57,729 nt of DNA from Rhodoluna sp. (GTDB lineage Bacteria; Actinomycetota; Actinomycetes; Actinomycetales; Microbacteriaceae). Both the position numbers and the translations under genes were made by a program. The notes below the pieces were generated by a model that was given only the letters and a program-made list of their open reading frames with translations, did no database searches and was not told where the DNA came from. Each line of letters begins with the position of its first letter. Position 1 is the stretch's first letter. Of the stretch, positions 1-57,729 are shown one piece after another. Location: the NCBI GenBank assembly GCA_030831605.1, contig JAURKU010000015.1:1-57729 (forward strand), given 5' to 3'.

Positions 1-1346
1 CGGTATCCAGCTGCTGCAAGAAGCTGGGCTGAGTTGAAATCCTCTGGGAATTGAACTTCATCGATAACTATCTCTGGCGCACCAAGGATCCAGGTTTCTT
101 CTAGCCCAGAATCTGATCGGATTGTATAGCCGGAGTACTTCTTAGCTGAGTCAAAGGGTATCTTTTGAATAATATTTAGAGGTTCTGACTCCTTCAAGGA
201 AGTCCCGATGGCCTTGGCGGTTAGGTTCGCTTCAGGGTCTCGGGAAAAGTGCTCCAATACCTTGGTCCAATCGATATGTAGCTGAACACTTTTATTTAGT
301 TCAGTTATCGATTGAACGGCTAAATCTCCAGTTGTCAATGTGCCCGTTTTATCGAAGCAGATCACGTCTACTCGGGAAAGGGTCTCTACCGCAGGCAATT
401 CTTGAACTAATACTTTTTTATTGGCAAGGCGAATTGCCGCAATTGCAAAGGTGATGCTAGCTAGCAGAACCAAACCTTGCGGCACCATGGAAACAACACT
501 GGCAACTATTGCTACCAAAACTTCATTTGCCCTTGCAGTCGAGACAAAGAGATCCCAACCACCGAAGGCTTGAATTTGGCCGTAGCTGGCTATTGCCGTC
601 ACTGGTAGCAGGAGTATCGAAATTACCAGGATTATCCGATTCAGGGAATTCCTAATCTCAGAGCTGACCAGTGAAAATCTCTTTGCTTCAAGGCTGATCC
701 GTCCGCTGGTGCTATTAGCACCGACTCGGATCGCTCTGACTTTAGCCAGGCCCGATAAAACAATTGATCCAGAGACCAGCTCATCTCCCTGGGATTTATC
801 TACCGGTTCCGATTCTCCAGAGACAAGTGATTCATCCACTGTCAGGTATTCTGCTTCAAGCACTATGGCATCAACCAAAATCTGGTCACCGGCTCTTATT
901 TCAAGAAAGTCATCCAAAACGATATCTGCGCCGGGGATTTCTACTAGTTGCCCCGAACGTTTGACTCGAGCCCCCGAGGCGCTCACAATACTGAGTCGGT
1001 CCAGGGCTCGCTTGGAACGAAGTTCTTGCCCTATGCCGAGGACTAGATTTAACATGGCTGGAATACCAAAGAGGGCATCCCGCCAGTTACCAGTTGATAA
1101 AACCAGCAGAAAAGCTATCGCAATTACCGCGTTAAATAGTGTCAGTGTGTTACTTCTAATGATGTGTGCAGCAGAACGGGACGATGAAAGATTTTGCTGA
1201 TTGCTAAACCCAAGATCAGCTCGGTCTTTGACCTGGGTTGCGTCCAAGCCTGAATCTAGGTAGCTTGACATTTCTAGTGGCGGGAGGAGATTTTCAATGG
1301 AGTTAGCAGCAGGTTGACCACCTGCTTTTCCGCTTTTTACTCCCAT
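1..1346 (-). CDS. Cation-translocating P-type ATPase, CtpE-like (3' end cut off by window edge)
   Basis: The first 448 codons are present; the rest lies beyond base 1. An N-terminal cytoplasmic stretch is followed by a first membrane pair, the actuator domain with the loop LVSGESEPVDKS, a second membrane pair carrying PQGLVLLAS in the transport helix, and the phosphorylation motif DKTGTLT with the acceptor Asp at residue 332. The helix motif and the following VQELPAVE resemble mycobacterial CtpE, a calcium-linked P-type ATPase, more than copper or zinc pumps; no CPC metal motif is seen. The nucleotide-binding domain is cut. The ATG at 1346 is preceded at seven bases by TAACCT, so the message may be leaderless. 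The family is certain; the transported ion is an inference. Confidence 0.88.
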   Translation of the reverse strand, partial: MGVKSGKAGGQPAANSIENLLPPLEMSSYLDSGLDATQVKDRADLGFSNQQNLSSSRSAAHIIRSNTLTLFNAVIAIAFLLVLSTGNWRDALFGIPAMLNLVLGIGQELRSKRALDRLSIVSASGARVKRSGQLVEIPGADIVLDDFLEIRAGDQILVDAIVLEAEYLTVDESLVSGESEPVDKSQGDELVSGSIVLSGLAKVRAIRVGANSTSGRISLEAKRFSLVSSEIRNSLNRIILVISILLLPVTAIASYGQIQAFGGWDLFVSTARANEVLVAIVASVVSMVPQGLVLLASITFAIAAIRLANKKVLVQELPAVETLSRVDVICFDKTGTLTTGDLAVQSITELNKSVQLHIDWTKVLEHFSRDPEANLTAKAIGTSLKESEPLNIIQKIPFDSAKKYSGYTIRSDSGLEETWILGAPEIVIDEVQFPEDFNSAQLLAAAGY

Positions 1347-1391
1347 AACTTCAAGGTTACTTGACTAAGTGAAGCTGACTGAACCTGTTGT

Positions 1392-2189
1392 TTATGAATT
1401 GCTTGCGGCGAAGCCAAATCTTGCTAAAACTGATTCCTCAATAAGCGCAACAATGTTGTAGAGAAGTATCGAGACCAGTGTTATTACCACCACATAGGCC
1501 CAAACTTCATTTGCTTTAGCCCGACCGACTGCCGATACGATTCCGTACCCGATACCGCTTCCGGTGGCTAGCCATTCAACAAGCAAAGCACCGGTTATTG
1601 CTCCTGGGACGGAAATCTTTACCGCGGCGAAGAATGATGGGAGTGATGAGGGAAAAGCGACAGTTCGAAGAATCGTCAGTTTATTTGCCCCATAGACCTT
1701 AGCCAAGTCATACATTGCCGGGGTAACTGATCTAAGGCCGAAAACGATATTTACTAGCGCTGGGAAAAGCACCACGATTGCACCCATCACCGCAACTGTT
1801 AGTTCGGCTCTGCCAAAAATCAAGATAATTATTGGCGCCATGGCGATAAGCGGAACAGAGCGAAGCAGCATGGCAATCGGCATCAGCGCCTGCTCGATGC
1901 CCTTTGAAAGGGTAAACAGAACCGATACCAGCGTGGCAAAGAGCATGCCAAAACCAAAACCAATGCTGGCATCCAGCATGGTTTGGTTTAGAGCCGAAAA
2001 GATTAACGTTCGGTTCTCTGCTGCAGTTTCGGAGTTAAACAAGAAGTTGAAAACATCAATCGGATTTTTTCCGATGTATGGGGTGACATCTAAGGCCCAA
2101 AGGCTAAATAGCCATAGCACTGCAACGACTACCAGGGAGATTAAGGTATTTGAGGTGGTCTTTAGCAATCTCTTGGAAAGAGTATTCAT
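1392..2189 (-). CDS. ABC transporter permease, second subunit of NMT1/THI5-type importer
   Basis: A 265-residue integral membrane protein of the SsuC/TauC/ThiX-type permease family, with an N-terminal helix and about six membrane segments. The cytoplasmic coupling loop near EWLATGSGIGYG is the family EAA-type signature. It is the last gene of the four-gene importer operon. Its ATG overlaps the upstream permease stop by one base (TAATG), which suggests translational coupling. With two different permease genes, the transporter is probably a heterodimer in the membrane. The substrate cannot be read from the permease; the family takes up sulfonates, thiamin precursors, riboflavin, guanidine-type compounds and others. 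Confidence 0.9.
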   Translation of the reverse strand: MNTLSKRLLKTTSNTLISLVVVAVLWLFSLWALDVTPYIGKNPIDVFNFLFNSETAAENRTLIFSALNQTMLDASIGFGFGMLFATLVSVLFTLSKGIEQALMPIAMLLRSVPLIAMAPIIILIFGRAELTVAVMGAIVVLFPALVNIVFGLRSVTPAMYDLAKVYGANKLTILRTVAFPSSLPSFFAAVKISVPGAITGALLVEWLATGSGIGYGIVSAVGRAKANEVWAYVVVITLVSILLYNIVALIEESVLARFGFAASNS

Positions 2190-3001
2190 TAAGCGCCACC
2201 TAGGTTGTCTTTAGACCAAGGGGTAACAATGCGGGCTAGCATGCCAAAGAGTGCGTAGGCCAGACCTGCAATTAGTCCAGATACCAAAGCCAGGCCCCAG
2301 ACTCTGGCTACCTCTAAACTCTGCTGAGCGTTCACTAGAGCCGGACCAAAACCTAGATCTGGCCCACCAACGTATTCGCCCAGAATAGCCCCCAGAAAGG
2401 CTGCTGGGGCTGCAATCCGAAGGGCTGCGAAGATCGATGGGAGAGATGCCAGCAGTTGAACTTTTACTAGTCGCTGCCAAGATCCGCCGCCATAAACAGT
2501 GACTACGTCCAAGCTGGCCTGATCAGCCGATTTCACCCCAGTTAGCGCTCCAACCATGGTGGTGAAAAATACACTCAGCGCTGCTAGCGCAACAGCTGCG
2601 CCAGCTGGTTCGCCTTCTCCCGGGGCACCTAGAACCAATCGAATGATTGGCCCAATTGCGACTATCGGTATGCAGTAGGTAATCACAGCAATCTGAGTTG
2701 CTAGATTTTCTAATTTCGGAACTATAAGCGCGATGGCGGCAAGACCTAGAGCGCTCAGGTTTCCAAAGAGGAATCCGAGTCCAGCCTCAGAAAGTGTGAG
2801 CGTTGCATTTTTCCAGTAAAACTCAAAACCGTCTTCGGCAAACTTAGCTAGCACCTCTACCGGTGTTGGAATTGCACCGGTTCTGGCAATACCGTCATCC
2901 GAACTGCGCGCAAATACTGTTACTGCCGATAACCACCAAATGCCAATTATCGAAAAGGAACCAAGCGTGCCACCAACCCAGCGTGGCCGAGCTCTATTCA
3001 T
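2189..3001 (-). CDS. ABC transporter permease, first subunit of NMT1/THI5-type importer
   Basis: A 270-residue permease of the binding-protein-dependent (BPD_transp_1) family with an N-terminal hydrophobic segment, a periplasm-facing loop and five to six further membrane helices. The coupling loop reads [17 protein letters not shown]. It is paralogous to the next permease in the operon, and the two probably form a heterodimeric channel. The start ATG lies inside the end of the ATPase gene (8-base overlap), and its stop overlaps the following ATG by one base, so the operon is tightly coupled. The substrate is unknown. Confidence 0.9.
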
Positions 3002-3818
3002 CGGTAGCGTTCTCTCCGTGCAGACCGAACAGCAACTCCGAAGCTTTATCGTGCAGTGCGTGGAATTCTGGAGTGCGCATCATCTCGAGAGTTCTAGGTC
3101 GAGGCAGGGTAACATCAATGATTTCCTTAATACGACCGGGTCTTGCACTCATTACGGCAACTTGATCACTGAGGAATATCGCCTCGGAGATACCGTGGGT
3201 GACCATTAAAGTAGTGGCGGGTTTTTCAGTCCAAATTCTAAGTAGTTCTAGATTCAGCCTCTGCCTGGTCATATCATCCAGAGCACCGAATGGCTCATCT
3301 AATAAAAGCACCGATGGCTGAACGATAAGTGCTCTGGCTATGGAAACTCGCTGACGCATACCACCGGAGAGTTGAGCAGGTTTGGCATTTTCGAAACCTT
3401 GAAGCCCGACTAAAGAAATTATGTCTTTTAGTGCCTTGTCATCAACTTTTGTGCCGGAGATTTCAAGCGGCAATTTGATATTCGATAGCACGCTTCGCCA
3501 AGGCATCAACGCTGAGTCCTGGAAGGCGATACCTAATTCGTGATTACTTCTAAGTTCTTGGGGATCTTTGCCATCTACCGTTACAAAACCAGATGTTGGT
3601 GTTTCCAACCCGGCCAGGATTCTAAGGATTGTTGACTTACCGCAACCGGATGGACCAAGAAGTGATAGGAAACTTCCCTTATCGCTATGAAGCGAGGCAT
3701 CATCTAGTGCGATTAAGCTATCTTTTCCAATTTTGAAAGTTTTTGAGAGCCGAGAAATGGTAATGCCGCTGCCCAGAGCTGTTGAGCCCTGAGCAGCGGC
3801 ATTAGTGGAACTTGACAC
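2994..3818 (-). CDS. ABC transporter ATP-binding protein of NMT1/THI5-type importer
   Basis: A 274-residue nucleotide-binding subunit of the SsuB/TauB/ThiZ type. Walker [10 protein letters not shown] is at residues 55-63, the Q-loop glutamine at 100, signature LSGGMRQR at 150-157 and Walker B VLLLDEP at 170-176, with the H-loop histidine near 208 in VTHGISEA. All catalytic elements are intact, so it should energise import. It starts with GTG six bases after the binding-protein stop, with an AAGGG about ten bases upstream. It overlaps the next permease gene by eight bases. It is the second gene of the operon. Confidence 0.95.
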
Positions 3819-3824
3819 GTCGAA

Positions 3825-4868
3825 TTATCCCTTTAGATCTGGGTTTTCTTCGTATACCTCGGCTAGGAGGCTCATGTCGAATAGCTGGTCAGCGGTGATT
3901 GTGTAACCGGCAGACTTTAGAGTAGCCAGGTTAAGGGCAATCATTTCATCGCTGATGGTGAACAAACCGTTTGCCGCAGTTTCCTCAGTCTGAACTAGAA
4001 TCTCGTTCTGAGTCTTTGACTGGTAGTACTCCTTGTCAGCGTTTAGGTTTAGATCCTTACCGTAGGTGTTTAGAGCAAGATCTGCTCCACCATCTGGGTC
4101 AGCAATTGCATCCTTCCAACCGCGAATTGTTGCCTTCAAGAAAGCCTTTAGGGCTTCGCGCTTGGTGTCGATTGATTCCTGGGTAACAACGAAGCTCTCA
4201 GTCACAAACGGAAGACCGTTGTCAGCAAAAAGTAGGTTGGTAACTTCGTAGCCCTGGTCTTCAACAACGAATGACTCGTTGGTGACGTAGGCCAAGAAAC
4301 CATCAACTTCACGGTTTACTAGCGGAGCTGGATCGTACTGAACTGGAACCTTGGTGACCTTAGAAGCATCGATTCCATTTGCCTTTAGCAGGGCATCGAA
4401 TAGCGTCTCGTTTGGACCAGCCTGAACACCAATGCGCTTACCGATTAGGTCATCGATGGTTGCAATGTTTGCACCTTCCTTCAAAGAAAGAATGGTGAAT
4501 GGGTTCTTCTGGTAAGTGGTTCCAATAATCTTTAGCGGAGCATCTTCGTTCAAGATAACTGGCGCAGTTGAAATTGGGTTTGCGATACCGACAAGTGCGT
4601 TACCGGAAAGCACTTCTGCTTCGGTTGCTGCAGGACCTGCGATTAGGTTCACCTTGCTGAAACCAGCTTCGGTGTAGTAACCGTTTTCTACGGCGAAGTA
4701 AGCACCGGAGAACTCGGAGTTTTTGATCCAGGAGAGCTGAATGTTCAACTCACCGTAATCCGCTGCTTCTTCGGCTGGAGCACAACCGGTTAGGGCAAGT
4801 GCTGACAGCGCCAGAGCTGCAGTCAGAGTGGAAATACGACCTCTGAGGCCTTTTGATTTTGAAGACAC
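3825..4868 (-). CDS. ABC transporter substrate-binding lipoprotein, NMT1/THI5-like
   Basis: A 347-residue solute-binding protein. A basic N-terminus and hydrophobic stretch end in the lipobox LTGC, with Cys 29 the predicted lipidation site, so the mature protein is anchored outside the membrane. The body is a two-lobed NMT1/THI5-like domain (SWIKNSEFSGAYFAVENGYY, later GKRIGVQAGPNE). Relatives bind the thiamin pyrimidine HMP, riboflavin, formylaminopyrimidine or other small nitrogen compounds, and the sequence alone does not separate these. It starts at GTG 4868 behind AAAGG, seven bases upstream. It is the first gene of the operon, after a roughly 250-base divergent intergenic region holding a possible riboswitch. 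Confidence 0.9.
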   Translation of the reverse strand: MSSKSKGLRGRISTLTAALALSALALTGCAPAEEAADYGELNIQLSWIKNSEFSGAYFAVENGYYTEAGFSKVNLIAGPAATEAEVLSGNALVGIANPISTAPVILNEDAPLKIIGTTYQKNPFTILSLKEGANIATIDDLIGKRIGVQAGPNETLFDALLKANGIDASKVTKVPVQYDPAPLVNREVDGFLAYVTNESFVVEDQGYEVTNLLFADNGLPFVTESFVVTQESIDTKREALKAFLKATIRGWKDAIADPDGGADLALNTYGKDLNLNADKEYYQSKTQNEILVQTEETAANGLFTISDEMIALNLATLKSAGYTITADQLFDMSLLAEVYEENPDLKG

Positions 4869-5122
4869 TAATTAACCTTTCGAATAGGGATATTCAAGTG
4901 AAATAAAGCAATTACTGATCCGCCATTTATCTGTGGGCTTTTAGTCCCGTTATCCAGCGTTGGCGTAAATAGAGTTTGGCATATGGAAGTTTGCCGACAC
5001 GCCGAAAACTGAAGAAACCCTGAATATTTCTTCGGGATTCGGGCTGATGGCTAAACCGGCTTTGCTGTGGCTAGAATCAACCTAATGCTCGGTTATCTTC
5101 AGATTAGGGGGATAGATATCTG
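4869..5122 (-). promoter_or_regulatory. Divergent leader region with possible ykkC-like RNA upstream of the importer
   Basis: This 254-base gap separates the importer operon (minus) from the cytidylyltransferase-like gene (plus). Read on the minus strand it contains ACGGGACTAAAAGCCCACAGA, here positions 4930-4950 in part, which resembles the conserved 3' segment of ykkC-family (guanidine-I and relatives) RNAs, where GGG and CCC flank an A-rich loop before GA-rich bases. About 75 bases upstream (minus strand) is CAGGGTTTC, weakly like the 5' conserved block. A perfect 7-bp hairpin sits at 5011-5017 / 5027-5033. NMT1-type importers are a known ykkC-associated gene class. The match is partial. 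Confidence 0.3.
5011..5033. repeat. 7-bp perfect inverted repeat in the importer leader
   Basis: GAAGAAA (5011-5017) and TTTCTTC (5027-5033) are perfect inverted repeats around a 9-base loop, in the divergent region between the ABC importer and the cytidylyltransferase-like gene. No T-tract follows on either strand, so it does not look like a terminator. It could be a stem of a leader RNA or an operator. Confidence 0.5.
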
Positions 5123-5704
5123 ATGCCTTTTGAACAAGCCTTACTCACTCTGGCGCAGGCCTTTAGCTTGCTCTTGCCGATCTTGCTGTCTGGACTATTT
5201 TTTATAGCCTGCATGAAAAAGCGCTGGCTGATGGCACTAAATAAGCCGATGGACTTTGGTTTGGAACTGGGTGGAAAACGGCTATTTGGCCCTAATAAGA
5301 ACTGGCGTGGGGCAGTTCTGTATTTGGTCGGGGGAACCGCAATCACCTTGATGCTGCATTACCTCTCATTGACCCAGGGCTGGGTAGCTCCGGTATTCCA
5401 GCAAGATCCTTGGTTAGTGGGGCCACTTTGTTGTGCCGGCTATGTCCTGGGGGAGCTCGTAAACAGCTTCATCAAGCGAAGGCTAGAGATCTTGCCCGGC
5501 TCAAAGGCGAAGACTCAGTTAGGCAGGCTAATCCAAGCTTTCTTTGATAACGCCGATGGTGCTATTGGCTATGGAATTGTTTTGAACCTGGTGTTTAGAC
5601 CAGAAGGTAGTTATTTGTATCTAGCGTTATTGCTTGCCTTTATCGTTCATGCCTCAAGCGATGTTTTGATGAGAAAGCTCTCGCTAAAGCAAAAGAAGAA
5701 ATAG
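5123..5704 (+). CDS. CDP-archaeol synthase (CarS)-like membrane cytidylyltransferase
   Basis: A 193-residue membrane protein with about five hydrophobic segments. It carries the family landmarks of the CarS/DUF46 group: DFGLELGGKRLFGPNKNWRG at 44-63, SFIKRRLEILPG at 115-126 and DNADGAIG at 142-149. Archaeal CarS transfers CMP from CTP to 2,3-di-O-geranylgeranylglyceryl phosphate; bacterial relatives are largely uncharacterised and may activate another lipid phosphate. AGGGGG lies about 11 bases before the ATG. Its 3' end overlaps the convergent kinase-like gene by 21 bases. Together with the genes on the opposite strand it forms a candidate lipid pathway. The family call is good; the substrate is unknown. 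Confidence 0.8.
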   Translation: MPFEQALLTLAQAFSLLLPILLSGLFFIACMKKRWLMALNKPMDFGLELGGKRLFGPNKNWRGAVLYLVGGTAITLMLHYLSLTQGWVAPVFQQDPWLVGPLCCAGYVLGELVNSFIKRRLEILPGSKAKTQLGRLIQAFFDNADGAIGYGIVLNLVFRPEGSYLYLALLLAFIVHASSDVLMRKLSLKQKKK

Positions 5705-6286
5705 TGCCGCGGCGGCTGGCACAGTCAAGTTATCTGAACCCAGCGGGGAAACCCTCTCAACTAATGTCAAGGCTGCGCTAATCAAAAGTGCTAACCAGAT
5801 ATCTGCACTTGAAGTGCTCAGTAAGACAATTAGGGAGACGGCAAAAAACACCAACGATCCACGAAACATTTTTCGCGGTTGTTTATAGAAATTACTGACC
5901 AGCCCGGCAAAGCTATCGGCGAAGGTTAAAACCAGAATGCTTGGCACAAATATCTCTTTATTTCCTGAACAAATAACAAAGCTAATTAATGTGCCAAGGG
6001 GTAAAAATAACTCACCGTAGGTTTTTCTAGTCACCGCATGAATGGCGGTGAGGATTCCAAATCTTTGTGAGATTAGTCCGCCAATTAGGGCAACTACCAC
6101 AAGCGAGAGGAACCAAGGGGAGGGGAGAAGCGAAAAGTTAAGCAATGTGCAAAGCCCAGTTCCAATGTGGGCAATCCTTCTAGTGATCTCTGCCGAAACC
6201 CCAAACTTTCTTCTAGAGAGTTCTAAAAGAGCTAAAAAGGCTATATATAAACCGGCAAGGGCCAGCGCTAACAAAAGTGTTTCCAT
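5684..6286 (-). CDS. Phytol/dolichol kinase-like integral membrane protein
   Basis: A 200-residue protein with six or seven membrane segments. Recognisable elements are RRIAHIGTG at 36-44, GELFLPLGT near residue 91, ADSFAGLVSNFY near residue 123 and a C-terminal GSDNLTVP, the pattern of the SEC59/VTE5 and CDP-diglyceride-synthase-like superfamily. Known members use CTP to phosphorylate phytol, dolichol or farnesol. It is the last gene of the minus-strand cluster and starts directly after the stop of the GNAT-like gene (TAA then ATG). A CTP-dependent polyprenol or isoprenoid alcohol kinase is the natural guess; a cytidylyltransferase is the alternative. Confidence 0.75.
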   Translation of the reverse strand: METLLLALALAGLYIAFLALLELSRRKFGVSAEITRRIAHIGTGLCTLLNFSLLPSPWFLSLVVVALIGGLISQRFGILTAIHAVTRKTYGELFLPLGTLISFVICSGNKEIFVPSILVLTFADSFAGLVSNFYKQPRKMFRGSLVFFAVSLIVLLSTSSADIWLALLISAALTLVERVSPLGSDNLTVPAAAALFLLLL

Positions 6287-6790
6287 TTATCTTTCCCCCA
6301 CAATCGCATAGAGCGGTTTGCTCTTTTGCAACTTATTCCTAATCGCCTTGCCGCTTGCTGCATTTAGTCGCTTAGTTAGAAACTTGCCACGAGATAAAAC
6401 TATCGCGCCAAATAAATTAGTCTGCTTAGCCTGCCAAGCGCTCACCACATACCTAATCAGGGACTTGTCGTAGGTAGCCAGCAGCATCCGCTCTGGCCTA
6501 GCAGCAATTACCTGCATCAGTTCGTTAAACACCGCTGCGCCTCGAAACTCAGGTTTTACATAAACCATGCCAACTTCAGATAGATTTCGGGCAAGCGGTT
6601 CAACGGCTGCCCAGCCGGCAAGTACTTGATCAACAAAGACAACTGCTAAAGCCTGCCGTTGAGCTAAGTCTCTAAGAACAGAAATTGAGCGGGGAGTCAG
6701 CTCAGGTTGGTCTTGGGAAGTATTGAATATTTCCTGTATCAGGGCTGCTTGATCCTGACCAGCAATCTCAAAGGTGGCCCTTACAGCCAT
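6287..6790 (-). CDS. GNAT-fold acetyltransferase-like protein
   Basis: A 167-residue protein. Residues 50-95 have the GNAT look: a strand with AVVFVDQVLAGWAAVEP, then VGMVYVKPEFRGAAVFNELM, in which the segment PEFRGAAV stands where acetyl-CoA binding R/Q-x-x-G-x-G/A is expected, though the glycine pattern is degenerate. The basic C-terminus (KFLTKRLNAASGKAIRNKLQ) is unusual for the family. The start overlaps the 3' end of the CDP-alcohol phosphatidyltransferase gene by ten bases, so the two are co-translated. The role in the lipid-like cluster is unknown; it might acylate a head group or amine. The family call is moderate. Confidence 0.6.
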   Translation of the reverse strand: MAVRATFEIAGQDQAALIQEIFNTSQDQPELTPRSISVLRDLAQRQALAVVFVDQVLAGWAAVEPLARNLSEVGMVYVKPEFRGAAVFNELMQVIAARPERMLLATYDKSLIRYVVSAWQAKQTNLFGAIVLSRGKFLTKRLNAASGKAIRNKLQKSKPLYAIVGER

Positions 6791-7398
6791 AGCAGGCCAC
6801 CGACTCCAATCAAGATAGATACCGGTATCCAGAAAATCAGCACACCAGTTTTACGGGTCCTGATCTGGGACAGTTGTCCGATGGCTAAAAGAGAAAGTAT
6901 CAGAGCAATCAATAAGTCACGGTAAGGCAGGTTTTCGATTGGCAGAATCCGCTCCGCAACATAGATTAGCAACGTAGCAAGTGATAGGTGGCAGGTAATT
7001 ATGCCTCGATAGTAGAGAACTTCACCTTCGTTATAAAAACCTTTGATATTAAATAGTGCTAGTCGCAAAATACCGAAAGCCAAAATTAGAAATCCGACAA
7101 TATAACCAAGTAAATTCGGCAGCAAATATTGCGAGGTGACCAGTGCTGCCAGTAGTGAGTAGTTAATGACATCTGATAGCGAATCTAGTTGTCTACCAAA
7201 ATCACTGGTCTTATTTAGTTTCCTAGCAAGATAACCATCGAGAACATCTAATTGAAAAGCGATAGCTCCAAAGACCACAGTTAATTTCACGTTTTCGGAA
7301 AGCAGGAATCCGATTGCTGTCCAAGAGCTAAGAATGCTAAGCAGGGTGATCAAGCCGGGCCAGCCAATCAGTTTTAGCAGTTCATTGATACGGTTCAC
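6781..7398 (-). CDS. CDP-alcohol phosphatidyltransferase family protein
   Basis: A 205-residue membrane enzyme. It carries the complete catalytic motif D51-x2-D54-G55-x2-A58-R59-x8-G68-x3-D72-x3-D76, which binds the metal and CDP-lipid. About six membrane segments follow. Members displace CMP from a CDP-activated lipid with an alcohol such as serine, inositol phosphate or glycerol phosphate. Start is GTG with a GTGA overlap onto the dikinase stop, so the genes are coupled. Next to a CarS-like cytidylyltransferase this is the expected head-group-adding step. The alcohol acceptor cannot be deduced from the sequence. Confidence 0.88.
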   Translation of the reverse strand: MNRINELLKLIGWPGLITLLSILSSWTAIGFLLSENVKLTVVFGAIAFQLDVLDGYLARKLNKTSDFGRQLDSLSDVINYSLLAALVTSQYLLPNLLGYIVGFLILAFGILRLALFNIKGFYNEGEVLYYRGIITCHLSLATLLIYVAERILPIENLPYRDLLIALILSLLAIGQLSQIRTRKTGVLIFWIPVSILIGVGGLLWL

Positions 7399-9806
7399 TT
7401 TTTGATTATCCCCGTATTGCCGTTGATGGTCACTATTTCGCCAGTAACTAGATTGTTTGTGGCGTTTACCGCTGCAACGATGGCAGGGATACCTATTTCT
7501 CTAGCGATAATTGCCGCATGTGAAAGGGCATTACCGCGTTCAGCGACAATTCCGGCCGCTTGAGTAAATAACAGGGTCCAGCCTGGATCAATGTAGTGAA
7601 CCACCAAAATTTTCCCTCTGACATCTACCGTTGGGTCGAAGGTCTTAACAACAATTACCTCCGCAGTTACCTCACCAGGGGCAACGCCGTTTCCAGCGAT
7701 GCCATCCTCGCTAGGGATAGCTTCAACATTTACCTGGTGCATGCCGGCTATCCGGCCGGAGCCTTGAACTGCTAGGGTCTTTTCTACTTTTTCATACTCG
7801 GCAAACTTTAGCTTTCTTGCCTGAACTAACGGCTTGGCATCGAGTATCGGTGCATGAGCGCCAACCAATTCGTCAACTTCGTGATCGGTTAGCCAGTAAA
7901 TATCCCTCGGCGAGGCCAGAATCCCCTCCTCATAAAGGGCCTTACCTACCGTGTCGAAGCCCTTACGGGAGAGGTTGAAGGTTTGCGCTCGGTTAAACCT
8001 AAAGCGCTCGCGCCAGTCAATCGCTCGCCTAGTGTTTTTAGCAACATAGCCAATGACTGGGCGTAACAACACAGACTGGTTGGTTGGCCAGGCAAATTGC
8101 CTGGTTTCTTGGCTCGGTGAAGCATCAATTCCGGATTTAGAAGATTTCAAGGCAAGTTCCAAAATGCTAAAAAGGTTGTCTGTGATTCTCTGGTTTTCAA
8201 GCTTCAGTTCGCCTGGAGTTCTAGCGCCAAACTCGTTCACATATTCACCGGCAGCCTGCTTTACCCTTGTGAAGCTCGGTGTCTTACTCAACTCTGAGAG
8301 ATCTTGGACTTGTTCTAAGCCCATGGCCTGTTCAACGATTTGACCGAGACGGCTCAATTGCTCGAGTGGCCTGATGCTGGCCTTGTCGGTTAATCCAGCC
8401 ATCAAAACCAAATAGTCTTTAGGATTTTCACTTTTGGCATATAGTCGCTGCAGAATTCCATGAAAGACCATAAGCCTAACGTCATTCAAAATAGTGACAG
8501 CCCACTGGTTTAGCACCTCACGGCGGATCTTCTTACCCGATTCCAAGATTGTTGCTGCGTTGATGTAGTCAAAGTTCACCGCATCAAAGCCAGCAATCTT
8601 TTCAGCGATCTCCTTGGAAAACTTTTTAGATATACTTTCGGAACGAAATAGCAGATAGCTAAGGCGGAAAATCGTCAGAATGGATTTTAGGTCCATTTTG
8701 CTCTGCTCAGCTTTGCCTCTCTTCCTAACGGGATTTAGCATTGCCTCGAAATATTCTTGGTTGCGTTTTCCAGGCATCAGCTTGATTGCCTCATACCAGT
8801 TGGTAATTCTGTAGTAAACGCGACCATCTAAATATCCGAGCATGTTCTCGGTTATCGGAGCCGCTTCGGCGATATCTTTTTCTTTGGCACCTAGCATTCG
8901 GAAAAAAGACAAATAGACAGAACCGTAGAATTGCCGAATCACCGAGTAGGTCAAAGGCAAAGTTATCCCCGGGTAGTTCTCGGAAATGTTAGTACTATCC
9001 CATTCAAAGCTGTATTCAAGCATCGGCTGGGTTATTGGACGAAATTGTAAAAAGGCGACAGAATCTTGGTTTACGGCCCATTCAACATCGATGGGTCTTC
9101 CTATTGAAGCCTCAATTCGTAATGCATCTTCGCAGAGTCTTTTCAGTTGGCTGGGAAGTTGGGCCTTTTGTAGGCCAAATCTAGGAATTCTGATTTCTCT
9201 GGCATTTTCACCCTCAACCGCTGTGTTCTGCCAAGAGTCGCTAACCGCCAGTTGCAGTTCACCGAAACCATTCTCGGTAAAGAGCACCCCAGAACTGTTG
9301 CCGTAAAACATCTTTTGCACAATTACCGAGCCGCCAAGTAAGAAATGACTAATTCCCCGAAGTTTGGAGTAGGAGAGCACCTGATCAGAAAGCATGCTGT
9401 TAAAGCACCGGACAGAGTATTCCCGAAGGCTTTCCATACTGAAGTCGATATCAAGGAAAGACTGATACTGTCCGGCAAAGGAGTCCGTGCCACCATCTTC
9501 AAGTAATGCTGAAGTTCGAAAACTTACCTTTTGCATTCCTTTGGCTTCAATTTCGGCAGCAAGCTTGTTTAGGGATGCATCATCTACAGAAAGATTTGCC
9601 AACAAACCCTGTAAATGCGCCTGGCAGGTTGATAACTCAATCTGATCACTCAGGAATTCATTAACGCTTTGGACAAGGCTTTCTGAGAGGTCCGGGTAGT
9701 TTTGAAAAAGCTCTTCAAACGGGATAGCAAGAAACGCTGGCACATCAACCCGATAGTTATCCCTGAGCTGGATAAGGTTTTCCGCTTTGGAGCCTAAGTT
9801 TGTCAT
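7395..9806 (-). CDS. PEP synthase / rifampicin phosphotransferase-like dikinase
   Basis: A protein of 803 residues from the ATG that forms an ATGA overlap with the upstream prenyltransferase stop; a GTG four codons earlier is possible. The N-terminal third is a pyruvate-phosphate-dikinase-type ATP-grasp (VSFRTSALLEDGGTDSFAGQ and GVLFT, then VEWA and LQFRPITQ). A long helical middle has no close resemblance I recognise. The C-terminus is a swivelling phosphohistidine domain with NALSHAAIIAREIGIPAIVA, His about 763. Relatives transfer the ATP beta-phosphate through this histidine to pyruvate or, in RPH, to a hydroxyl of rifampicin. Context suggests phosphorylation of a lipid or head-group alcohol rather than gluconeogenic PEP synthesis; this is inference. 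Confidence 0.8.
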   Translation of the reverse strand: MTNLGSKAENLIQLRDNYRVDVPAFLAIPFEELFQNYPDLSESLVQSVNEFLSDQIELSTCQAHLQGLLANLSVDDASLNKLAAEIEAKGMQKVSFRTSALLEDGGTDSFAGQYQSFLDIDFSMESLREYSVRCFNSMLSDQVLSYSKLRGISHFLLGGSVIVQKMFYGNSSGVLFTENGFGELQLAVSDSWQNTAVEGENAREIRIPRFGLQKAQLPSQLKRLCEDALRIEASIGRPIDVEWAVNQDSVAFLQFRPITQPMLEYSFEWDSTNISENYPGITLPLTYSVIRQFYGSVYLSFFRMLGAKEKDIAEAAPITENMLGYLDGRVYYRITNWYEAIKLMPGKRNQEYFEAMLNPVRKRGKAEQSKMDLKSILTIFRLSYLLFRSESISKKFSKEIAEKIAGFDAVNFDYINAATILESGKKIRREVLNQWAVTILNDVRLMVFHGILQRLYAKSENPKDYLVLMAGLTDKASIRPLEQLSRLGQIVEQAMGLEQVQDLSELSKTPSFTRVKQAAGEYVNEFGARTPGELKLENQRITDNLFSILELALKSSKSGIDASPSQETRQFAWPTNQSVLLRPVIGYVAKNTRRAIDWRERFRFNRAQTFNLSRKGFDTVGKALYEEGILASPRDIYWLTDHEVDELVGAHAPILDAKPLVQARKLKFAEYEKVEKTLAVQGSGRIAGMHQVNVEAIPSEDGIAGNGVAPGEVTAEVIVVKTFDPTVDVRGKILVVHYIDPGWTLLFTQAAGIVAERGNALSHAAIIAREIGIPAIVAAVNATNNLVTGEIVTINGNTGIIKK

Positions 9807-10636
9807 AACCAGAAGCACAATCCGCTTAACACCAGGAAGGTGATAGCTACAACTAATCTAACCGCTTCGTTTTGTTTACGAATCAAAATCATCAGAAGGC
9901 AAGAGAGTAAGCCGATGATGACGAATATTGGTTGTTGGGCCGGTAGGTAAAGTAAAGCTGAGCCAAGAGCAGTGATTCCCAACATGATCCAAAAAGCCCA
10001 GGTTTTCCAAACCGCAAGGTAGGTGTCCAGCACAATTTCTCCAGAGGGATTTCTGCGGATTTCATATTTGCGCATAATCTCCATGCTTGCCATAAACAAA
10101 ACAAAGGAAGTCGCTTGGCCTAAGTTGATAAGGCTTATCTCTGTTTGAAATAAGTTGAACGACCACAGCGGGTAGAGCAGAAAGATCGCCTGGTGGGATA
10201 AGAAGTAGATATTGAAGTGTCTATCCAGAAATTTAGGAGCAAAAAACTCAAAACGAGTGAGAGCCGAGTAGCCAAGTATTGCCAGATAAAACCAAGCGGC
10301 AGCTAGGTTATTGGAAAACATTCCTGCTAGAACTGCTGACGTGATTTCTAGCAGAAGAGAAATAATGCCAATCGAGATTAACTGATTACGGCTAATAATT
10401 CCGCGTTGAACCGGGCGATCGGGATAGTTGCTGTTGTCATGGCTGGAGTCTTTGAATTCATCAGTGACTCTCATTCGGAGCATAAAGAAGAAAAAACCAA
10501 CAGCTATACAGAGCATTACTTGCCAATTCTGGGTATTACTGCTGATTCCAACTAGGAATGATGCGGTGGCTAGGGAGTGAACGCTCGTGATTGCAAGCGG
10601 AAAGCGCTCGCTAAAGTACGTCCTAATGTTGCTCAT
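9803..10636 (-). CDS. UbiA-like prenyltransferase family membrane protein
   Basis: A 277-residue protein with about eight to nine membrane helices. The first aspartate-rich loop is at residues 56-75 (RVTDEFKDSSHDNSNYPDRP), giving D59-x3-D63-x3-D67 in place of the usual NDxxDxxxD. The second loop is shorter, around MEIMRKYEIRRNPSGE, with few acidic residues. UbiA enzymes move a prenyl group from its diphosphate to an aromatic ring, a sugar or glycerol phosphate. It starts at ATG behind GGGGGA and is the first gene of the minus-strand cluster; its stop overlaps the next ATG (ATGA). Activity and substrate are unproven; the altered motifs could mean a divergent reaction. Confidence 0.75.
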   Translation of the reverse strand: MSNIRTYFSERFPLAITSVHSLATASFLVGISSNTQNWQVMLCIAVGFFFFMLRMRVTDEFKDSSHDNSNYPDRPVQRGIISRNQLISIGIISLLLEITSAVLAGMFSNNLAAAWFYLAILGYSALTRFEFFAPKFLDRHFNIYFLSHQAIFLLYPLWSFNLFQTEISLINLGQATSFVLFMASMEIMRKYEIRRNPSGEIVLDTYLAVWKTWAFWIMLGITALGSALLYLPAQQPIFVIIGLLSCLLMILIRKQNEAVRLVVAITFLVLSGLCFWL

Positions 10637-10989
10637 AATTCCCCCTGGTTAATTCTGCAACCATTTCAAGCAAAAATACACTTTCATGCGTAATCATTCT
10701 GGCCTATTTATCTAATGCTATGCGCTTACCTAGGCCAGCCATTGGCTAAAAACTATCTTTTAGCTCTATGAACCAGCAGAACTTACTTTAGTTCGCGGCT
10801 TATCCAGATGGTGGTTGGCGGGCCTGTGGGCACCAACTAGTCCCTCTTTACTTTGGAGAAGAGTTGCAACCGTTGTGGTTCTCCTGGATGATCTAGCCTC
10901 TTCGACTTCAACGTTTGGGTGATAGCGAAACGAGCACAGATTTGATTAGCGATATTTTCTAAAGCTTGGTTTTAGGGTAACTACGGCTT
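10637..10989. other. 353-base gap without a complete gene
   Basis: No start-to-stop gene is supported here. It contains the promoter side of the prenyltransferase operon, a perfect 7-bp inverted repeat (10745-10751 and 10758-10764, six-base loop, no T-tract), and on the minus strand a stop-free stretch 10766-10945 with coding-like composition but no ATG, GTG or TTG start. Confidence 0.6.
10766..10945 (-). pseudogene. Possible gene remnant: 59-codon frame with no usable start
   Basis: On the minus strand a TAA at 10948-10946 is followed by 59 sense codons and a TAG at 10768-10766. The frame reads as a plausible hydrophilic protein tail (VEVEEARSSRRTTTVATLL, then KEGLVGAHRP and HHLDKPRTKV). 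No ATG, GTG or TTG occurs in frame; only a CTG near its beginning could start it. It could be the tail of a decayed gene, a CTG-started small protein, or chance. I recognise no family. Confidence 0.25.
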
Positions 10990-11790
10990 CTACTTCAATA
11001 GGGAGGCCATTTGCTTATAAATCAATTTCGCGGCGTATACGGGGTTTAGCCGGCTAATGAAGTCCATAGTTTTCGCATCTTTTCCAATAACTAGTCGCGG
11101 CTTGTTGTTCACAATTGCCTCAATCATTAGCTTTGCTGCGACATTGGCCTTGGTGGTCGGAAAATTTGCACTGTCGGCATCTGCGGTCATAGCCGTCATT
11201 CCAGAGTTTGCAGCGATGTTGGTTTCAATTGCCCCTGGAAAAACAATTGTTACTCCGACATTTGTTCCCATGAGTTCGGATCTAAGACCCTCGGTGAATA
11301 GCTTTATTGCTGCTTTGGATGCACCGTAGACGCTTTGGCCTGGAACCGGGGCATAGGCTCCCATCGAAGATACGTTCAAGATGTGTGCCTGTGGTCTGGT
11401 TAGTAACTCTGGTAGAAAGGCCTTGGTCAGCATCAGCGGGCCGTTGAAGTTGACATTCATCACATGCATGGCATCTTTCATGCTCAAATCATTCACCTTC
11501 ACAAAAGGCTGAATGATGCCCGCATTATTGATTAGCGCATCAACTTGTCCGAGTGACTTTTTTACCGCTGCCGGCAGCACTGCAACCGCCTTTGCATCTG
11601 AAACATCCAGGACATGGCTTGAGCATGTTCCACCAAGTGATTTAACTAGCTTTGCAGTTTCTTTGAGGGTTACTTCTCTAAAATCCACTAAGGCAACTTT
11701 TGCTTTTCGACGAGTCAGCTCCAGAGCCAACTCTCGCCCCATGCCGCTTCCTGCTCCAGTAACGACGACTATCTTTCCCGCTAGATCCAT
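10990..11790 (-). CDS. Short-chain dehydrogenase/reductase
   Basis: A 266-residue classical SDR. The NAD(P)-binding motif TGAGSGMG is at residues 11-18, NNAG near 88, a Ser in VSSMGAY and the catalytic YGASK, all in the proper order. VALVDFRE ends the second strand with an acidic residue, which favours NAD over NADP. Family length is normal. AAAGGA lies about seven bases before the ATG. It is divergent from the glutathione peroxidase gene 62 bases away and stands alone. The substrate is unknown; relatives act on alcohols, sugars and fatty or steroid ketones. Confidence 0.92.
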   Translation of the reverse strand: MDLAGKIVVVTGAGSGMGRELALELTRRKAKVALVDFREVTLKETAKLVKSLGGTCSSHVLDVSDAKAVAVLPAAVKKSLGQVDALINNAGIIQPFVKVNDLSMKDAMHVMNVNFNGPLMLTKAFLPELLTRPQAHILNVSSMGAYAPVPGQSVYGASKAAIKLFTEGLRSELMGTNVGVTIVFPGAIETNIAANSGMTAMTADADSANFPTTKANVAAKLMIEAIVNNKPRLVIGKDAKTMDFISRLNPVYAAKLIYKQMASLLK

Positions 11791-11840
11791 CTTTGGTTCC
11801 TTTGATTAGGTTGGCTCTAAAAGACTAAACCTTAATCGGG

Positions 11841-11846
11841 TAGGCT
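11841..11846 (+). promoter_or_regulatory. TAGGCT -10 box for leaderless gpx transcript
   Basis: TAGGCT followed by exactly six bases and then the ATG at 11853. This places the predicted transcription start on the A of the start codon. No Shine-Dalgarno sequence precedes the gene. Confidence 0.6.
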
Positions 11847-11852
11847 CTGACC

Positions 11853-12332
11853 ATGGACCTAAAAAATATTGAAATCACTGCACTAAACGGAGAATTGACT
11901 ACTTTTGGAGAATTGCTCAAGCCGGTTACCCTGGTGGTAAACGTTGCATCAAGATGTGGCCTAAGTCCTCAGTATGAAGTTTTAGAAGCCATGCAAAAAA
12001 AGTACGGAGCTAAGGGCTTTACTGTAATTGGTGTTCCATCAAACCAGTTCTTCCAAGAGCTCAAAGAAAGCACCGATATCGCAGAGTACTGCTCAACAAC
12101 CTGGGGAGTTACATTCCCGATGACTGAAAAGGCAAAACTCAATGGCAAAGGTGCACACCCGCTTTATCAGGAGTTAACCAAGGTCAAGGATGGATCAGGC
12201 AAGGCCGGAAATGTGAAGTGGAACTTTGAAAAGTTCTTGATCTTGCCGGATGGTTCAATACACCGGTTTAGACCAACTACTCAGCCGAACGATCCAGAGA
12301 TTATCAAACTTATTGAGAGCAATCTGAAATAG
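11853..12332 (+). CDS. Glutathione peroxidase family thiol peroxidase
   Basis: A 159-residue protein reducing hydroperoxides in the cytosol. The peroxidatic Cys 35 lies in NVASRCGLS; PSNQF supplies the catalytic Gln at 65 and KWNFEKFLI the Trp and Asn. The widely found PCNQF cysteine is Ser here. Cys 80 in EYCSTTWG stands where the resolving Cys of thioredoxin-dependent members lies, so it is probably a thioredoxin-linked peroxidase, since actinobacteria lack glutathione. The transcript looks leaderless. The alpha/beta hydrolase gene follows after five bases and is probably co-transcribed. Confidence 0.93.
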   Translation: MDLKNIEITALNGELTTFGELLKPVTLVVNVASRCGLSPQYEVLEAMQKKYGAKGFTVIGVPSNQFFQELKESTDIAEYCSTTWGVTFPMTEKAKLNGKGAHPLYQELTKVKDGSGKAGNVKWNFEKFLILPDGSIHRFRPTTQPNDPEIIKLIESNLK

Positions 12333-12337
12333 GTAAC

Positions 12338-13234
12338 ATGCTTAGAATCTCGGGGACTAAGGGTAAGTTTGACGAGAAGGAGCTGGCCGGTGATTACTCC
12401 AATTTCATCCAGCTCAACGGCATTGATGTTCATTACGAATTCGCCAAGGGTAAAGCCAGCGACTGCATCGTAGTTCTGCTCCACGGATTCGGTGCTAGTA
12501 CCTTCAGCTACCGGAAAATACTTGATGACCTGACTGAATTCGGGGACGTTATCAGTTACGACCGCCCATGTTTTGGGCTAACGGTAAGGCCAAAATCGTG
12601 GGATGGGCTAAACCCATACACCTTTCCAGCCCAAGTAAGACTCTTAGATTCAATAATCAACCATTTTGGCAAAAGCAAGAAGGTTATTCTGGTCGGCCAT
12701 TCAGCGGGAGCTGGCATCGCTGCCGAATGGTCGCTAGATCATCAAGATCGGGTAAAGGCACTAGTGCTTGAAGAGCCGGCAATCTTAAATGCTCCGCCGG
12801 TGAATAAATTTCTAGGAAAGATTCTCAAGACTAAGGCTTTTGATTGGATTGGCCCTAGATTGGTCGCTGGTTTTCAAAAAACGGGTATGAAGATTCTCTA
12901 TGCCTCTTGGGTCGATAAAGAAGGCATCACTGAAGAAGTTTTAGAAAACTACACTAGGCCGCTGAAAATCAGAGGCTGGGAAGCAGCCTTCTGGGAGTTT
13001 TCTCGCTACGGAGTTCAATCTAGGATTCAAAATCACCTAGCGGAGCTTTCGGTTCCGGCCTTAGTTTTTGTAGCAGATGGTGACAGGATTATTCCTCCAG
13101 CTAGTTCTAGAAAAGTAGCCGCTGAGATTCCTTTGGCAAAGTTAGTTGAGATTTCTAGCTGTGGACATATTCCGCATGAGGAAAAACCCCAAGAGTTTCT
13201 CAGTGCTCTAAAAAGCTTTATTCACCAGCAATAA
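12338..13234 (+). CDS. Alpha/beta hydrolase
   Basis: A 298-residue hydrolase. LLHGFGAST near residue 48 supplies the oxyanion hole, the nucleophile elbow GHSAGAG puts Ser at 122, ADGDRII provides the likely acid and CGHIPHEE near residue 275 the histidine, so the triad is complete. There is no signal peptide, so it should act in the cytosol. It starts five bases after the glutathione peroxidase stop and its 3' end overlaps the convergent aldo/keto reductase gene by 17 bases. The substrate is unknown; ester hydrolase or haloperoxidase-like folds are possible. Confidence 0.9.
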   Translation: MLRISGTKGKFDEKELAGDYSNFIQLNGIDVHYEFAKGKASDCIVVLLHGFGASTFSYRKILDDLTEFGDVISYDRPCFGLTVRPKSWDGLNPYTFPAQVRLLDSIINHFGKSKKVILVGHSAGAGIAAEWSLDHQDRVKALVLEEPAILNAPPVNKFLGKILKTKAFDWIGPRLVAGFQKTGMKILYASWVDKEGITEEVLENYTRPLKIRGWEAAFWEFSRYGVQSRIQNHLAELSVPALVFVADGDRIIPPASSRKVAAEIPLAKLVEISSCGHIPHEEKPQEFLSALKSFIHQQ

Positions 13235-14141
13235 AACTAAGTTCTTGGGTAGTCAGTTCGACTTTTTGCATCAATGCTTCAAGTTGGGCGAGGGTTCTAG
13301 CCGAGGCCAGCGGAACAGTTACACCGGGCTGCCTTCTAAGCCAAGCTAGAGCGACGGCAGTGTTAGAAACCTCATACTCGTTAGCTACTTGCTCTAAGCG
13401 CTTTAGTAGTTCAATGTTCTCGGCATTCAGGTAATTGTTCTTTACGCCTTCGGCACGTTGTGAATCGACTGTTTCTCCAGCGCGATATTTTCCACTTAAG
13501 AAGCCGCTTCCGAGAGTTGAGTAGGGGAGCCCCGAAATCTTGAATTCCTCAACAGATTTTGCGCCGTCGGATTCGTAGGGTTCTCTGGCGACGAGGCTGT
13601 AACGGTTTTGCAGTGCTACATAGGAAGCAAGGTTGTTCTCTTTTGAGATGTTTAGCGCTTGGTTTAGTCGATCAAATGTGTAGTTAGAAGCCGCAATGTA
13701 ACGGACCTTACCTTGTTCAACCAGGGAGTTAAAGCCTTCTAGTGTCTCTGTAAGGTCAGTTTCAGTATCGTCGCTGTGGGCGTAGTAAATATCGATGTAA
13801 TCGGTCTGCAGCCTGGCCAAACTATCGTTGCAGGCTGCAATTATGTTGCTTTTGGAAAGGCCTTTTCTGGTTTCCAACATTGCTACCTTGGTGGCAATAA
13901 CCACTTGATCTCGGTTACCTTTTAGCTTCAGGTAATTCCCGATAATAGTTTCACTTTCACCGCCTGAATTGCCTGGCTTCCAGGAGGAGTAAACATCGGC
14001 GGTATCAATGAAATTGCCACCGTGTTCTATGAATCCATCGAGCAATCTAAACGAATCAAGTTGGTCAGCAGTCCAGCCGAAAACGTTACCGCCAAAGCAG
14101 ATATCGGAAACCTGAAGTTCAGTTTTCCTTAGTTTCTGCAA
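13218..14141 (-). CDS. Aldo/keto reductase
   Basis: A 307-residue NADPH-dependent oxidoreductase. Family landmarks are FIDTADVYSSW (catalytic Asp and Tyr), VIATKVAM (Lys), YIDIYYAHSDD (His) and the NADP-binding C-terminal part with VPLASARTLAQLE. The organisation resembles YajO/IolS-type reductases. The start is TTG, three bases after the terC stop, so it is probably coupled to terC; the 3' end overlaps the convergent hydrolase gene. It acts on aldehydes or sugars in the cytosol; the substrate is not predictable. Confidence 0.93.
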   Translation of the reverse strand: MQKLRKTELQVSDICFGGNVFGWTADQLDSFRLLDGFIEHGGNFIDTADVYSSWKPGNSGGESETIIGNYLKLKGNRDQVVIATKVAMLETRKGLSKSNIIAACNDSLARLQTDYIDIYYAHSDDTETDLTETLEGFNSLVEQGKVRYIAASNYTFDRLNQALNISKENNLASYVALQNRYSLVAREPYESDGAKSVEEFKISGLPYSTLGSGFLSGKYRAGETVDSQRAEGVKNNYLNAENIELLKRLEQVANEYEVSNTAVALAWLRRQPGVTVPLASARTLAQLEALMQKVELTTQELSFIAGE

Positions 14142-14142
14142 C

Positions 14143-15132
14143 TTACTTGTTCCTAGTGGCGATCAAAGAGGCAATCGTCGCGATTGTGATTGTTGTCAGA
14201 ATTACGCTCAACGATACGTCTGTTGTAATTTCAGGAAGGTTAGTAACCTTCTGGCCACCATTAATGAATGGGAGCTCGTTTTTCTGCAGGGCGTGAATAG
14301 TTAGCTTTAGACCTATCCAGCCGAGGATCACGGACAGACCGAGGCCTAGATACTTCAATCTGGTTAGCAATCCGGCAATTAGGAAGTAAAGGTGACGAAG
14401 GCCAAGTAGTGCGAAGGCATTTGCGGTAAAGACAATGTAAGGTTCTTTGGTCAGACCATACACAGCTGGGATGCTGTCTAGAGCAAACAGGATGTCAGCG
14501 CTACCGATTGCAATCATCGCAAATAGTAGCGGAGTGTAATAGCGCTTACCATTTTTTCTAATCGAGATTTTCGCACCGTGGTAATCGTCGGTTACGTTGA
14601 CTCTCTTTTTGATGAATTCGATGAACTTGCCGCCTGGAGGCTCGTCCGCGTCATGTTTTTTGAAATGGTCGCGGACTAGGGTGTAAGCGGTGTAAATCAA
14701 GAACGCACCAAAGATGTAGAAAACCCAAGAGAATGCCGAAATTGCAACGGCACCGATGGCAATGAAAATAAAGCGCAACACCAAGGCGATGAGGATACCA
14801 ACGGTTAGTGCTTGACGCTTAGCTTTCTCTGGAACTGCCAACTTAGTAAAGATGATGAGAAAGACGAATAGGTTATCAACCGACAAGCTGTATTCCGTGA
14901 TAAAACCCGCCAAGTATTCATCACCAAATGGTTCACCCCAAACCTGATTTACTACAAAGACGAAACCGAGCGCGCAGGCTAAAAAGATGCTGGTAAAGAT
15001 TGCGGATTCTTTGAAAGTTGGGTCACCCTTACGATTTAACTGGAAAAGTAGATCGATCACGATCACGGCAGTGATTACTGTGGCTGTGACCAGCCAGACT
15101 TCTAAAGGAACATTCATGGTTGGGGTAGTCAT
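14143..15132 (-). CDS. TerC family integral membrane protein
   Basis: A 329-residue membrane protein with about nine helices. It has the TerC acid-rich motif in FITEYSLSVDNLFVFL and a second one in DILFALDSIPAVYG, the two conserved metal-binding regions of the family. Family members are linked with tellurite resistance, manganese export and co-translational metalation of exported proteins. The loop at residues 150-195 is cytosolic and charged. It lies between the aldo/keto reductase and gcvP genes. Manganese efflux is the most likely role, but this is from family knowledge only. Confidence 0.93.
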   Translation of the reverse strand: MTTPTMNVPLEVWLVTATVITAVIVIDLLFQLNRKGDPTFKESAIFTSIFLACALGFVFVVNQVWGEPFGDEYLAGFITEYSLSVDNLFVFLIIFTKLAVPEKAKRQALTVGILIALVLRFIFIAIGAVAISAFSWVFYIFGAFLIYTAYTLVRDHFKKHDADEPPGGKFIEFIKKRVNVTDDYHGAKISIRKNGKRYYTPLLFAMIAIGSADILFALDSIPAVYGLTKEPYIVFTANAFALLGLRHLYFLIAGLLTRLKYLGLGLSVILGWIGLKLTIHALQKNELPFINGGQKVTNLPEITTDVSLSVILTTITIATIASLIATRNK

Positions 15133-15198
15133 GGTTAGATTCTAGCCGAGGCAGAGGACTCAGGCGGAGTCCTACACCTGTCGTGGTTGCTTTATTGG

Positions 15199-18030
15199 CT
15201 AATTGGCGAAGGATTCTATTGGTGGGCATGAGCAAACAAGGTTGCGGTCGCCGTAGACATTGTCGATCCGGTTCACAATTGGCCAGTACTTACTTCTAAA
15301 CTGCCCAGCTGGGAATACCGCAACTTCTCGAGAATACTTTCTATTCCATTCCTGAACGATTGACTTAGCAGTGTGTGGCGCATTTCTAAGTGGAGAGTCC
15401 TCGATTGTGAAATCACCATTGGCAACAGCATCGATTTCAGTCTTGATATCCAACATCGCACTGATAAAGCGCTCAACTTCTGGCATCGGTTCAGATTCTG
15501 TTGGTTCAATCATCAGAGTTCCGGCAACTGGGAAAGACATGGTTGGCGCGTGGAATCCGTAGTCGATCAAACGCTTGGCGATGTCCTCTCCGGTCACCCC
15601 GGTGTCCTTAGTGATACCTCTGATGTCGATGATGCACTCGTGAGCTATCAAACCGTTTTTGCCGGTATAGAGCAAGGGGTATGCGTGCTCTAACTTCTTG
15701 GCAATGTAGTTCGCTGAGAGAACTGCAACAGCAGTGGCATCTTTCAGTCCCGCATTACCCATCATTCGAATGTAGGCCCAGGAAATTGGAAGAATGCTCG
15801 CTGAGCCAAATGGCGCTGCTGAAACAGGACCATAGCTAGGTAGTTCTGACTGAGCCTGATTGTGTCCGGGTAGGAAGGCAGCTAGGTGCGATCTTGCAGC
15901 GACTGGCCCAACACCTGGTCCACCACCTCCGTGCGGAATGCAGAAAGTTTTGTGAAGGTTTAGATGCGATACATCGCCACCGAATGAACCAAACTTGGCG
16001 TAACCAACCACCGCGTTTGTGTTTGCACCGTCGATGTATACCTGTCCACCAGCTTCGTGAACCCGATCACAAATTTCAGCAATTGCCTCTTCGTAAACAC
16101 CGTGGGTTGACGGGTAAGTCACCATCAGAGCCGCCAGCTTATCGCCAGCTTCTGCAATCTTGGAGGTTAGATCCGCTACATCGACGTTACCTTGGTCATC
16201 GCAGGCAACAACGATCACCTGCATACCGGCTAAGACTGCAGAGGCAGCGTTGGTGCCGTGTGCCGATGAAGGAATTAAGCAGATTGTTCTTTGCTTATCG
16301 CCACGAGATAGGTGGTAGCCGCGAATAGCCAAGAGCCCAGCAAGTTCGCCTTGGCTTCCAGCATTAGGTTGAAGTGAAATATCGGAATAACCGGTGACAT
16401 CGGATAGCCAAGAAGTCAGTTGTTCAATTAGCTCTAGATAACCCTGAACATCTTCTTTAGGCGCAAACGGGTGAAGACCGGCAAACTCTGGCCAAGTAAC
16501 AGCTTCCATTTCAGTGGTTGAATTCAGTTTCATTGTGCAAGAGCCAAGCGGAATCATTCCGCGATCTAGCGCAAAGTCGTAATCGGCTAGACGCTTTAGA
16601 TACCGAAGCATCGCGGTCTCGCTGTGGTAAGAGTTAAAGACCTCGTGAGTGAGGTAAGAAGACTTTCGCTCGAGTTTTGGTTTTCCTTGGGCCGCATCAA
16701 CTAGCTTGGTTACCCCGAAAGCGTCTAGCACATCGAAAAGTGTTTGCTCGGCTGTAGTTTCATCCACCGAGATGCTGATGCAACTATCACTTATCAGGTT
16801 CATGGTTATGTTCTTAGCTCTGGCCTTAGCAAATACAGTATTCGCGTCGATGCCACAGATTTCAAAGGTGTCAAAAAATTCAGCGGTAGGAACATCTAAC
16901 CCGGCAGCAATTAGCGATTGAGCCAGCCGGTGAGCTTTACCATAGACATCCTCGGCAATAGCTTTTAGTCTTGCTGGTCCGTGGTAGACAGCATACATAC
17001 CAGCCATAACTGCCAGAAGCACCTGTGCGGTGCAGATGTTTGAGGTTGCTCTTTCGCGCCTGATGTGCTGCTCACGGGTTTGCAGAGTTAGACGGTATGC
17101 AGGGGAGCCTTCGGTGGTAATGGAGACGCCGACGAGCCTGCCCGGCATGCTGCGCTCTAGCTCGTTTCTTACCGCTAGGTAACCTGCGTGTGGGCCACCG
17201 AAGCCCATCGGAACACCAAATCGTTGGGTTGAACCTACGACGACATCGGCACCCATTTCGCCAGGCGGGGTCAAAAGGGTTAGGGCTAGTAGATCGGCGA
17301 TAGCGATAGCCACAGCATTCTTACTTTGCGCATGGGCAAATAGCTTACTAAGGTCATAGATTTCTCCAGAACCTGCCGGATACTGCGCCAGGACACCAAA
17401 GAAATCCCCGCTTAGAAGTTCTGGGTTAGCGCTAGCACTCGCTAGATCAAAATACTTGACTTCGATGCCTACCGGTTCTGCCCGGTGGTCAATTAGAGCT
17501 TTGGTCTGTTTGAAGATATCGCTTGAAACATAAAAGACATTGCTTTCAACACTCGAAGTTCTTCTGGCAATTAGCATCGCCTCGACAGCAGCTGTTCCCT
17601 CATCGAGCATCGATGCATTAGCGGTTTTCATACCGGTTAAATCGGTAACCATGGTTTGAAAGTTAATCAGTGCTTCTAATCGACCTTGCGAGATTTCCGG
17701 TTGGTAAGGCGTATAAGCGGTATACCAGGACGGATTTTCCAGCACATTTCTTTTAATTACCGACGGGGTATGGGTGCCATAGTAACCCTGACCAATAAGT
17801 GAAGTAGTGATTCGGTTTTTGCTGGCAATTTTTCTAAGCTCACTTATTGCATCTGCTTCACTGATAGCAGCGGGAAGAGTGGAGTCTCCAACAAACTTGA
17901 TTGAGTCGGGTAAAGCCGCATCTAGAAGATCAGCAAGCGATTTGTAACCGAGAAAATCCAGCATGTCCTTCTGCGCACTCGCATCGGGCCCAATGTGTCG
18001 ATACTTGAAATCTTCGTGCGGTAAAACCAT
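15199..18030 (-). CDS. gcvP: Glycine dehydrogenase (decarboxylating), P-protein
   Basis: A 943-residue single-chain P-protein of the glycine cleavage system. It decarboxylates glycine with pyridoxal phosphate and transfers the aminomethyl group to the lipoyl arm of GcvH. The two halves are homologous; the active-site lysine is in [18 protein letters not shown] in the C-terminal half. Length matches full-length bacterial GcvP rather than the split form. The N-terminus FKYRHIGPD is typical. It follows gcvH by seven bases as the last gene of gcvT-gcvH-gcvP. Confidence 0.98.
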
Positions 18031-18037
18031 TTAGTTC

Positions 18038-18412
18038 TTAGCCCTCACCGGTAAGTGCATCGTATTCGCTGGCGGTCATTAGCTCAGGAAGTGAGCTGAA
18101 GCGAACTTTGATCAACCAGCCAGATCCAAAAGGGTCTGAGTTGACAGTCTCCGGAGCATCAACCACAACACTGTTAATTTCGATAACTTCGCCATCGAGC
18201 GGTGCATAAAGTTCACCAACTGATTTGGTTGATTCAATTTCGCCACAAATTTTCATGTATGTAGTAGACGAACCAACTTTAGGTAGATCCACGAAAACCA
18301 CATCGCCAAGCTTCTCGGCAGCGTAAGCGGTAATTCCGATGGTGGCAACATCGCCTTCGATGGCTACCCACTCGTGTTCTTTGGTGTAGTGCAGGTTAGT
18401 TGGATTGCTCAT
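18038..18412 (-). CDS. gcvH: Glycine cleavage system H protein
   Basis: A 124-residue lipoyl carrier protein that shuttles the methylamine group between GcvP, GcvT and lipoamide dehydrogenase. The lipoylated lysine is Lys 63 in [10 protein letters not shown]. The fold and length are normal. AAGGA lies six bases upstream of the ATG. It is the middle gene of the operon, 17 bases after gcvT. No lipoate ligase or lpd gene is in the window. Confidence 0.98.
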
Positions 18413-18429
18413 TTTCTATCCTTTTTCGA

Positions 18430-19512
18430 TTATTTTGAACGCTTATAGAAAGGTAACTTGACCACGGTCATGGCCAATCTGGTTCCTCTGATATCAACTT
18501 CGACTTCGGAGCCAACATCGGAAAATTGTTTGGAAACATATGCCATGGCAACAGGGTAGCCGAGGGTCGGCGATAGCGCTCCCGAGGTAACCTTTCCGAT
18601 TAGCGTGTCCGAAGAGAAAACCTCGTAATCTGCTCTCGCTGCTCTTTTGCCGCTGCCGACAAGGCCAACCAAAACCGAATCCTGAGCTTTCTGAGCCAGT
18701 GCCGCCAAAGCGCTCTTGCCAACAAAATCATCATCCCGTTCTAATTTCACTACTCTGCCGAGGCCAGCCTGGTAGGGATTGATTTCAAGATTTAGTTCAT
18801 GTCCGTATAGTGGCATACCTGCTTCTAGTCGCAGAGTATCGCGCGATGCTAGACCACATGGAGTAATGCCAAGTTCCAGAAGTGAGTTGAAAATCTTGAC
18901 CGCATCAGCTGCCGGAACCATTACTTCAAAACCGTCTTCTCCGGTATATCCGGTTCGACATAAGAAGGCATCTACCGAAGATACTTTTCCACGAGCGATC
19001 GAATAGTAGGGAAGTGCTGAAAGATCGGTATCAACGACTTGCTGTAAAAGTTCGGTGGCAAGTGGCCCCTGGAGTGCAAGCAGAGCAAAATCATCGCTCT
19101 TATCTTCAACACCAACAAAGCCTTGGAAAATTGCGCGTTCTTTTAGCGCGTGGACAACGGCATGTCTATTACCGGCGTTGGCGATAACCAAAAATTCATC
19201 GTCTGCCAAACGGTAGACGATTAGATCGTCGATGATGCCGCCTTGAGCGTTGCAAATCAGTGCGTATTTGGCTTTACCGATGGCAATTGCAGAGCTTTGG
19301 ATAACTAAGGCGTAATCTAGGAAACTTGCCGCCTGCGGTCCTGAAACAAAAATCTCTGCCATGTGGCTTATATCAAATAGCCCAGCGCTGTTCCTAACCG
19401 CCTCGTGTTCAGCCAAGTCGCTGCTGTAACGAACCGGCATGTCCCAGCCACCGAAATCGGTGAAGCTAGCACCGAGTCGGGCATGTTCAGCATGTAGAGG
19501 GGTTTGGGGCAT
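18430..19512 (-). CDS. gcvT: Aminomethyltransferase (glycine cleavage T protein)
   Basis: A 360-residue T-protein. It passes the methylene group from the H-protein-bound intermediate to tetrahydrofolate and releases ammonia. Family features are FGGWDMPVRYSSD at the N-terminus, FDISHMAEI, and the folate-site region CRTGYTGEDGFEV. It is the first gene of the operon. TAAATT followed by six bases sits directly before the ATG, so the transcript is probably leaderless. The upstream gap to the agmatine deiminase gene is only 54 bases, too short for the glycine riboswitch often found here. Confidence 0.98.
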   Translation of the reverse strand: MPQTPLHAEHARLGASFTDFGGWDMPVRYSSDLAEHEAVRNSAGLFDISHMAEIFVSGPQAASFLDYALVIQSSAIAIGKAKYALICNAQGGIIDDLIVYRLADDEFLVIANAGNRHAVVHALKERAIFQGFVGVEDKSDDFALLALQGPLATELLQQVVDTDLSALPYYSIARGKVSSVDAFLCRTGYTGEDGFEVMVPAADAVKIFNSLLELGITPCGLASRDTLRLEAGMPLYGHELNLEINPYQAGLGRVVKLERDDDFVGKSALAALAQKAQDSVLVGLVGSGKRAARADYEVFSSDTLIGKVTSGALSPTLGYPVAMAYVSKQFSDVGSEVEVDIRGTRLAMTVVKLPFYKRSK

Positions 19513-19518
19513 AAGGCT

Positions 19519-19524
19519 AATTTA
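19519..19524 (-). promoter_or_regulatory. TAAATT -10 box for leaderless gcvT transcript
   Basis: On the minus strand TAAATT, six bases, then the gcvT ATG at 19512. It fits the TANNNT-N6-start pattern seen at several other genes here. Confidence 0.45.
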
Positions 19525-19566
19525 CGCCCTTAATCTGACCTTTATAAAATCCACGCCGTTGCTGCA

Positions 19567-20559
19567 CTAAACGGCAGGTTGCTGCTGGGTAATGCAGTGA
19601 ATTCCGCCGCCTTTGGCAAAGATCGGCCTTGCGTCAATCAGTCTTATCTCGCGGCCCGGGTAGGCCTCGGCCAAGATGGCTTTTGCCTCAGCGTCGTTGG
19701 CATCATCAAATGCGCAGAGTAGAACCGCTCCATTAAGGATGTAGTGGTTGATATACGAGTAGTCAACAAAGCCGCGTTGATCTTTTAGAACCTTAGGGGC
19801 CGGAACTTTGATCAGGTTGATATTTTGCAGTTCAGCTAGCCGCGCTGCCACTTCATGGCTAACCGTGTAATCGGGGTGATTCTGATCTTGCTGGTCGTGC
19901 ATCAGGATGGTCTGCTCATCGGAAAAGCAGGCAACTATATCGATATGCCCCTTAGTTCCGTAGGCTTCGTAATCACGAGTTAGTCCACGTCTAATCCAGA
20001 CAATATCGTTCACACCAAGTTTTTCTTTTAATTCCTGTTCAACTTCAGCTTTAGTCCAATCGGGGTTTCTTTCGACACCGAGTTGAACAGTTTCGGTTAC
20101 CAGCAACAGCCCACTGCCGTTGACATGGATGCCACCGCCTTCGTTGACCATTTCGCTTCGAATAATTTCAGCCTGTGCTCGATTTGCCATGACTGCTGCC
20201 ACCAAGTCATCTTTTTGGTAATCCTCAACAGGTAGTGACCCCCAGCCGTTGAATCGCCAATCAATTGCACCAAGTTTTCCATTTTCCGTATTCACTACAA
20301 ATGTCGCGCCGTTATCTCTGACCCATGAATCGTCTAAGTCGCAAATCAAGGTAGTGATTTCACTAGAGAGATATTTTCTAGCTGTCTGTTCTTGAGCTGG
20401 GTCAACTAAAACCGTCACCGGTTCATATTCGCTGGCCGCGTTAGCCACTTCGGACCAGGCTTTATAAGAATCTTCTGCAGGTGTTGCATATTCGTTTGCG
20501 GGAAATGATAGCCAGGTGCGTTCATGTCTTTCCCACTCGGCCGGCATTTTCCAACTCAT
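19567..20559 (-). CDS. aguA: Agmatine deiminase
   Basis: A 330-residue enzyme of the PAD-like guanidine-modifying family (PF04371). It converts agmatine to N-carbamoylputrescine and ammonia. Seen motifs are SWVRDNGATFVVN, EGGGIHVNG, THGHID-like GTKGHIDI and the catalytic Cys 322 in GGGIHCITQQ at the C-terminus; all are in place. It is the last gene of the operon and overlaps the upstream amidase gene by four bases. With that amidase it makes putrescine from agmatine in two steps. Confidence 0.95.
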   Translation of the reverse strand: MSWKMPAEWERHERTWLSFPANEYATPAEDSYKAWSEVANAASEYEPVTVLVDPAQEQTARKYLSSEITTLICDLDDSWVRDNGATFVVNTENGKLGAIDWRFNGWGSLPVEDYQKDDLVAAVMANRAQAEIIRSEMVNEGGGIHVNGSGLLLVTETVQLGVERNPDWTKAEVEQELKEKLGVNDIVWIRRGLTRDYEAYGTKGHIDIVACFSDEQTILMHDQQDQNHPDYTVSHEVAARLAELQNINLIKVPAPKVLKDQRGFVDYSYINHYILNGAVLLCAFDDANDAEAKAILAEAYPGREIRLIDARPIFAKGGGIHCITQQQPAV

Positions 20560-21539
20560 TGCGCTTCTCCTGCAATTCCTCCATCAATTCCATCGCCGGA
20601 ATCGACTCTTGGGTTTGCCACTGGTCTGGTTAGCGCTTCATAGGTATCAGGTCTTCTAGTTGCAAGAAATGGAAAAAGATCTAACCAGTCGCGACGCTGA
20701 TCCAAATCAAGATCGGCCACCAGAACTTCATCTTCATTTCTCGAGGCTTGAACAAGCACTCTGCCATAGGGGTCACTAATAAATGACGTCCCATAGAAAT
20801 TCAGAGCGCCTTCATTTCCCCAACGATTTGGCACAACCATAAAAGTTCCGCTGTTGATGCCATTTGCGACAATAACTTTTTGCCACAGTGGTGCGGTATC
20901 AAAATCTGGATGATCTGGTTCTGAACCAATAGCGGTTGGATATATAAGCATTTCGGCACCAGCAAGCGAGTACGCTCTGGCAACTTCAGGGAACCACTCA
21001 TCCCAGCAAGTCGGAAGCCCCAGTTTGCCAAGCTCGGTGTCATAAACCGGATAAGGATCTGGATCACTTGGCCCAGGGGCGAAGTATTTATCTTCGTAGT
21101 AACCGGCCGTAACTGGAATGTGTGTTTTTGGGGTGTAGCCGATCAACTCGCCTTCGGGGTTCACCAAGATTGCAACGTTGTAGCCGCGGCCATCTGCTAA
21201 CTCACTTTTTTCATAAAGCGAAGCGTGAATATAAAGCCCATATTTTTCTGCGGCAGATCTAGCAAAGTTAAGTGTTGGGCCTTCTAATTCCTCGGCAATT
21301 GTGCTCGGGATGCCGCTTGGTTTCTGATCTGCTGGGTAGCGCGAAAGGGTTAACTCCGGCAAGCAGACAAGCTTGGCTCCGGCTTTAGCTGCCAACTCTA
21401 TTCCGTTGTTTAGATTCTCGAGGTGCTTAGCAGCATCTTTTTCCCAGTGCATCTGCACCAGGGCTATTCTTACCGGCTCGCGGGTTGCCGCTTTAACTCT
21501 AGAAAGCGAATCTAGTTTGCCAACTTGGGTTAGTTTCAT
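20556..21539 (-). CDS. aguB: N-carbamoylputrescine amidase
   Basis: A 327-residue nitrilase-superfamily amidase. The Glu-Lys-Cys triad is seen as CLPELTLSRYP, PKTHIP and LPTCWDEWFPE. The ATGA overlap with agmatine deiminase and the typical YYEDKYFAPG stretch favour N-carbamoylputrescine as substrate (to putrescine, CO2 and ammonia). The N-terminal 25 residues and a glycine-rich C-terminal tail (SGDGIDGGIAGEAQ) extend beyond the usual 290-300 residues. It overlaps the upstream decarboxylase gene by four bases. Confidence 0.93.
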   Translation of the reverse strand: MKLTQVGKLDSLSRVKAATREPVRIALVQMHWEKDAAKHLENLNNGIELAAKAGAKLVCLPELTLSRYPADQKPSGIPSTIAEELEGPTLNFARSAAEKYGLYIHASLYEKSELADGRGYNVAILVNPEGELIGYTPKTHIPVTAGYYEDKYFAPGPSDPDPYPVYDTELGKLGLPTCWDEWFPEVARAYSLAGAEMLIYPTAIGSEPDHPDFDTAPLWQKVIVANGINSGTFMVVPNRWGNEGALNFYGTSFISDPYGRVLVQASRNEDEVLVADLDLDQRRDWLDLFPFLATRRPDTYEALTRPVANPRVDSGDGIDGGIAGEAQ

Positions 21540-22915
21540 TTTTCACTCATTGAATCGATGATTTTGGTCAGTAGTTTCAGTTCAGTCCTCGGGTTCACAA
21601 TGGCGAATCTGGCATTTGGTTTACCCTCATGCGAACTAGGTGTTACAAAACCAAGTTCCTCTCGAAGAATCCGCTGTGACCACTTCTCGTAGTCGGCTAG
21701 CTTCCAACCGACTCTCTCAAACACCACAATTGATAATTCAGGTTCACGAACAAGCTTTAGGTCTTTTCTTGAGCGGATCACATCGGCGATCTTGTGGGCC
21801 AGATCGATGTTCTCGGCTACAGCAATTCGATAGGCACCAACGCCATAGGTAGCGAGCGAGAACCAAAGCGGTAATCCTCTAGCCCTTCTGGTTAGGTGGT
21901 AGGCGTAGTCGCTTGGGTTGAATTCACCGCTATCGGTCAATGTGTCGAGATATTCTCCGTGTTGAGTGTGGGCAGCCGCTGCCAATTTAGGGTTGCGATA
22001 AACAAGCGCGCAAGAATCAAAGCTGGTGAATAGCCACTTGTGTGGATCAACGATAAATGAATCTGCTTTTTCTACGCCCTTGAATAGCTTTTTCTGCCGT
22101 GGGTCTAAAATTCCAGCAAGACCGTAAGCGCCATCAACGTGATACCAAACACCCAATTGTTTGGCCGCCTTAGCAATCTCATCTAAACGGTCTACTATTC
22201 CGAAATTCGTAGTTCCGGATGTTGCCACAACTGCAAATAAACCGTCTTTAATTTTCTCGGCAGCATCTAAAACCGCTTGACCGGTTAGTCTGCCTTCGTG
22301 ATTGGCTTTGGCTAAAACAATATCGATATCCATAACTCGAGCTGCCGCTTTGAGCGAGGAGTGTGATTCTGAAGAAGCGATAATTGACCAGCGTTTAGGA
22401 AGCTTTTTGCCCTTACGCTTTGCTATCGCCTCGTGTCTTGCAGTTACCAGAGCCGAGAGGTTACCAAGAGATCCGCCTTGAACAAAAGTTCCCCCTGCAG
22501 ATTTGGGTAAACCAACTTCCTTGGCCAGCCACGCCAGCACTTCATTTTCAGCAAAGACGGCACCAGATCCTTCGAGCCAAGATCCGCCGTAGACACTGGT
22601 TGCTGAAACAACAAGGTCAAAAAGGGTTGCCGCTTCGGTTGGTGCCACTGGAATAAAAGATAAGTAACCGGGGTGATCGGTTGAAATACAGGCTGGGGCC
22701 AGAACATCTTCAAAGATTTTTAGCGCTTTATGTCCACCGAGACCTTTTTCGTTGATGGTATTTGCAGCATGTTTTTTTAGGTAGCTAAGACTTTGTGGAC
22801 CATCCAGCGGAGCCGGGTCCATGGCCATGCGCTCTCTGGCATAGTTCAGCACTTCTTCACGAAGCGCAATCGTTGCGGCGTTGGAAGAGTGCATCTTGGC
22901 TGCTTTACCAGTCAT
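21536..22915 (-). CDS. Group II pyridoxal-phosphate decarboxylase
   Basis: A 459-residue fold-I decarboxylase of the aromatic-amino-acid/glutamate/diaminobutyrate family. HPGYLSFIP, WYHVDGAYG (PLP-binding Asp) and VDPHKWLF (Schiff-base lysine) are intact. Family members act on aromatic amino acids, glutamate, diaminobutyrate, lysine or ornithine. It is translationally coupled to an amidase and a deiminase that consume agmatine, so arginine is a tempting substrate although known arginine decarboxylases mostly belong to other families. TAGGCT precedes the ATG by six bases, so transcription probably begins here and the message is leaderless. Substrate is an inference. Confidence 0.88.
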   Translation of the reverse strand: MTGKAAKMHSSNAATIALREEVLNYARERMAMDPAPLDGPQSLSYLKKHAANTINEKGLGGHKALKIFEDVLAPACISTDHPGYLSFIPVAPTEAATLFDLVVSATSVYGGSWLEGSGAVFAENEVLAWLAKEVGLPKSAGGTFVQGGSLGNLSALVTARHEAIAKRKGKKLPKRWSIIASSESHSSLKAAARVMDIDIVLAKANHEGRLTGQAVLDAAEKIKDGLFAVVATSGTTNFGIVDRLDEIAKAAKQLGVWYHVDGAYGLAGILDPRQKKLFKGVEKADSFIVDPHKWLFTSFDSCALVYRNPKLAAAAHTQHGEYLDTLTDSGEFNPSDYAYHLTRRARGLPLWFSLATYGVGAYRIAVAENIDLAHKIADVIRSRKDLKLVREPELSIVVFERVGWKLADYEKWSQRILREELGFVTPSSHEGKPNARFAIVNPRTELKLLTKIIDSMSEK

Positions 22916-22921
22916 GACTAA

Positions 22922-22927
22922 AGCCTA
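22922..22927 (-). promoter_or_regulatory. TAGGCT -10 box for leaderless polyamine operon
   Basis: On the minus strand TAGGCT, six bases, then the ATG at 22915. The first three bases of the hexamer are also the TAG stop of the eamA gene, so the operon can be transcribed both from here and by read-through. Confidence 0.55.
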
Positions 22928-23851
22928 AACCTTGGAAACAGTTCTTGAAGTTTCAGCAATCACAATGCCACTGACCACTATGAAAGCGCCGAGCACCTCG
23001 ATTGTGGTCATTGACTCGTTTAGCCAAATCCAGGCAAACGCGGAGGCAAAGATGGTTTCGGCTGTGGCAATCACCCCTACTGCGGTCGCGGAAAGATTAC
23101 CCAGGGCTATGTAATCAAGCCACATAGGAATAAATGAGCCCATCACACCAAGCCAAATCAACGCCAACCAAATTGGCCAATCAATCATGGCCAAATTGCC
23201 AGCAAGCGACATGCTCTGCTCTAGCGAAATTAAATTCTTCGGGTTCAAAAGATTCATGATCAACCAGAAGATGGCGGCAACTAGAAAGGTGTAGAACAAA
23301 GTCGACATGGGGTCGCGAGTTTTTTGGGTGTGCTCACCGACTAGGAAATAGATACTCACACAAATTGCCGCCATAAAAGCCCAGCCGACTCCAACGGGGT
23401 TTAACTGCGAATCCCAGATGTTACTGACAATCGCTAGCCCTAAAAGCACAAGTGCGATACCGATCCAGAGTTTTTTGGAGAGTTTTTCCTTGAAAAGGAA
23501 ATAGGAAACCAGCGGAACAATCACGATAGCCGTGTATTCGATAAGTAAGGCAACGCTGATTGGAAGCAAACTAACCGCATTGGCGTAAGACCACTGCATC
23601 AGGGCTATTCCGGCGATACCGTAACCGATCATCACCGGAATTTCTCTTTTCTCTAACCTGAAAGCCTTCCGATTGGTTATGAGTAGGACAATTCCGGCCA
23701 CAATCGCTGTGAAAGTGGTTCGGAAGAGAACCAGCTGCTCCGAGCTGATACCGGTTTGGATTATGACCTTCACAGTGCTGGCATTTAGGCCAAAAAGTAG
23801 TGCCGCACAGGAAACTGCTGCGGCACCTACGGCAGGTCGACGAACTCTCAC
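22925..23851 (-). CDS. EamA/DMT superfamily transporter
   Basis: A 308-residue protein with ten predicted membrane segments in two EamA repeats; the second repeat reads AVGVIATAETIFASAFAWIW. Members export amino acids, amines or metabolites. Start is GTG at 23851, six bases after a TAGGCT box, so the message looks leaderless; there is no Shine-Dalgarno sequence. It lies directly upstream of the decarboxylase-AguB-AguA operon, ten bases away, which suggests amine or amino-acid traffic. The transported compound is unknown. Confidence 0.9.
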   Translation of the reverse strand: MRVRRPAVGAAAVSCAALLFGLNASTVKVIIQTGISSEQLVLFRTTFTAIVAGIVLLITNRKAFRLEKREIPVMIGYGIAGIALMQWSYANAVSLLPISVALLIEYTAIVIVPLVSYFLFKEKLSKKLWIGIALVLLGLAIVSNIWDSQLNPVGVGWAFMAAICVSIYFLVGEHTQKTRDPMSTLFYTFLVAAIFWLIMNLLNPKNLISLEQSMSLAGNLAMIDWPIWLALIWLGVMGSFIPMWLDYIALGNLSATAVGVIATAETIFASAFAWIWLNESMTTIEVLGAFIVVSGIVIAETSRTVSKV

Positions 23852-23857
23852 CAGTTC

Positions 23858-23867
23858 AGCCTAGGCT
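23858..23867. promoter_or_regulatory. Palindrome AGCCTAGGCT acting as divergent -10 boxes of eamA and msrA
   Basis: The 10-bp perfect palindrome contains TAGGCT on each strand. On the plus strand it is followed by six bases and the msrA ATG (23874); on the minus strand by six bases and the eamA GTG (23851). The two genes are only 22 bases apart, so both transcripts would be leaderless and their RNA polymerases would compete for the same DNA. Confidence 0.6.
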
Positions 23868-23873
23868 AGTTGC

Positions 23874-24395
23874 ATGACTGAATTTGTATTAGCCGGCGGC
23901 TGTTTCTGGTGCTTAGACTCTTCCTATTCCCAGTTCAAGGGAATCATCGATGTTGTTTGTGGTTACTCCGGTGGGCACACCGATAACCCGACCTACGAAC
24001 AGGTGTGTTCCGAGAAAACTGGACATGCGGAGGTTGCCAAGGTTATTTTCGACGAATCAATAATTAGTGCTGAAGTGGTACTTGATCTTTACTTCACCAT
24101 GCACGATCCAAGACAACTAAACCGTCAGGGCAATGACATTGGCACCAGTTACCGCTCGGCGATGTTCTACCAGGGTGAAGAGCAAAAAGAAATTTTTGAG
24201 AAAGCGTTGGAAAGAGCTGGGCAGATGTGGGACGGCGAAATTGTTACTACCTTGCAGCCGCTAGAGAAATTCTGGGACGCAGAAGAATATCACCAGGACT
24301 ATTTTGTGAAAAACCCAGGCAACGCTTATTGCCAGAGTGTGGTCAGTGGCAAGATGGCGAAAACCAGATCGGCATTTCAAGAGTTCCTAAAGTAG
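23874..24395 (+). CDS. msrA: Peptide methionine (S)-S-oxide reductase
   Basis: A 173-residue cytosolic repair enzyme. The catalytic motif GGCFWC gives Cys 10 as nucleophile; GYSGG, the HAEV segment and EEYHQDYFVKNP are the usual substrate-binding blocks. It reduces the S form of methionine sulfoxide using thioredoxin. No MsrB gene or domain is next to it. Start ATG is fixed by the leaderless promoter and by the family N-terminus. A 7-bp inverted repeat follows the gene. Confidence 0.97.
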   Translation: MTEFVLAGGCFWCLDSSYSQFKGIIDVVCGYSGGHTDNPTYEQVCSEKTGHAEVAKVIFDESIISAEVVLDLYFTMHDPRQLNRQGNDIGTSYRSAMFYQGEEQKEIFEKALERAGQMWDGEIVTTLQPLEKFWDAEEYHQDYFVKNPGNAYCQSVVSGKMAKTRSAFQEFLK

Positions 24396-24402
24396 TTTGT
24401 GG

Positions 24403-24422
24403 ATAACCTCAGCGCAGGTTAT
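24403..24422 (+). repeat. Inverted repeat after msrA
   Basis: ATAACCT (24403-24409) and AGGTTAT (24416-24422) form a 7-bp stem with a CAGCGC loop, seven bases after the msrA stop. The following bases are only moderately T-rich, so it may be a weak terminator or an operator in the ssb promoter region. Confidence 0.4.
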
Positions 24423-24435
24423 TCAAATTTGTAAT

Positions 24436-24460
24436 CCTTTCTTTCATTCACGAAGAAAGG
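24436..24460 (+). promoter_or_regulatory. Hairpin that buries the ssb ribosome binding site
   Basis: CCTTTCTT (24436-24443) pairs perfectly with AAGAAAGG (24453-24460) around a nine-base loop. The 3' arm contains the GAAAGG Shine-Dalgarno sequence ten bases upstream of the ssb ATG. If transcribed whole, this stem should limit translation initiation. Confidence 0.45.
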
Positions 24461-24470
24461 TTTTACACAA

Positions 24471-24899
24471 ATGTCCGATAGTTATTCTGTTTCAGGATTA
24501 GTTGCCACTACACCTAGGCACTTAGTTACTCAAGACGGTTTACCAATAACGTCCTTCCGCTTAGCGGCTAATCTCAAAAAATTTGACCGAGCCCTCAATC
24601 GTTGGGTAGACGCTGAAACCAACTGGTTCACCGTCACCTGCTTTAGGCAACTCGCCATCAACAGTGCGACATCGATCTCCAAGGGTGATCGGGTGATTGT
24701 ACTTGGTAAATTGCGTGTTCGAGATTGGGATAACGGGGAGCGCGCTGGCACTTCGGTTGAATTAGAGGCCGAGAGCGTTGGCCATGATTTGATCTGGGGG
24801 ACTTCCACTTTTGTTCGCACTGTGATGACCAGAGAAGAGGACGAACAGCCTGCTCCGGAGGTCGAAGTGAAATCAGCTAAATCTAAAGCCATGGCTTAG
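24471..24899 (+). CDS. ssb: Single-stranded DNA-binding protein, short SsbB-like form
   Basis: A 142-residue protein with one OB-fold: LITQDG-like start, FRLAANLKKFD, WVDAETNWFTVTCFRQLA and GDRVIVLGKLRVRDWDNGERAGTSVELEA. This is the actinobacterial SSB-like arrangement (SsbB of competence or accessory type). The C-terminus ends in lysine/alanine (KSAKSKAMA), without the glycine-rich linker and acidic DDDIPF-type tip used to recruit repair proteins, so the main replication SSB is probably encoded elsewhere near rpsF/rpsR. Translation may be limited by the leader hairpin. Confidence 0.88.
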   Translation: MSDSYSVSGLVATTPRHLVTQDGLPITSFRLAANLKKFDRALNRWVDAETNWFTVTCFRQLAINSATSISKGDRVIVLGKLRVRDWDNGERAGTSVELEAESVGHDLIWGTSTFVRTVMTREEDEQPAPEVEVKSAKSKAMA

Positions 24900-24940
24900 A
24901 CCTGCCGCTTCGAGTTTCCCACTTGGCTCGAACCGGAGGT

Positions 24941-25012
24941 AAGCGACACCCACTCATTTCCTAGCAATTTCATTCGATATACTTGTTAGGTCCCTAGCGG
25001 TGGGTGTCGCTT
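24941..25012 (+). promoter_or_regulatory. Nested two-stem inverted repeat in the ettA leader
   Basis: Thirteen bases (AAGCGACACCCAC, 24941-24953) are perfectly complementary to 25000-25012. Inside, CCTAGCAA (24960-24967) pairs with TTGTTAGG (24983-24990) with one G-U. A T-rich run (TTTTACTTTTT) follows, eight bases before the ettA start at 25030. It could be a terminator after ssb, an attenuator of ettA, or protein binding sites. A TATACT -10-like hexamer lies at 24978-24983. Confidence 0.55.
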
Positions 25013-25029
25013 TTACTTTTTAGGAATCA

Positions 25030-26712
25030 ATGGCTGAATTTATCTATCAAATGATTAAGACGCGCAAGGCGCATGGCGACAAGGTCATTCTCGATGATGT
25101 CACCCTTGCCTTTTACCCGGGCGCAAAGATCGGTGTGGTAGGCCCGAACGGCGCCGGTAAGTCTTCGGTCTTGAAAATTATGGCGGGGATGGATAACCCT
25201 TCAAATGGAGAAGCGAGACTAAGCCCTGGCTACACAGTCGGCATTTTGCTTCAAGAGCCTCCGCTTAATGAAGAGAAGACCGTTTTAGGAAACGTTGAAG
25301 AAGCGGTATCCCACATCAAAGCAAAGCTTGATCGATTCAATGAGGTGTCTGCGTTGATGGGTGAACCGGATGCCGACTACGACGCTTTATTGGCTGAAAT
25401 GGGGACGCTTCAGGAAGAGATTGATCACCTTGATGCTTGGGATTTAGATAACCAGCTAGAGCAGGCGATGGATGCACTTCGTTGCCCGCCAGGGGATACT
25501 CCGGTGAACTTTCTTTCTGGTGGAGAAAAGCGTCGAGTTGCGCTTTGTAAATTGCTTCTGGAAAAGCCAGATCTACTACTACTAGATGAGCCAACTAACC
25601 ATCTTGATGCCGAGTCGGTGCTCTGGTTAGAGCAGCACCTGGCTAAGTATCCTGGTGCAGTCTTGGCAGTTACCCACGATAGATATTTCCTAGATAACGT
25701 TGCCGAGTGGATTTTGGAATTAGATCGTGGCCGTGCCTACCCTTACGAGGGTAACTACTCAACTTATCTTGAAAAGAAAGCTGAACGTCTTGAGGTTCAA
25801 GGCAAGAAAGACGTTAAGTTAGCTAAGCGTTTAGAGGACGAACTTGAATGGGTCAGGTCATCACCGAAGGCTAGACAGACCAAATCGAAAGCTCGTCTAG
25901 CCAGGTATGAAGAAATGGCTGCTGAGGCGGATCGCACAAGAAAACTCGATTTCGAAGAAATTCAAATTCCACCTGGGCCAAGACTGGGCAACATCGTTTT
26001 GGAAGCGAAAAACCTGCAGAAAGGCTTCGAGGGAAGATCACTCATCAATGGTTTATCTTTCTCACTACCTCGAAATGGAATTGTTGGAGTCATTGGTCCA
26101 AACGGTGTTGGTAAATCAACCTTGTTCAAAACCATCGTTGGCTTAGAGCCGCTCGATGGGGGAGATCTCAAAATTGGTGAGACCGTAAAAATTTCCTACG
26201 TCGACCAGTCTCGAGCTGGAATTGATCCAACTAAGACGCTATTTGAGGTTGTCTCCGATGGCTTGGATTTCCTGCAGGTGGGTAACGTCACTATGCCGTC
26301 TCGGGCTTATGTTGCCGCCTTCGGCTTCAAAGGCCCCGATCAGCAAAAGCCAGCCGGGGTGCTATCCGGTGGTGAACGTAACCGGTTGAATTTAGCTTTG
26401 ACTTTGAAACAAGGCGGCAACCTATTACTACTGGATGAGCCAACAAACGATCTTGACGTGGAAACTTTGTCCTCGCTGGAAAACGCCCTGCTCGATTTCC
26501 CAGGTTGTGCTGTGGTGATCACGCACGATAGATGGTTCCTAGACCGTGTAGCAACACACATTTTGGCTTATGAGGGTAACGATGACGATCCAGACCAGTG
26601 GTACTGGTTCGAGGGTAACTTCCAGTCTTATGAAGAAAATAAGGTTGAACGGTTAGGGCCTGAAGCGGCTAAACCGCATCGCTCAAAATATCGTCGACTA
26701 ACCAGAGATTAG
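25030..26712 (+). CDS. ettA: Energy-dependent translational throttle protein EttA (ABC-F)
   Basis: A 560-residue ABC-F ATPase with two nucleotide-binding domains and no membrane part. Walker A motifs GPNGAGKSS and GPNGVGKST, signatures LSGGEKRRV and LSGGERNRL, and Walker B LLLLDEPTNHLD and LLLLDEPTNDLD are intact. The inter-domain linker (about 240-310, rich in Lys and Arg) and the arm inserted in the first domain are as in EttA, which sits in the ribosomal E site and gates the first peptide bond according to the ATP/ADP ratio. Its stop overlaps the convergent tesB stop by four bases. Confidence 0.95.
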   Translation: MAEFIYQMIKTRKAHGDKVILDDVTLAFYPGAKIGVVGPNGAGKSSVLKIMAGMDNPSNGEARLSPGYTVGILLQEPPLNEEKTVLGNVEEAVSHIKAKLDRFNEVSALMGEPDADYDALLAEMGTLQEEIDHLDAWDLDNQLEQAMDALRCPPGDTPVNFLSGGEKRRVALCKLLLEKPDLLLLDEPTNHLDAESVLWLEQHLAKYPGAVLAVTHDRYFLDNVAEWILELDRGRAYPYEGNYSTYLEKKAERLEVQGKKDVKLAKRLEDELEWVRSSPKARQTKSKARLARYEEMAAEADRTRKLDFEEIQIPPGPRLGNIVLEAKNLQKGFEGRSLINGLSFSLPRNGIVGVIGPNGVGKSTLFKTIVGLEPLDGGDLKIGETVKISYVDQSRAGIDPTKTLFEVVSDGLDFLQVGNVTMPSRAYVAAFGFKGPDQQKPAGVLSGGERNRLNLALTLKQGGNLLLLDEPTNDLDVETLSSLENALLDFPGCAVVITHDRWFLDRVATHILAYEGNDDDPDQWYWFEGNFQSYEENKVERLGPEAAKPHRSKYRRLTRD

Positions 26713-27614
26713 TGTTCGGCTAATTCCTCAGCGGGAATTCGAACTAATCCTTCTTGGGCGACAGTAGCAACAAGTTCGCCTTCACGGTTAAAGATTTTCC
26801 CTAGGCCTAGACCGCGTCCTCCTCTGGCATTAGGTGAATCTTGAACATAGAGTAACCACTGGTCGGCTCGAACTGGTCGATGAAACCACATCGCGTGATC
26901 CAGACTTGCCACCATTAGACCCGGATGAGACCAGACCAATCCGTGTCTGCGATAAATCGGTTCCAGCAGTGAATAGTCGCTGGCATAAGCCAGGGCAGCA
27001 TTATGAATTATCGGATCATCCGGTAGCGGGCCAATTGTCTTAAACCAGATTGCCTGGTGCGCAACATGTTCACCCTCGACATAAAAGTAAATTGACTTTT
27101 CGATATGTCGCATATCAAATGGTCGACCCTTCGCCCAGTATTGTGCTGCGGGGTTATCCTTCATTACCTCCATCAGCTCTTTTAGTGGGGGAAGTGATTC
27201 TGGATCAGGGATGTTATCCGGCAAAGTGTCTTGGTGCTCTAAACCTTTTTCTTCAACTTGGAATGAATAAATAGAAGAAAAAAGCGGCTCACCGTTTTGA
27301 TAGGCCTGAACGCGCCTGGTACTAAATGATTTACCGTCTCGAATTCGATCTACCGAATAGGTTATGGGCAGATCGATTTTGCCACCACGAAGAAAATAGC
27401 CGTGCATCGAATGAATTTTGCGGTCTGGGTCAACAGTTCTTGAAGCCGCCACTAGAGCTTGCCCAATTTGCTGGCCGCCGAAGACTCGCCCGGTCGGCAT
27501 GAAATTCGATGGACCGATAAAAATGTCTTCTCTGGTTCTGGCAGCCTGCTCTAAATTCAGGGTTTGCAGCAATTCGCCTAGCGGATCATCTGCTATTGGC
27601 ATACTTTCGGTCAA
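26709..27614 (-). CDS. tesB: Acyl-CoA thioesterase II
   Basis: A double hot-dog thioesterase of about 300 residues hydrolysing acyl-CoA. Typical elements are VFGGQQIGQALVAASRT, SMHGYFLRGG, SFSTRRVQAYQNG and in the second half ASLDHAMWFHRP, with Asp and the QEGLVR end. The frame is open to 27698, but family N-termini begin near PLGELLQTL. I chose TTG 27614 because GGAGGG lies five bases upstream; ATG 27602 or 27629 are alternatives. Its stop overlaps ettA. It is divergent from the unknown gene at 27669. Confidence 0.9.
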   Translation of the reverse strand: MTESMPIADDPLGELLQTLNLEQAARTREDIFIGPSNFMPTGRVFGGQQIGQALVAASRTVDPDRKIHSMHGYFLRGGKIDLPITYSVDRIRDGKSFSTRRVQAYQNGEPLFSSIYSFQVEEKGLEHQDTLPDNIPDPESLPPLKELMEVMKDNPAAQYWAKGRPFDMRHIEKSIYFYVEGEHVAHQAIWFKTIGPLPDDPIIHNAALAYASDYSLLEPIYRRHGLVWSHPGLMVASLDHAMWFHRPVRADQWLLYVQDSPNARGGRGLGLGKIFNREGELVATVAQEGLVRIPAEELAEH

Positions 27615-27668
27615 CCTGGCCCTCCACATCTTCGTCGATTGGCCCTCAACAGGTAGTTTAGTTAGGAG

Positions 27669-28388
27669 ATGACTAACTGTTTTACATTCCCCGAACAATC
27701 AGATGTTGCTGATCTAATTCGCTATCTGGAAAGAGCGGAAAAACTAGATAACGCTGGGGCAGTGCGCTTTAGGGCATATGGTGAAGTGCTCACCGTCTAT
27801 GTCGCGCCAATAGCCACCGAGCAGATGCTCGAGCACACTCCTTTGATTCTTGGGCTAAGAACCATGGAACTTGCCGCAGCAAGCGAGTTTGATGCAAGCT
27901 ACCCAATCAGTCAAATGCTCAGTGAGCTTAGGGGTGAGGAAACCGTTGAGAATTTCAGTCTGGTGAAAAAACTCCCAGAAAAAAGAAAAATCTTAGCCGA
28001 GAATCAAATTTGCTTACCGGATAACCCTATTGAAGTGGCCTGGTCAACCGAGACCCCAACTAGAACAGGTTGGGAGCAGCGCGGCGAAATAAGTCAGGAA
28101 GAACTAACTGAAATTGCTCGTAAAGGCGTTGCCCAGATAACTGAAACATTACCTGCTTCGGTTGGCGGTCCGATCGCCGCTCGAGTGCGGGCTGAAATTT
28201 GGGGCACGGCATTTGATTATAAAAATCCAATCCCGATGGGGGCAGCTTTTGTTGCCGCTGGTCTTGGATTTTTAACCGAAGGTGAACTGGTGCCCTGGTA
28301 TGTCTCTGGAGAATGGATTCGCCTAAGCGCTAAACACGGCCACGTGCTTAGTAGATTTGCCAACGACTATGTTGTGATGAATAACTAA
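27669..28388 (+). CDS. Conserved-looking protein of unknown function
   Basis: A 239-residue soluble protein without signal peptide or membrane segment. I do not recognise a family. It shows VRFRAYGEVLTVYVAPI near residue 35, a central ETPTRTGWEQRGE block that might be a nucleotide or ligand site by composition only, and a glycine/alanine-rich GAAFVAAGLGFL segment. Codon use resembles its neighbours. The ATG directly follows AGGAG with almost no spacing, so the start may be leaderless or slightly different. It stands between tesB (divergent) and the globin gene, with which it shares a 4-base convergent stop. Confidence 0.75.
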   Translation: MTNCFTFPEQSDVADLIRYLERAEKLDNAGAVRFRAYGEVLTVYVAPIATEQMLEHTPLILGLRTMELAAASEFDASYPISQMLSELRGEETVENFSLVKKLPEKRKILAENQICLPDNPIEVAWSTETPTRTGWEQRGEISQEELTEIARKGVAQITETLPASVGGPIAARVRAEIWGTAFDYKNPIPMGAAFVAAGLGFLTEGELVPWYVSGEWIRLSAKHGHVLSRFANDYVVMNN

Positions 28389-28852
28389 TCTTCCATGGTG
28401 TTTAACATGGCAGTTGCCGCCCGATCAAGATATGCCCACATCTGATTTTCTAATAGCGGTGGTAACTTTTGATCTTCTAAAGCCTGCCGCATATGTTTTA
28501 GCCAAGCTGCTCGAGCTGCTGGGTTAATTTTGAATGGCGCGTGGCGAAGTCTAAGTTGCGGGTGCCCGCGAGTTTCTTGATAAGTTTTCGGCCCACCCCA
28601 GTATTGCTCTAGGAATAACTGCAAGCGTTCGGCAGCAGGGCCAAGATCTTCTTCTGGATACATCGGCCTTAGGAGTTCATCGTCTTTGACGCCACCGTAA
28701 AACGCCTTACACAAGCTTTCGAAAAACTTCTTGCCACCGACCAGCTCGTAGATATTTCCCTCGGCATCTTGACCGGTATTGGTTACTAACCGTAGTGTCT
28801 CAACTCGCTCACGATCTTCAAACTGATCGTCTTTACCAGGAGTGTGATTCAT
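28385..28852 (-). CDS. glbO: Group II truncated hemoglobin (GlbO-like)
   Basis: A 155-residue globin. The block LQLFLEQYWGGPKTYQETRG followed by HPQLRLRHAPFKI is nearly the mycobacterial GlbO pattern; the proximal haem histidine is in RHAPF, and the conserved Trp at G8 is in AAWLKHM. The N-terminal 25 residues extend before the globin fold. Group II globins bind oxygen tightly and are linked with respiration or protection against nitric oxide and peroxides. It overlaps the mechanosensitive channel gene by four bases and is the last gene of pepN-mscS-glbO. Confidence 0.95.
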   Translation of the reverse strand: MNHTPGKDDQFEDRERVETLRLVTNTGQDAEGNIYELVGGKKFFESLCKAFYGGVKDDELLRPMYPEEDLGPAAERLQLFLEQYWGGPKTYQETRGHPQLRLRHAPFKINPAARAAWLKHMRQALEDQKLPPLLENQMWAYLDRAATAMLNTMED

Positions 28853-29724
28853 CGGTTCGTTAGATTCAACGAGATTGAGTTGCTGCCAGTAGCAAGTTTG
28901 ATCTTGCTTTTATCTAGAGCGGACTTGAGATTAGCTCTAAGCTCTCTGGCTAACTCATCTTTAGTCTCCGGCTTAGTTTTTTGTACTAGTCGGATTACCA
29001 CCTGATCTCCCGATAGCGCGTGAATACCCCAAACCTCTGGAGCATCAATAACTAGCTTTGGCTTTGCCTTCGCTGTGTCGGCGGCAGCCTTTCGCATCAC
29101 CTCTTGGGCCTTGCCCAGATCCGCGTTGTAGTTCAAAGCCACATCGATAACCACTCTTGACCAGCCTTGACTTTGGTTACCGACTCTTAGGATTTCACCG
29201 TTTCGGACAAACCAGACGGTTCCTTCTATATCGCGCACCGTAGTAACTCTTAGGCCAACGCTTTCAACAATGCCGATGGCTTGGCCAAGATCGACGCTGT
29301 CGCCAACGCCATACTGGTCCTCAAAGACGATGAATAACCCAGAGATTAGATCTTTGATCAGCGACTGCGCGCCAAAACCTAAACCTGCTCCCAAGATTCC
29401 AGCTCCGGCAACTATGGCACCGGCGGAAACGCCGATCTCGGTAAGGGCGATAGAGATAACCGTGAAAGTTAAACCCCAGGTAGCTAGATTGCCTAAGACT
29501 GAGCCGATAGTTTTGGTTCGTTGCAGTAGCCTGGCTTGGGCTAGCGGAGATTCAGTGCCATCTTTTCGCACTTGCCTCGCAACACCTTTAACGATTCTTC
29601 GAATCATGAATTGCAAAATTGCTCGAAGAATCAGTGCAGCAATAACAGCCAGCACAATACGAAAGCCTGAACCCCACTCGGAGTAAAGATCAATAAGCCA
29701 CTGCGGAAGGATCGAACTGGTCAT
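28849..29724 (-). CDS. MscS-family mechanosensitive ion channel
   Basis: A 291-residue membrane protein with three to four hydrophobic segments. The pore-lining segment GVSAGAIVAGAGILGAGLGFGAQ and the following LIKDLISGLFIVFEDQYGVGD are typical of MscS, which releases solutes on hypoosmotic shock. The C-terminal cytoplasmic vestibule is short. It begins two bases after the pepN stop, and its stop overlaps the globin start. An osmotic safety valve is a reasonable function for a freshwater bacterium. Confidence 0.93.
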   Translation of the reverse strand: MTSSILPQWLIDLYSEWGSGFRIVLAVIAALILRAILQFMIRRIVKGVARQVRKDGTESPLAQARLLQRTKTIGSVLGNLATWGLTFTVISIALTEIGVSAGAIVAGAGILGAGLGFGAQSLIKDLISGLFIVFEDQYGVGDSVDLGQAIGIVESVGLRVTTVRDIEGTVWFVRNGEILRVGNQSQGWSRVVIDVALNYNADLGKAQEVMRKAAADTAKAKPKLVIDAPEVWGIHALSGDQVVIRLVQKTKPETKDELARELRANLKSALDKSKIKLATGSNSISLNLTNR

Positions 29725-29726
29725 GG

Positions 29727-32273
29727 TTAGTTATCTTGGGCTTGAACTTTCAATGCACGGTCAATTGGATCTAGGTTTTCCACCAAGAGCCTGCGAAGTG
29801 CAGGAATCGCAACTATCTCAGGGTTATCGAGGAATTGCCTAGTCTTTTCAGCCAAATCTTTTGAGGCCAGTGAAATCGGGTAGAGATTCACAATCGCATA
29901 CTCAGCCATCTTGAATGTCTTGCTGTTCCAAATTTTCAAAACGTCTTCGAAGTATTTATCCACGTATGGGTGAAGAAGTTCATCGGTTGCACCTCTACCG
30001 AAACCAATTGTTGAATACTGCAAAATGGTGTTTGACCATTCGTTGGTTTCAACTGCGGTGTGCCAGACGGAAGCTTTCGCTTCTGCGGTTGGGATTGCTC
30101 CCTTGGCCATAGCCGCAAGTTTTTGCCCGTTCGCGGTGTTATCGCTTGCTAGCATTTTCTCGATTTCATTTGCATCTGCCTCGGCTAGGGTTACCAAACC
30201 GGTTAGTAGATCCCAACGTAGGTCGGTGTCTATCTCTCGACCGGATAGCTTCTCTTCACCGGTAAGCAGCGCTCTGAGTGTCTTACCGTGCTCTGGGGTT
30301 GAGGCAAAGCGTGGGAAGTATTTTAGGAACTGCAATTGAGCTTCGCTACCAGGTTGTGCCTCGCGAGCCATCTGAATAAGTGCATCGCCGATCTTGATCT
30401 TGAAGCTAGAACGATTTTCTGGCTTCAGATACATCGACTGTGCGGTGACCAACTGGTTCAGCAGTGTCATCATCGCCGTTGCATTTGATTCGGTGGCTAC
30501 GTTTTTTAGCACCAGGTTGATAAAGTCCTTCGGATCGGCTTCGGCATCTCTAGTCGAATCCCAAGCGGCACCCCAGAGCAGAGCTCTAGCCAACGAGTCT
30601 TGAATATCGGCTAGGTGATCCAAAGTGGTTTGCCAAGATTTCTCATCAAGGCGAATCTTGGTATAGGTCAAATCACCGTCATTTAGAAGGATCAGGTCAG
30701 GACGCACAGTGCCAACCAGTTCCGGAATTTGGGTTAGTTCACCGTCGATATCAACTTCAACGCGGTGAGTTTTGACCAGCTTGCCATTAGCTAAGTTGTA
30801 GTAACCGATTCCCAAGCGGTGTGGTCTAAGGGTCGGGTAGTCCGGGTGATAGCTCTGTCGAACCGCGAAGGATGCGATCTTGCCGTCCTCGTCGCTTATC
30901 TCTGCACGAAGAGTGTTCACTCCAGAAGTTTCTAGCCAAAGCTTTGACCATTCACGAAGTTTTCTACCTGAAGTTAGTTCCAACTCAGTCAACAGGTCAA
31001 CTAGTTCTGCGTTATCCCACTGATACTTCTTAAAGTATGAAGCTAGCCCTTTCATGAAGTTCTCCTGGCCCACCCAGGCCACTAGCAAACGAAGCACTGA
31101 GCCACCTTTGGCATATGTGATCGCATCAAAGTTCACTTGGACATCTTCCAGGTCTCTAATGTTGGCAACTACTGGGTGAGTTGAAGGCATCTGGTCTTCG
31201 CGGTAACCCCAGCTCTTCTCATGAGAAGCAAAGGTTGTCCAAGCCTCTTTAAACTCAGTCGCTTCGGCAGTTGCCAAATAGGATGCATACTCGGCGAATG
31301 ATTCGTTTAGCCAAAGATCGTTCCACCAGCGCATAGTGACTAGATCGCCAAACCACATGTGAGCTAGTTCGTGCAGCACCGTGATGATGCGACGTTCCTT
31401 AATAAACCCATTTACCGCACCGCGGAAAACGTAGCTTTCAGTGATAGTCACTGCACCAGCATTTTCCATAGCTCCGGCATTGAAATCAGGCACGAATAAC
31501 TGGTCGTACTTATCAAACGGGTAAGGGTAGTCAAATTGCTCTTCGAAGAATAGGAAACCCTCTTTGGTCTTAGCAAACAGGTAATCTGCATCGATGTATT
31601 GAGCCAATGAAGATCTGCCGTAGACACCTAGCGGAATAGTTCTACCATCAGCACTTACCAACTCATCACGCCATTCGCTGTATGGGCCGGCAATTAGTGC
31701 GGTGATGTAAGAGGAGATGCGCGGGGTAGGAGCAAAAACCCAAACCGAACTGCCATCGCCGCGATCAACTGGGCTAGGTGTCGGTGAGTTAGAGATCACT
31801 TTCCATTTACTTGGAGCAGACACGGTGAACTGGAAGGTGGCCTTTAGGTCTGGTTGCTCAAAGACCGCAAACATGCGTCTTGAGTCTGGAACTTCAAACT
31901 GGGTGTATAGGTAGACCTCGTTATCAACCGGGTCAACAAAGCGGTGTAATCCTTCACCGGTGTGCATGTATGGGTTATCCGATACCACGACTAGTTCATT
32001 TGTGGCTTGCAGATCATCTAACTGAATGCGAACACCATCAGAGACTTTGGCTACATCTAGATCTTTGCCATTGAGGTTTACTCGGTGAACAGTCTTGGTG
32101 ATGGCATCGATGAAGGTCGAAGCCCCAATCATGGTGCTTGAGAACTTTACGGTGGTGGTAACCCCGAAGACTTCCTCACCTTTGAGTAGGTCTAGTTCGA
32201 CGGTGTAAGACTGGACCTCAACTAGCTCGGCACGCTCTTGGGCTTCGAGGCGGGTTAGGTTTTCTCCTGGCAT
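29727..32273 (-). CDS. pepN: Aminopeptidase N (M1 family)
   Basis: An 848-residue zinc aminopeptidase. GAMENAGAVT is the exopeptidase motif and HELAHMWFGD with the downstream Glu (NESFAEYAS) the zinc site. The C-terminal ERAP1-like helical domain is present, so the protein is full length. It removes N-terminal residues from peptides in the cytosol. GGGAG lies about eight bases before the ATG, and a TAGGCT -10 box shares bases with the divergent rpiB promoter. It heads pepN-mscS-glbO. Confidence 0.97.
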   Translation of the reverse strand: MPGENLTRLEAQERAELVEVQSYTVELDLLKGEEVFGVTTTVKFSSTMIGASTFIDAITKTVHRVNLNGKDLDVAKVSDGVRIQLDDLQATNELVVVSDNPYMHTGEGLHRFVDPVDNEVYLYTQFEVPDSRRMFAVFEQPDLKATFQFTVSAPSKWKVISNSPTPSPVDRGDGSSVWVFAPTPRISSYITALIAGPYSEWRDELVSADGRTIPLGVYGRSSLAQYIDADYLFAKTKEGFLFFEEQFDYPYPFDKYDQLFVPDFNAGAMENAGAVTITESYVFRGAVNGFIKERRIITVLHELAHMWFGDLVTMRWWNDLWLNESFAEYASYLATAEATEFKEAWTTFASHEKSWGYREDQMPSTHPVVANIRDLEDVQVNFDAITYAKGGSVLRLLVAWVGQENFMKGLASYFKKYQWDNAELVDLLTELELTSGRKLREWSKLWLETSGVNTLRAEISDEDGKIASFAVRQSYHPDYPTLRPHRLGIGYYNLANGKLVKTHRVEVDIDGELTQIPELVGTVRPDLILLNDGDLTYTKIRLDEKSWQTTLDHLADIQDSLARALLWGAAWDSTRDAEADPKDFINLVLKNVATESNATAMMTLLNQLVTAQSMYLKPENRSSFKIKIGDALIQMAREAQPGSEAQLQFLKYFPRFASTPEHGKTLRALLTGEEKLSGREIDTDLRWDLLTGLVTLAEADANEIEKMLASDNTANGQKLAAMAKGAIPTAEAKASVWHTAVETNEWSNTILQYSTIGFGRGATDELLHPYVDKYFEDVLKIWNSKTFKMAEYAIVNLYPISLASKDLAEKTRQFLDNPEIVAIPALRRLLVENLDPIDRALKVQAQDN

Positions 32274-32311
32274 TTATAAACTCCCATGTTTTCTTTTGGA
32301 CAACAGGAACT

Positions 32312-32321
32312 AGCCTAGTAT
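32312..32321. promoter_or_regulatory. Overlapping divergent -10 boxes of pepN and rpiB
   Basis: AGCCTAGTAT contains TAGGCT on the minus strand (32312-32317, toward pepN) and TAGTAT on the plus strand (32316-32321, toward rpiB). The two hexamers share two bases, so transcription of the two genes should be mutually exclusive at any moment. Both genes have ordinary leaders and ribosome binding sites. Confidence 0.45.
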
Positions 32322-32353
32322 TGTCCCAAAGGCTTCGATAAGAGGGAACGCGA

Positions 32354-32824
32354 ATGCGCATTCACATCGCCACTGACCATGCTGGCTTGGAACTGAGCCA
32401 CTATCTGATTGACCAATTAACTAAGGCTGGCCACGAGGTTTTTGACCACGGACCCAAAGAATACGACCCGCTTGATGATTACCCTGCCTTTTGCATTAAT
32501 GCGGCACTTGCGGTGAGAGCGGATGAGCAGGCCGGCGAAAGTGCATTGGGTATCGTCCTCGGCGGTTCAGGTAACGGTGAGCAAATGGCGGCCAATAAGG
32601 TCGATGGCATTAGAGCTGCACTGGTCTGGAATTTGGATACCGCCAAATTGGCAAGATCGCATAACGATGCCAACGTCGTTGCCGTTGGGGCAAGACAACA
32701 CAGCCGAGAAGAAGTTCTGTCGCTAATCAGTGCTTTTATTGCCGAGCCTTTTTCAAATGATGAGCGTCATGTTCGACGAATTGGCAAAATTGCCAGTTAC
32801 GAGCAAACTGGAGAAATTCTCTAG
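32354..32824 (+). CDS. rpiB: Ribose-5-phosphate isomerase B
   Basis: A 156-residue RpiB/LacAB-family sugar isomerase interconverting ribose 5-phosphate and ribulose 5-phosphate. The N-terminus ATDHAGLEL, DYPAFC, the GGSGNGEQMAANK active loop and the NDANVVAVG block are complete. Actinobacterial members have Glu in the loop as here (SGNGEQ) instead of the catalytic Cys of the E. coli-type enzyme. GAGGGAA lies six to ten bases before the ATG. The glycosylase gene follows after two bases. Confidence 0.96.
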   Translation: MRIHIATDHAGLELSHYLIDQLTKAGHEVFDHGPKEYDPLDDYPAFCINAALAVRADEQAGESALGIVLGGSGNGEQMAANKVDGIRAALVWNLDTAKLARSHNDANVVAVGARQHSREEVLSLISAFIAEPFSNDERHVRRIGKIASYEQTGEIL

Positions 32825-32826
32825 AT

Positions 32827-33618
32827 ATGCCTGAGGGTCATTCCGTTCAGCGGACGGCTAACTGGTTTAACAAGCACCTGGCTGGAAGCAAGGTAAGAGT
32901 TGATTCGCCGCAGGGCAGATTTACCGACAGCGCCAAATTAGTAAGCAATCGAAAGCTCATTCGAGCAAGGGCAATTGGAAAACAACTATTTCTTGATTTC
33001 GATAACAAAAAGACCGTTCGAATACATCTCGGCATCTACGGTAAGTGGCGCTATTTTGATTCAAACAAGGTTGAAGTAGTTGGTCAGGTAAGAGCCAGGT
33101 TTTTCAATGCTGCTAAGTTAGCTGATCTAAGAGGACCAACAATCTGTGAGGTTATTGAAACCGAGTTGGTAGATCAGCACAAAAAACGTTTAGGTCCAGA
33201 TCCAACCAATCCAGATCCAAAGAAATTGAACCAAGAGCGCTTTGTCAAGCGAGTTAGAGCATCCAAATCGGCCATTGGCCTTTTATTGATGAATCAGAGT
33301 GTGATCAGCGGCGTTGGTAATGTCTATCGAGCCGAATTACTCTTTAGGGCAAAACTCAGCCCCTATCGACTCGGCAGCAGCCTCAGTCAAAAACAGGCTG
33401 TCGAACTTTGGCAAGATGCCGTGATGCTCATGAAAGTAGGAGTTGCCAAAGGTTTTATGGTGACTAGGCAAGAGCAGCTAAGTTCTAGAAAGATCCACGA
33501 TGAGCGAAACTACGTATATAAACGTGAGGGATTAGCCTGCCTTAGGTGCCGCTCGAATGTGGCTTTGGAGTTGATGGCCACTAGAAAGCTCTACTATTGC
33601 CCGGGTTGCCAGAAATAA
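32827..33618 (+). CDS. Fpg/Nei family DNA glycosylase (endonuclease VIII-like)
   Basis: A 263-residue base-excision repair enzyme. The N-terminus MPEGHS supplies Pro2 and Glu3, and PEGH with the following H marks the Nei rather than the Fpg branch. NQSVISGVGNVYRAE is the helix-two-turn-helix, and the C-terminal zinc finger has CLRC and CPGC. It removes oxidised pyrimidines and cleaves the strand. It starts two bases after the rpiB stop and is probably co-transcribed. Confidence 0.94.
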   Translation: MPEGHSVQRTANWFNKHLAGSKVRVDSPQGRFTDSAKLVSNRKLIRARAIGKQLFLDFDNKKTVRIHLGIYGKWRYFDSNKVEVVGQVRARFFNAAKLADLRGPTICEVIETELVDQHKKRLGPDPTNPDPKKLNQERFVKRVRASKSAIGLLLMNQSVISGVGNVYRAELLFRAKLSPYRLGSSLSQKQAVELWQDAVMLMKVGVAKGFMVTRQEQLSSRKIHDERNYVYKREGLACLRCRSNVALELMATRKLYYCPGCQK

Positions 33619-33627
33619 CTGGTTTAT

Positions 33628-33701
33628 TGGAGCGGATGACGGGAATCGAACCCGCACCATCAGTTTGGAAGACTGAGGCTCTACCATTGAGCTACATCCG
33701 C
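33628..33701 (-). tRNA. tRNA-Gly(TCC)
   Basis: A cloverleaf on the minus strand from G 33701 to the encoded CCA (33630-33628). Acceptor GCGGATG pairs with CATCCGC, the D-arm reads GCTCAATGGTAGAGC, the anticodon loop CTTCCAA holds TCC, and the T-arm has GGTTCGATTCC. Confidence 0.95.
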
Positions 33702-33778
33702 GTATTAGTGCTAATACATTCTATGGTCTAAGATTAGTCAGGTTGTTATGTTCTGAGTAATCTCAGAGCCGCTGACTC

Positions 33779-33854
33779 CGGGGTGTAGCGTAGTGGCTAG
33801 CGCGCCTGCTTTGGGAGCAGGATATCGCAGGTTCGAGTCCTGTCACCCCGACCA
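33779..33854 (+). tRNA. tRNA-Pro(TGG)
   Basis: Acceptor CGGGGTG pairs with CACCCCG. The anticodon stem CCTGC/GCAGG encloses TTTGGGA with TGG. The T-arm is CGCAGGTTCGAGTCCTGTC, and CCA is encoded at 33852-33854. It is divergent from tRNA-Gly, 77 bases away. Confidence 0.95.
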
Positions 33855-33912
33855 TTTGTATTAAAAACAAACCGGCTTATCGCTTGGTAGGCCCATGTTC
33901 AGGAGAAAACCG

Positions 33913-35223
33913 TTGAAGACCACTGTTGAGCGTTTAGCCCCTACCAGAGTCAAACTGACCATTGAAGTTACTCCTGAAGAGTTCAAGCCCAGCCTCGATC
34001 ACGCCTACGAACACATCGCCGAGCAGGTAAACATCCCAGGTTTTCGCAAGGGGAAAATTCCAGCGGCGATTTTGGATCAGCGAGTTGGTAGACCAGCAAT
34101 CCTGGCCCACGCCATCAACGACGGTTTGGATTCAATTTACCGAACAGCAATCGAGCAGGAGAAGCTTCGCCCGCTAGGCGCTCCTAAAGCTGACGTCAAG
34201 AAGAGTCCAGATGAGAAATCTTTCAGTGGAAATCTAGTTGTTGATATCGAAGTCGAAGTTAGACCAGAGCTAAAACTGCCAGTAATTAGAGGACTAAAGG
34301 TTCAAGTTGATGCAATCAAGGTTGAGGATTCTGAAATCGATGAGGAAATCAATCGCCTACGCAGTCGCTTCGGAACACTAAACACTGTTGAACGCCCTGC
34401 CGCTAAGGGTGATTTCACTTCAATTGATTTGGTGGCGACTCTCGATGGAGTTGAGATTGATCAGGCGCAGAACATTTCTTATGAAATCGGTAGCGACTCA
34501 CTTCTTGATGGAATTGATGAAGCCCTAATAACTCTTACTGCCGGTGAAACCACTACATTCAAGAGCAAACTTGTCGGTGGAGAAAAAGCTGGAGAAGAGG
34601 CAGAAATTACTGTCACTCTAAATGCCGTTAAGGAACGCGAACTTCCAGAAATTGACGATGAGTGGGCCAAGTTGGCAAGTGAATTTGACACTGTTAGCGA
34701 ACTTAGAGTGGGACTCGCTGATCAAATCAAGCGCAGTAAGTCATACACCCAGGGTCTCCAGGCAAGAGAGCTTCTAACTGAGCAACTGCTTGATCTTATT
34801 GATGTTCCTGTTTCTCAAGAGTTAGTCGAACAGGATGTGCTTCGTCACCTAGAAGGCGAAGGCAAGACACTAGATGACCCACATGCTGCTGAGGTTCGAG
34901 TTGAATCAACTAAGTCCTTCCAAGTGCAAATGCTCTTGGATGCCATCGCTGAAGCTGAGGAAGTCAGAGTCAACGAGAATGAACTGTTGCAGTATTTGAT
35001 CCAGGCTTCACAGTCCTATGGCATGCAGCCTAACGAGTTCGTCAAGGTAGTTGATGAACAGGGTCAGATCCCGTCTTTTGTTTCTGAAGTTGCTAGACGT
35101 AAAGCGCTCTCGATAGTCCTAGAGGCAGCCCAAATCACCGACAGTGAGGGAAACAAGGTTGATTTGGCAGAGTTTGCCGCTGGCGCAGAAGAAGATTCGC
35201 TAACTGACGAGCAAAACGCCTAG
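33913..35223 (+). CDS. tig: Trigger factor (ribosome-associated chaperone)
   Basis: A 436-residue peptidyl-prolyl isomerase and chaperone. The N-terminal ribosome-binding signature reads PGFRKGKIP, the FKBP-like domain runs from about 150 to 240 and the helical C-terminal arms follow. An ATG at 33895 would give six extra residues, but AGGAG lies seven bases before the TTG at 33913 and the family N-terminus (KTTVERLAPTRVKL) starts there, so TTG is chosen. It is followed by clpP1, clpP2 and clpX as in many bacteria. Confidence 0.95.
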   Translation: MKTTVERLAPTRVKLTIEVTPEEFKPSLDHAYEHIAEQVNIPGFRKGKIPAAILDQRVGRPAILAHAINDGLDSIYRTAIEQEKLRPLGAPKADVKKSPDEKSFSGNLVVDIEVEVRPELKLPVIRGLKVQVDAIKVEDSEIDEEINRLRSRFGTLNTVERPAAKGDFTSIDLVATLDGVEIDQAQNISYEIGSDSLLDGIDEALITLTAGETTTFKSKLVGGEKAGEEAEITVTLNAVKERELPEIDDEWAKLASEFDTVSELRVGLADQIKRSKSYTQGLQARELLTEQLLDLIDVPVSQELVEQDVLRHLEGEGKTLDDPHAAEVRVESTKSFQVQMLLDAIAEAEEVRVNENELLQYLIQASQSYGMQPNEFVKVVDEQGQIPSFVSEVARRKALSIVLEAAQITDSEGNKVDLAEFAAGAEEDSLTDEQNA

Positions 35224-35238
35224 TTTTCGCTTACTTTG

Positions 35239-35255
35239 CCTATGGCGAACATAGG
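35239..35255. repeat. 6-bp hairpin between tig and clpP1
   Basis: CCTATG (35239-35244) and CATAGG (35250-35255) with a five-base loop. No T-tract follows, so terminator function is doubtful. Confidence 0.35.
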
Positions 35256-35321
35256 AATGATTTGCTCTGATACTCGGTTATCTTGATTAGGCAAAGCAAT
35301 TTGCAGATAGAGGAGCAATAG

Positions 35322-35900
35322 ATGGTTGAAAACATCGCAATGAACAATGTCTTTGAGAGACTGTTGAAAGATCGCATTATTTGGCTAGGCGATGAAGTCA
35401 GAGACGATAACGCCAATGAAATTTGCGCCAAGATGCTACTTCTTGCTGCCGAAGACTCCACCAAGGACATCTTCCTCTACATAAACTCTCCCGGTGGGTC
35501 AATCACAGCCGGCATGGCCATCTACGACACCATGCAATATGTTCCAAATGATGTGGTAACCGTTGGTATCGGTATGTGTGCTTCGATGGGGCAGTTCCTT
35601 CTGACCGCTGGAACTAAGGGCAAGCGTTTTCTAACTCCAAACACCAGAGTGTTGTTGCACCAGCCTTTGGGCGGTTTCGGTGGAACAGCCGCAGATATTC
35701 AAACTCAGGCATTTTTAATTAACGACATGAAAAAGCAGCTTGCTGCAATTACAGCCAAGCAAACTGGAAAAACAGTTGAACAGGTTATGGCCGATGGTGA
35801 TCGCGATCGTTGGTTTAATGCCCAAGAAGCTCTCGAGTACGGCTTTGTCGATCACATTCAAGAATTTGCAGCAGTGTCAACCGGTGTAGGTAAGAAGTAG
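35322..35900 (+). CDS. clpP1: ATP-dependent Clp protease proteolytic subunit 1
   Basis: A 192-residue serine peptidase subunit. The catalytic Ser is in [10 protein letters not shown], the His in LLHQPLGG and the Asp in the NDM/DRDRWF region; SPGGS is the substrate-facing loop. Actinobacteria assemble ClpP1 and ClpP2 rings into one tetradecamer that degrades proteins fed by ClpX or ClpC. GAGGAG precedes the ATG; a second ATG nine codons in is possible. clpP2 follows after 11 bases. Confidence 0.97.
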
Positions 35901-35911
35901 GAGAGAAGAAA

Positions 35912-36532
35912 ATGACTAAGAAAAACATGCCAGAATCTCGCTACATTCTTCCTTCATTTGAGGAAAGAACCCCTTACGGATACCGTCACCTTGATCCATA
36001 CACCAAACTCTTTGAAGACCGAATTGTCTTTCTAGGTGCGCAGGTTGACGATGTAACAGCCGATGACATCATGGCTCAGCTTCTGGTTTTGGAAAGCCAA
36101 GATCCAGATCGTGACATCACCATGTATATCAACTCACCTGGTGGATCCTTTACAGCGCTTACCGCCATTTACGACACCATGCAATACATCAAGCCTCAGG
36201 TGCAAACTGTTTGCCTCGGTCAAGCAGCTTCAGCTGCAGCAGTTTTGCTTGCTGGTGGCGCACCTGGTAAGCGTCTAGCACTGCCAAACTCGACCATTTT
36301 GATTCACCAGCCAGCATCCGGTGGCGGCGGTCGTGGACAGGCATCAGATATTGAGATTCAGGCTGCTGAAATCATGCGCATGCGCATTTGGCTAGAACAC
36401 ACCTTGGCTAAGCACTCCAACAAATCGGCCGAAGAGGTAAGTAAAGATATCGAGCGAGACAAGATACTCACCGCTGATGCAGCCCTCGAATATGGGCTTA
36501 TTGATCAGGTATTGACCTCAAGAAAGTCATAG
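35912..36532 (+). CDS. clpP2: ATP-dependent Clp protease proteolytic subunit 2
   Basis: A 206-residue ClpP paralogue pairing with ClpP1. The N-terminus ([23 protein letters not shown]) is the typical ClpP2 extension. Catalytic Ser lies in GQAASAAAV and His in [11 protein letters not shown]; the usual Asp follows. GGAGAG is about nine bases upstream. The clpP1-clpP2 operon ends in a strong terminator at 36552, and clpX is separated by a secreted-protein gene. Confidence 0.97.
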
Positions 36533-36551
36533 CTTTAGATAACATTTGACT

Positions 36552-36594
36552 AAACCCGTCCAAAAACAGCAGTTTTTGGGCGGGTTTCTTGTTA
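36552..36594 (+). terminator. Rho-independent terminator after clpP2
   Basis: A 16-bp stem, 36552-36567 with 36572-36587 (one G-U), four-base loop AGCA, GC core ACCCG, followed by TCTTGTT. It lies 19 bases after the clpP2 stop. Confidence 0.85.
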
Positions 36595-36613
36595 GATTTG
36601 GCTAAAGCGTTTT
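36595..36613. repeat. Copy 1 of a repeated promoter-region motif (GATTTGGYTAAAGCGYTTT)
   Basis: GATTTGGCTAAAGCGTTTT, about 125 bases before the secreted-protein start. An almost identical sequence lies upstream of clpX at 37765. The core resembles a LacI/GalR-family operator. Confidence 0.4.
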
Positions 36614-36738
36614 GTGCGAAACGGTTTAGAAATTATTAGGCCGCTTTGCCAATGCTGGACTTCGGTTCCTTATCCATCGCGCCTAAAAATTTCACCCGAA
36701 GCAGGCGAAGTGTTTGCTCAAACACGATAAGGAACATT

Positions 36739-37737
36739 ATGAGAAAAATTGTCGAACGTCTAGTTTTAGCTATTGGTGCTATTTCACTATCCTTTTCACT
36801 ATTGTCAGGAACGCCAACTCAAGCAGCCGGGTATAACCCACCGGTAAACGGAACTAGCATTATGCGCTTGGTCTCTCCAGCTCCAAGCTCAGCTAACAGC
36901 GTCTCGATGAACGCTGATGCTAAGGGCAGCTGGGATCAGTACTACGGCAAAGGCTTAAGAGCCTTCATCATGTATGCCGATGTTAAGAGCACTGTCTCGC
37001 TGACTTATAAATACACCAATGCTGCTGGAACACCTCTTGCTAACGCCACTGTCTATTTGATCGTGAATAAAAAGTACTCATGTAGCAAGACCACATTCTC
37101 AACTCCGTTGAACACCAACTACCCAGGCGGCAACCGCAACGGTGATACCCACGCGATTGTTCGCGACTGGTGTGGTGATCAGCCGCAAATGGGTGCTGGT
37201 CAAACAGCTGTTATTGCCACAACCAATGCCGCTGGCTTGGCAACCTTCCCACTAAAAAATTACAACTTCTCTGGTGAAATGTTCCCAAGTGCCTTAAACA
37301 AGATGAATCTTTACTCAAAGGGCATTACTTGCGCAGATGACAACATGTGCATGGCAACAACAATTGCACCGTCTTTGATTGCTCACCCGACCGAAGCTCA
37401 GGAGCGTAACGAAGACAAGGACGTTTTGTTCTTGCACTATGTGAACCCTAAGGTTTCAGCCACTGTCCCATCCCAGCGCGTTAAATCTGGAGGAAGCAAG
37501 GTTATTTCGTTCAAGCTAACGAACCTAGACAAGGAAGTTGTTGCAGGCACCACCGTGACTTTCGAGTCGTTTGGTGAAGGTAACGCTTTACTTACCTGGT
37601 CTGAAGTTTCAGATGAAAACGGCGTCGTTCGGGTGAGTGTTTCTACTCCTTCTGGCACTGAAGGTCTACAGGTCGTCAGAGCCTATGTCTATGGAGCACC
37701 AAAGGGAACTGACGCCAAGATTTACTGGACTAAGTAG
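36739..37737 (+). CDS. Secreted protein with C-terminal bacterial Ig-like domain
   Basis: A 332-residue protein from the ATG at 36739, which has AAGGA five bases upstream and gives a proper signal peptide (MRKIVERLVLAIGAISLSF, cleavage after TQAA near residue 31). A longer frame from 36646 would bury it. The N-terminal domain (about 35-210) has five or more Cys that could form disulfides (YSCSK, DWCGD, ITCADDNMCMA). The C-terminal 95 residues resemble a Big-1/invasin-type Ig fold (SGGSKVISFKLTNLDKEVV, VTFESFGEG, DENGVVRVSV). No LPXTG or anchor is seen, so it is probably released or loosely bound. Function unknown. Confidence 0.8.
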   Translation: MRKIVERLVLAIGAISLSFSLLSGTPTQAAGYNPPVNGTSIMRLVSPAPSSANSVSMNADAKGSWDQYYGKGLRAFIMYADVKSTVSLTYKYTNAAGTPLANATVYLIVNKKYSCSKTTFSTPLNTNYPGGNRNGDTHAIVRDWCGDQPQMGAGQTAVIATTNAAGLATFPLKNYNFSGEMFPSALNKMNLYSKGITCADDNMCMATTIAPSLIAHPTEAQERNEDKDVLFLHYVNPKVSATVPSQRVKSGGSKVISFKLTNLDKEVVAGTTVTFESFGEGNALLTWSEVSDENGVVRVSVSTPSGTEGLQVVRAYVYGAPKGTDAKIYWTK

Positions 37738-37764
37738 TTACAAGGGCAGCCTAAACACTTTTCT

Positions 37765-37784
37765 GATTTGGTTAAAGCGCTTTA
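37765..37784. promoter_or_regulatory. Copy 2 of repeated motif with TAAAGCGCTTTA palindrome, upstream of clpX
   Basis: GATTTGGTTAAAGCGCTTTA; bases 37773-37784 are a perfect 12-bp palindrome centred on CG, the form of LacI/GalR-family operators. It lies 27 bases before the clpX start. It repeats copy 1 with two differences over 18 bases. Confidence 0.45.
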
Positions 37785-37798
37785 TCGGTATCAATAGG

Positions 37799-37804
37799 TA
37801 GGCT
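37799..37804 (+). promoter_or_regulatory. TAGGCT -10 box for leaderless clpX transcript
   Basis: TAGGCT, six bases (TAAGCC), then the clpX ATG at 37811. No Shine-Dalgarno sequence is present. Confidence 0.6.
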
Positions 37805-37810
37805 TAAGCC

Positions 37811-39079
37811 ATGACTCGACTCAGTGATCCAGGGGATATGCTCAAGTGCAACTTCTGCTCGAAAACGCAGAAGCAAGTACTGAAGCTAATTGCTGGGCCT
37901 GGTGTTTACATCTGCAATGAGTGCATTGAGCTATGTAACGAAATCATTGAAGAGCAGCTCGGTAAAGATCCAAAGCCAATCGAGGATTTTGATCTACCGA
38001 AACCTAAGGAGATATTTGCCTTTTTGGATGAATACGTCATCGGGCAGAATCAAGCAAAGAAGGCTCTTTCCGTAGCTGTTTACAACCACTACAAGAGAAT
38101 TCGTTCCAGGGGAACGCTAACTGCTAGCGGCAAACCGCACGATGCCATCGAGATTTCAAAATCAAACATCCTTCTGGTTGGCCCTACCGGTTGCGGTAAG
38201 ACTTACCTAGCCCAGACGCTGGCTAAACGACTAAATGTTCCATTTGCTGTTGCCGATGCGACAAGTTTGACCGAAGCGGGATACGTTGGCGAAGATGTCG
38301 AAAACATTCTGCTAAAGCTTTATCAGGCAGCCGATGGCGATATTCGTCGGGCAGAGCAGGGAATTATCTATATCGACGAAATCGATAAAATCTCCCGCAA
38401 GGCAGAAAACCCCTCTATCACTAGAGATGTTTCCGGTGAGGGAGTGCAGCAGGCCCTGCTAAAAATCCTCGAAGGCACAGTTGCCTCAATTCCGCCGCAG
38501 GGAGGCAGAAAGCACCCGCAGCAGGAATTTATCCAGATGGACACAACGAACATCTTGTTCATCGTTGCAGGAGCATTTGCCGGTCTGGAGAACATCGTTC
38601 AGGCAAGAATCGGTAAAAAGGGTATTGGCTTTGGTGCCGAGATACGCGATAGAGCCGATGAAGCCGACATTTTCACCCAGGTCCAACCAGAAGATCTGCG
38701 CAAATTTGGATTGATCCCCGAATTCATCGGGCGTCTTCCAGTTATTGCTGCGGTAACACCGCTGGATCGAAATGCTCTTATTGAGATTTTGGTTGAACCA
38801 AAAAATGCTCTAGTCAAGCAGTATCAAAGAATGTTTGAACTTGACGGTTTCGAATTAGAGTTTGATCGCCCAGCATTGGAGGCTATTGCCGATGAAGCTA
38901 TCAAACGCGAAACCGGGGCTAGGGGATTACGCTCCATCCTTGAAGAGATACTTGGGCCAGTTATGTTTGAAATTCCAGGCAGCCCAGCAACTGGTTTAGT
39001 GAAGATTACCCAGCCAGTTGTCCTAGGCTTAGAACAACCGTCTATTGTTCCAATCAAGCGCCAAGAGAAATCTGCCTAG
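37811..39079 (+). CDS. clpX: ATP-dependent Clp protease ATP-binding subunit ClpX
   Basis: A 422-residue AAA+ unfoldase. The N-terminal zinc-binding domain has CNFC and CNEC; Walker A is GPTGCGKTY, Walker [11 protein letters not shown], and the pore loop GYVGEDVE and the sensor-2 GARGLR are intact. It recognises degradation tags and threads proteins into ClpP1P2. The transcript looks leaderless and is separated from clpP1P2 by a terminator and the secreted-protein gene, so clpX is controlled independently. The BenE-like gene follows after 11 bases. Confidence 0.98.
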
Positions 39080-39090
39080 TAAAGGTAAAA

Positions 39091-40260
39091 GTGAAAGAAA
39101 AGATTGGGCTTCGCGCGCCAATTATCGCTGGCTTGGTGGCATCGATTACCGGAACAGCCGCCACACTCGGAATATTCTTAAGCGCCTATCTCAATCTTGG
39201 AGCAACTAGAGAACAGTCAATCGCAGCAGTTTCAATAATGCTGGTGGCATATGGTCTTTTATCAATCGTGTTGAGCTGGAAATACAAGATGCCACTATCG
39301 ATTGTTTGGTGCACGCCTGGAGCGGCTCTAATTGCAGGATCTTCACTATCTGGGATTGGCTTTAGTAATGCCGTAGGCGGGGTGCTCCTGGCCGGCTTGC
39401 TGCTCGCACTCACCGGCTTATGGCCAGCGCTGGGTGCTCTAGTTGGCAGAATCCCTAAATCAGTTGCCAGTGCAATGTTGGCCGGAGTTATTTTTAGTTT
39501 TTGTGTTGCCCCGTTTGCGGCAAGTGCTAGTTATCCGCAATTGGTGCTTCCAGTGATTGCTGTTTGGCTTATCTTGTTTTGGATCTATCCAGTTTGGGCA
39601 TCGCCGGCAGCTATAGTTTTAGCCTTCACTTTGATTGGACTCGATCGCGGCTTACAGCTAAGCGCGACAGACTGGTTGATTACCCCAGCGCTCATCATGC
39701 CAACATTTAATCTTTCAAGCGTATTGAGCATCGCCTTACCGCTCTATCTAGTTGCCATGGCATCGCAAAATATTCCCGGCATCGCCATCATGAAAACCTA
39801 TGGTTACGAAGTTCCGTTTAGGGCAAGTTTGACTACCACCGGGCTTGGCACCGTAGCAGTCTCATTTCTAGGTGGCTTCGTCATGAACCTGGCTGCCATT
39901 ACCGCGGCGTTGAATGCTAATGAACAGGCTCACAAGAACCCGGCGAAAAGGTGGTTGGCCTCGGTTTCCGGTGGCGTGGTTTACATTCTCTTCGCTTTAG
40001 TTGCAGGTATCGCGGTAGCTTTTGTTTACCAAACCCCACAGCAACTACTGCTAGCGGCCAGCGGCTTAGCCTTACTGCCAACCATCGCTAATGCATTTAG
40101 CACCATGGTGGAAACCCCAAGTGAACGTATCGCTGCCGTCAGCGCATTTTTGGTGGCTTCCAGTGGCGTTATCTTCTTCTCGATAGGTGCAGCATTCTGG
40201 GCAATCCTTACCGGATTGCTGGTAATGCAACTGCTAAAACTAAAAAGACCGTTTAGTTAG
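39091..40260 (+). CDS. BenE-family (benzoate/H+ symporter-like) permease
   Basis: A 389-residue membrane protein with about twelve segments. The pattern SIVWCTPGAALI and LPLYLVAMASQNIPGIAIMK is characteristic of BenE, of the APC-type nucleobase/ascorbate fold. BenE imports benzoate by proton symport, but no benzoate-degradation genes are here, so the substrate is uncertain. Start is GTG with AAAGG ten bases upstream. It follows clpX closely and may be co-transcribed; its stop overlaps the convergent peptidase stop by four bases. Confidence 0.9.
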   Translation: MKEKIGLRAPIIAGLVASITGTAATLGIFLSAYLNLGATREQSIAAVSIMLVAYGLLSIVLSWKYKMPLSIVWCTPGAALIAGSSLSGIGFSNAVGGVLLAGLLLALTGLWPALGALVGRIPKSVASAMLAGVIFSFCVAPFAASASYPQLVLPVIAVWLILFWIYPVWASPAAIVLAFTLIGLDRGLQLSATDWLITPALIMPTFNLSSVLSIALPLYLVAMASQNIPGIAIMKTYGYEVPFRASLTTTGLGTVAVSFLGGFVMNLAAITAALNANEQAHKNPAKRWLASVSGGVVYILFALVAGIAVAFVYQTPQQLLLAASGLALLPTIANAFSTMVETPSERIAAVSAFLVASSGVIFFSIGAAFWAILTGLLVMQLLKLKRPFS

Positions 40261-42302
40261 ATCAAACCACGTCTAGTTAGTAGCGGTTGAATTGTTGCAT
40301 CCTGTCCACGGAAGTTACGGAACATCTGCATTGAATTCAATGAGCCACCTCTAGCCAACAGGGTGTTTCTAAAGTGATCTCCGTTAGCTCTGGTTAAACC
40401 ACCGTTTGCCTTAAACCAGTCAACCGTATCGGCATCTAAAACTTCCGACCAGATATAGCCGTAGTATCCGGCTGAGTAACCACCGGCGAAGATGTGTGAG
40501 AAATAAGTTGAACGGTATCTAGTCGGCACTGCCTGGTAGTCAAGACCGTAATCGGCGATTGCTTTAGCCTCAAACTCCTCAACATTGCTTATTTGAGCAT
40601 CACTGGTTAGCGAGTGCCAAGCTAAGTCAAGAATGGCAGCGGCCATATAAGAAGTCGTCGCGTGACCTTCGTTGAAGGCAGCTGCTGCCTTTAGGTTCTG
40701 GATCCATTCCGTAGGAAGTTTCTCACCAGTCTCGTGGTGGATGGCGTAGTTGTCCATCACCTCGGGCCAAGTGATCCACATCTCATTTACCTGCGATGGG
40801 AATTCGACAAAGTCTCTCTCGACGCTGGTTCCAGAAAAACGTGGGTAGGTAACATCGGAGAGCATTCCGTGCAGGGCGTGACCAAACTCGTGGAATAGGG
40901 TAGTGGTCTCGTCATAGGTCAATAGTGCTGGCTGACCGGCTGGAGGCTTTGGGATGTTCAGGTTATTGACCACTACCGGTAGTTGCCCGAGTAGGAAGTT
41001 TTGATCAACCAGGTTATTCATCCAAGCACCACCGCGTTTTGAGTCACGGGTGAAGAAATCTCCGATGAATAGTGCTAGTGGCGAGCCATCTTCATTGAAA
41101 ACTTCAAATGCTCTGGCTTCCGGGTGATAGGTCTTGATATCTTTTCGCTCCTTGAAACTCAATCCGAAGAGTTTGTTTGCTGCGAAGAAAACGCCATCGT
41201 GTAGCACTCGTTCTAATTCGAAGTATGGCTTCATGGCTGCGGTGTCTAGATTGTATTTAGCCAATCTAACCTTCTCGGTATAGAAGTCCCAGTCCCAGGA
41301 CTCCAACTGGAAATTTTCACCGCTGGCATCAATCGCTTTTTGCAGTTCAGCACCTTCAGCGCGAGCGTTTTTAACTGCAGCTGGAGCAATCTGCTTCATC
41401 ATGGCATGCACGTTTGCTGGGTTCTGCGCATTTCGATCTTGCAGGACATACTCGGCGTGAGTTTTCACACCAAAGAGCTCGGCACGTTTGGCGCGAAGCT
41501 TGATGATTTGAAGAAGCACCGGGCGGTTATCGTTCTCATTTGATTGCCCACCCTTTAGAAGGGAGTTCTTCATGATGCGCTCGCGAAGGCCACGGTGGGT
41601 CAGCCTTGCCAGTAGTGGATGTCCAGTGAAATTCACCATGCCAACTAGATACTTATCCGTTAGTCCTCTCGCTTGCGCTGCTGCCTTGCAAGCGGCAATT
41701 TCATTTTCGGTAAGGCCATCAAGTTCTGCGACGTCATCTACCTCAACGGCTAGGGCATTGGTGTCGTTTAACAGGTTCTTCCCAAACTGAGTTTCAAGCT
41801 TTGATAGCTCTTCGTTTAGCTTTTTAAGCTCTTCGCGTTGCTGATCGGTTAGGTGCGCTCCAGCATGGGTGAAATCGCGGTGGTAACGCTCAAGCAGCCA
41901 AGCGTCCTCGCTGGAAAGATTTAGTGAATCGCGGTTCTCGTAAAGATGCTTGATTCTGCCCCAGAGCTTTTGGTTTAGGCGAATCTCATCCATGTGGGCG
42001 GCAAGCTTCGGTGCGATCTCTTCTTCGATTTCATCTAAACGATCTGATGTGTCGCTTGATGACTTGTTATAAAACACCATAAGCATGCGCATGAGTGTCT
42101 GGCCGGATTTCTCCATGGCGACAATGGTGTTTTCAAAACTCACTTCATCCGCTTTGATGATTTCGTGAACTTCACCTAGTTGTTGTTCACAACCGGCGTA
42201 GAAGGCTGGTAGGTAGCTCTCCTCGTTGATGCGATTGAAATCTGGCATCTCGTATTCGAGGGTTGAGCGCAGGGCAAATGGGTTTTCGGTTTCAAATGTC
42301 AT
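40257..42302 (-). CDS. dcp: M3 family zinc oligopeptidase (Dcp-like)
   Basis: A 681-residue cytosolic metallopeptidase. The zinc site is HEFGHALHG with the downstream Glu, and FPSQVNEMW is the M3 family helix; substrate-loop sequences GGYSAGYYGYIWSEV are near the C-terminus. It cleaves dipeptides from oligopeptide C-termini or acts as oligopeptidase A. I chose ATG 42302 because a TAGGCT box sits seven bases upstream, which would make the message leaderless; TTG 42308 would add two residues. The stop overlaps benE. Confidence 0.94.
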   Translation of the reverse strand: MTFETENPFALRSTLEYEMPDFNRINEESYLPAFYAGCEQQLGEVHEIIKADEVSFENTIVAMEKSGQTLMRMLMVFYNKSSSDTSDRLDEIEEEIAPKLAAHMDEIRLNQKLWGRIKHLYENRDSLNLSSEDAWLLERYHRDFTHAGAHLTDQQREELKKLNEELSKLETQFGKNLLNDTNALAVEVDDVAELDGLTENEIAACKAAAQARGLTDKYLVGMVNFTGHPLLARLTHRGLRERIMKNSLLKGGQSNENDNRPVLLQIIKLRAKRAELFGVKTHAEYVLQDRNAQNPANVHAMMKQIAPAAVKNARAEGAELQKAIDASGENFQLESWDWDFYTEKVRLAKYNLDTAAMKPYFELERVLHDGVFFAANKLFGLSFKERKDIKTYHPEARAFEVFNEDGSPLALFIGDFFTRDSKRGGAWMNNLVDQNFLLGQLPVVVNNLNIPKPPAGQPALLTYDETTTLFHEFGHALHGMLSDVTYPRFSGTSVERDFVEFPSQVNEMWITWPEVMDNYAIHHETGEKLPTEWIQNLKAAAAFNEGHATTSYMAAAILDLAWHSLTSDAQISNVEEFEAKAIADYGLDYQAVPTRYRSTYFSHIFAGGYSAGYYGYIWSEVLDADTVDWFKANGGLTRANGDHFRNTLLARGGSLNSMQMFRNFRGQDATIQPLLTRRGLI

Positions 42303-42309
42303 GTTCAAA

Positions 42310-42315
42310 AGCCTA
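42310..42315 (-). promoter_or_regulatory. TAGGCT -10 box for dcp
   Basis: On the minus strand TAGGCT, seven bases, then the ATG at 42302. It is the one case in this set with a seven-base gap. Confidence 0.45.
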
Positions 42316-42356
42316 GCCCGAAGCCAAGACTTGAAAGGCTATCCGATAGCGAAAAG

Positions 42357-44951
42357 TTATTCAGCGCTAGTATCTAGCAGGACATCCCTAACCTCGAGAG
42401 TCTCTCCCGAGTCAAAGCTGAGCTCGGCAATGCGCCCGGCAGCCCGGAGATCTGCTGAAAGTAGTTCCATCTGAGCAAGTGCTGCTGGCGGGATAACCAG
42501 AGTTGCGGAGAGGACATCTGCTTTCATCGAAGCCTTGGCATCGCTTTTCGCTTTGCGAATTCCAAACAGCGCCTGCTCGGCTAGCGGCAGTAGTTCCAAG
42601 AATGCTGAATCTAAGCCCTCAGTTAATTCGGAAGCTTTTGGCCAGGAGGATCGGTGAATAGAGCCCTCTTGCCACCATGACCAGACCTCATCGGTTGCAA
42701 AAGGTAGGAATGGTGCAAATAGTCTTAGCAAACTAAGCAGGGCCTTGCGAAGCGCGATGATTGCCGAAGCCTGCTCAGCGCTACTAAATCCGCCTTGACC
42801 GTAGGCTCGTTCCTTAACCAGTTCTAGGTAGTTATCGGTGAAGTTCCAGAAGAACTTCTCGGTTAGTTCTAGAGCCTTGGTGTGATCATAATTTTCAAAT
42901 GCCTTAGTAGCTTCGGTGACCACTTCGGCCAGATTTAATAGCAAGCTTTGGTCTACTGGAATATTAACTTCGGCGCTACCGGCAGGAAGCTCAAAACTAA
43001 GCACAAATTTGGCGGCGTTTAAAATCTTGATGGCAAGCCTTCTACCGATTTTCATCTGCCCGGTATCGAAAGCTGCATCGGTGCCGAGCCTTCCTGAACA
43101 GGCCCAGTAGCGAACAGCATCGGATGAGTGTTCAACTAGAAGATCATTCGGGGTAACTACGTTGCCTTTGGACTTGGACATCTTTTTGCGGTCTGGATCT
43201 AGAATCCAGCCGGAGATAGCAGCATCAGACCAAGGTAGTTTGCCTTCCTCCTGCTGTGAGCGAAGCACGGTTGAGAAGAGCCAGGTACGGATGATATCTT
43301 GCCCCTGGGGCCTTAGATCGTAAGGGAATACTTTGGCAAAAAGTTCAGGATCATCTAACCAGCCACCAGCTAGTTGTGGGGTTAGTGATGAAGTTGCCCA
43401 GGTGTCCATGATGTCAACCTCGCCGATAAAACCATTTGGCTTACCGCGTTGCGCTTGAGTAAACCCAGCAGGAACATCGCTTGACGGATCTATCGGCAAT
43501 TGACTTGCCTCTGGAACGAGAATCTTTTCGAAATCCGTATTGCCGTCGGCATCAAGCTGATACCAGACCGGGATAGGAACACCGAAGAATCGTTGCCTAG
43601 AAATTAGCCAGTCTCCAGTAAGACCGTTCACCCAGTTTTCGTATCTAACTCGCATGAAATCGGGGTGGAATCTAAGTTCCTTGCCCAGTTCTAGTAAGCG
43701 CACGCGCAAAGCACCATCACGACCACCGTTTCGGATATACCACTGGCGAGTTGAAACAATTTCTAAGGGCTTATCGCCTTTTTCAAAGAATTTCACCGGA
43801 TGAGTAATCGGTTTTGCTTCACCGACCATATCTCCAGATTCTTGAAGTAGTTCCACGATTCTGGTTTTTGCAGAGAAGACAGTTTTACCGGCTAGTTCGG
43901 CAAAGAAGGCCAATCCCTGTTCCGATGTGATTCCTTCCGGAGCAGTATCTTGAATTCGACCATCAAAGCCAATGATTGCTCGGTTAGGCAGATCTAGTTC
44001 GCGCCACCAGATAACATCGGTGACATCACCAAAGGTGCATATCATGGCGATACCGCTACCTTTATCAATCTGAGCAAGACGATGGGAAACTACTGGTACC
44101 TCAACATCAAATAGCGGTGTCCGAACAGTTTTACCAAATAGCGGTTGATATCTTTCATCATCCGGATGCGCTACAAGGGCAACACAGGCTGGAATTAATT
44201 CAGGTCTAGTAGTTTCGATAAACACTTTTCCGTTGGGGCCGTTAAAACCGATCCGGTGGTATGCACCTGGTTGCTCACGGTCTTCCAATTCCGCTTGAGC
44301 AACGGCAGTTCTAAATGTTACATCCCAGAGTGTCGGTGCCATCGACTGGTAAGCCTCACCTCGGGCTAGGTTATTCAAAAACGCCTGCTGGGATACTTTC
44401 TGAGCAGATGTGCTAATGGTCTGATAGGTCTGAGCCCAGTCAACGGAAAGTCCTAGCTGTCGCCAAAGCGCTTCAAACTGCAGTTCATCTTCAGCGGTTA
44501 GCTTTTCACAGAGTTCAATAAAGTTTCTTCTCGAAATAGGAATTTGATCGGCAGCTTTAGAAGACTTGTTATCGCCACCTTCATAAGGCGGGGTGAAATT
44601 TGAAACATAGGGAAGGCTCGGATCGCAGCGAACTCCAAAATAGTTCTGCACTCGGCGCTCTGTTGGTAGGCCGTTATCATCCCAGCCCATCGGGTAGTAA
44701 ACCTCTTTACCTTGCATTCTCTTATAGCGGGCAACGACATCGGTGTGGGTGTAGCTAAAGACGTGACCTACGTGCAGTGAGCCGGAAACTGTCGGTGGTG
44801 GGGTATCAATCGAGTAAATCTCGGCCTGGCTGTCTCGGCGGAAACGGTAGGTTCCCTCATCGCTCCAGCGAATAGACCACTTTTCCTCTAGGCCTTCGAC
44901 GCCTACCTTCTCAGGGGTGGTCGCGGTTGCTTTGAAATTAGGGCTCGGCAA
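42357..44951 (-). CDS. valS: Valyl-tRNA synthetase
   Basis: An 864-residue class I aminoacyl-tRNA synthetase. HVGH is the HIGH-type ATP motif, KKMSKSKGN the KMSKS loop, and an editing domain with the substrate-specific CP1 insertion lies between them. The WDDNGLPTERRVQN block marks the branch of ValS found in many actinobacteria. The C-terminal coiled-coil arm seems short. The start is TTG with GGAG seven bases upstream. It is divergent from ileS, only 81 bases away. Confidence 0.97.
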   Translation of the reverse strand: MPSPNFKATATTPEKVGVEGLEEKWSIRWSDEGTYRFRRDSQAEIYSIDTPPPTVSGSLHVGHVFSYTHTDVVARYKRMQGKEVYYPMGWDDNGLPTERRVQNYFGVRCDPSLPYVSNFTPPYEGGDNKSSKAADQIPISRRNFIELCEKLTAEDELQFEALWRQLGLSVDWAQTYQTISTSAQKVSQQAFLNNLARGEAYQSMAPTLWDVTFRTAVAQAELEDREQPGAYHRIGFNGPNGKVFIETTRPELIPACVALVAHPDDERYQPLFGKTVRTPLFDVEVPVVSHRLAQIDKGSGIAMICTFGDVTDVIWWRELDLPNRAIIGFDGRIQDTAPEGITSEQGLAFFAELAGKTVFSAKTRIVELLQESGDMVGEAKPITHPVKFFEKGDKPLEIVSTRQWYIRNGGRDGALRVRLLELGKELRFHPDFMRVRYENWVNGLTGDWLISRQRFFGVPIPVWYQLDADGNTDFEKILVPEASQLPIDPSSDVPAGFTQAQRGKPNGFIGEVDIMDTWATSSLTPQLAGGWLDDPELFAKVFPYDLRPQGQDIIRTWLFSTVLRSQQEEGKLPWSDAAISGWILDPDRKKMSKSKGNVVTPNDLLVEHSSDAVRYWACSGRLGTDAAFDTGQMKIGRRLAIKILNAAKFVLSFELPAGSAEVNIPVDQSLLLNLAEVVTEATKAFENYDHTKALELTEKFFWNFTDNYLELVKERAYGQGGFSSAEQASAIIALRKALLSLLRLFAPFLPFATDEVWSWWQEGSIHRSSWPKASELTEGLDSAFLELLPLAEQALFGIRKAKSDAKASMKADVLSATLVIPPAALAQMELLSADLRAAGRIAELSFDSGETLEVRDVLLDTSAE

Positions 44952-44991
44952 GGGTGGTCTCCAAAAACTTTAACGTTGTTTAAGATTAACA

Positions 44992-45019
44992 TTGACTAAG
45001 TACCTTTATTACCTAATAG
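44992..45019 (+). promoter_or_regulatory. Housekeeping-type promoter of ileS
   Basis: TTGACT (44992-44997) and TAATAG (45014-45019) with 16 bases between. The predicted start of transcription is only a few bases before the GGAG and the ATG at 45033, so the leader is very short. Confidence 0.45.
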
Positions 45020-45032
45020 CTGGAGCCAATAC

Positions 45033-48000
45033 ATGTATCCAAAGAACGACGGAGCTTCGTTTGGCATTCCGGCTAGCCCATCTTTTCCAGCCATAGAGCA
45101 GGCAATCCTTGATTTCTGGGCTAAGGATCGGACCTTCCAGGCCTCAATCGATCAACGCCAAGACGAGGGTGCCGAAGAATTTGTCTTTTATGACGGCCCA
45201 CCTTTTGCCAATGGTCTGCCTCATTACGGCCATCTGCTAACCGGTTATGCCAAGGACACAGTGCCAAGGTTCAAAACAATGCAGGGCTTTAGGGTTGAAC
45301 GACGTTTCGGCTGGGATACCCATGGCTTACCAGCTGAGGTGGAAGCCGAGCGACAGCTAAAGATTTCCGGAAGACCTGAAATTGAAAAATACGGTATCGA
45401 TAAGTTCAATGATTATTGCCGCAGTTCGGTTTTGAAATACACCAAAGAGTGGGAAGCCTACGTGACCCGTCAAGCTCGCTGGGTGGATTTTGAAAACGAT
45501 TACAAAACTTTAGATGCCCCCTATACCGAGAGTGTGCTCTGGGCGTTCAAGCAACTGCATGACAAAGGTTTAATCTATGAAGGTTTTAAAGTTTTGGCAT
45601 ACTGCTACCGCTGTGAGACACCTTTATCGAACCATGAATTGCGCATGGACGAGGATGTTTATCAAAATCGGCAGGATCAAACTGTAACGGTGACCTTCCC
45701 AGTGCTGGAAGGAAAGTATGCCGGTGTAAAAATACTGGCCTGGACAACCACGCCTTGGACACTTCCGACAAACTTTGCTTTGGCTGTTGGGCCAGAGATC
45801 GAATACGCGATTATTGCAACTGAAACCGGTAGGTACTTACTGGCTAAATCTCTTATTGCAAATCATCTCAAGGATTTTGGCTTTGAAACAATTGAAGATG
45901 CGGATGCTGCAATTGAGGAAACTGTTAAAGGTAGCCAACTCGCTGGAGTCAAATACGAGCGACTATTTGATTACTACGCCGATGAAACTAAGTTTGATGT
46001 CAAAAATGCTTGGCAGGTAATCGTCGGCGACTATGTTGCTGATAACGAGGGAACCGGTATTGTTCATCAAGCGCCTGCGTATGGTGAGGATGACCAGAAA
46101 CTCTGTGAAGCTGCCGGTATTCCGGTTTATGTCTCAGTCAATGAACGCGGCGAATATGTTTCGGTCATTTCTGATTTTGTTGGCATGCATGTCTTTGAGG
46201 CAAACAAGCCAATCACTCAAAATCTAAAAGACAACGGACGCCTACTAAAGCAAGCAAGTTACGATCACCCATATCCACACTGCTACCGTTGTAAGAACCC
46301 ACTGATCTATAAGGCAGTTTCATCCTGGTTTGTTGAAACCACCAAGCTAAAAGATCGCATGCTGGAACTAAACCAAGAAATCAACTGGGTTCCAGAACAC
46401 ACCAAGGATGGTTCTTTCGGTAAGTGGCTTGAAAATGTTCGTGACTGGGCAATATCTAGAAATCGTTTCTGGGGAGCACCGATCCCGGTTTGGAAATCTA
46501 ATGACCCGAACTACCCGAGAATGGATGTCTACGGTTCCCTAGATGAACTTGAGAATGACTTTGGGGTTAGGGTCGCTGATTTTCACCGACCAACCATTGA
46601 CCAGCTAACCAGACCAAACCCGGATGATCCAACCGGTAAATCAATGATGGTTAGGGTTCCAGAGGTTCTGGACTGTTGGTTTGAATCAGGCTCAATGCCA
46701 TTTGCCCAGGTGCACTACCCGTTTGAAAACAGAGACTGGTTTGACTCGCACAACCCAGGCGATTACATCGTCGAATACTCTGGTCAAACCAGGGGATGGT
46801 TCTACACACTGCATGTCTTAGCCACAGCACTTTTTGACCGCCCAGCATTTAAGACTGCGATTTCCCACGGCATCGTTTTAGGTAGCGACGGACAGAAGAT
46901 GTCCAAGTCTTTGAGGAATTACCCAGATGTCAATGAGGTTTTCGATCGCGATGGCTCTGATGCGATGCGCTGGTTCCTACTTTCCTCCCCGATACTTCGT
47001 GGTGGCACCATGAGTGTTACCGAGCAGGGTATTCGTGAAGGAGTCAGGCAGCTCTTGCTTCCACTTTGGAACACCTACTACTTCTTTACCCTCTACGCCA
47101 ATGCTTCAAACTACGAAGCCAAATTTGATCTTTCATCAGAAGATGTTCTAGATCGATACCTGGTAGCTAAGACCAGAGAAATGGTTGCCGGTGTTGGTGC
47201 TGATCTAAATAGCTTTGATACCTTTGGCGCAAGTGCCAGACTTCGCGATTTTGCCGATGTGCTAACCAACTGGTATGTCAGAAGATCAAGAGCTAGATTC
47301 TGGGATGCCGATAAAGCTGCATTTGATACTTTGTTCTCTGTTTTAGAAATAACTACCAGGGTAGCCGCACCACTACTACCGCTGATTACCGAGGAAATAT
47401 TCCGCGGTCTAACTGGCATGCGTTCAGTTCATCTAACCCAGTGGCCAGATTATGAAGGTCTAACTAGAGACGATGAACTAGTACTAGCGATGGATAAGGT
47501 TCGAGCAATCTCATCTGTCGCGCTTTCACTTCGTAAGGCATCGGGTTTGCGAGTTCGTCTGCCGCTAGCCAAACTAACCGTAGTTACTGAATCATCAAGC
47601 GCTTTGAGTTCATTTACCAGCATCATTGCCGATGAACTAAATGTCAAAGATGTGAAGCTAGTCGAACTATCGCTCGATTCAACAACTGAATTTGGTGTGA
47701 TTAAGAAACTAAATGTGAATTCCAGAGCTTTGGGTCCAAGAATCGGTAAGGAAGTTCAAAACGTTATTGCTGCTTCTAAGTCAGGCAACTGGAGTGAAGT
47801 CGGCCAAAGTGTAATTTGCGGTGGGGTAGAACTTATCGAAGGTGAATACGAGATTGAGCTAGTTGCCGATGTCTCTAACTCTTCAGAGAGTGTTGACCTA
47901 ATTGGTATTTTGCCTGGTGGCGGCTTTGTCCTACTAGATTCCGCCGTAACAGCTGAGCTAGCGGCAGAAGGTATCGCTAGGGATGTTATCCGCGCAGTCC

Positions 48001-48218
48001 AACAAGCCCGTAAAGATGCCGATTTTGATGTTAGTGATCGGATAAAACTGGTGGTCACTTCAAGTCAGAGCGTGCTCGATGCAATCAAGGCCCATGAGGA
48101 TCTAGTCAAATCAGAGACCCTAACTTTGGAATTAGAACTAGCAATTGGCGATGTCGCTGGTGAAGGGGTAACCGTTGGTGATGACTTACCAATTGGTGTG
48201 GTGGTGAAAAAACTTTGA
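45033..48218 (+). CDS. ileS: Isoleucyl-tRNA synthetase, IleS2-like type
   Basis: A 1061-residue class I synthetase. The ATP motif reads HYGH and the KMSKS loop KMSKSLRN. Together with the absence of a C-terminal CxxC...CxxC zinc finger and a longer tail, these suggest the eukaryote-like IleS2 class rather than the usual bacterial IleS1 with KMSKSLGN. Editing and anticodon-binding domains are present (WGAPIPVWK, DCWFESGSMPFA). IleS2 enzymes are generally less sensitive to mupirocin. It overlaps folC by four bases (TTGA). Confidence 0.95.
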   Translation: MYPKNDGASFGIPASPSFPAIEQAILDFWAKDRTFQASIDQRQDEGAEEFVFYDGPPFANGLPHYGHLLTGYAKDTVPRFKTMQGFRVERRFGWDTHGLPAEVEAERQLKISGRPEIEKYGIDKFNDYCRSSVLKYTKEWEAYVTRQARWVDFENDYKTLDAPYTESVLWAFKQLHDKGLIYEGFKVLAYCYRCETPLSNHELRMDEDVYQNRQDQTVTVTFPVLEGKYAGVKILAWTTTPWTLPTNFALAVGPEIEYAIIATETGRYLLAKSLIANHLKDFGFETIEDADAAIEETVKGSQLAGVKYERLFDYYADETKFDVKNAWQVIVGDYVADNEGTGIVHQAPAYGEDDQKLCEAAGIPVYVSVNERGEYVSVISDFVGMHVFEANKPITQNLKDNGRLLKQASYDHPYPHCYRCKNPLIYKAVSSWFVETTKLKDRMLELNQEINWVPEHTKDGSFGKWLENVRDWAISRNRFWGAPIPVWKSNDPNYPRMDVYGSLDELENDFGVRVADFHRPTIDQLTRPNPDDPTGKSMMVRVPEVLDCWFESGSMPFAQVHYPFENRDWFDSHNPGDYIVEYSGQTRGWFYTLHVLATALFDRPAFKTAISHGIVLGSDGQKMSKSLRNYPDVNEVFDRDGSDAMRWFLLSSPILRGGTMSVTEQGIREGVRQLLLPLWNTYYFFTLYANASNYEAKFDLSSEDVLDRYLVAKTREMVAGVGADLNSFDTFGASARLRDFADVLTNWYVRRSRARFWDADKAAFDTLFSVLEITTRVAAPLLPLITEEIFRGLTGMRSVHLTQWPDYEGLTRDDELVLAMDKVRAISSVALSLRKASGLRVRLPLAKLTVVTESSSALSSFTSIIADELNVKDVKLVELSLDSTTEFGVIKKLNVNSRALGPRIGKEVQNVIAASKSGNWSEVGQSVICGGVELIEGEYEIELVADVSNSSESVDLIGILPGGGFVLLDSAVTAELAAEGIARDVIRAVQQARKDADFDVSDRIKLVVTSSQSVLDAIKAHEDLVKSETLTLELELAIGDVAGEGVTVGDDLPIGVVVKKL

Positions 48219-49558
48219 GTGAACTAACCGAATTAGAGATGGTTCGTGAAATCGAAGCATCACTGATGGCTAGAGTTCCAGAGCACAAGCTTCGCCCAAG
48301 GCTAGAACCAACTAGGCGAGCCGTTGAATTACTTGGCGATCCACAAACTTCATACAAAATCGTGCACGTTACCGGAACTAACGGCAAGACAACCACCACC
48401 AGGATCATCGAACGCATTCTCAGGGAATTTGGATTACGCACCGGAAGATTCACTTCGCCTCACCTGATTGAACTAAATGAGCGGATTGCTATTGATGGTG
48501 AACCAATTCAAACTGAGCGAATGTATTCAGTATTCAAAGATATTGAGCCGCTACTTGAGATAGTCGATCAGGAACTGATCGGACAGGGTGAAGCACGCCT
48601 TACTTTCTTTGAAGCTCTAGCAGTTCTTGCTTTTGCCTGTTTTGCCGACGAGCAAGTTCACGTTCTTGTACTAGAAGTTGGTATGGGCGGGGAATGGGAT
48701 TCCACCAATGTCGCCGATGGTGATGTTGCAGTCTTTACTCCGATTGATTTAGATCACATGGAAAGACTTGGGTCTACCATCGCAGAAATTGCTCAAACCA
48801 AATCTGGCATCATCAAGCCAATCTCGGCAATTGTGTCATCCTCACAAAAACCAGAAGCGCTAAAGGTTCTGCAAGAAAAAGCAGCAAGTGTGGGCCAACT
48901 AGTTGATAGCTACGGCGATAAATTCAGTTTGATCCAAGTTTCTGAGGATGCAACGGGAATCACTTTTACCTTGAAATCCCTTGCCGGTGAATACCAAGAC
49001 TTATTTATGCCGTTGCATGGAAGATACCAGGCAGAAAATGCTGCGGTTGCTATTGCTGCTGTTGAACAGTTCATGGGTTCTGCTGAAAATGCACTACCTG
49101 AAGATATTCTTCGTGCCGCCTTAGCTGATGTCAGTTCACCTGGAAGGTTGCAGGTTATTTCCAAAAATCCTGTGATCTTGCTTGATGCAGCGCATAATCC
49201 ACACGGTGCTAGATCTCTTGCCGATGCTTTGATAAATTCTTTCTCTTCAGCGGAGGCTATCGGAGCTATCAGCATCTTGGGCGATAAGGATGCTAGGGGA
49301 GTCTTAGCGGCTCTTGAACCGGTATTGAAGGAAATCATCTTGACTAAAAGCTCTAGTGTTAGAGCCACTGGTCTAGATGATCTAGTTCCACTAGCTGAAG
49401 AGATTTTTGGAGCAGATCGGGTATTTCAAGCCGAGGATGCCAAAGCTGCCATCACTTTGGCTAAAAGCCGAATAAGCCAGAACGGTATCGTTGTAGTGAG
49501 TGGATCAATCACCCTAATCGGTGATGCACTAAAGCTAAAACAAATGGAGGAAATCTAA
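48215..49558 (+). CDS. folC: Folylpolyglutamate / dihydrofolate synthase
   Basis: A 447-residue Mur-ligase-fold enzyme adding glutamate to dihydropteroate and folates. The P-loop is VTGTNGKTTTT, then FTSPHLIELNERI and VLEVGMGGEWDSTN, and ILLDAAHNPHGA in the second domain. It starts at TTG inside the ileS stop (TTGA), with no strong Shine-Dalgarno, so translation probably depends on re-initiation; ATG 48239 is an alternative. DUF4233 follows with a one-base TAATG overlap. Confidence 0.94.
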   Translation: MSELTELEMVREIEASLMARVPEHKLRPRLEPTRRAVELLGDPQTSYKIVHVTGTNGKTTTTRIIERILREFGLRTGRFTSPHLIELNERIAIDGEPIQTERMYSVFKDIEPLLEIVDQELIGQGEARLTFFEALAVLAFACFADEQVHVLVLEVGMGGEWDSTNVADGDVAVFTPIDLDHMERLGSTIAEIAQTKSGIIKPISAIVSSSQKPEALKVLQEKAASVGQLVDSYGDKFSLIQVSEDATGITFTLKSLAGEYQDLFMPLHGRYQAENAAVAIAAVEQFMGSAENALPEDILRAALADVSSPGRLQVISKNPVILLDAAHNPHGARSLADALINSFSSAEAIGAISILGDKDARGVLAALEPVLKEIILTKSSSVRATGLDDLVPLAEEIFGADRVFQAEDAKAAITLAKSRISQNGIVVVSGSITLIGDALKLKQMEEI

Positions 49559-49938
49559 TGACCCAAAAATCTGTCAAAAGACAGCTAGGTTCTATGATTT
49601 TAGCTTTTGAGGCATTCGTGGTTTTCTTTGGCACTCTGGTTGCCTTTGGGCTCAAAATTGCTGAACCACAGTTGGTTTGGGGTTTTGGTTTGGCATTCTC
49701 GGCGGTGCTGATTCTAACTCCTGGCTACTTGGGCCGTAAGGGAAGCTACATCTTTGCCTGGGCTTTGCAGGTCTTGTTGCTGGTAGTTTCCTTTTTTATC
49801 CCTTGGATGCTAATCATCGCAATTATCTTTGTCGGTCTTTTTGGTTGGGCGATGATTGCCGGAGCCACGATTGATTTGGCTCGTAAAGCCAAAGCAAATG
49901 TTGATACCTTTGAAATACCGATTGAAAAGGATAACTAA
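49558..49938 (+). CDS. DUF4233 membrane protein
   Basis: A 126-residue protein with four predicted membrane helices and a charged C-terminus ([13 protein letters not shown]). The length, fold pattern and position between folC and ndk are typical of DUF4233 in actinobacteria. Function is unknown; it may act in folate handling or simply be linked by operon. Start and stop each overlap the neighbours by one base (TAATG), so it is coupled to folC and ndk. Confidence 0.85.
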
Positions 49939-50348
49939 TGACAGAACAGACCTTGGTGCTAATCAAACCAGATGGTGTGAAGCGCAACCTTATCGGTGAG
50001 ATTATTTCTCGAATTGAAACCAAAGGCTATGTCATAAAAGACATCAAGAAGTTCACCGCATCAAAGGAGCTGCTCGCAGCTCACTATGCCGAGCATGAAG
50101 GCAAGCCGTTTTACCAGCCACTAGTTGAGTTCATGCTCTCTGGTGACGTTGTTGCCCTAAGAGTTGAAGGCAATCGAGTTATCGAAGGTTTTAGAGCCTT
50201 AGCAGGGGCAACCGATCCAACTGTTGCACTCCCTGGCACCATCAGAGGAGATCTTGGTCGTGACTGGGGTCTAAAAGTTCAACAGAACTTAGTGCACGGT
50301 TCAGACTCGGCTGAATCCGCAGAGCGCGAACTAGCGCTTTGGTTTTAG
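49938..50348 (+). CDS. ndk: Nucleoside diphosphate kinase
   Basis: A 136-residue enzyme that balances nucleoside triphosphates by phosphotransfer. The phosphorylated His is 120 in [19 protein letters not shown] and the Kpn loop RALAGATDP are complete. It overlaps the DUF4233 gene by one base, and its stop overlaps the convergent VKOR stop by four bases. Confidence 0.98.
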
Positions 50349-50977
50349 AAACCTAGTTGCTGAAGCGTTGCTGGCCAACGCGACCAAAAGCGAATAATTA
50401 TCGCGGCGATGATAATCAAATACGTTGCCAAGATCCAAACCCAAGCAAAGCGATATGCGCCATCCCAAAACGGTGCAGTTCGAATAGGCATTGGCAAAAT
50501 ATCTTCTCTAAAGGCAAAAAGAGTCACTACCCAGAACACCGGGATCATTCCAGTCCAAGCCACCATGCAATAAGGGCAGAGCACATTAATAACCAGAAGG
50601 CTCTGTGAGAAAAGCCAGATTACAAAACCGAAACCGAATAGGTTGCCAAGCCAGAACAAACGCCAGAACCATTTAGCAAATCTAGCTCCAGCCAAAATAG
50701 CGAAACCGATAATTATCGGTGCCATAAATGCGGCGATACCGATAAGTGAGTTAGGAAAACCAAGGAGTTTTGCTTGCCAGGTGAGCATCACCGATTTACA
50801 TGAAATAAAGACGTTGATATCGCAACTGAGTGCATCATCTGGATTTTCGGCTACGTGAAAGCGTTCCAGGGTTAGGGCAAAAGCTCCGATCCAGCCGATA
50901 ATTCCACCGATAATCATGACAATTGCCAGTGATTTAGGGGCAGCTAGGCCTTTTTCCGCCATTTTTAGTTCACTCAT
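50345..50977 (-). CDS. Vitamin K epoxide reductase family protein
   Basis: A 210-residue membrane protein with five predicted helices. The quinone-proximal CPYC and the upstream loop pair C-x8-C ([12 protein letters not shown]) form the electron relay. In actinobacteria VKOR replaces DsbB: it re-oxidises a DsbA-like thioredoxin and passes electrons to menaquinone. No DsbA gene lies next to it. AAAGG lies just before the ATG. It is divergent from the RNase E/G gene. Confidence 0.93.
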
Positions 50978-51002
50978 ACCTTTAAGTATGGCCTAAATGC
51001 TA

Positions 51003-51031
51003 CTGACTTTTTAGGGATAAAGTGCCATACT
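51003..51031 (+). promoter_or_regulatory. Promoter of the RNase E/G gene
   Basis: CTGACT (51003-51008) and CATACT (51026-51031) with 17 bases between. The predicted transcription start is near 51038, leaving a leader of about 208 bases before ATG 51247. Confidence 0.5.
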
Positions 51032-51089
51032 TTAGGTAGTGCATCTCGCCACACCGAGATAAACAAAGGTTTTGTTGGAAGTTGTTAGC

Positions 51090-51182
51090 TTCTCAACCGT
51101 AAGGCCCATCGGGCAGGTTCGAGAAAATCTGGATCTTTACTTTCAACACTAGAAAAAAGTTTTTGTTACCAAAGTTGGTAAC
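51090..51182 (+). promoter_or_regulatory. Structured 5' leader of the RNase E/G gene
   Basis: TTCTCAACC (51090-51098) pairs with GGTTCGAGAA (51116-51125), one bulged C, enclosing GCCC/GGGC (51104-51107, 51111-51114) around ATC. A second hairpin GTTACC (51165-51170) / GGTAAC (51177-51182) follows with the loop AAAGTT. The leader is long for this genome and may sense RNase activity. Confidence 0.5.
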
Positions 51183-51246
51183 CAGATTTATAGGTTTTTC
51201 CGATGGGGTGTGGACCAGGGTAAAAACCGGACATGGAGCACCAGAA

Positions 51247-53349
51247 ATGGTGAAAAAGAAAGAAACCGAACAGCCAGAGGTTGTTCAAGAGCAGGTTGAA
51301 AAACCTAAGCCCAAAAAAGCAACTAAGCCTAAAGCCGAAGTTAAAGAGCCAGCCAAGAAAACAAAAAAGGCTGCCGAGCCTAAGGCTGAGGAAACCGCAA
51401 AGCCGAAAGCCGACGAAAAAGCTGCGGTTGGCATATCCCTGATCTTCAAAGCGCCGGATCTACCAACGCCAGCGGTTGAGCCAAAGCGCGGCAAGCGAGC
51501 TCAGGCTCAGCCTGCTGAAACCGATGGCACCCACCGTCGTGTTCGTTCACGCCGTCGCCCAGGCGAAGTGGTTGAAGGCGAACTACCTCCTAATGTCGTG
51601 GTCAAGGTTAGAACTCCAAGAGAACCAAAGCCAGCAAGTAACGAGCCGGCAAGAGTCAAAGGTTCGACCAGGCTAGAGGCCAAGAAACAGCGCCGCCGTG
51701 AAGGTCGCGATTCCGGAAGAAGAGCCTCAAGGATAACCGAAAGCGAATTTTTGGCTCGCCGTGAAGCGGTAGATCGCATCATGGTGGTTAGAAGCAAAGA
51801 CGACAAGATTCAAATCGGTGTTTTGGAAGATAACATTCTGGTCGAGCACTACGTCGCTAAGGCACAGGATAGTTCTTTGATTGGAAATGTCTATTTAGGT
51901 AAAGTGCAAAACGTTTTGCCGTCAATGGAAGCGGCCTTCGTCGATATCGGTCGAGGCCGAAATGCAGTTTTATATTCCGGTGAAGTTGACTGGGAACTAG
52001 CCGAGGTGGGTAATCAACCTAGGAAGATCGAACTTGCTTTGAAATCTGGGGATAAGGTCTTGGTGCAGGTAACCAAGGATCCGGTTGGTCAAAAAGGTGC
52101 CCGACTTACTTCGCAGATTTCATTGCCGGGTAGATATCTGGTTTATGTTCCAAACGGTTCGGTAAACGGTATCTCTAGAAAACTTCCTGAGTCTGAGCGA
52201 GTAAGGCTAAAGAAGATTCTCAAAGAAATCTTGCCTGCTGAAGCTGGAGTAATCGTTAGAACTGCTGCCGAAGGAGCTACCGAAGAGCAGTTGGCTGAGG
52301 ATGTGCAAAGACTTCAGATTCAATGGGAGGAGATTAGCCGTAAGGCAGAAATCTCTAATCCACCGTCACTTCTTTCTTCTGAGCCAGATCTACTTATCAA
52401 GATTGTTCGCGATGTCTTTAACGAAGACTTCCAGAAGATGATTATCGATGGAGATGTTCCATTTAAAACCATCGAAGGCTATCTAAAAGACGTTGCTCCA
52501 GATTTGTTGGAACGCGTTGAACGATTCGAAGGCTCAAATGATGCTTTCGATCATTTCCGTATCAACGAGCAGATTATTAAGGCCCTTGATCGAAAGGTTT
52601 ATCTACCTTCCGGCGGTTCCCTTGTCATTGATCGTACCGAGGCGATGACCGTGGTCGATGTGAACACCGGAAAGTTCATTGGTTCCGGTGGAAACCTTGA
52701 AGAAACTGTTACCAAAAACAACTTGGAAGCAGCCGAAGAAATTGTCCGTCAGCTAAGACTTCGGGATATCGGTGGAATCATCGTGGTCGACTTTATCGAT
52801 ATGGTCTTAGAGTCAAACCGGGAATTGGTGCTCCGCCGCCTAATTGAGTGTCTTTCTAGAGATAGAACTAAGCACCAGGTTGCCGAAGTCACTTCACTGG
52901 GCTTAGTCCAGATGACCAGAAAGAAAATTGGCATCGGCTTACTTGAAGCCTTTAGCGAGCCATGTGAGGTTTGTGCTGGTAGAGGTGTGATTGTCCACCA
53001 CCACCCGGTACTAAAGAACAAGCACATCGCCGATGACGATCGCCCTGCTAAGCAAAAATCGGGTAAAAATAAGGGTAAGTCTGGTAAAAACCAAGAGGAA
53101 AAAGCTGAGTCAAAGCCAGCCAAGACCAAGGTTGAGCCGACTCGAGTTGTCACCGCCGAAAAGGCTGCTGAGGCCAGGGATCTGATGTCCAAGATTGCCG
53201 CCAGCAGCATGGTGACTCCGGAGAAAACTCTGGACAATGTCCTAGAGGCACTTCCTAAGGCCGATAACGCGCCTAAGAAGCCGAAATCTAGACGAGTTAG
53301 TTCAGCCGGGCAAATCACACCTGGTGAAAACGAGGGTGAAAAGGTTTGA
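51247..53349 (+). CDS. rne: Ribonuclease E/G family endoribonuclease
   Basis: A 700-residue Rne/Rng protein. A Lys/Glu/Pro-rich disordered N-terminus (KPKPKKATKPKAEVKEP) is followed by the S1-like RNA-binding domain near 200, the DNase-I-like catalytic domain with VIDRTEAMTVVDVNTG and GGIIVVDFIDM, and the zinc-link CEVC. A basic tail follows. The frame is open to 51163, but GGAG eight bases before ATG 51247 and the absence of a site upstream support the later start. It initiates decay and processing of RNA. It is divergent from VKOR, with rplU behind. Confidence 0.94.
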   Translation: MVKKKETEQPEVVQEQVEKPKPKKATKPKAEVKEPAKKTKKAAEPKAEETAKPKADEKAAVGISLIFKAPDLPTPAVEPKRGKRAQAQPAETDGTHRRVRSRRRPGEVVEGELPPNVVVKVRTPREPKPASNEPARVKGSTRLEAKKQRRREGRDSGRRASRITESEFLARREAVDRIMVVRSKDDKIQIGVLEDNILVEHYVAKAQDSSLIGNVYLGKVQNVLPSMEAAFVDIGRGRNAVLYSGEVDWELAEVGNQPRKIELALKSGDKVLVQVTKDPVGQKGARLTSQISLPGRYLVYVPNGSVNGISRKLPESERVRLKKILKEILPAEAGVIVRTAAEGATEEQLAEDVQRLQIQWEEISRKAEISNPPSLLSSEPDLLIKIVRDVFNEDFQKMIIDGDVPFKTIEGYLKDVAPDLLERVERFEGSNDAFDHFRINEQIIKALDRKVYLPSGGSLVIDRTEAMTVVDVNTGKFIGSGGNLEETVTKNNLEAAEEIVRQLRLRDIGGIIVVDFIDMVLESNRELVLRRLIECLSRDRTKHQVAEVTSLGLVQMTRKKIGIGLLEAFSEPCEVCAGRGVIVHHHPVLKNKHIADDDRPAKQKSGKNKGKSGKNQEEKAESKPAKTKVEPTRVVTAEKAAEARDLMSKIAASSMVTPEKTLDNVLEALPKADNAPKKPKSRRVSSAGQITPGENEGEKV

Positions 53350-53375
53350 TTTTGGCCCTAGCAAAGGGCTAAGAT
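53346..53375 (+). promoter_or_regulatory. Promoter of rplU-rpmA
   Basis: TTGATT (53346-53351), 18 bases, TAAGAT (53370-53375). The -35 box overlaps the rne stop codon. A 5-bp hairpin GCCCT/AGGGC (53355-53369) fills the spacer. Confidence 0.5.
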
Positions 53376-53438
53376 AGAACCTTGTTGCCCGAGATTATCG
53401 GGTCCAAATCCAAGAATTTACGAACAAAGGGTATAACT

Positions 53439-53747
53439 GTGGTTTACGCAGTAGTAAAGGCCGGAGGCCGCCAAGAGAAGGTGTCAGTTGGCACCATCGT
53501 CACGCTAGACCGTATCAAGGCTAACGCTGGCGAAAAGATCGAACTTCCAGCTCTGTTGCTAGTTGACGGTGACAAGGTCACCCACGAGGCATCAGCGCTA
53601 TCTGGTGTGAAGGTAACCGCAACTGTGTTGGGTAACCTACGTGGTCCAAAGATTGTTATTCAGAAGTACAAGAACAAGACCGGTTATAAGAAGCGTCAGG
53701 GTTTCCGCGCTGATCTAACCCGCGTTCAAGTAACTGAAATTAAGTAA
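53439..53747 (+). CDS. rplU: 50S ribosomal protein L21
   Basis: A 102-residue ribosomal protein bound to 23S rRNA near L20. The start GTG at 53439 has AAAGGG seven bases upstream and matches the family N-terminus [11 protein letters not shown]; the longer frame from 53382 adds 19 unrelated residues. The C-terminus [15 protein letters not shown] is typical. rpmA follows 21 bases later. Confidence 0.97.
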
Positions 53748-53768
53748 GGGTTAAAGGAGTAAAGCAAA

Positions 53769-54023
53769 ATGGCATCCAAAAAAGGTGTTTCCTCAACCAG
53801 AAACGGTCGCGATTCCAATGCTCAACGCCTTGGTGTCAAGCGTCACTCAGGTCAGGCCGTCAATGCAGGTGAAATCCTAGTTCGTCAGCGTGGCACACAC
53901 TTCCACCCGGGCAACAACGTCGGTCGTGGCAAAGACGACACGCTTTTTGCGCTCGCCGCTGGAGCTGTTCAGTTTAGCGAAAAAGGTGGCCGCCGCGTAG
54001 TGAACGTGGTTGCAGCAGCCTAA
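53769..54023 (+). CDS. rpmA: 50S ribosomal protein L27
   Basis: An 84-residue ribosomal protein at the peptidyl-transferase centre. [18 protein letters not shown] and [10 protein letters not shown] are family signatures. The usual short N-terminus is present with no leader peptide. It is co-transcribed with rplU; a hairpin follows before obgE. Confidence 0.98.
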
Positions 54024-54041
54024 GGCTAGAAAATTTATCGG

Positions 54042-56379
<2,338 letters not shown>

Positions 56380-56381
56380 TT

Positions 56382-57620
56382 ATGAGCTCGCTTGATCTAA
56401 TCAAAGCAGCTAAAGCTGCTTCTAAAGACATGGCACTTTCAAGTACGGCAACCAAAAACGAAGTGCTAAAAAGCATTTCGCAATTACTTGAAACAAATCG
56501 TGAAGAAATACTTCATGCAAACAAACAAGATCTAGCAGCAAACCAAAACCTACCCGCAGGCTTACTGGACCGGTTGACCTTAACCGCCGACCGTATTGAA
56601 GCGCTTAGAGTCCAGCTAGCGGAGCTAATTGCTATCAGTGATCCAATAGGAGAGTTGATCCAAGACATTCATCGCCCAAACGGTTTGAACCTAAAGCAAG
56701 TAAGAGTTCCATTTGGGCTTATCGGTGCCATCTATGAAGCTAGGCCGAATGTCACAGTGGATATTGCAGCGATGGCAATCAAGACCGGTAATGCAATTGT
56801 TCTTCGCGGTGGCAGCGCAGCTGAGCAGACCAATCAGGTTTTAGTAGCAATTATCCAGGAAGCGCTTAGTCAAAACGGACTACCGGTTGAAGCGGTAGTG
56901 AGCGTTGATGCTTTCGGAAGAAGCGGTGCTACCGCCATGATGGAAGCCAGAGGGCTTATTGATGTTTTGATTCCACGTGGTTCTGCAGAGTTGATTAGGA
57001 CAGTTATAGAAAACTCAAAGGTTCCAGTTATTGAAACTGGCGATGGAATCGTGCATGTTTTCCTAGATGCCACTGCCAAGCTGGATTACGCAATCGAGAT
57101 CGTAACGAATTCCAAAACTCAGCGGCCAAGTGTCTGCAACGCTTTAGAGACACTGCTAGTTCACAAGGATGCAGTTGATCGAGTACTACTTCCGGTTCTT
57201 GAAGCGCTAAGCCAGTTAGGTGTTGTCATCCACGGCGATGAACTGGTTCAAAAACTCTACCCAAAGGCAGTTCCAGCCACCGAAGCTGATTGGGCAACTG
57301 AGTATTTATCGCTTGATCTCTCAGTGAAAGTAGTTGACAGCCTTGATCAGGCACTAGAGCATATCCACAAATACTCTTCTTCACACACCGAATCGATAAT
57401 CACTGAGGATCAAGCAAACGCCGAAAGATTCTTGGCAGAGGTTGATTCGGCGGTAGTGATGGTAAACGCCTCGACCAGATTCACCGACGGCTTTGAGTTT
57501 GGCTTTGGAGCTGAGGTTGGCATCTCTACCCAGAAACTTCATGCTAGAGGCCCGATGGGGCTTAACGAATTGACTACCAGCAAGTGGTTGGTTCGAGGCT
57601 CGGGACAGTCCAGAGCCTAA
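56382..57620 (+). CDS. proA: Gamma-glutamyl phosphate reductase
   Basis: A 412-residue aldehyde-dehydrogenase-like enzyme, the second proline step. The catalytic Cys is in RPSVCNALETLLVH; FGLIGAIYEARPNVTVD and RGGSAAEQTN form the nucleotide and substrate sites. The product cyclises to pyrroline-5-carboxylate; proC is not in the window. It lies two bases behind proB. Confidence 0.98.
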   Translation: MSSLDLIKAAKAASKDMALSSTATKNEVLKSISQLLETNREEILHANKQDLAANQNLPAGLLDRLTLTADRIEALRVQLAELIAISDPIGELIQDIHRPNGLNLKQVRVPFGLIGAIYEARPNVTVDIAAMAIKTGNAIVLRGGSAAEQTNQVLVAIIQEALSQNGLPVEAVVSVDAFGRSGATAMMEARGLIDVLIPRGSAELIRTVIENSKVPVIETGDGIVHVFLDATAKLDYAIEIVTNSKTQRPSVCNALETLLVHKDAVDRVLLPVLEALSQLGVVIHGDELVQKLYPKAVPATEADWATEYLSLDLSVKVVDSLDQALEHIHKYSSSHTESIITEDQANAERFLAEVDSAVVMVNASTRFTDGFEFGFGAEVGISTQKLHARGPMGLNELTTSKWLVRGSGQSRA

Positions 57621-57673
57621 ACCGCTCAGGCTAGGGTAGATTTGAATAACAGAGTATTTCAAGGAGTAATTAG

Positions 57674-57729
57674 GTGAGATTTCTAGAAGCGCTAACTAAT
57701 GTTTCTGAACCAGGGCATGTTGAATTGCC
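57674..57729 (+). CDS. Unidentified protein, first 18 codons only
   Basis: GTG at 57674 is preceded by AAGGAG nine bases upstream and opens MRFLEALTNVSEPGHVEL, running off the window. In many actinobacteria nadD or a small gene lies here, but this N-terminus does not show the nucleotidyltransferase motif, so I cannot name it. Confidence 0.5.
   Translation, partial: MRFLEALTNVSEPGHVEL

Follow-up and report, generated by a model that had tools for sequence, protein, structure and literature searches.

The window analyzed here, a stretch of 57,729 nucleotides from Rhodoluna sp., a very small freshwater bacterium, carries a conserved unit of six adjacent genes. From their sequences, we tentatively read them as an accessory pathway whose product would be an unusual polar lipid with an isoprenoid-type alcohol as its base. 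We infer that the six proteins share one pathway, in which order they act, and that the lipid is isoprenoid. The isoprenoid reading is based on the UbiA-like protein, on the prenol-kinase family to which a second protein appears to belong, and on an HMG-CoA reductase gene that neighbors a related gene set in Roseinatronobacter.

Organization of the six-gene block

All six open reading frames of the block, at 5123-10636, are present where the initial annotation had placed them (Table 1), and the 21-base overlap of the convergent CarS-like and kinase-like genes was reproduced from the coordinates. The claim that the minus-strand genes overlap by 4 to 10 bases is correct for most pairs, with 10 bases shared by the CDP-alcohol transferase and GNAT-like genes and 4 by the dikinase and CDP-alcohol transferase genes. 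It fails for the GNAT-like and kinase-like genes, which abut, and for the UbiA-like and dikinase genes if the latter begins at its GTG, in which case they share 16 bases; with the ATG four codons in, at 9806, which is the probable start, they share 4. A scan for promoters and terminators gave no more signals than shuffled sequences did.

Table 1. Genes of the block, in window coordinates
Predicted product	Length (aa)	Position	Strand	Basis
CarS-like CTP:lipid-phosphate cytidylyltransferase	193	5123..5704	+	PF01864; convergent with kinase gene
CTP-dependent prenol/lipid-alcohol kinase-like membrane protein	200	5684..6286	-	Conserved residues, predicted helices
GNAT-like protein	167	6287..6790	-	Acetyltransf_1 below cut-off; kept in cluster loci
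CDP-alcohol phosphatidyltransferase	205	6781..7398	-	PF01066; complete motif
RPH-type small-molecule dikinase	807	7395..9818	-	PF01326, PF00391; PDB 5fbs
UbiA-superfamily protein	277	9803..10636	-	PF01040; fold match 7bpu/6m31

The block is a conserved unit with a patchy distribution

The initial annotation had left open whether the six genes are conserved neighbors or scattered. The gene order, with the CarS-like gene converging on the others, is the same in Rhodoluna and in the MAG MsE-30jul19-157, and since this order recurs in genomes whose proteins are 35-67% identical to those of the window, it is not a product of chance. In five loci, all six genes lie on a single contig; in one, the contig breaks off within the CarS-like gene; in two, the genes are spread over more than one contig; and one locus is a fragment. 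The block stays intact while its flanks vary between loci. Among the 149 genomes searched, the UbiA-like gene occurs in 7 and the CarS-like gene in 8 (the window's own counted), the eighth being G038, where the CarS-like gene is present and the contig stops inside the block. The distribution is patchy: the cluster genes are absent from the type strain of R. lacicola, MWH-Ta8. The cluster-bearing assemblies, of about 1.1-1.3 Mb, belong to a streamlined genus. In the 5 opened of 10 cluster-free genomes, the neighboring genes are rearranged, and none of these 5 offers a clean empty site for comparison.

Further afield, a search for the UbiA orthologue in 396 genomes of the phylum gave 2 matches, of which one is the window's own genome and the other is weak and partial. 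A pattern scan of genome contigs, with patterns that were built from Rhodoluna sequences and hardly cover distant phyla, reduced 48 pattern matches to 7 loci, all of Rhodoluna type or from the MsE MAG, and a search of viral contigs returned no match. Patchiness, together with a weak GNAT-like member, is what might be seen if the genes were neighbors by chance, or were decaying, and had no shared function. We regard this explanation as very improbable, given that the block is intact amid changing flanks, that catalytic residues are kept, and that the identity level stated above extends over all six genes.

The dikinase is of the RPH type

Judged by its sequence, the largest protein is an RPH-type dikinase rather than the PEP-synthase-like enzyme originally proposed. 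It exceeds the Pfam cut-offs for PPDK_N (106.6 versus 27 bits) and PEP-utilizers (80.8 versus 23.1 bits), its best PDB match is rifampin phosphotransferase (5fbs, E 3.9e-52), and its domains run from an ATP-grasp through a substrate domain of its own to a C-terminal phosphohistidine swivel bearing the catalytic His, with the apex Arg-Glu in place. Residues K11, R101, S/T120, R603, E604, R607, and H767 are kept in all aligned rows spanning them. PEP synthase is ruled out: the protein scores 138.2 bits against a cut-off of 739.75 for TIGR01418, and its swivel domain, rather than being central and followed by a C-terminal pyruvate/PEP domain, extends to residue 803 of 807. The score also falls well short of rifampin phosphotransferase proper (RIF_Ptrans_rph, 181.2 versus 999 bits, NCBIfam). 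In the accessible parts of the literature, the RPH-type dikinases described act on small-molecule hydroxyls and not on prenyl phosphates. The substrates of this type are largely unexplored (PMC4844700, accessible part). Dikinases of this type also occur in specialized-metabolite contexts, e.g., Streptomyces AfsA-type loci.

Two membrane proteins of putative isoprenoid metabolism

The UbiA-like protein scores 37.7 bits against PF01040 (cut-off, 34.2), the best fold match of its model is the archaeal DGGGP synthase (7bpu/6m31), and it retains the first Asp-rich motif (D59-E60..D63...D67). DGGGP synthase is described with both Asp-rich motifs (PMC9385802, accessible part), but here E186..R189-K190 stands in for motif 3, and E..RK is found in 9 of 9 cluster-type proteins when these are set against 13 paralogues taken from four Rhodoluna genomes. 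With motif 3 altered, ordinary prenyl-diphosphate transfer is not assured. The score for an EboC UbiA-like protein is far below cut-off (NF035940, 26.3 versus 250 bits, NCBIfam).

The kinase-like protein fits a candidate CTP-dependent prenol or lipid-alcohol kinase. It has no Pfam, NCBIfam, or PDB match; a Pfam scan of eight homologues (E up to 10) gave unrelated matches alone (best E 0.5), and a fold search with its predicted structure (pLDDT 85.7) returned no solved structure below E 0.001. Residues R36-[R/K]37-x2-H40, T121, D124, E177, D185, and N186 are present in 10 of 10 homologues. PfPolK is described with an Arg-Lys-His clamp, eight membrane helices, and a Thr144/Glu179 nucleotide hinge. 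The R-[RK]-x2-H motif resembles this clamp and the model has eight long predicted helices, whereas the invariant T121 and E177 lie 56 residues apart versus 35 for the PfPolK hinge, as compared by spacing rather than by alignment. In one genome (G286), the family profile detects a relative with a DUF92 fusion, DUF92 being the family to which the second kinase, VTE6, belongs; in another (G248), it detects a copy adjoining a UbiA gene. The fusion and this adjacency strengthen the phytol/dolichol-kinase-like reading of the initial annotation.

A related core on an alphaproteobacterial plasmid

Homologues of three of the proteins lie together in an uncharacterized cluster on plasmid NZ_CP121116.1 of Roseinatronobacter sp. 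S2 (Alphaproteobacteria), with identities of 30% for the UbiA-like protein, 29% over 90% for the dikinase, and 34% for the kinase (pairwise E 3e-15), and the UbiA homologue carries the same E..RK signature. CarS and CDP-alcohol transferase genes are absent from this cluster; where Rhodoluna has them, Roseinatronobacter has DUF3419, an AMP-binding enzyme, and HMG-CoA reductase. Homology between the GNAT-like proteins of the two sets was not demonstrable by pairwise comparison, and plasmid searches with the Roseinatronobacter UbiA and kinase returned self-matches alone and no second plasmid. The check proposed in the initial annotation, whether the six genes are repeatedly neighbors in other phyla, thus turned up three homologues together on one plasmid and no set of all six, other phyla being barely surveyed. 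This single plasmid record suggests a three-gene core (UbiA, dikinase, and kinase) with exchangeable head-group enzymes.

The plasmid set bears on two alternatives. In the first, the block would serve prenol salvage, recycling algal phytol- or farnesol-like alcohols: the kinase would convert a prenol to its prenyl phosphate, the dikinase would yield the diphosphate or else a phosphorylated acceptor, the UbiA-like protein would prenylate a small acceptor, and the CarS-like protein and CDP-alcohol transferase would decorate the product. The clamp motif, which resembles that of phytol and farnesol kinases, the DUF92 fusion, and the kinase gene beside a UbiA gene all agree with such a role. However, HMG-CoA reductase beside the Roseinatronobacter set points to synthesis and not to salvage, CarS would not be needed, and the RPH-type dikinases described in the accessible papers do not act on prenyl phosphates; we judge salvage unlikely. 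In the second, the product would be a prenylated, phosphorylated specialized metabolite (a signal or an antibiotic) and not a membrane lipid. The patchy distribution of the cluster, the occurrence of RPH-type dikinases in such contexts, and the AMP-binding enzyme adjoining the Roseinatronobacter set are in keeping with this idea, to which we give a low probability: four of the six enzymes come from membrane-lipid families, the block contains no transporter or regulator, and DUF3419, the family that includes BtaA, an enzyme of betaine lipids, stands beside the plasmid set.

HMG-CoA reductase (PF00368) was found in 0 of 18 Rhodoluna genomes, of which 8 carry the cluster, 10 lack it, and several are incomplete MAGs. 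We therefore reject the mevalonate pathway as the Rhodoluna supply for the cluster; isoprenoids are probably supplied by another route.

Activation and head-group enzymes

The CarS-like protein scores 46.2 bits against PF01864 (cut-off, 22), and its family profile, searched against the PDB with E up to 0.1, matches a single entry, the CDP-archaeol synthase 5guf, at E 0.0012. Residues D44, G56, K59, R62, K118, D142, and D145 are kept in 8 of 8 aligned homologues, a cut copy from G063 being excluded. The CarS equivalog PRK04032 (NCBIfam) is not reached (60.6 versus 148 bits), a plasmid search with CarS gave no match, and a comparison of the kinase with the CarS profile, as possible members of one CTP-using family, revealed no relation. 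A CarS-like gene is not a common actinobacterial trait: among 396 genomes of the phylum, 10 match PF01864, counting that of the window, and when four of the other nine were opened and inspected by eye, three matches sat in cdsA-type operons (pyrH, frr, uppS, or dxr nearby), and only that of G266 looked like a stand-alone CarS-like frame.

The CDP-alcohol transferase scores 61.3 bits against PF01066 (cut-off, 22), and its motif, D51..D54-G55..A58-R59..G68..D72..D76, is complete in 8 of 8 aligned proteins. Its nearest PDB entry is 7pow, a phosphatidylserine synthase. Identity as a phosphatidylserine or archaetidylserine synthase is not supported by the pssA equivalog score (68.4 versus 107 bits) or by the serine site of MjPSS, where, assuming a numbering offset of 3, Ser63 and Arg101 are kept while Ala59 is R/T and Arg104 is L/S. 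The GNAT-like protein, possibly an N-acyltransferase, stays below the Acetyltransf_1 cut-off (19.0 versus 20.7 bits), and its gene is present in every cluster locus whose contig reaches its place. Altogether, the Pfam profiling proposed in the initial annotation placed PF01864, PF01066, PF01040, PF01326, and PF00391 above cut-off and left the kinase-like and GNAT-like proteins unassigned.

A full-length CdsA-type gene lies outside the cluster in 17 of the 18 Rhodoluna genomes tested, the 18th having a fragment, and the window's genome encodes two further CDP-alcohol transferases elsewhere. The cluster is therefore accessory, as previously held, and since CdsA is already available, the additional presence of a CarS-type enzyme hints at a lipid of another kind. 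This weighs against a head-group variant of ordinary phospholipids, in which the kinase would be a CTP-dependent diacylglycerol kinase, the CarS-like protein and CDP-alcohol transferase would act on diacyl lipids, and the UbiA-like protein and dikinase would make the head-group alcohol. The similarity to phosphatidylserine synthase, for which the accessible part of the structure paper expects no discrimination by hydrophobic tail, speaks for this variant. Against it, the kinase profile reaches the DUF92 fusion; we consider the variant rather improbable.

Proposed pathway and significance

In the isoprenoid polar-lipid pathway that we tentatively favor, the UbiA-like protein would make or modify an isoprenoid lipid in the membrane, and the dikinase, with phospho-His767 as its relay and AMP and Pi as the products of ATP, would phosphorylate a hydroxyl on an intermediate that is either a small molecule or a lipid. 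The kinase-like protein would then turn a lipid alcohol into its phosphate with CTP as donor, the CarS-like protein would convert the lipid phosphate to a CDP-lipid, and the CDP-alcohol transferase would attach the head group, which, or whose amine precursor, the GNAT-like protein may acylate. The logic of kinase, CTP activation, and head-group addition put forward earlier fits the catalytic residues examined, all kept except UbiA motif 3. In favor of this pathway are also the recurring gene order, the plasmid set with its HMG-CoA reductase and DUF3419, the DUF92 fusion and UbiA-adjacent copy of the kinase family, the DGGGP-synthase fold of the UbiA model, and the CdsA-type and CDP-alcohol transferase genes elsewhere in the genome. 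Against it stand the altered UbiA motif 3, the lack of CarS and CDP-alcohol transferase genes in the Roseinatronobacter set, the failure to find a second plasmid, the GNAT-like proteins without demonstrable homology, the kinase without a fold or family match, and the 18 Rhodoluna genomes with no HMG-CoA reductase.

A bolder and less probable version is an undescribed class of bacterial membrane lipid, a phospholipid of isoprenoid or mixed type. A UbiA-type enzyme with a rewritten donor site, a prenol kinase, and CarS-type CDP activation would produce it independently of the phosphatidate route, and the three-enzyme core would be common to Actinomycetota and Alphaproteobacteria, each with its own head-group chemistry. 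The "lipid divide" that separates Bacteria from Archaea is where bacterial phospholipids of isoprenoid type matter, and to our knowledge, candidate bacterial gene sets for them are few. One has been proposed in the FCB group (PMC7852524, accessible part). The titles and abstract beginnings within reach, which leave out most subscription journals, contain no description of the present cluster, and a word search of the accessible part of PMC12422013 for archaeol, UbiA, prenyl, and isoprenoid gave no match. Because the set is compact, is found in some relatives but not in others (a cultured type strain is among those without it), and shares a related core with a member of a different phylum, lipid comparison with and without the cluster and heterologous expression are direct tests. 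The cluster also offers a natural substrate context for RPH-type dikinases.

Comparison with known systems

The archaeal ether-lipid pathway draws on the same three enzyme superfamilies (DGGGP synthase/UbiA, CarS, and archaetidylserine synthase), which presumably act in a matching order, and the PDB matches of the cluster proteins reflect this, with CDP-archaeol synthase for CarS, DGGGP synthase for the UbiA fold, and phosphatidylserine synthase for the CDP-alcohol transferase. Unlike that pathway, the cluster adds a putative CTP-dependent lipid-alcohol kinase and a dikinase, its UbiA-like protein lacks the Asp of motif 3, and its proteins do not reach the NCBIfam equivalog cut-offs. The dikinase has the domain order of the RPH/HpeHI type and retains the active-site K, R, T/S, R, E, and H, but differs from RPH in its strongly diverged substrate domain and its lipid-gene context. 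Compared with VTE5, FOLK, PfPolK, and SEC59, the kinase-like gene is distinguished by sitting in one block with a CarS-type enzyme.

Recurrence of the six-gene block

All six genes were confirmed on the window at the positions of the initial annotation. Pfam supports the CarS-like, CDP-alcohol phosphatidyltransferase, PPDK_N/PEP-utilizers and UbiA assignments; the GNAT-like protein falls just under the cut-off, and the kinase-like protein is recognized by neither Pfam nor NCBIfam models. The window is the first contig, 57,729 bases long, of a 1.14 Mb genome (56 contigs, rated 81% complete), and the relatives named in the genome scan are Rhodoluna and other Microbacteriaceae/Micrococcales MAGs.

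Among 149 genomes, the UbiA query matched in 7 and the CarS query in 8 (window's own counted), all of the window's genus. Dikinase matches were found in 45 of the 149: the window's own is complete, those in five further genomes are near full-length (53–67% identity), that in G044 is partial because a contig end cuts it (84% identity), and the others are parts only, at E 6e-24 or weaker. The R. lacicola type strain (G006) gave no match to the UbiA, dikinase or CarS queries.

We found that the six genes lie on a single contig in the window, G025, G016, G048 and MsE-30jul19-157, a MAG from the genome scan (locus L060) labelled Gulosibacter massiliensis. The remaining copies are interrupted by contig ends: CarS is truncated in G063, in G039 and G044 a break at UbiA or the dikinase divides the block between two contigs, and G038 shows GNAT, kinase and CarS only. 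On the contigs read, order and orientation are identical wherever genes are covered, including CarS converging on the kinase gene, and protein identity to the window across the six genes is 35–67%. The MsE locus has a G+C content of 61%, whereas two of the Rhodoluna loci stand at 44% and 46%; its flanks also differ. The proposal that the six genes are conserved neighbours is thus borne out by recurrence in Rhodoluna and this MAG.

In four loci a membrane protein of 216–218 residues is encoded directly upstream of UbiA (table below); it is absent from the window and G025 loci, and its G048 copy has no NCBIfam match. It may be an optional seventh member.

Coordinates of features in the window and in the loci compared
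Feature	Coordinates	Genome or record
Upstream membrane protein	L053:13526-14176	G016
Upstream membrane protein	L054:900-1556	G048
Upstream membrane protein	L055:5206-5856	G063
Upstream membrane protein	L060:2000-2650	MsE MAG
Kinase-like gene and adjoining UbiA gene	L132:9713-11370	G248
Kinase-like/DUF92 fusion	L134:6870-8630	G286
CdsA-like and CDP-alcohol transferase-like genes	L089:7305-10360	G014
A-factor-like locus with dikinase-like protein	L069:12409-16806	Streptomyces plasmid
A-factor-like locus with dikinase-like protein	L068:4669-9423	Streptomyces plasmid
Agmatine deiminase-like gene row	19567-22915	Window

A predicted accessory lipid pathway

The earlier view of the block as accessory also holds, given CdsA-type genes and other CDP-alcohol transferases elsewhere in the genome. 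Of 18 Rhodoluna genomes tested, 17 have a full-length CdsA-type gene and one has a fragment of it; besides the block's own proteins the window genome encodes two further CDP-alcohol transferases and three further UbiA proteins. HMG-CoA reductase was found in none of the 18. Altogether, the original observation is upheld, and the pathway proposed from it is plausible once corrected; we tentatively predict an accessory isoprenoid-type polar lipid pathway, a reading that we place just short of probable.

G014, a cluster-free Rhodoluna, carries another, small lipid locus in which CdsA-like and CDP-alcohol transferase-like genes adjoin (PF01148 and PF01066 matches), with a possible acyltransferase alongside, by eye. 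Elsewhere in the window, translations read by eye show a run of three genes next to those for glycine cleavage: an agmatine deiminase-like gene, a carbon-nitrogen hydrolase and a PLP decarboxylase, possibly an arginine/agmatine-to-putrescine route.

A related set on a Roseinatronobacter plasmid

Other phyla were covered by one pattern scan and a plasmid collection. The UbiA query matched one of 72,556 plasmid records, the alphaproteobacterial Roseinatronobacter sp. S2 plasmid NZ_CP121116.1 (30%, E 1e-7; loci L066 and L067), and of 12 plasmid matches to the dikinase only that in this record reached at least 80% query coverage (E 7e-71). A kinase homologue lies next to them (34%, pairwise E 3e-15, hhalign probability 98.6). 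Genes for an AMP-binding enzyme, a GNAT-like protein and DUF3419 are there as well, DUF3419 being the family to which the betaine-lipid enzyme BtaA belongs; this cluster has neither CarS nor the CDP-alcohol transferase. An HMG-CoA reductase gene beside the set (PF00368, 362 bits) spans the record origin and is missing from the annotation table. With the Roseinatronobacter UbiA and kinase as queries, no other plasmid record matched. The simplest reading, with one plasmid as its second case, is that UbiA, dikinase and kinase form a lipid-making core to which differing head-group enzymes are added.

Dikinase-like PEP/pyruvate-binding proteins also occur on Streptomyces plasmids in A-factor-like loci, beside an AfsA-related hotdog protein and an isoprenylcysteine methyltransferase: the same enzyme type in a different setting.

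Kinase-like proteins in other genomes

The kinase family profile matched 6 of 396 phylum genomes (window's own counted), and of the five others, three were examined at four loci. One kinase-like gene of G248 directly adjoins a classical-type UbiA gene (Pfam 94 bits); no UbiA gene was noticed alongside the genome's second kinase copy (L133). G286, which belongs to another actinobacterial family, encodes a prenol-kinase-like domain and DUF92 (PF01940, 191 bits) in one protein; DUF92 is the family that includes VTE6, the phytyl-phosphate kinase. This fusion is possibly a two-step prenol kinase, and G415 (L135) resembles it by eye. Excerpts of PMC9782597 link VTE6 to COG1836.

Comparison with characterized enzymes

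The best fold match of the UbiA model is archaeal DGGGP synthase (E 7e-4, TM 0.52), with other UbiA folds scoring similarly (Aeropyrum UbiA, TM 0.59). Motif 1 is kept (DE..D...D). At motif 3, 13 aligned paralogues (G000, G006, G016, G017) keep at least one Asp; all nine cluster-type proteins, Roseinatronobacter's included, carry E..RK at this position. The cluster type looks like a distinct subfamily, for which it would be unsafe to presume the usual diphosphate donor.

The CarS family profile has a sole PDB match, CDP-archaeol synthase 5guf (E 0.0012). For the CDP-alcohol transferase, whose catalytic motif is complete, phosphatidylserine synthase is the nearest match. Of the four residues that the MjPSS text available places around the serine and anion site, two are changed, so the head-group alcohol may be other than serine.

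The CTP-dependent prenol kinase model, as excerpted from PMC10849223, has eight membrane helices, with an Arg-Lys-His clamp and a nucleotide hinge of Thr and Glu. All ten aligned cluster kinases share R36-[R/K]37-x2-H40, T121 and E177, and the structure model has eight long helices. The Thr-Glu distance is 56 residues, versus 35 in that excerpt, which makes the hinge equivalence only suggestive. A fold search with the kinase model returned no similar solved fold, which counts neither way.

The block dikinase had been read as PEP-synthase-like. This reading fails: its phosphohistidine domain is C-terminal (residues 735–803 of 807), as in rifampin phosphotransferase (RPH), its best solved match (E 3.9e-52). 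In our reading of the alignment, the RPH active-site residues Lys22, Arg117, Thr136, Arg666, Glu667, Lys670 and His825, listed in the accessible portion of PMC4844700, correspond to K11, R101, S120, R603, E604, R607 and H767. All seven are kept in every alignment row spanning them, with a Thr/Ser swap at 120 and Arg replacing the RPH Lys at 607. Since these residues are kept, the dikinase likely phosphorylates a hydroxyl; related enzymes act on phenols, according to the part of PMC12167813 available.
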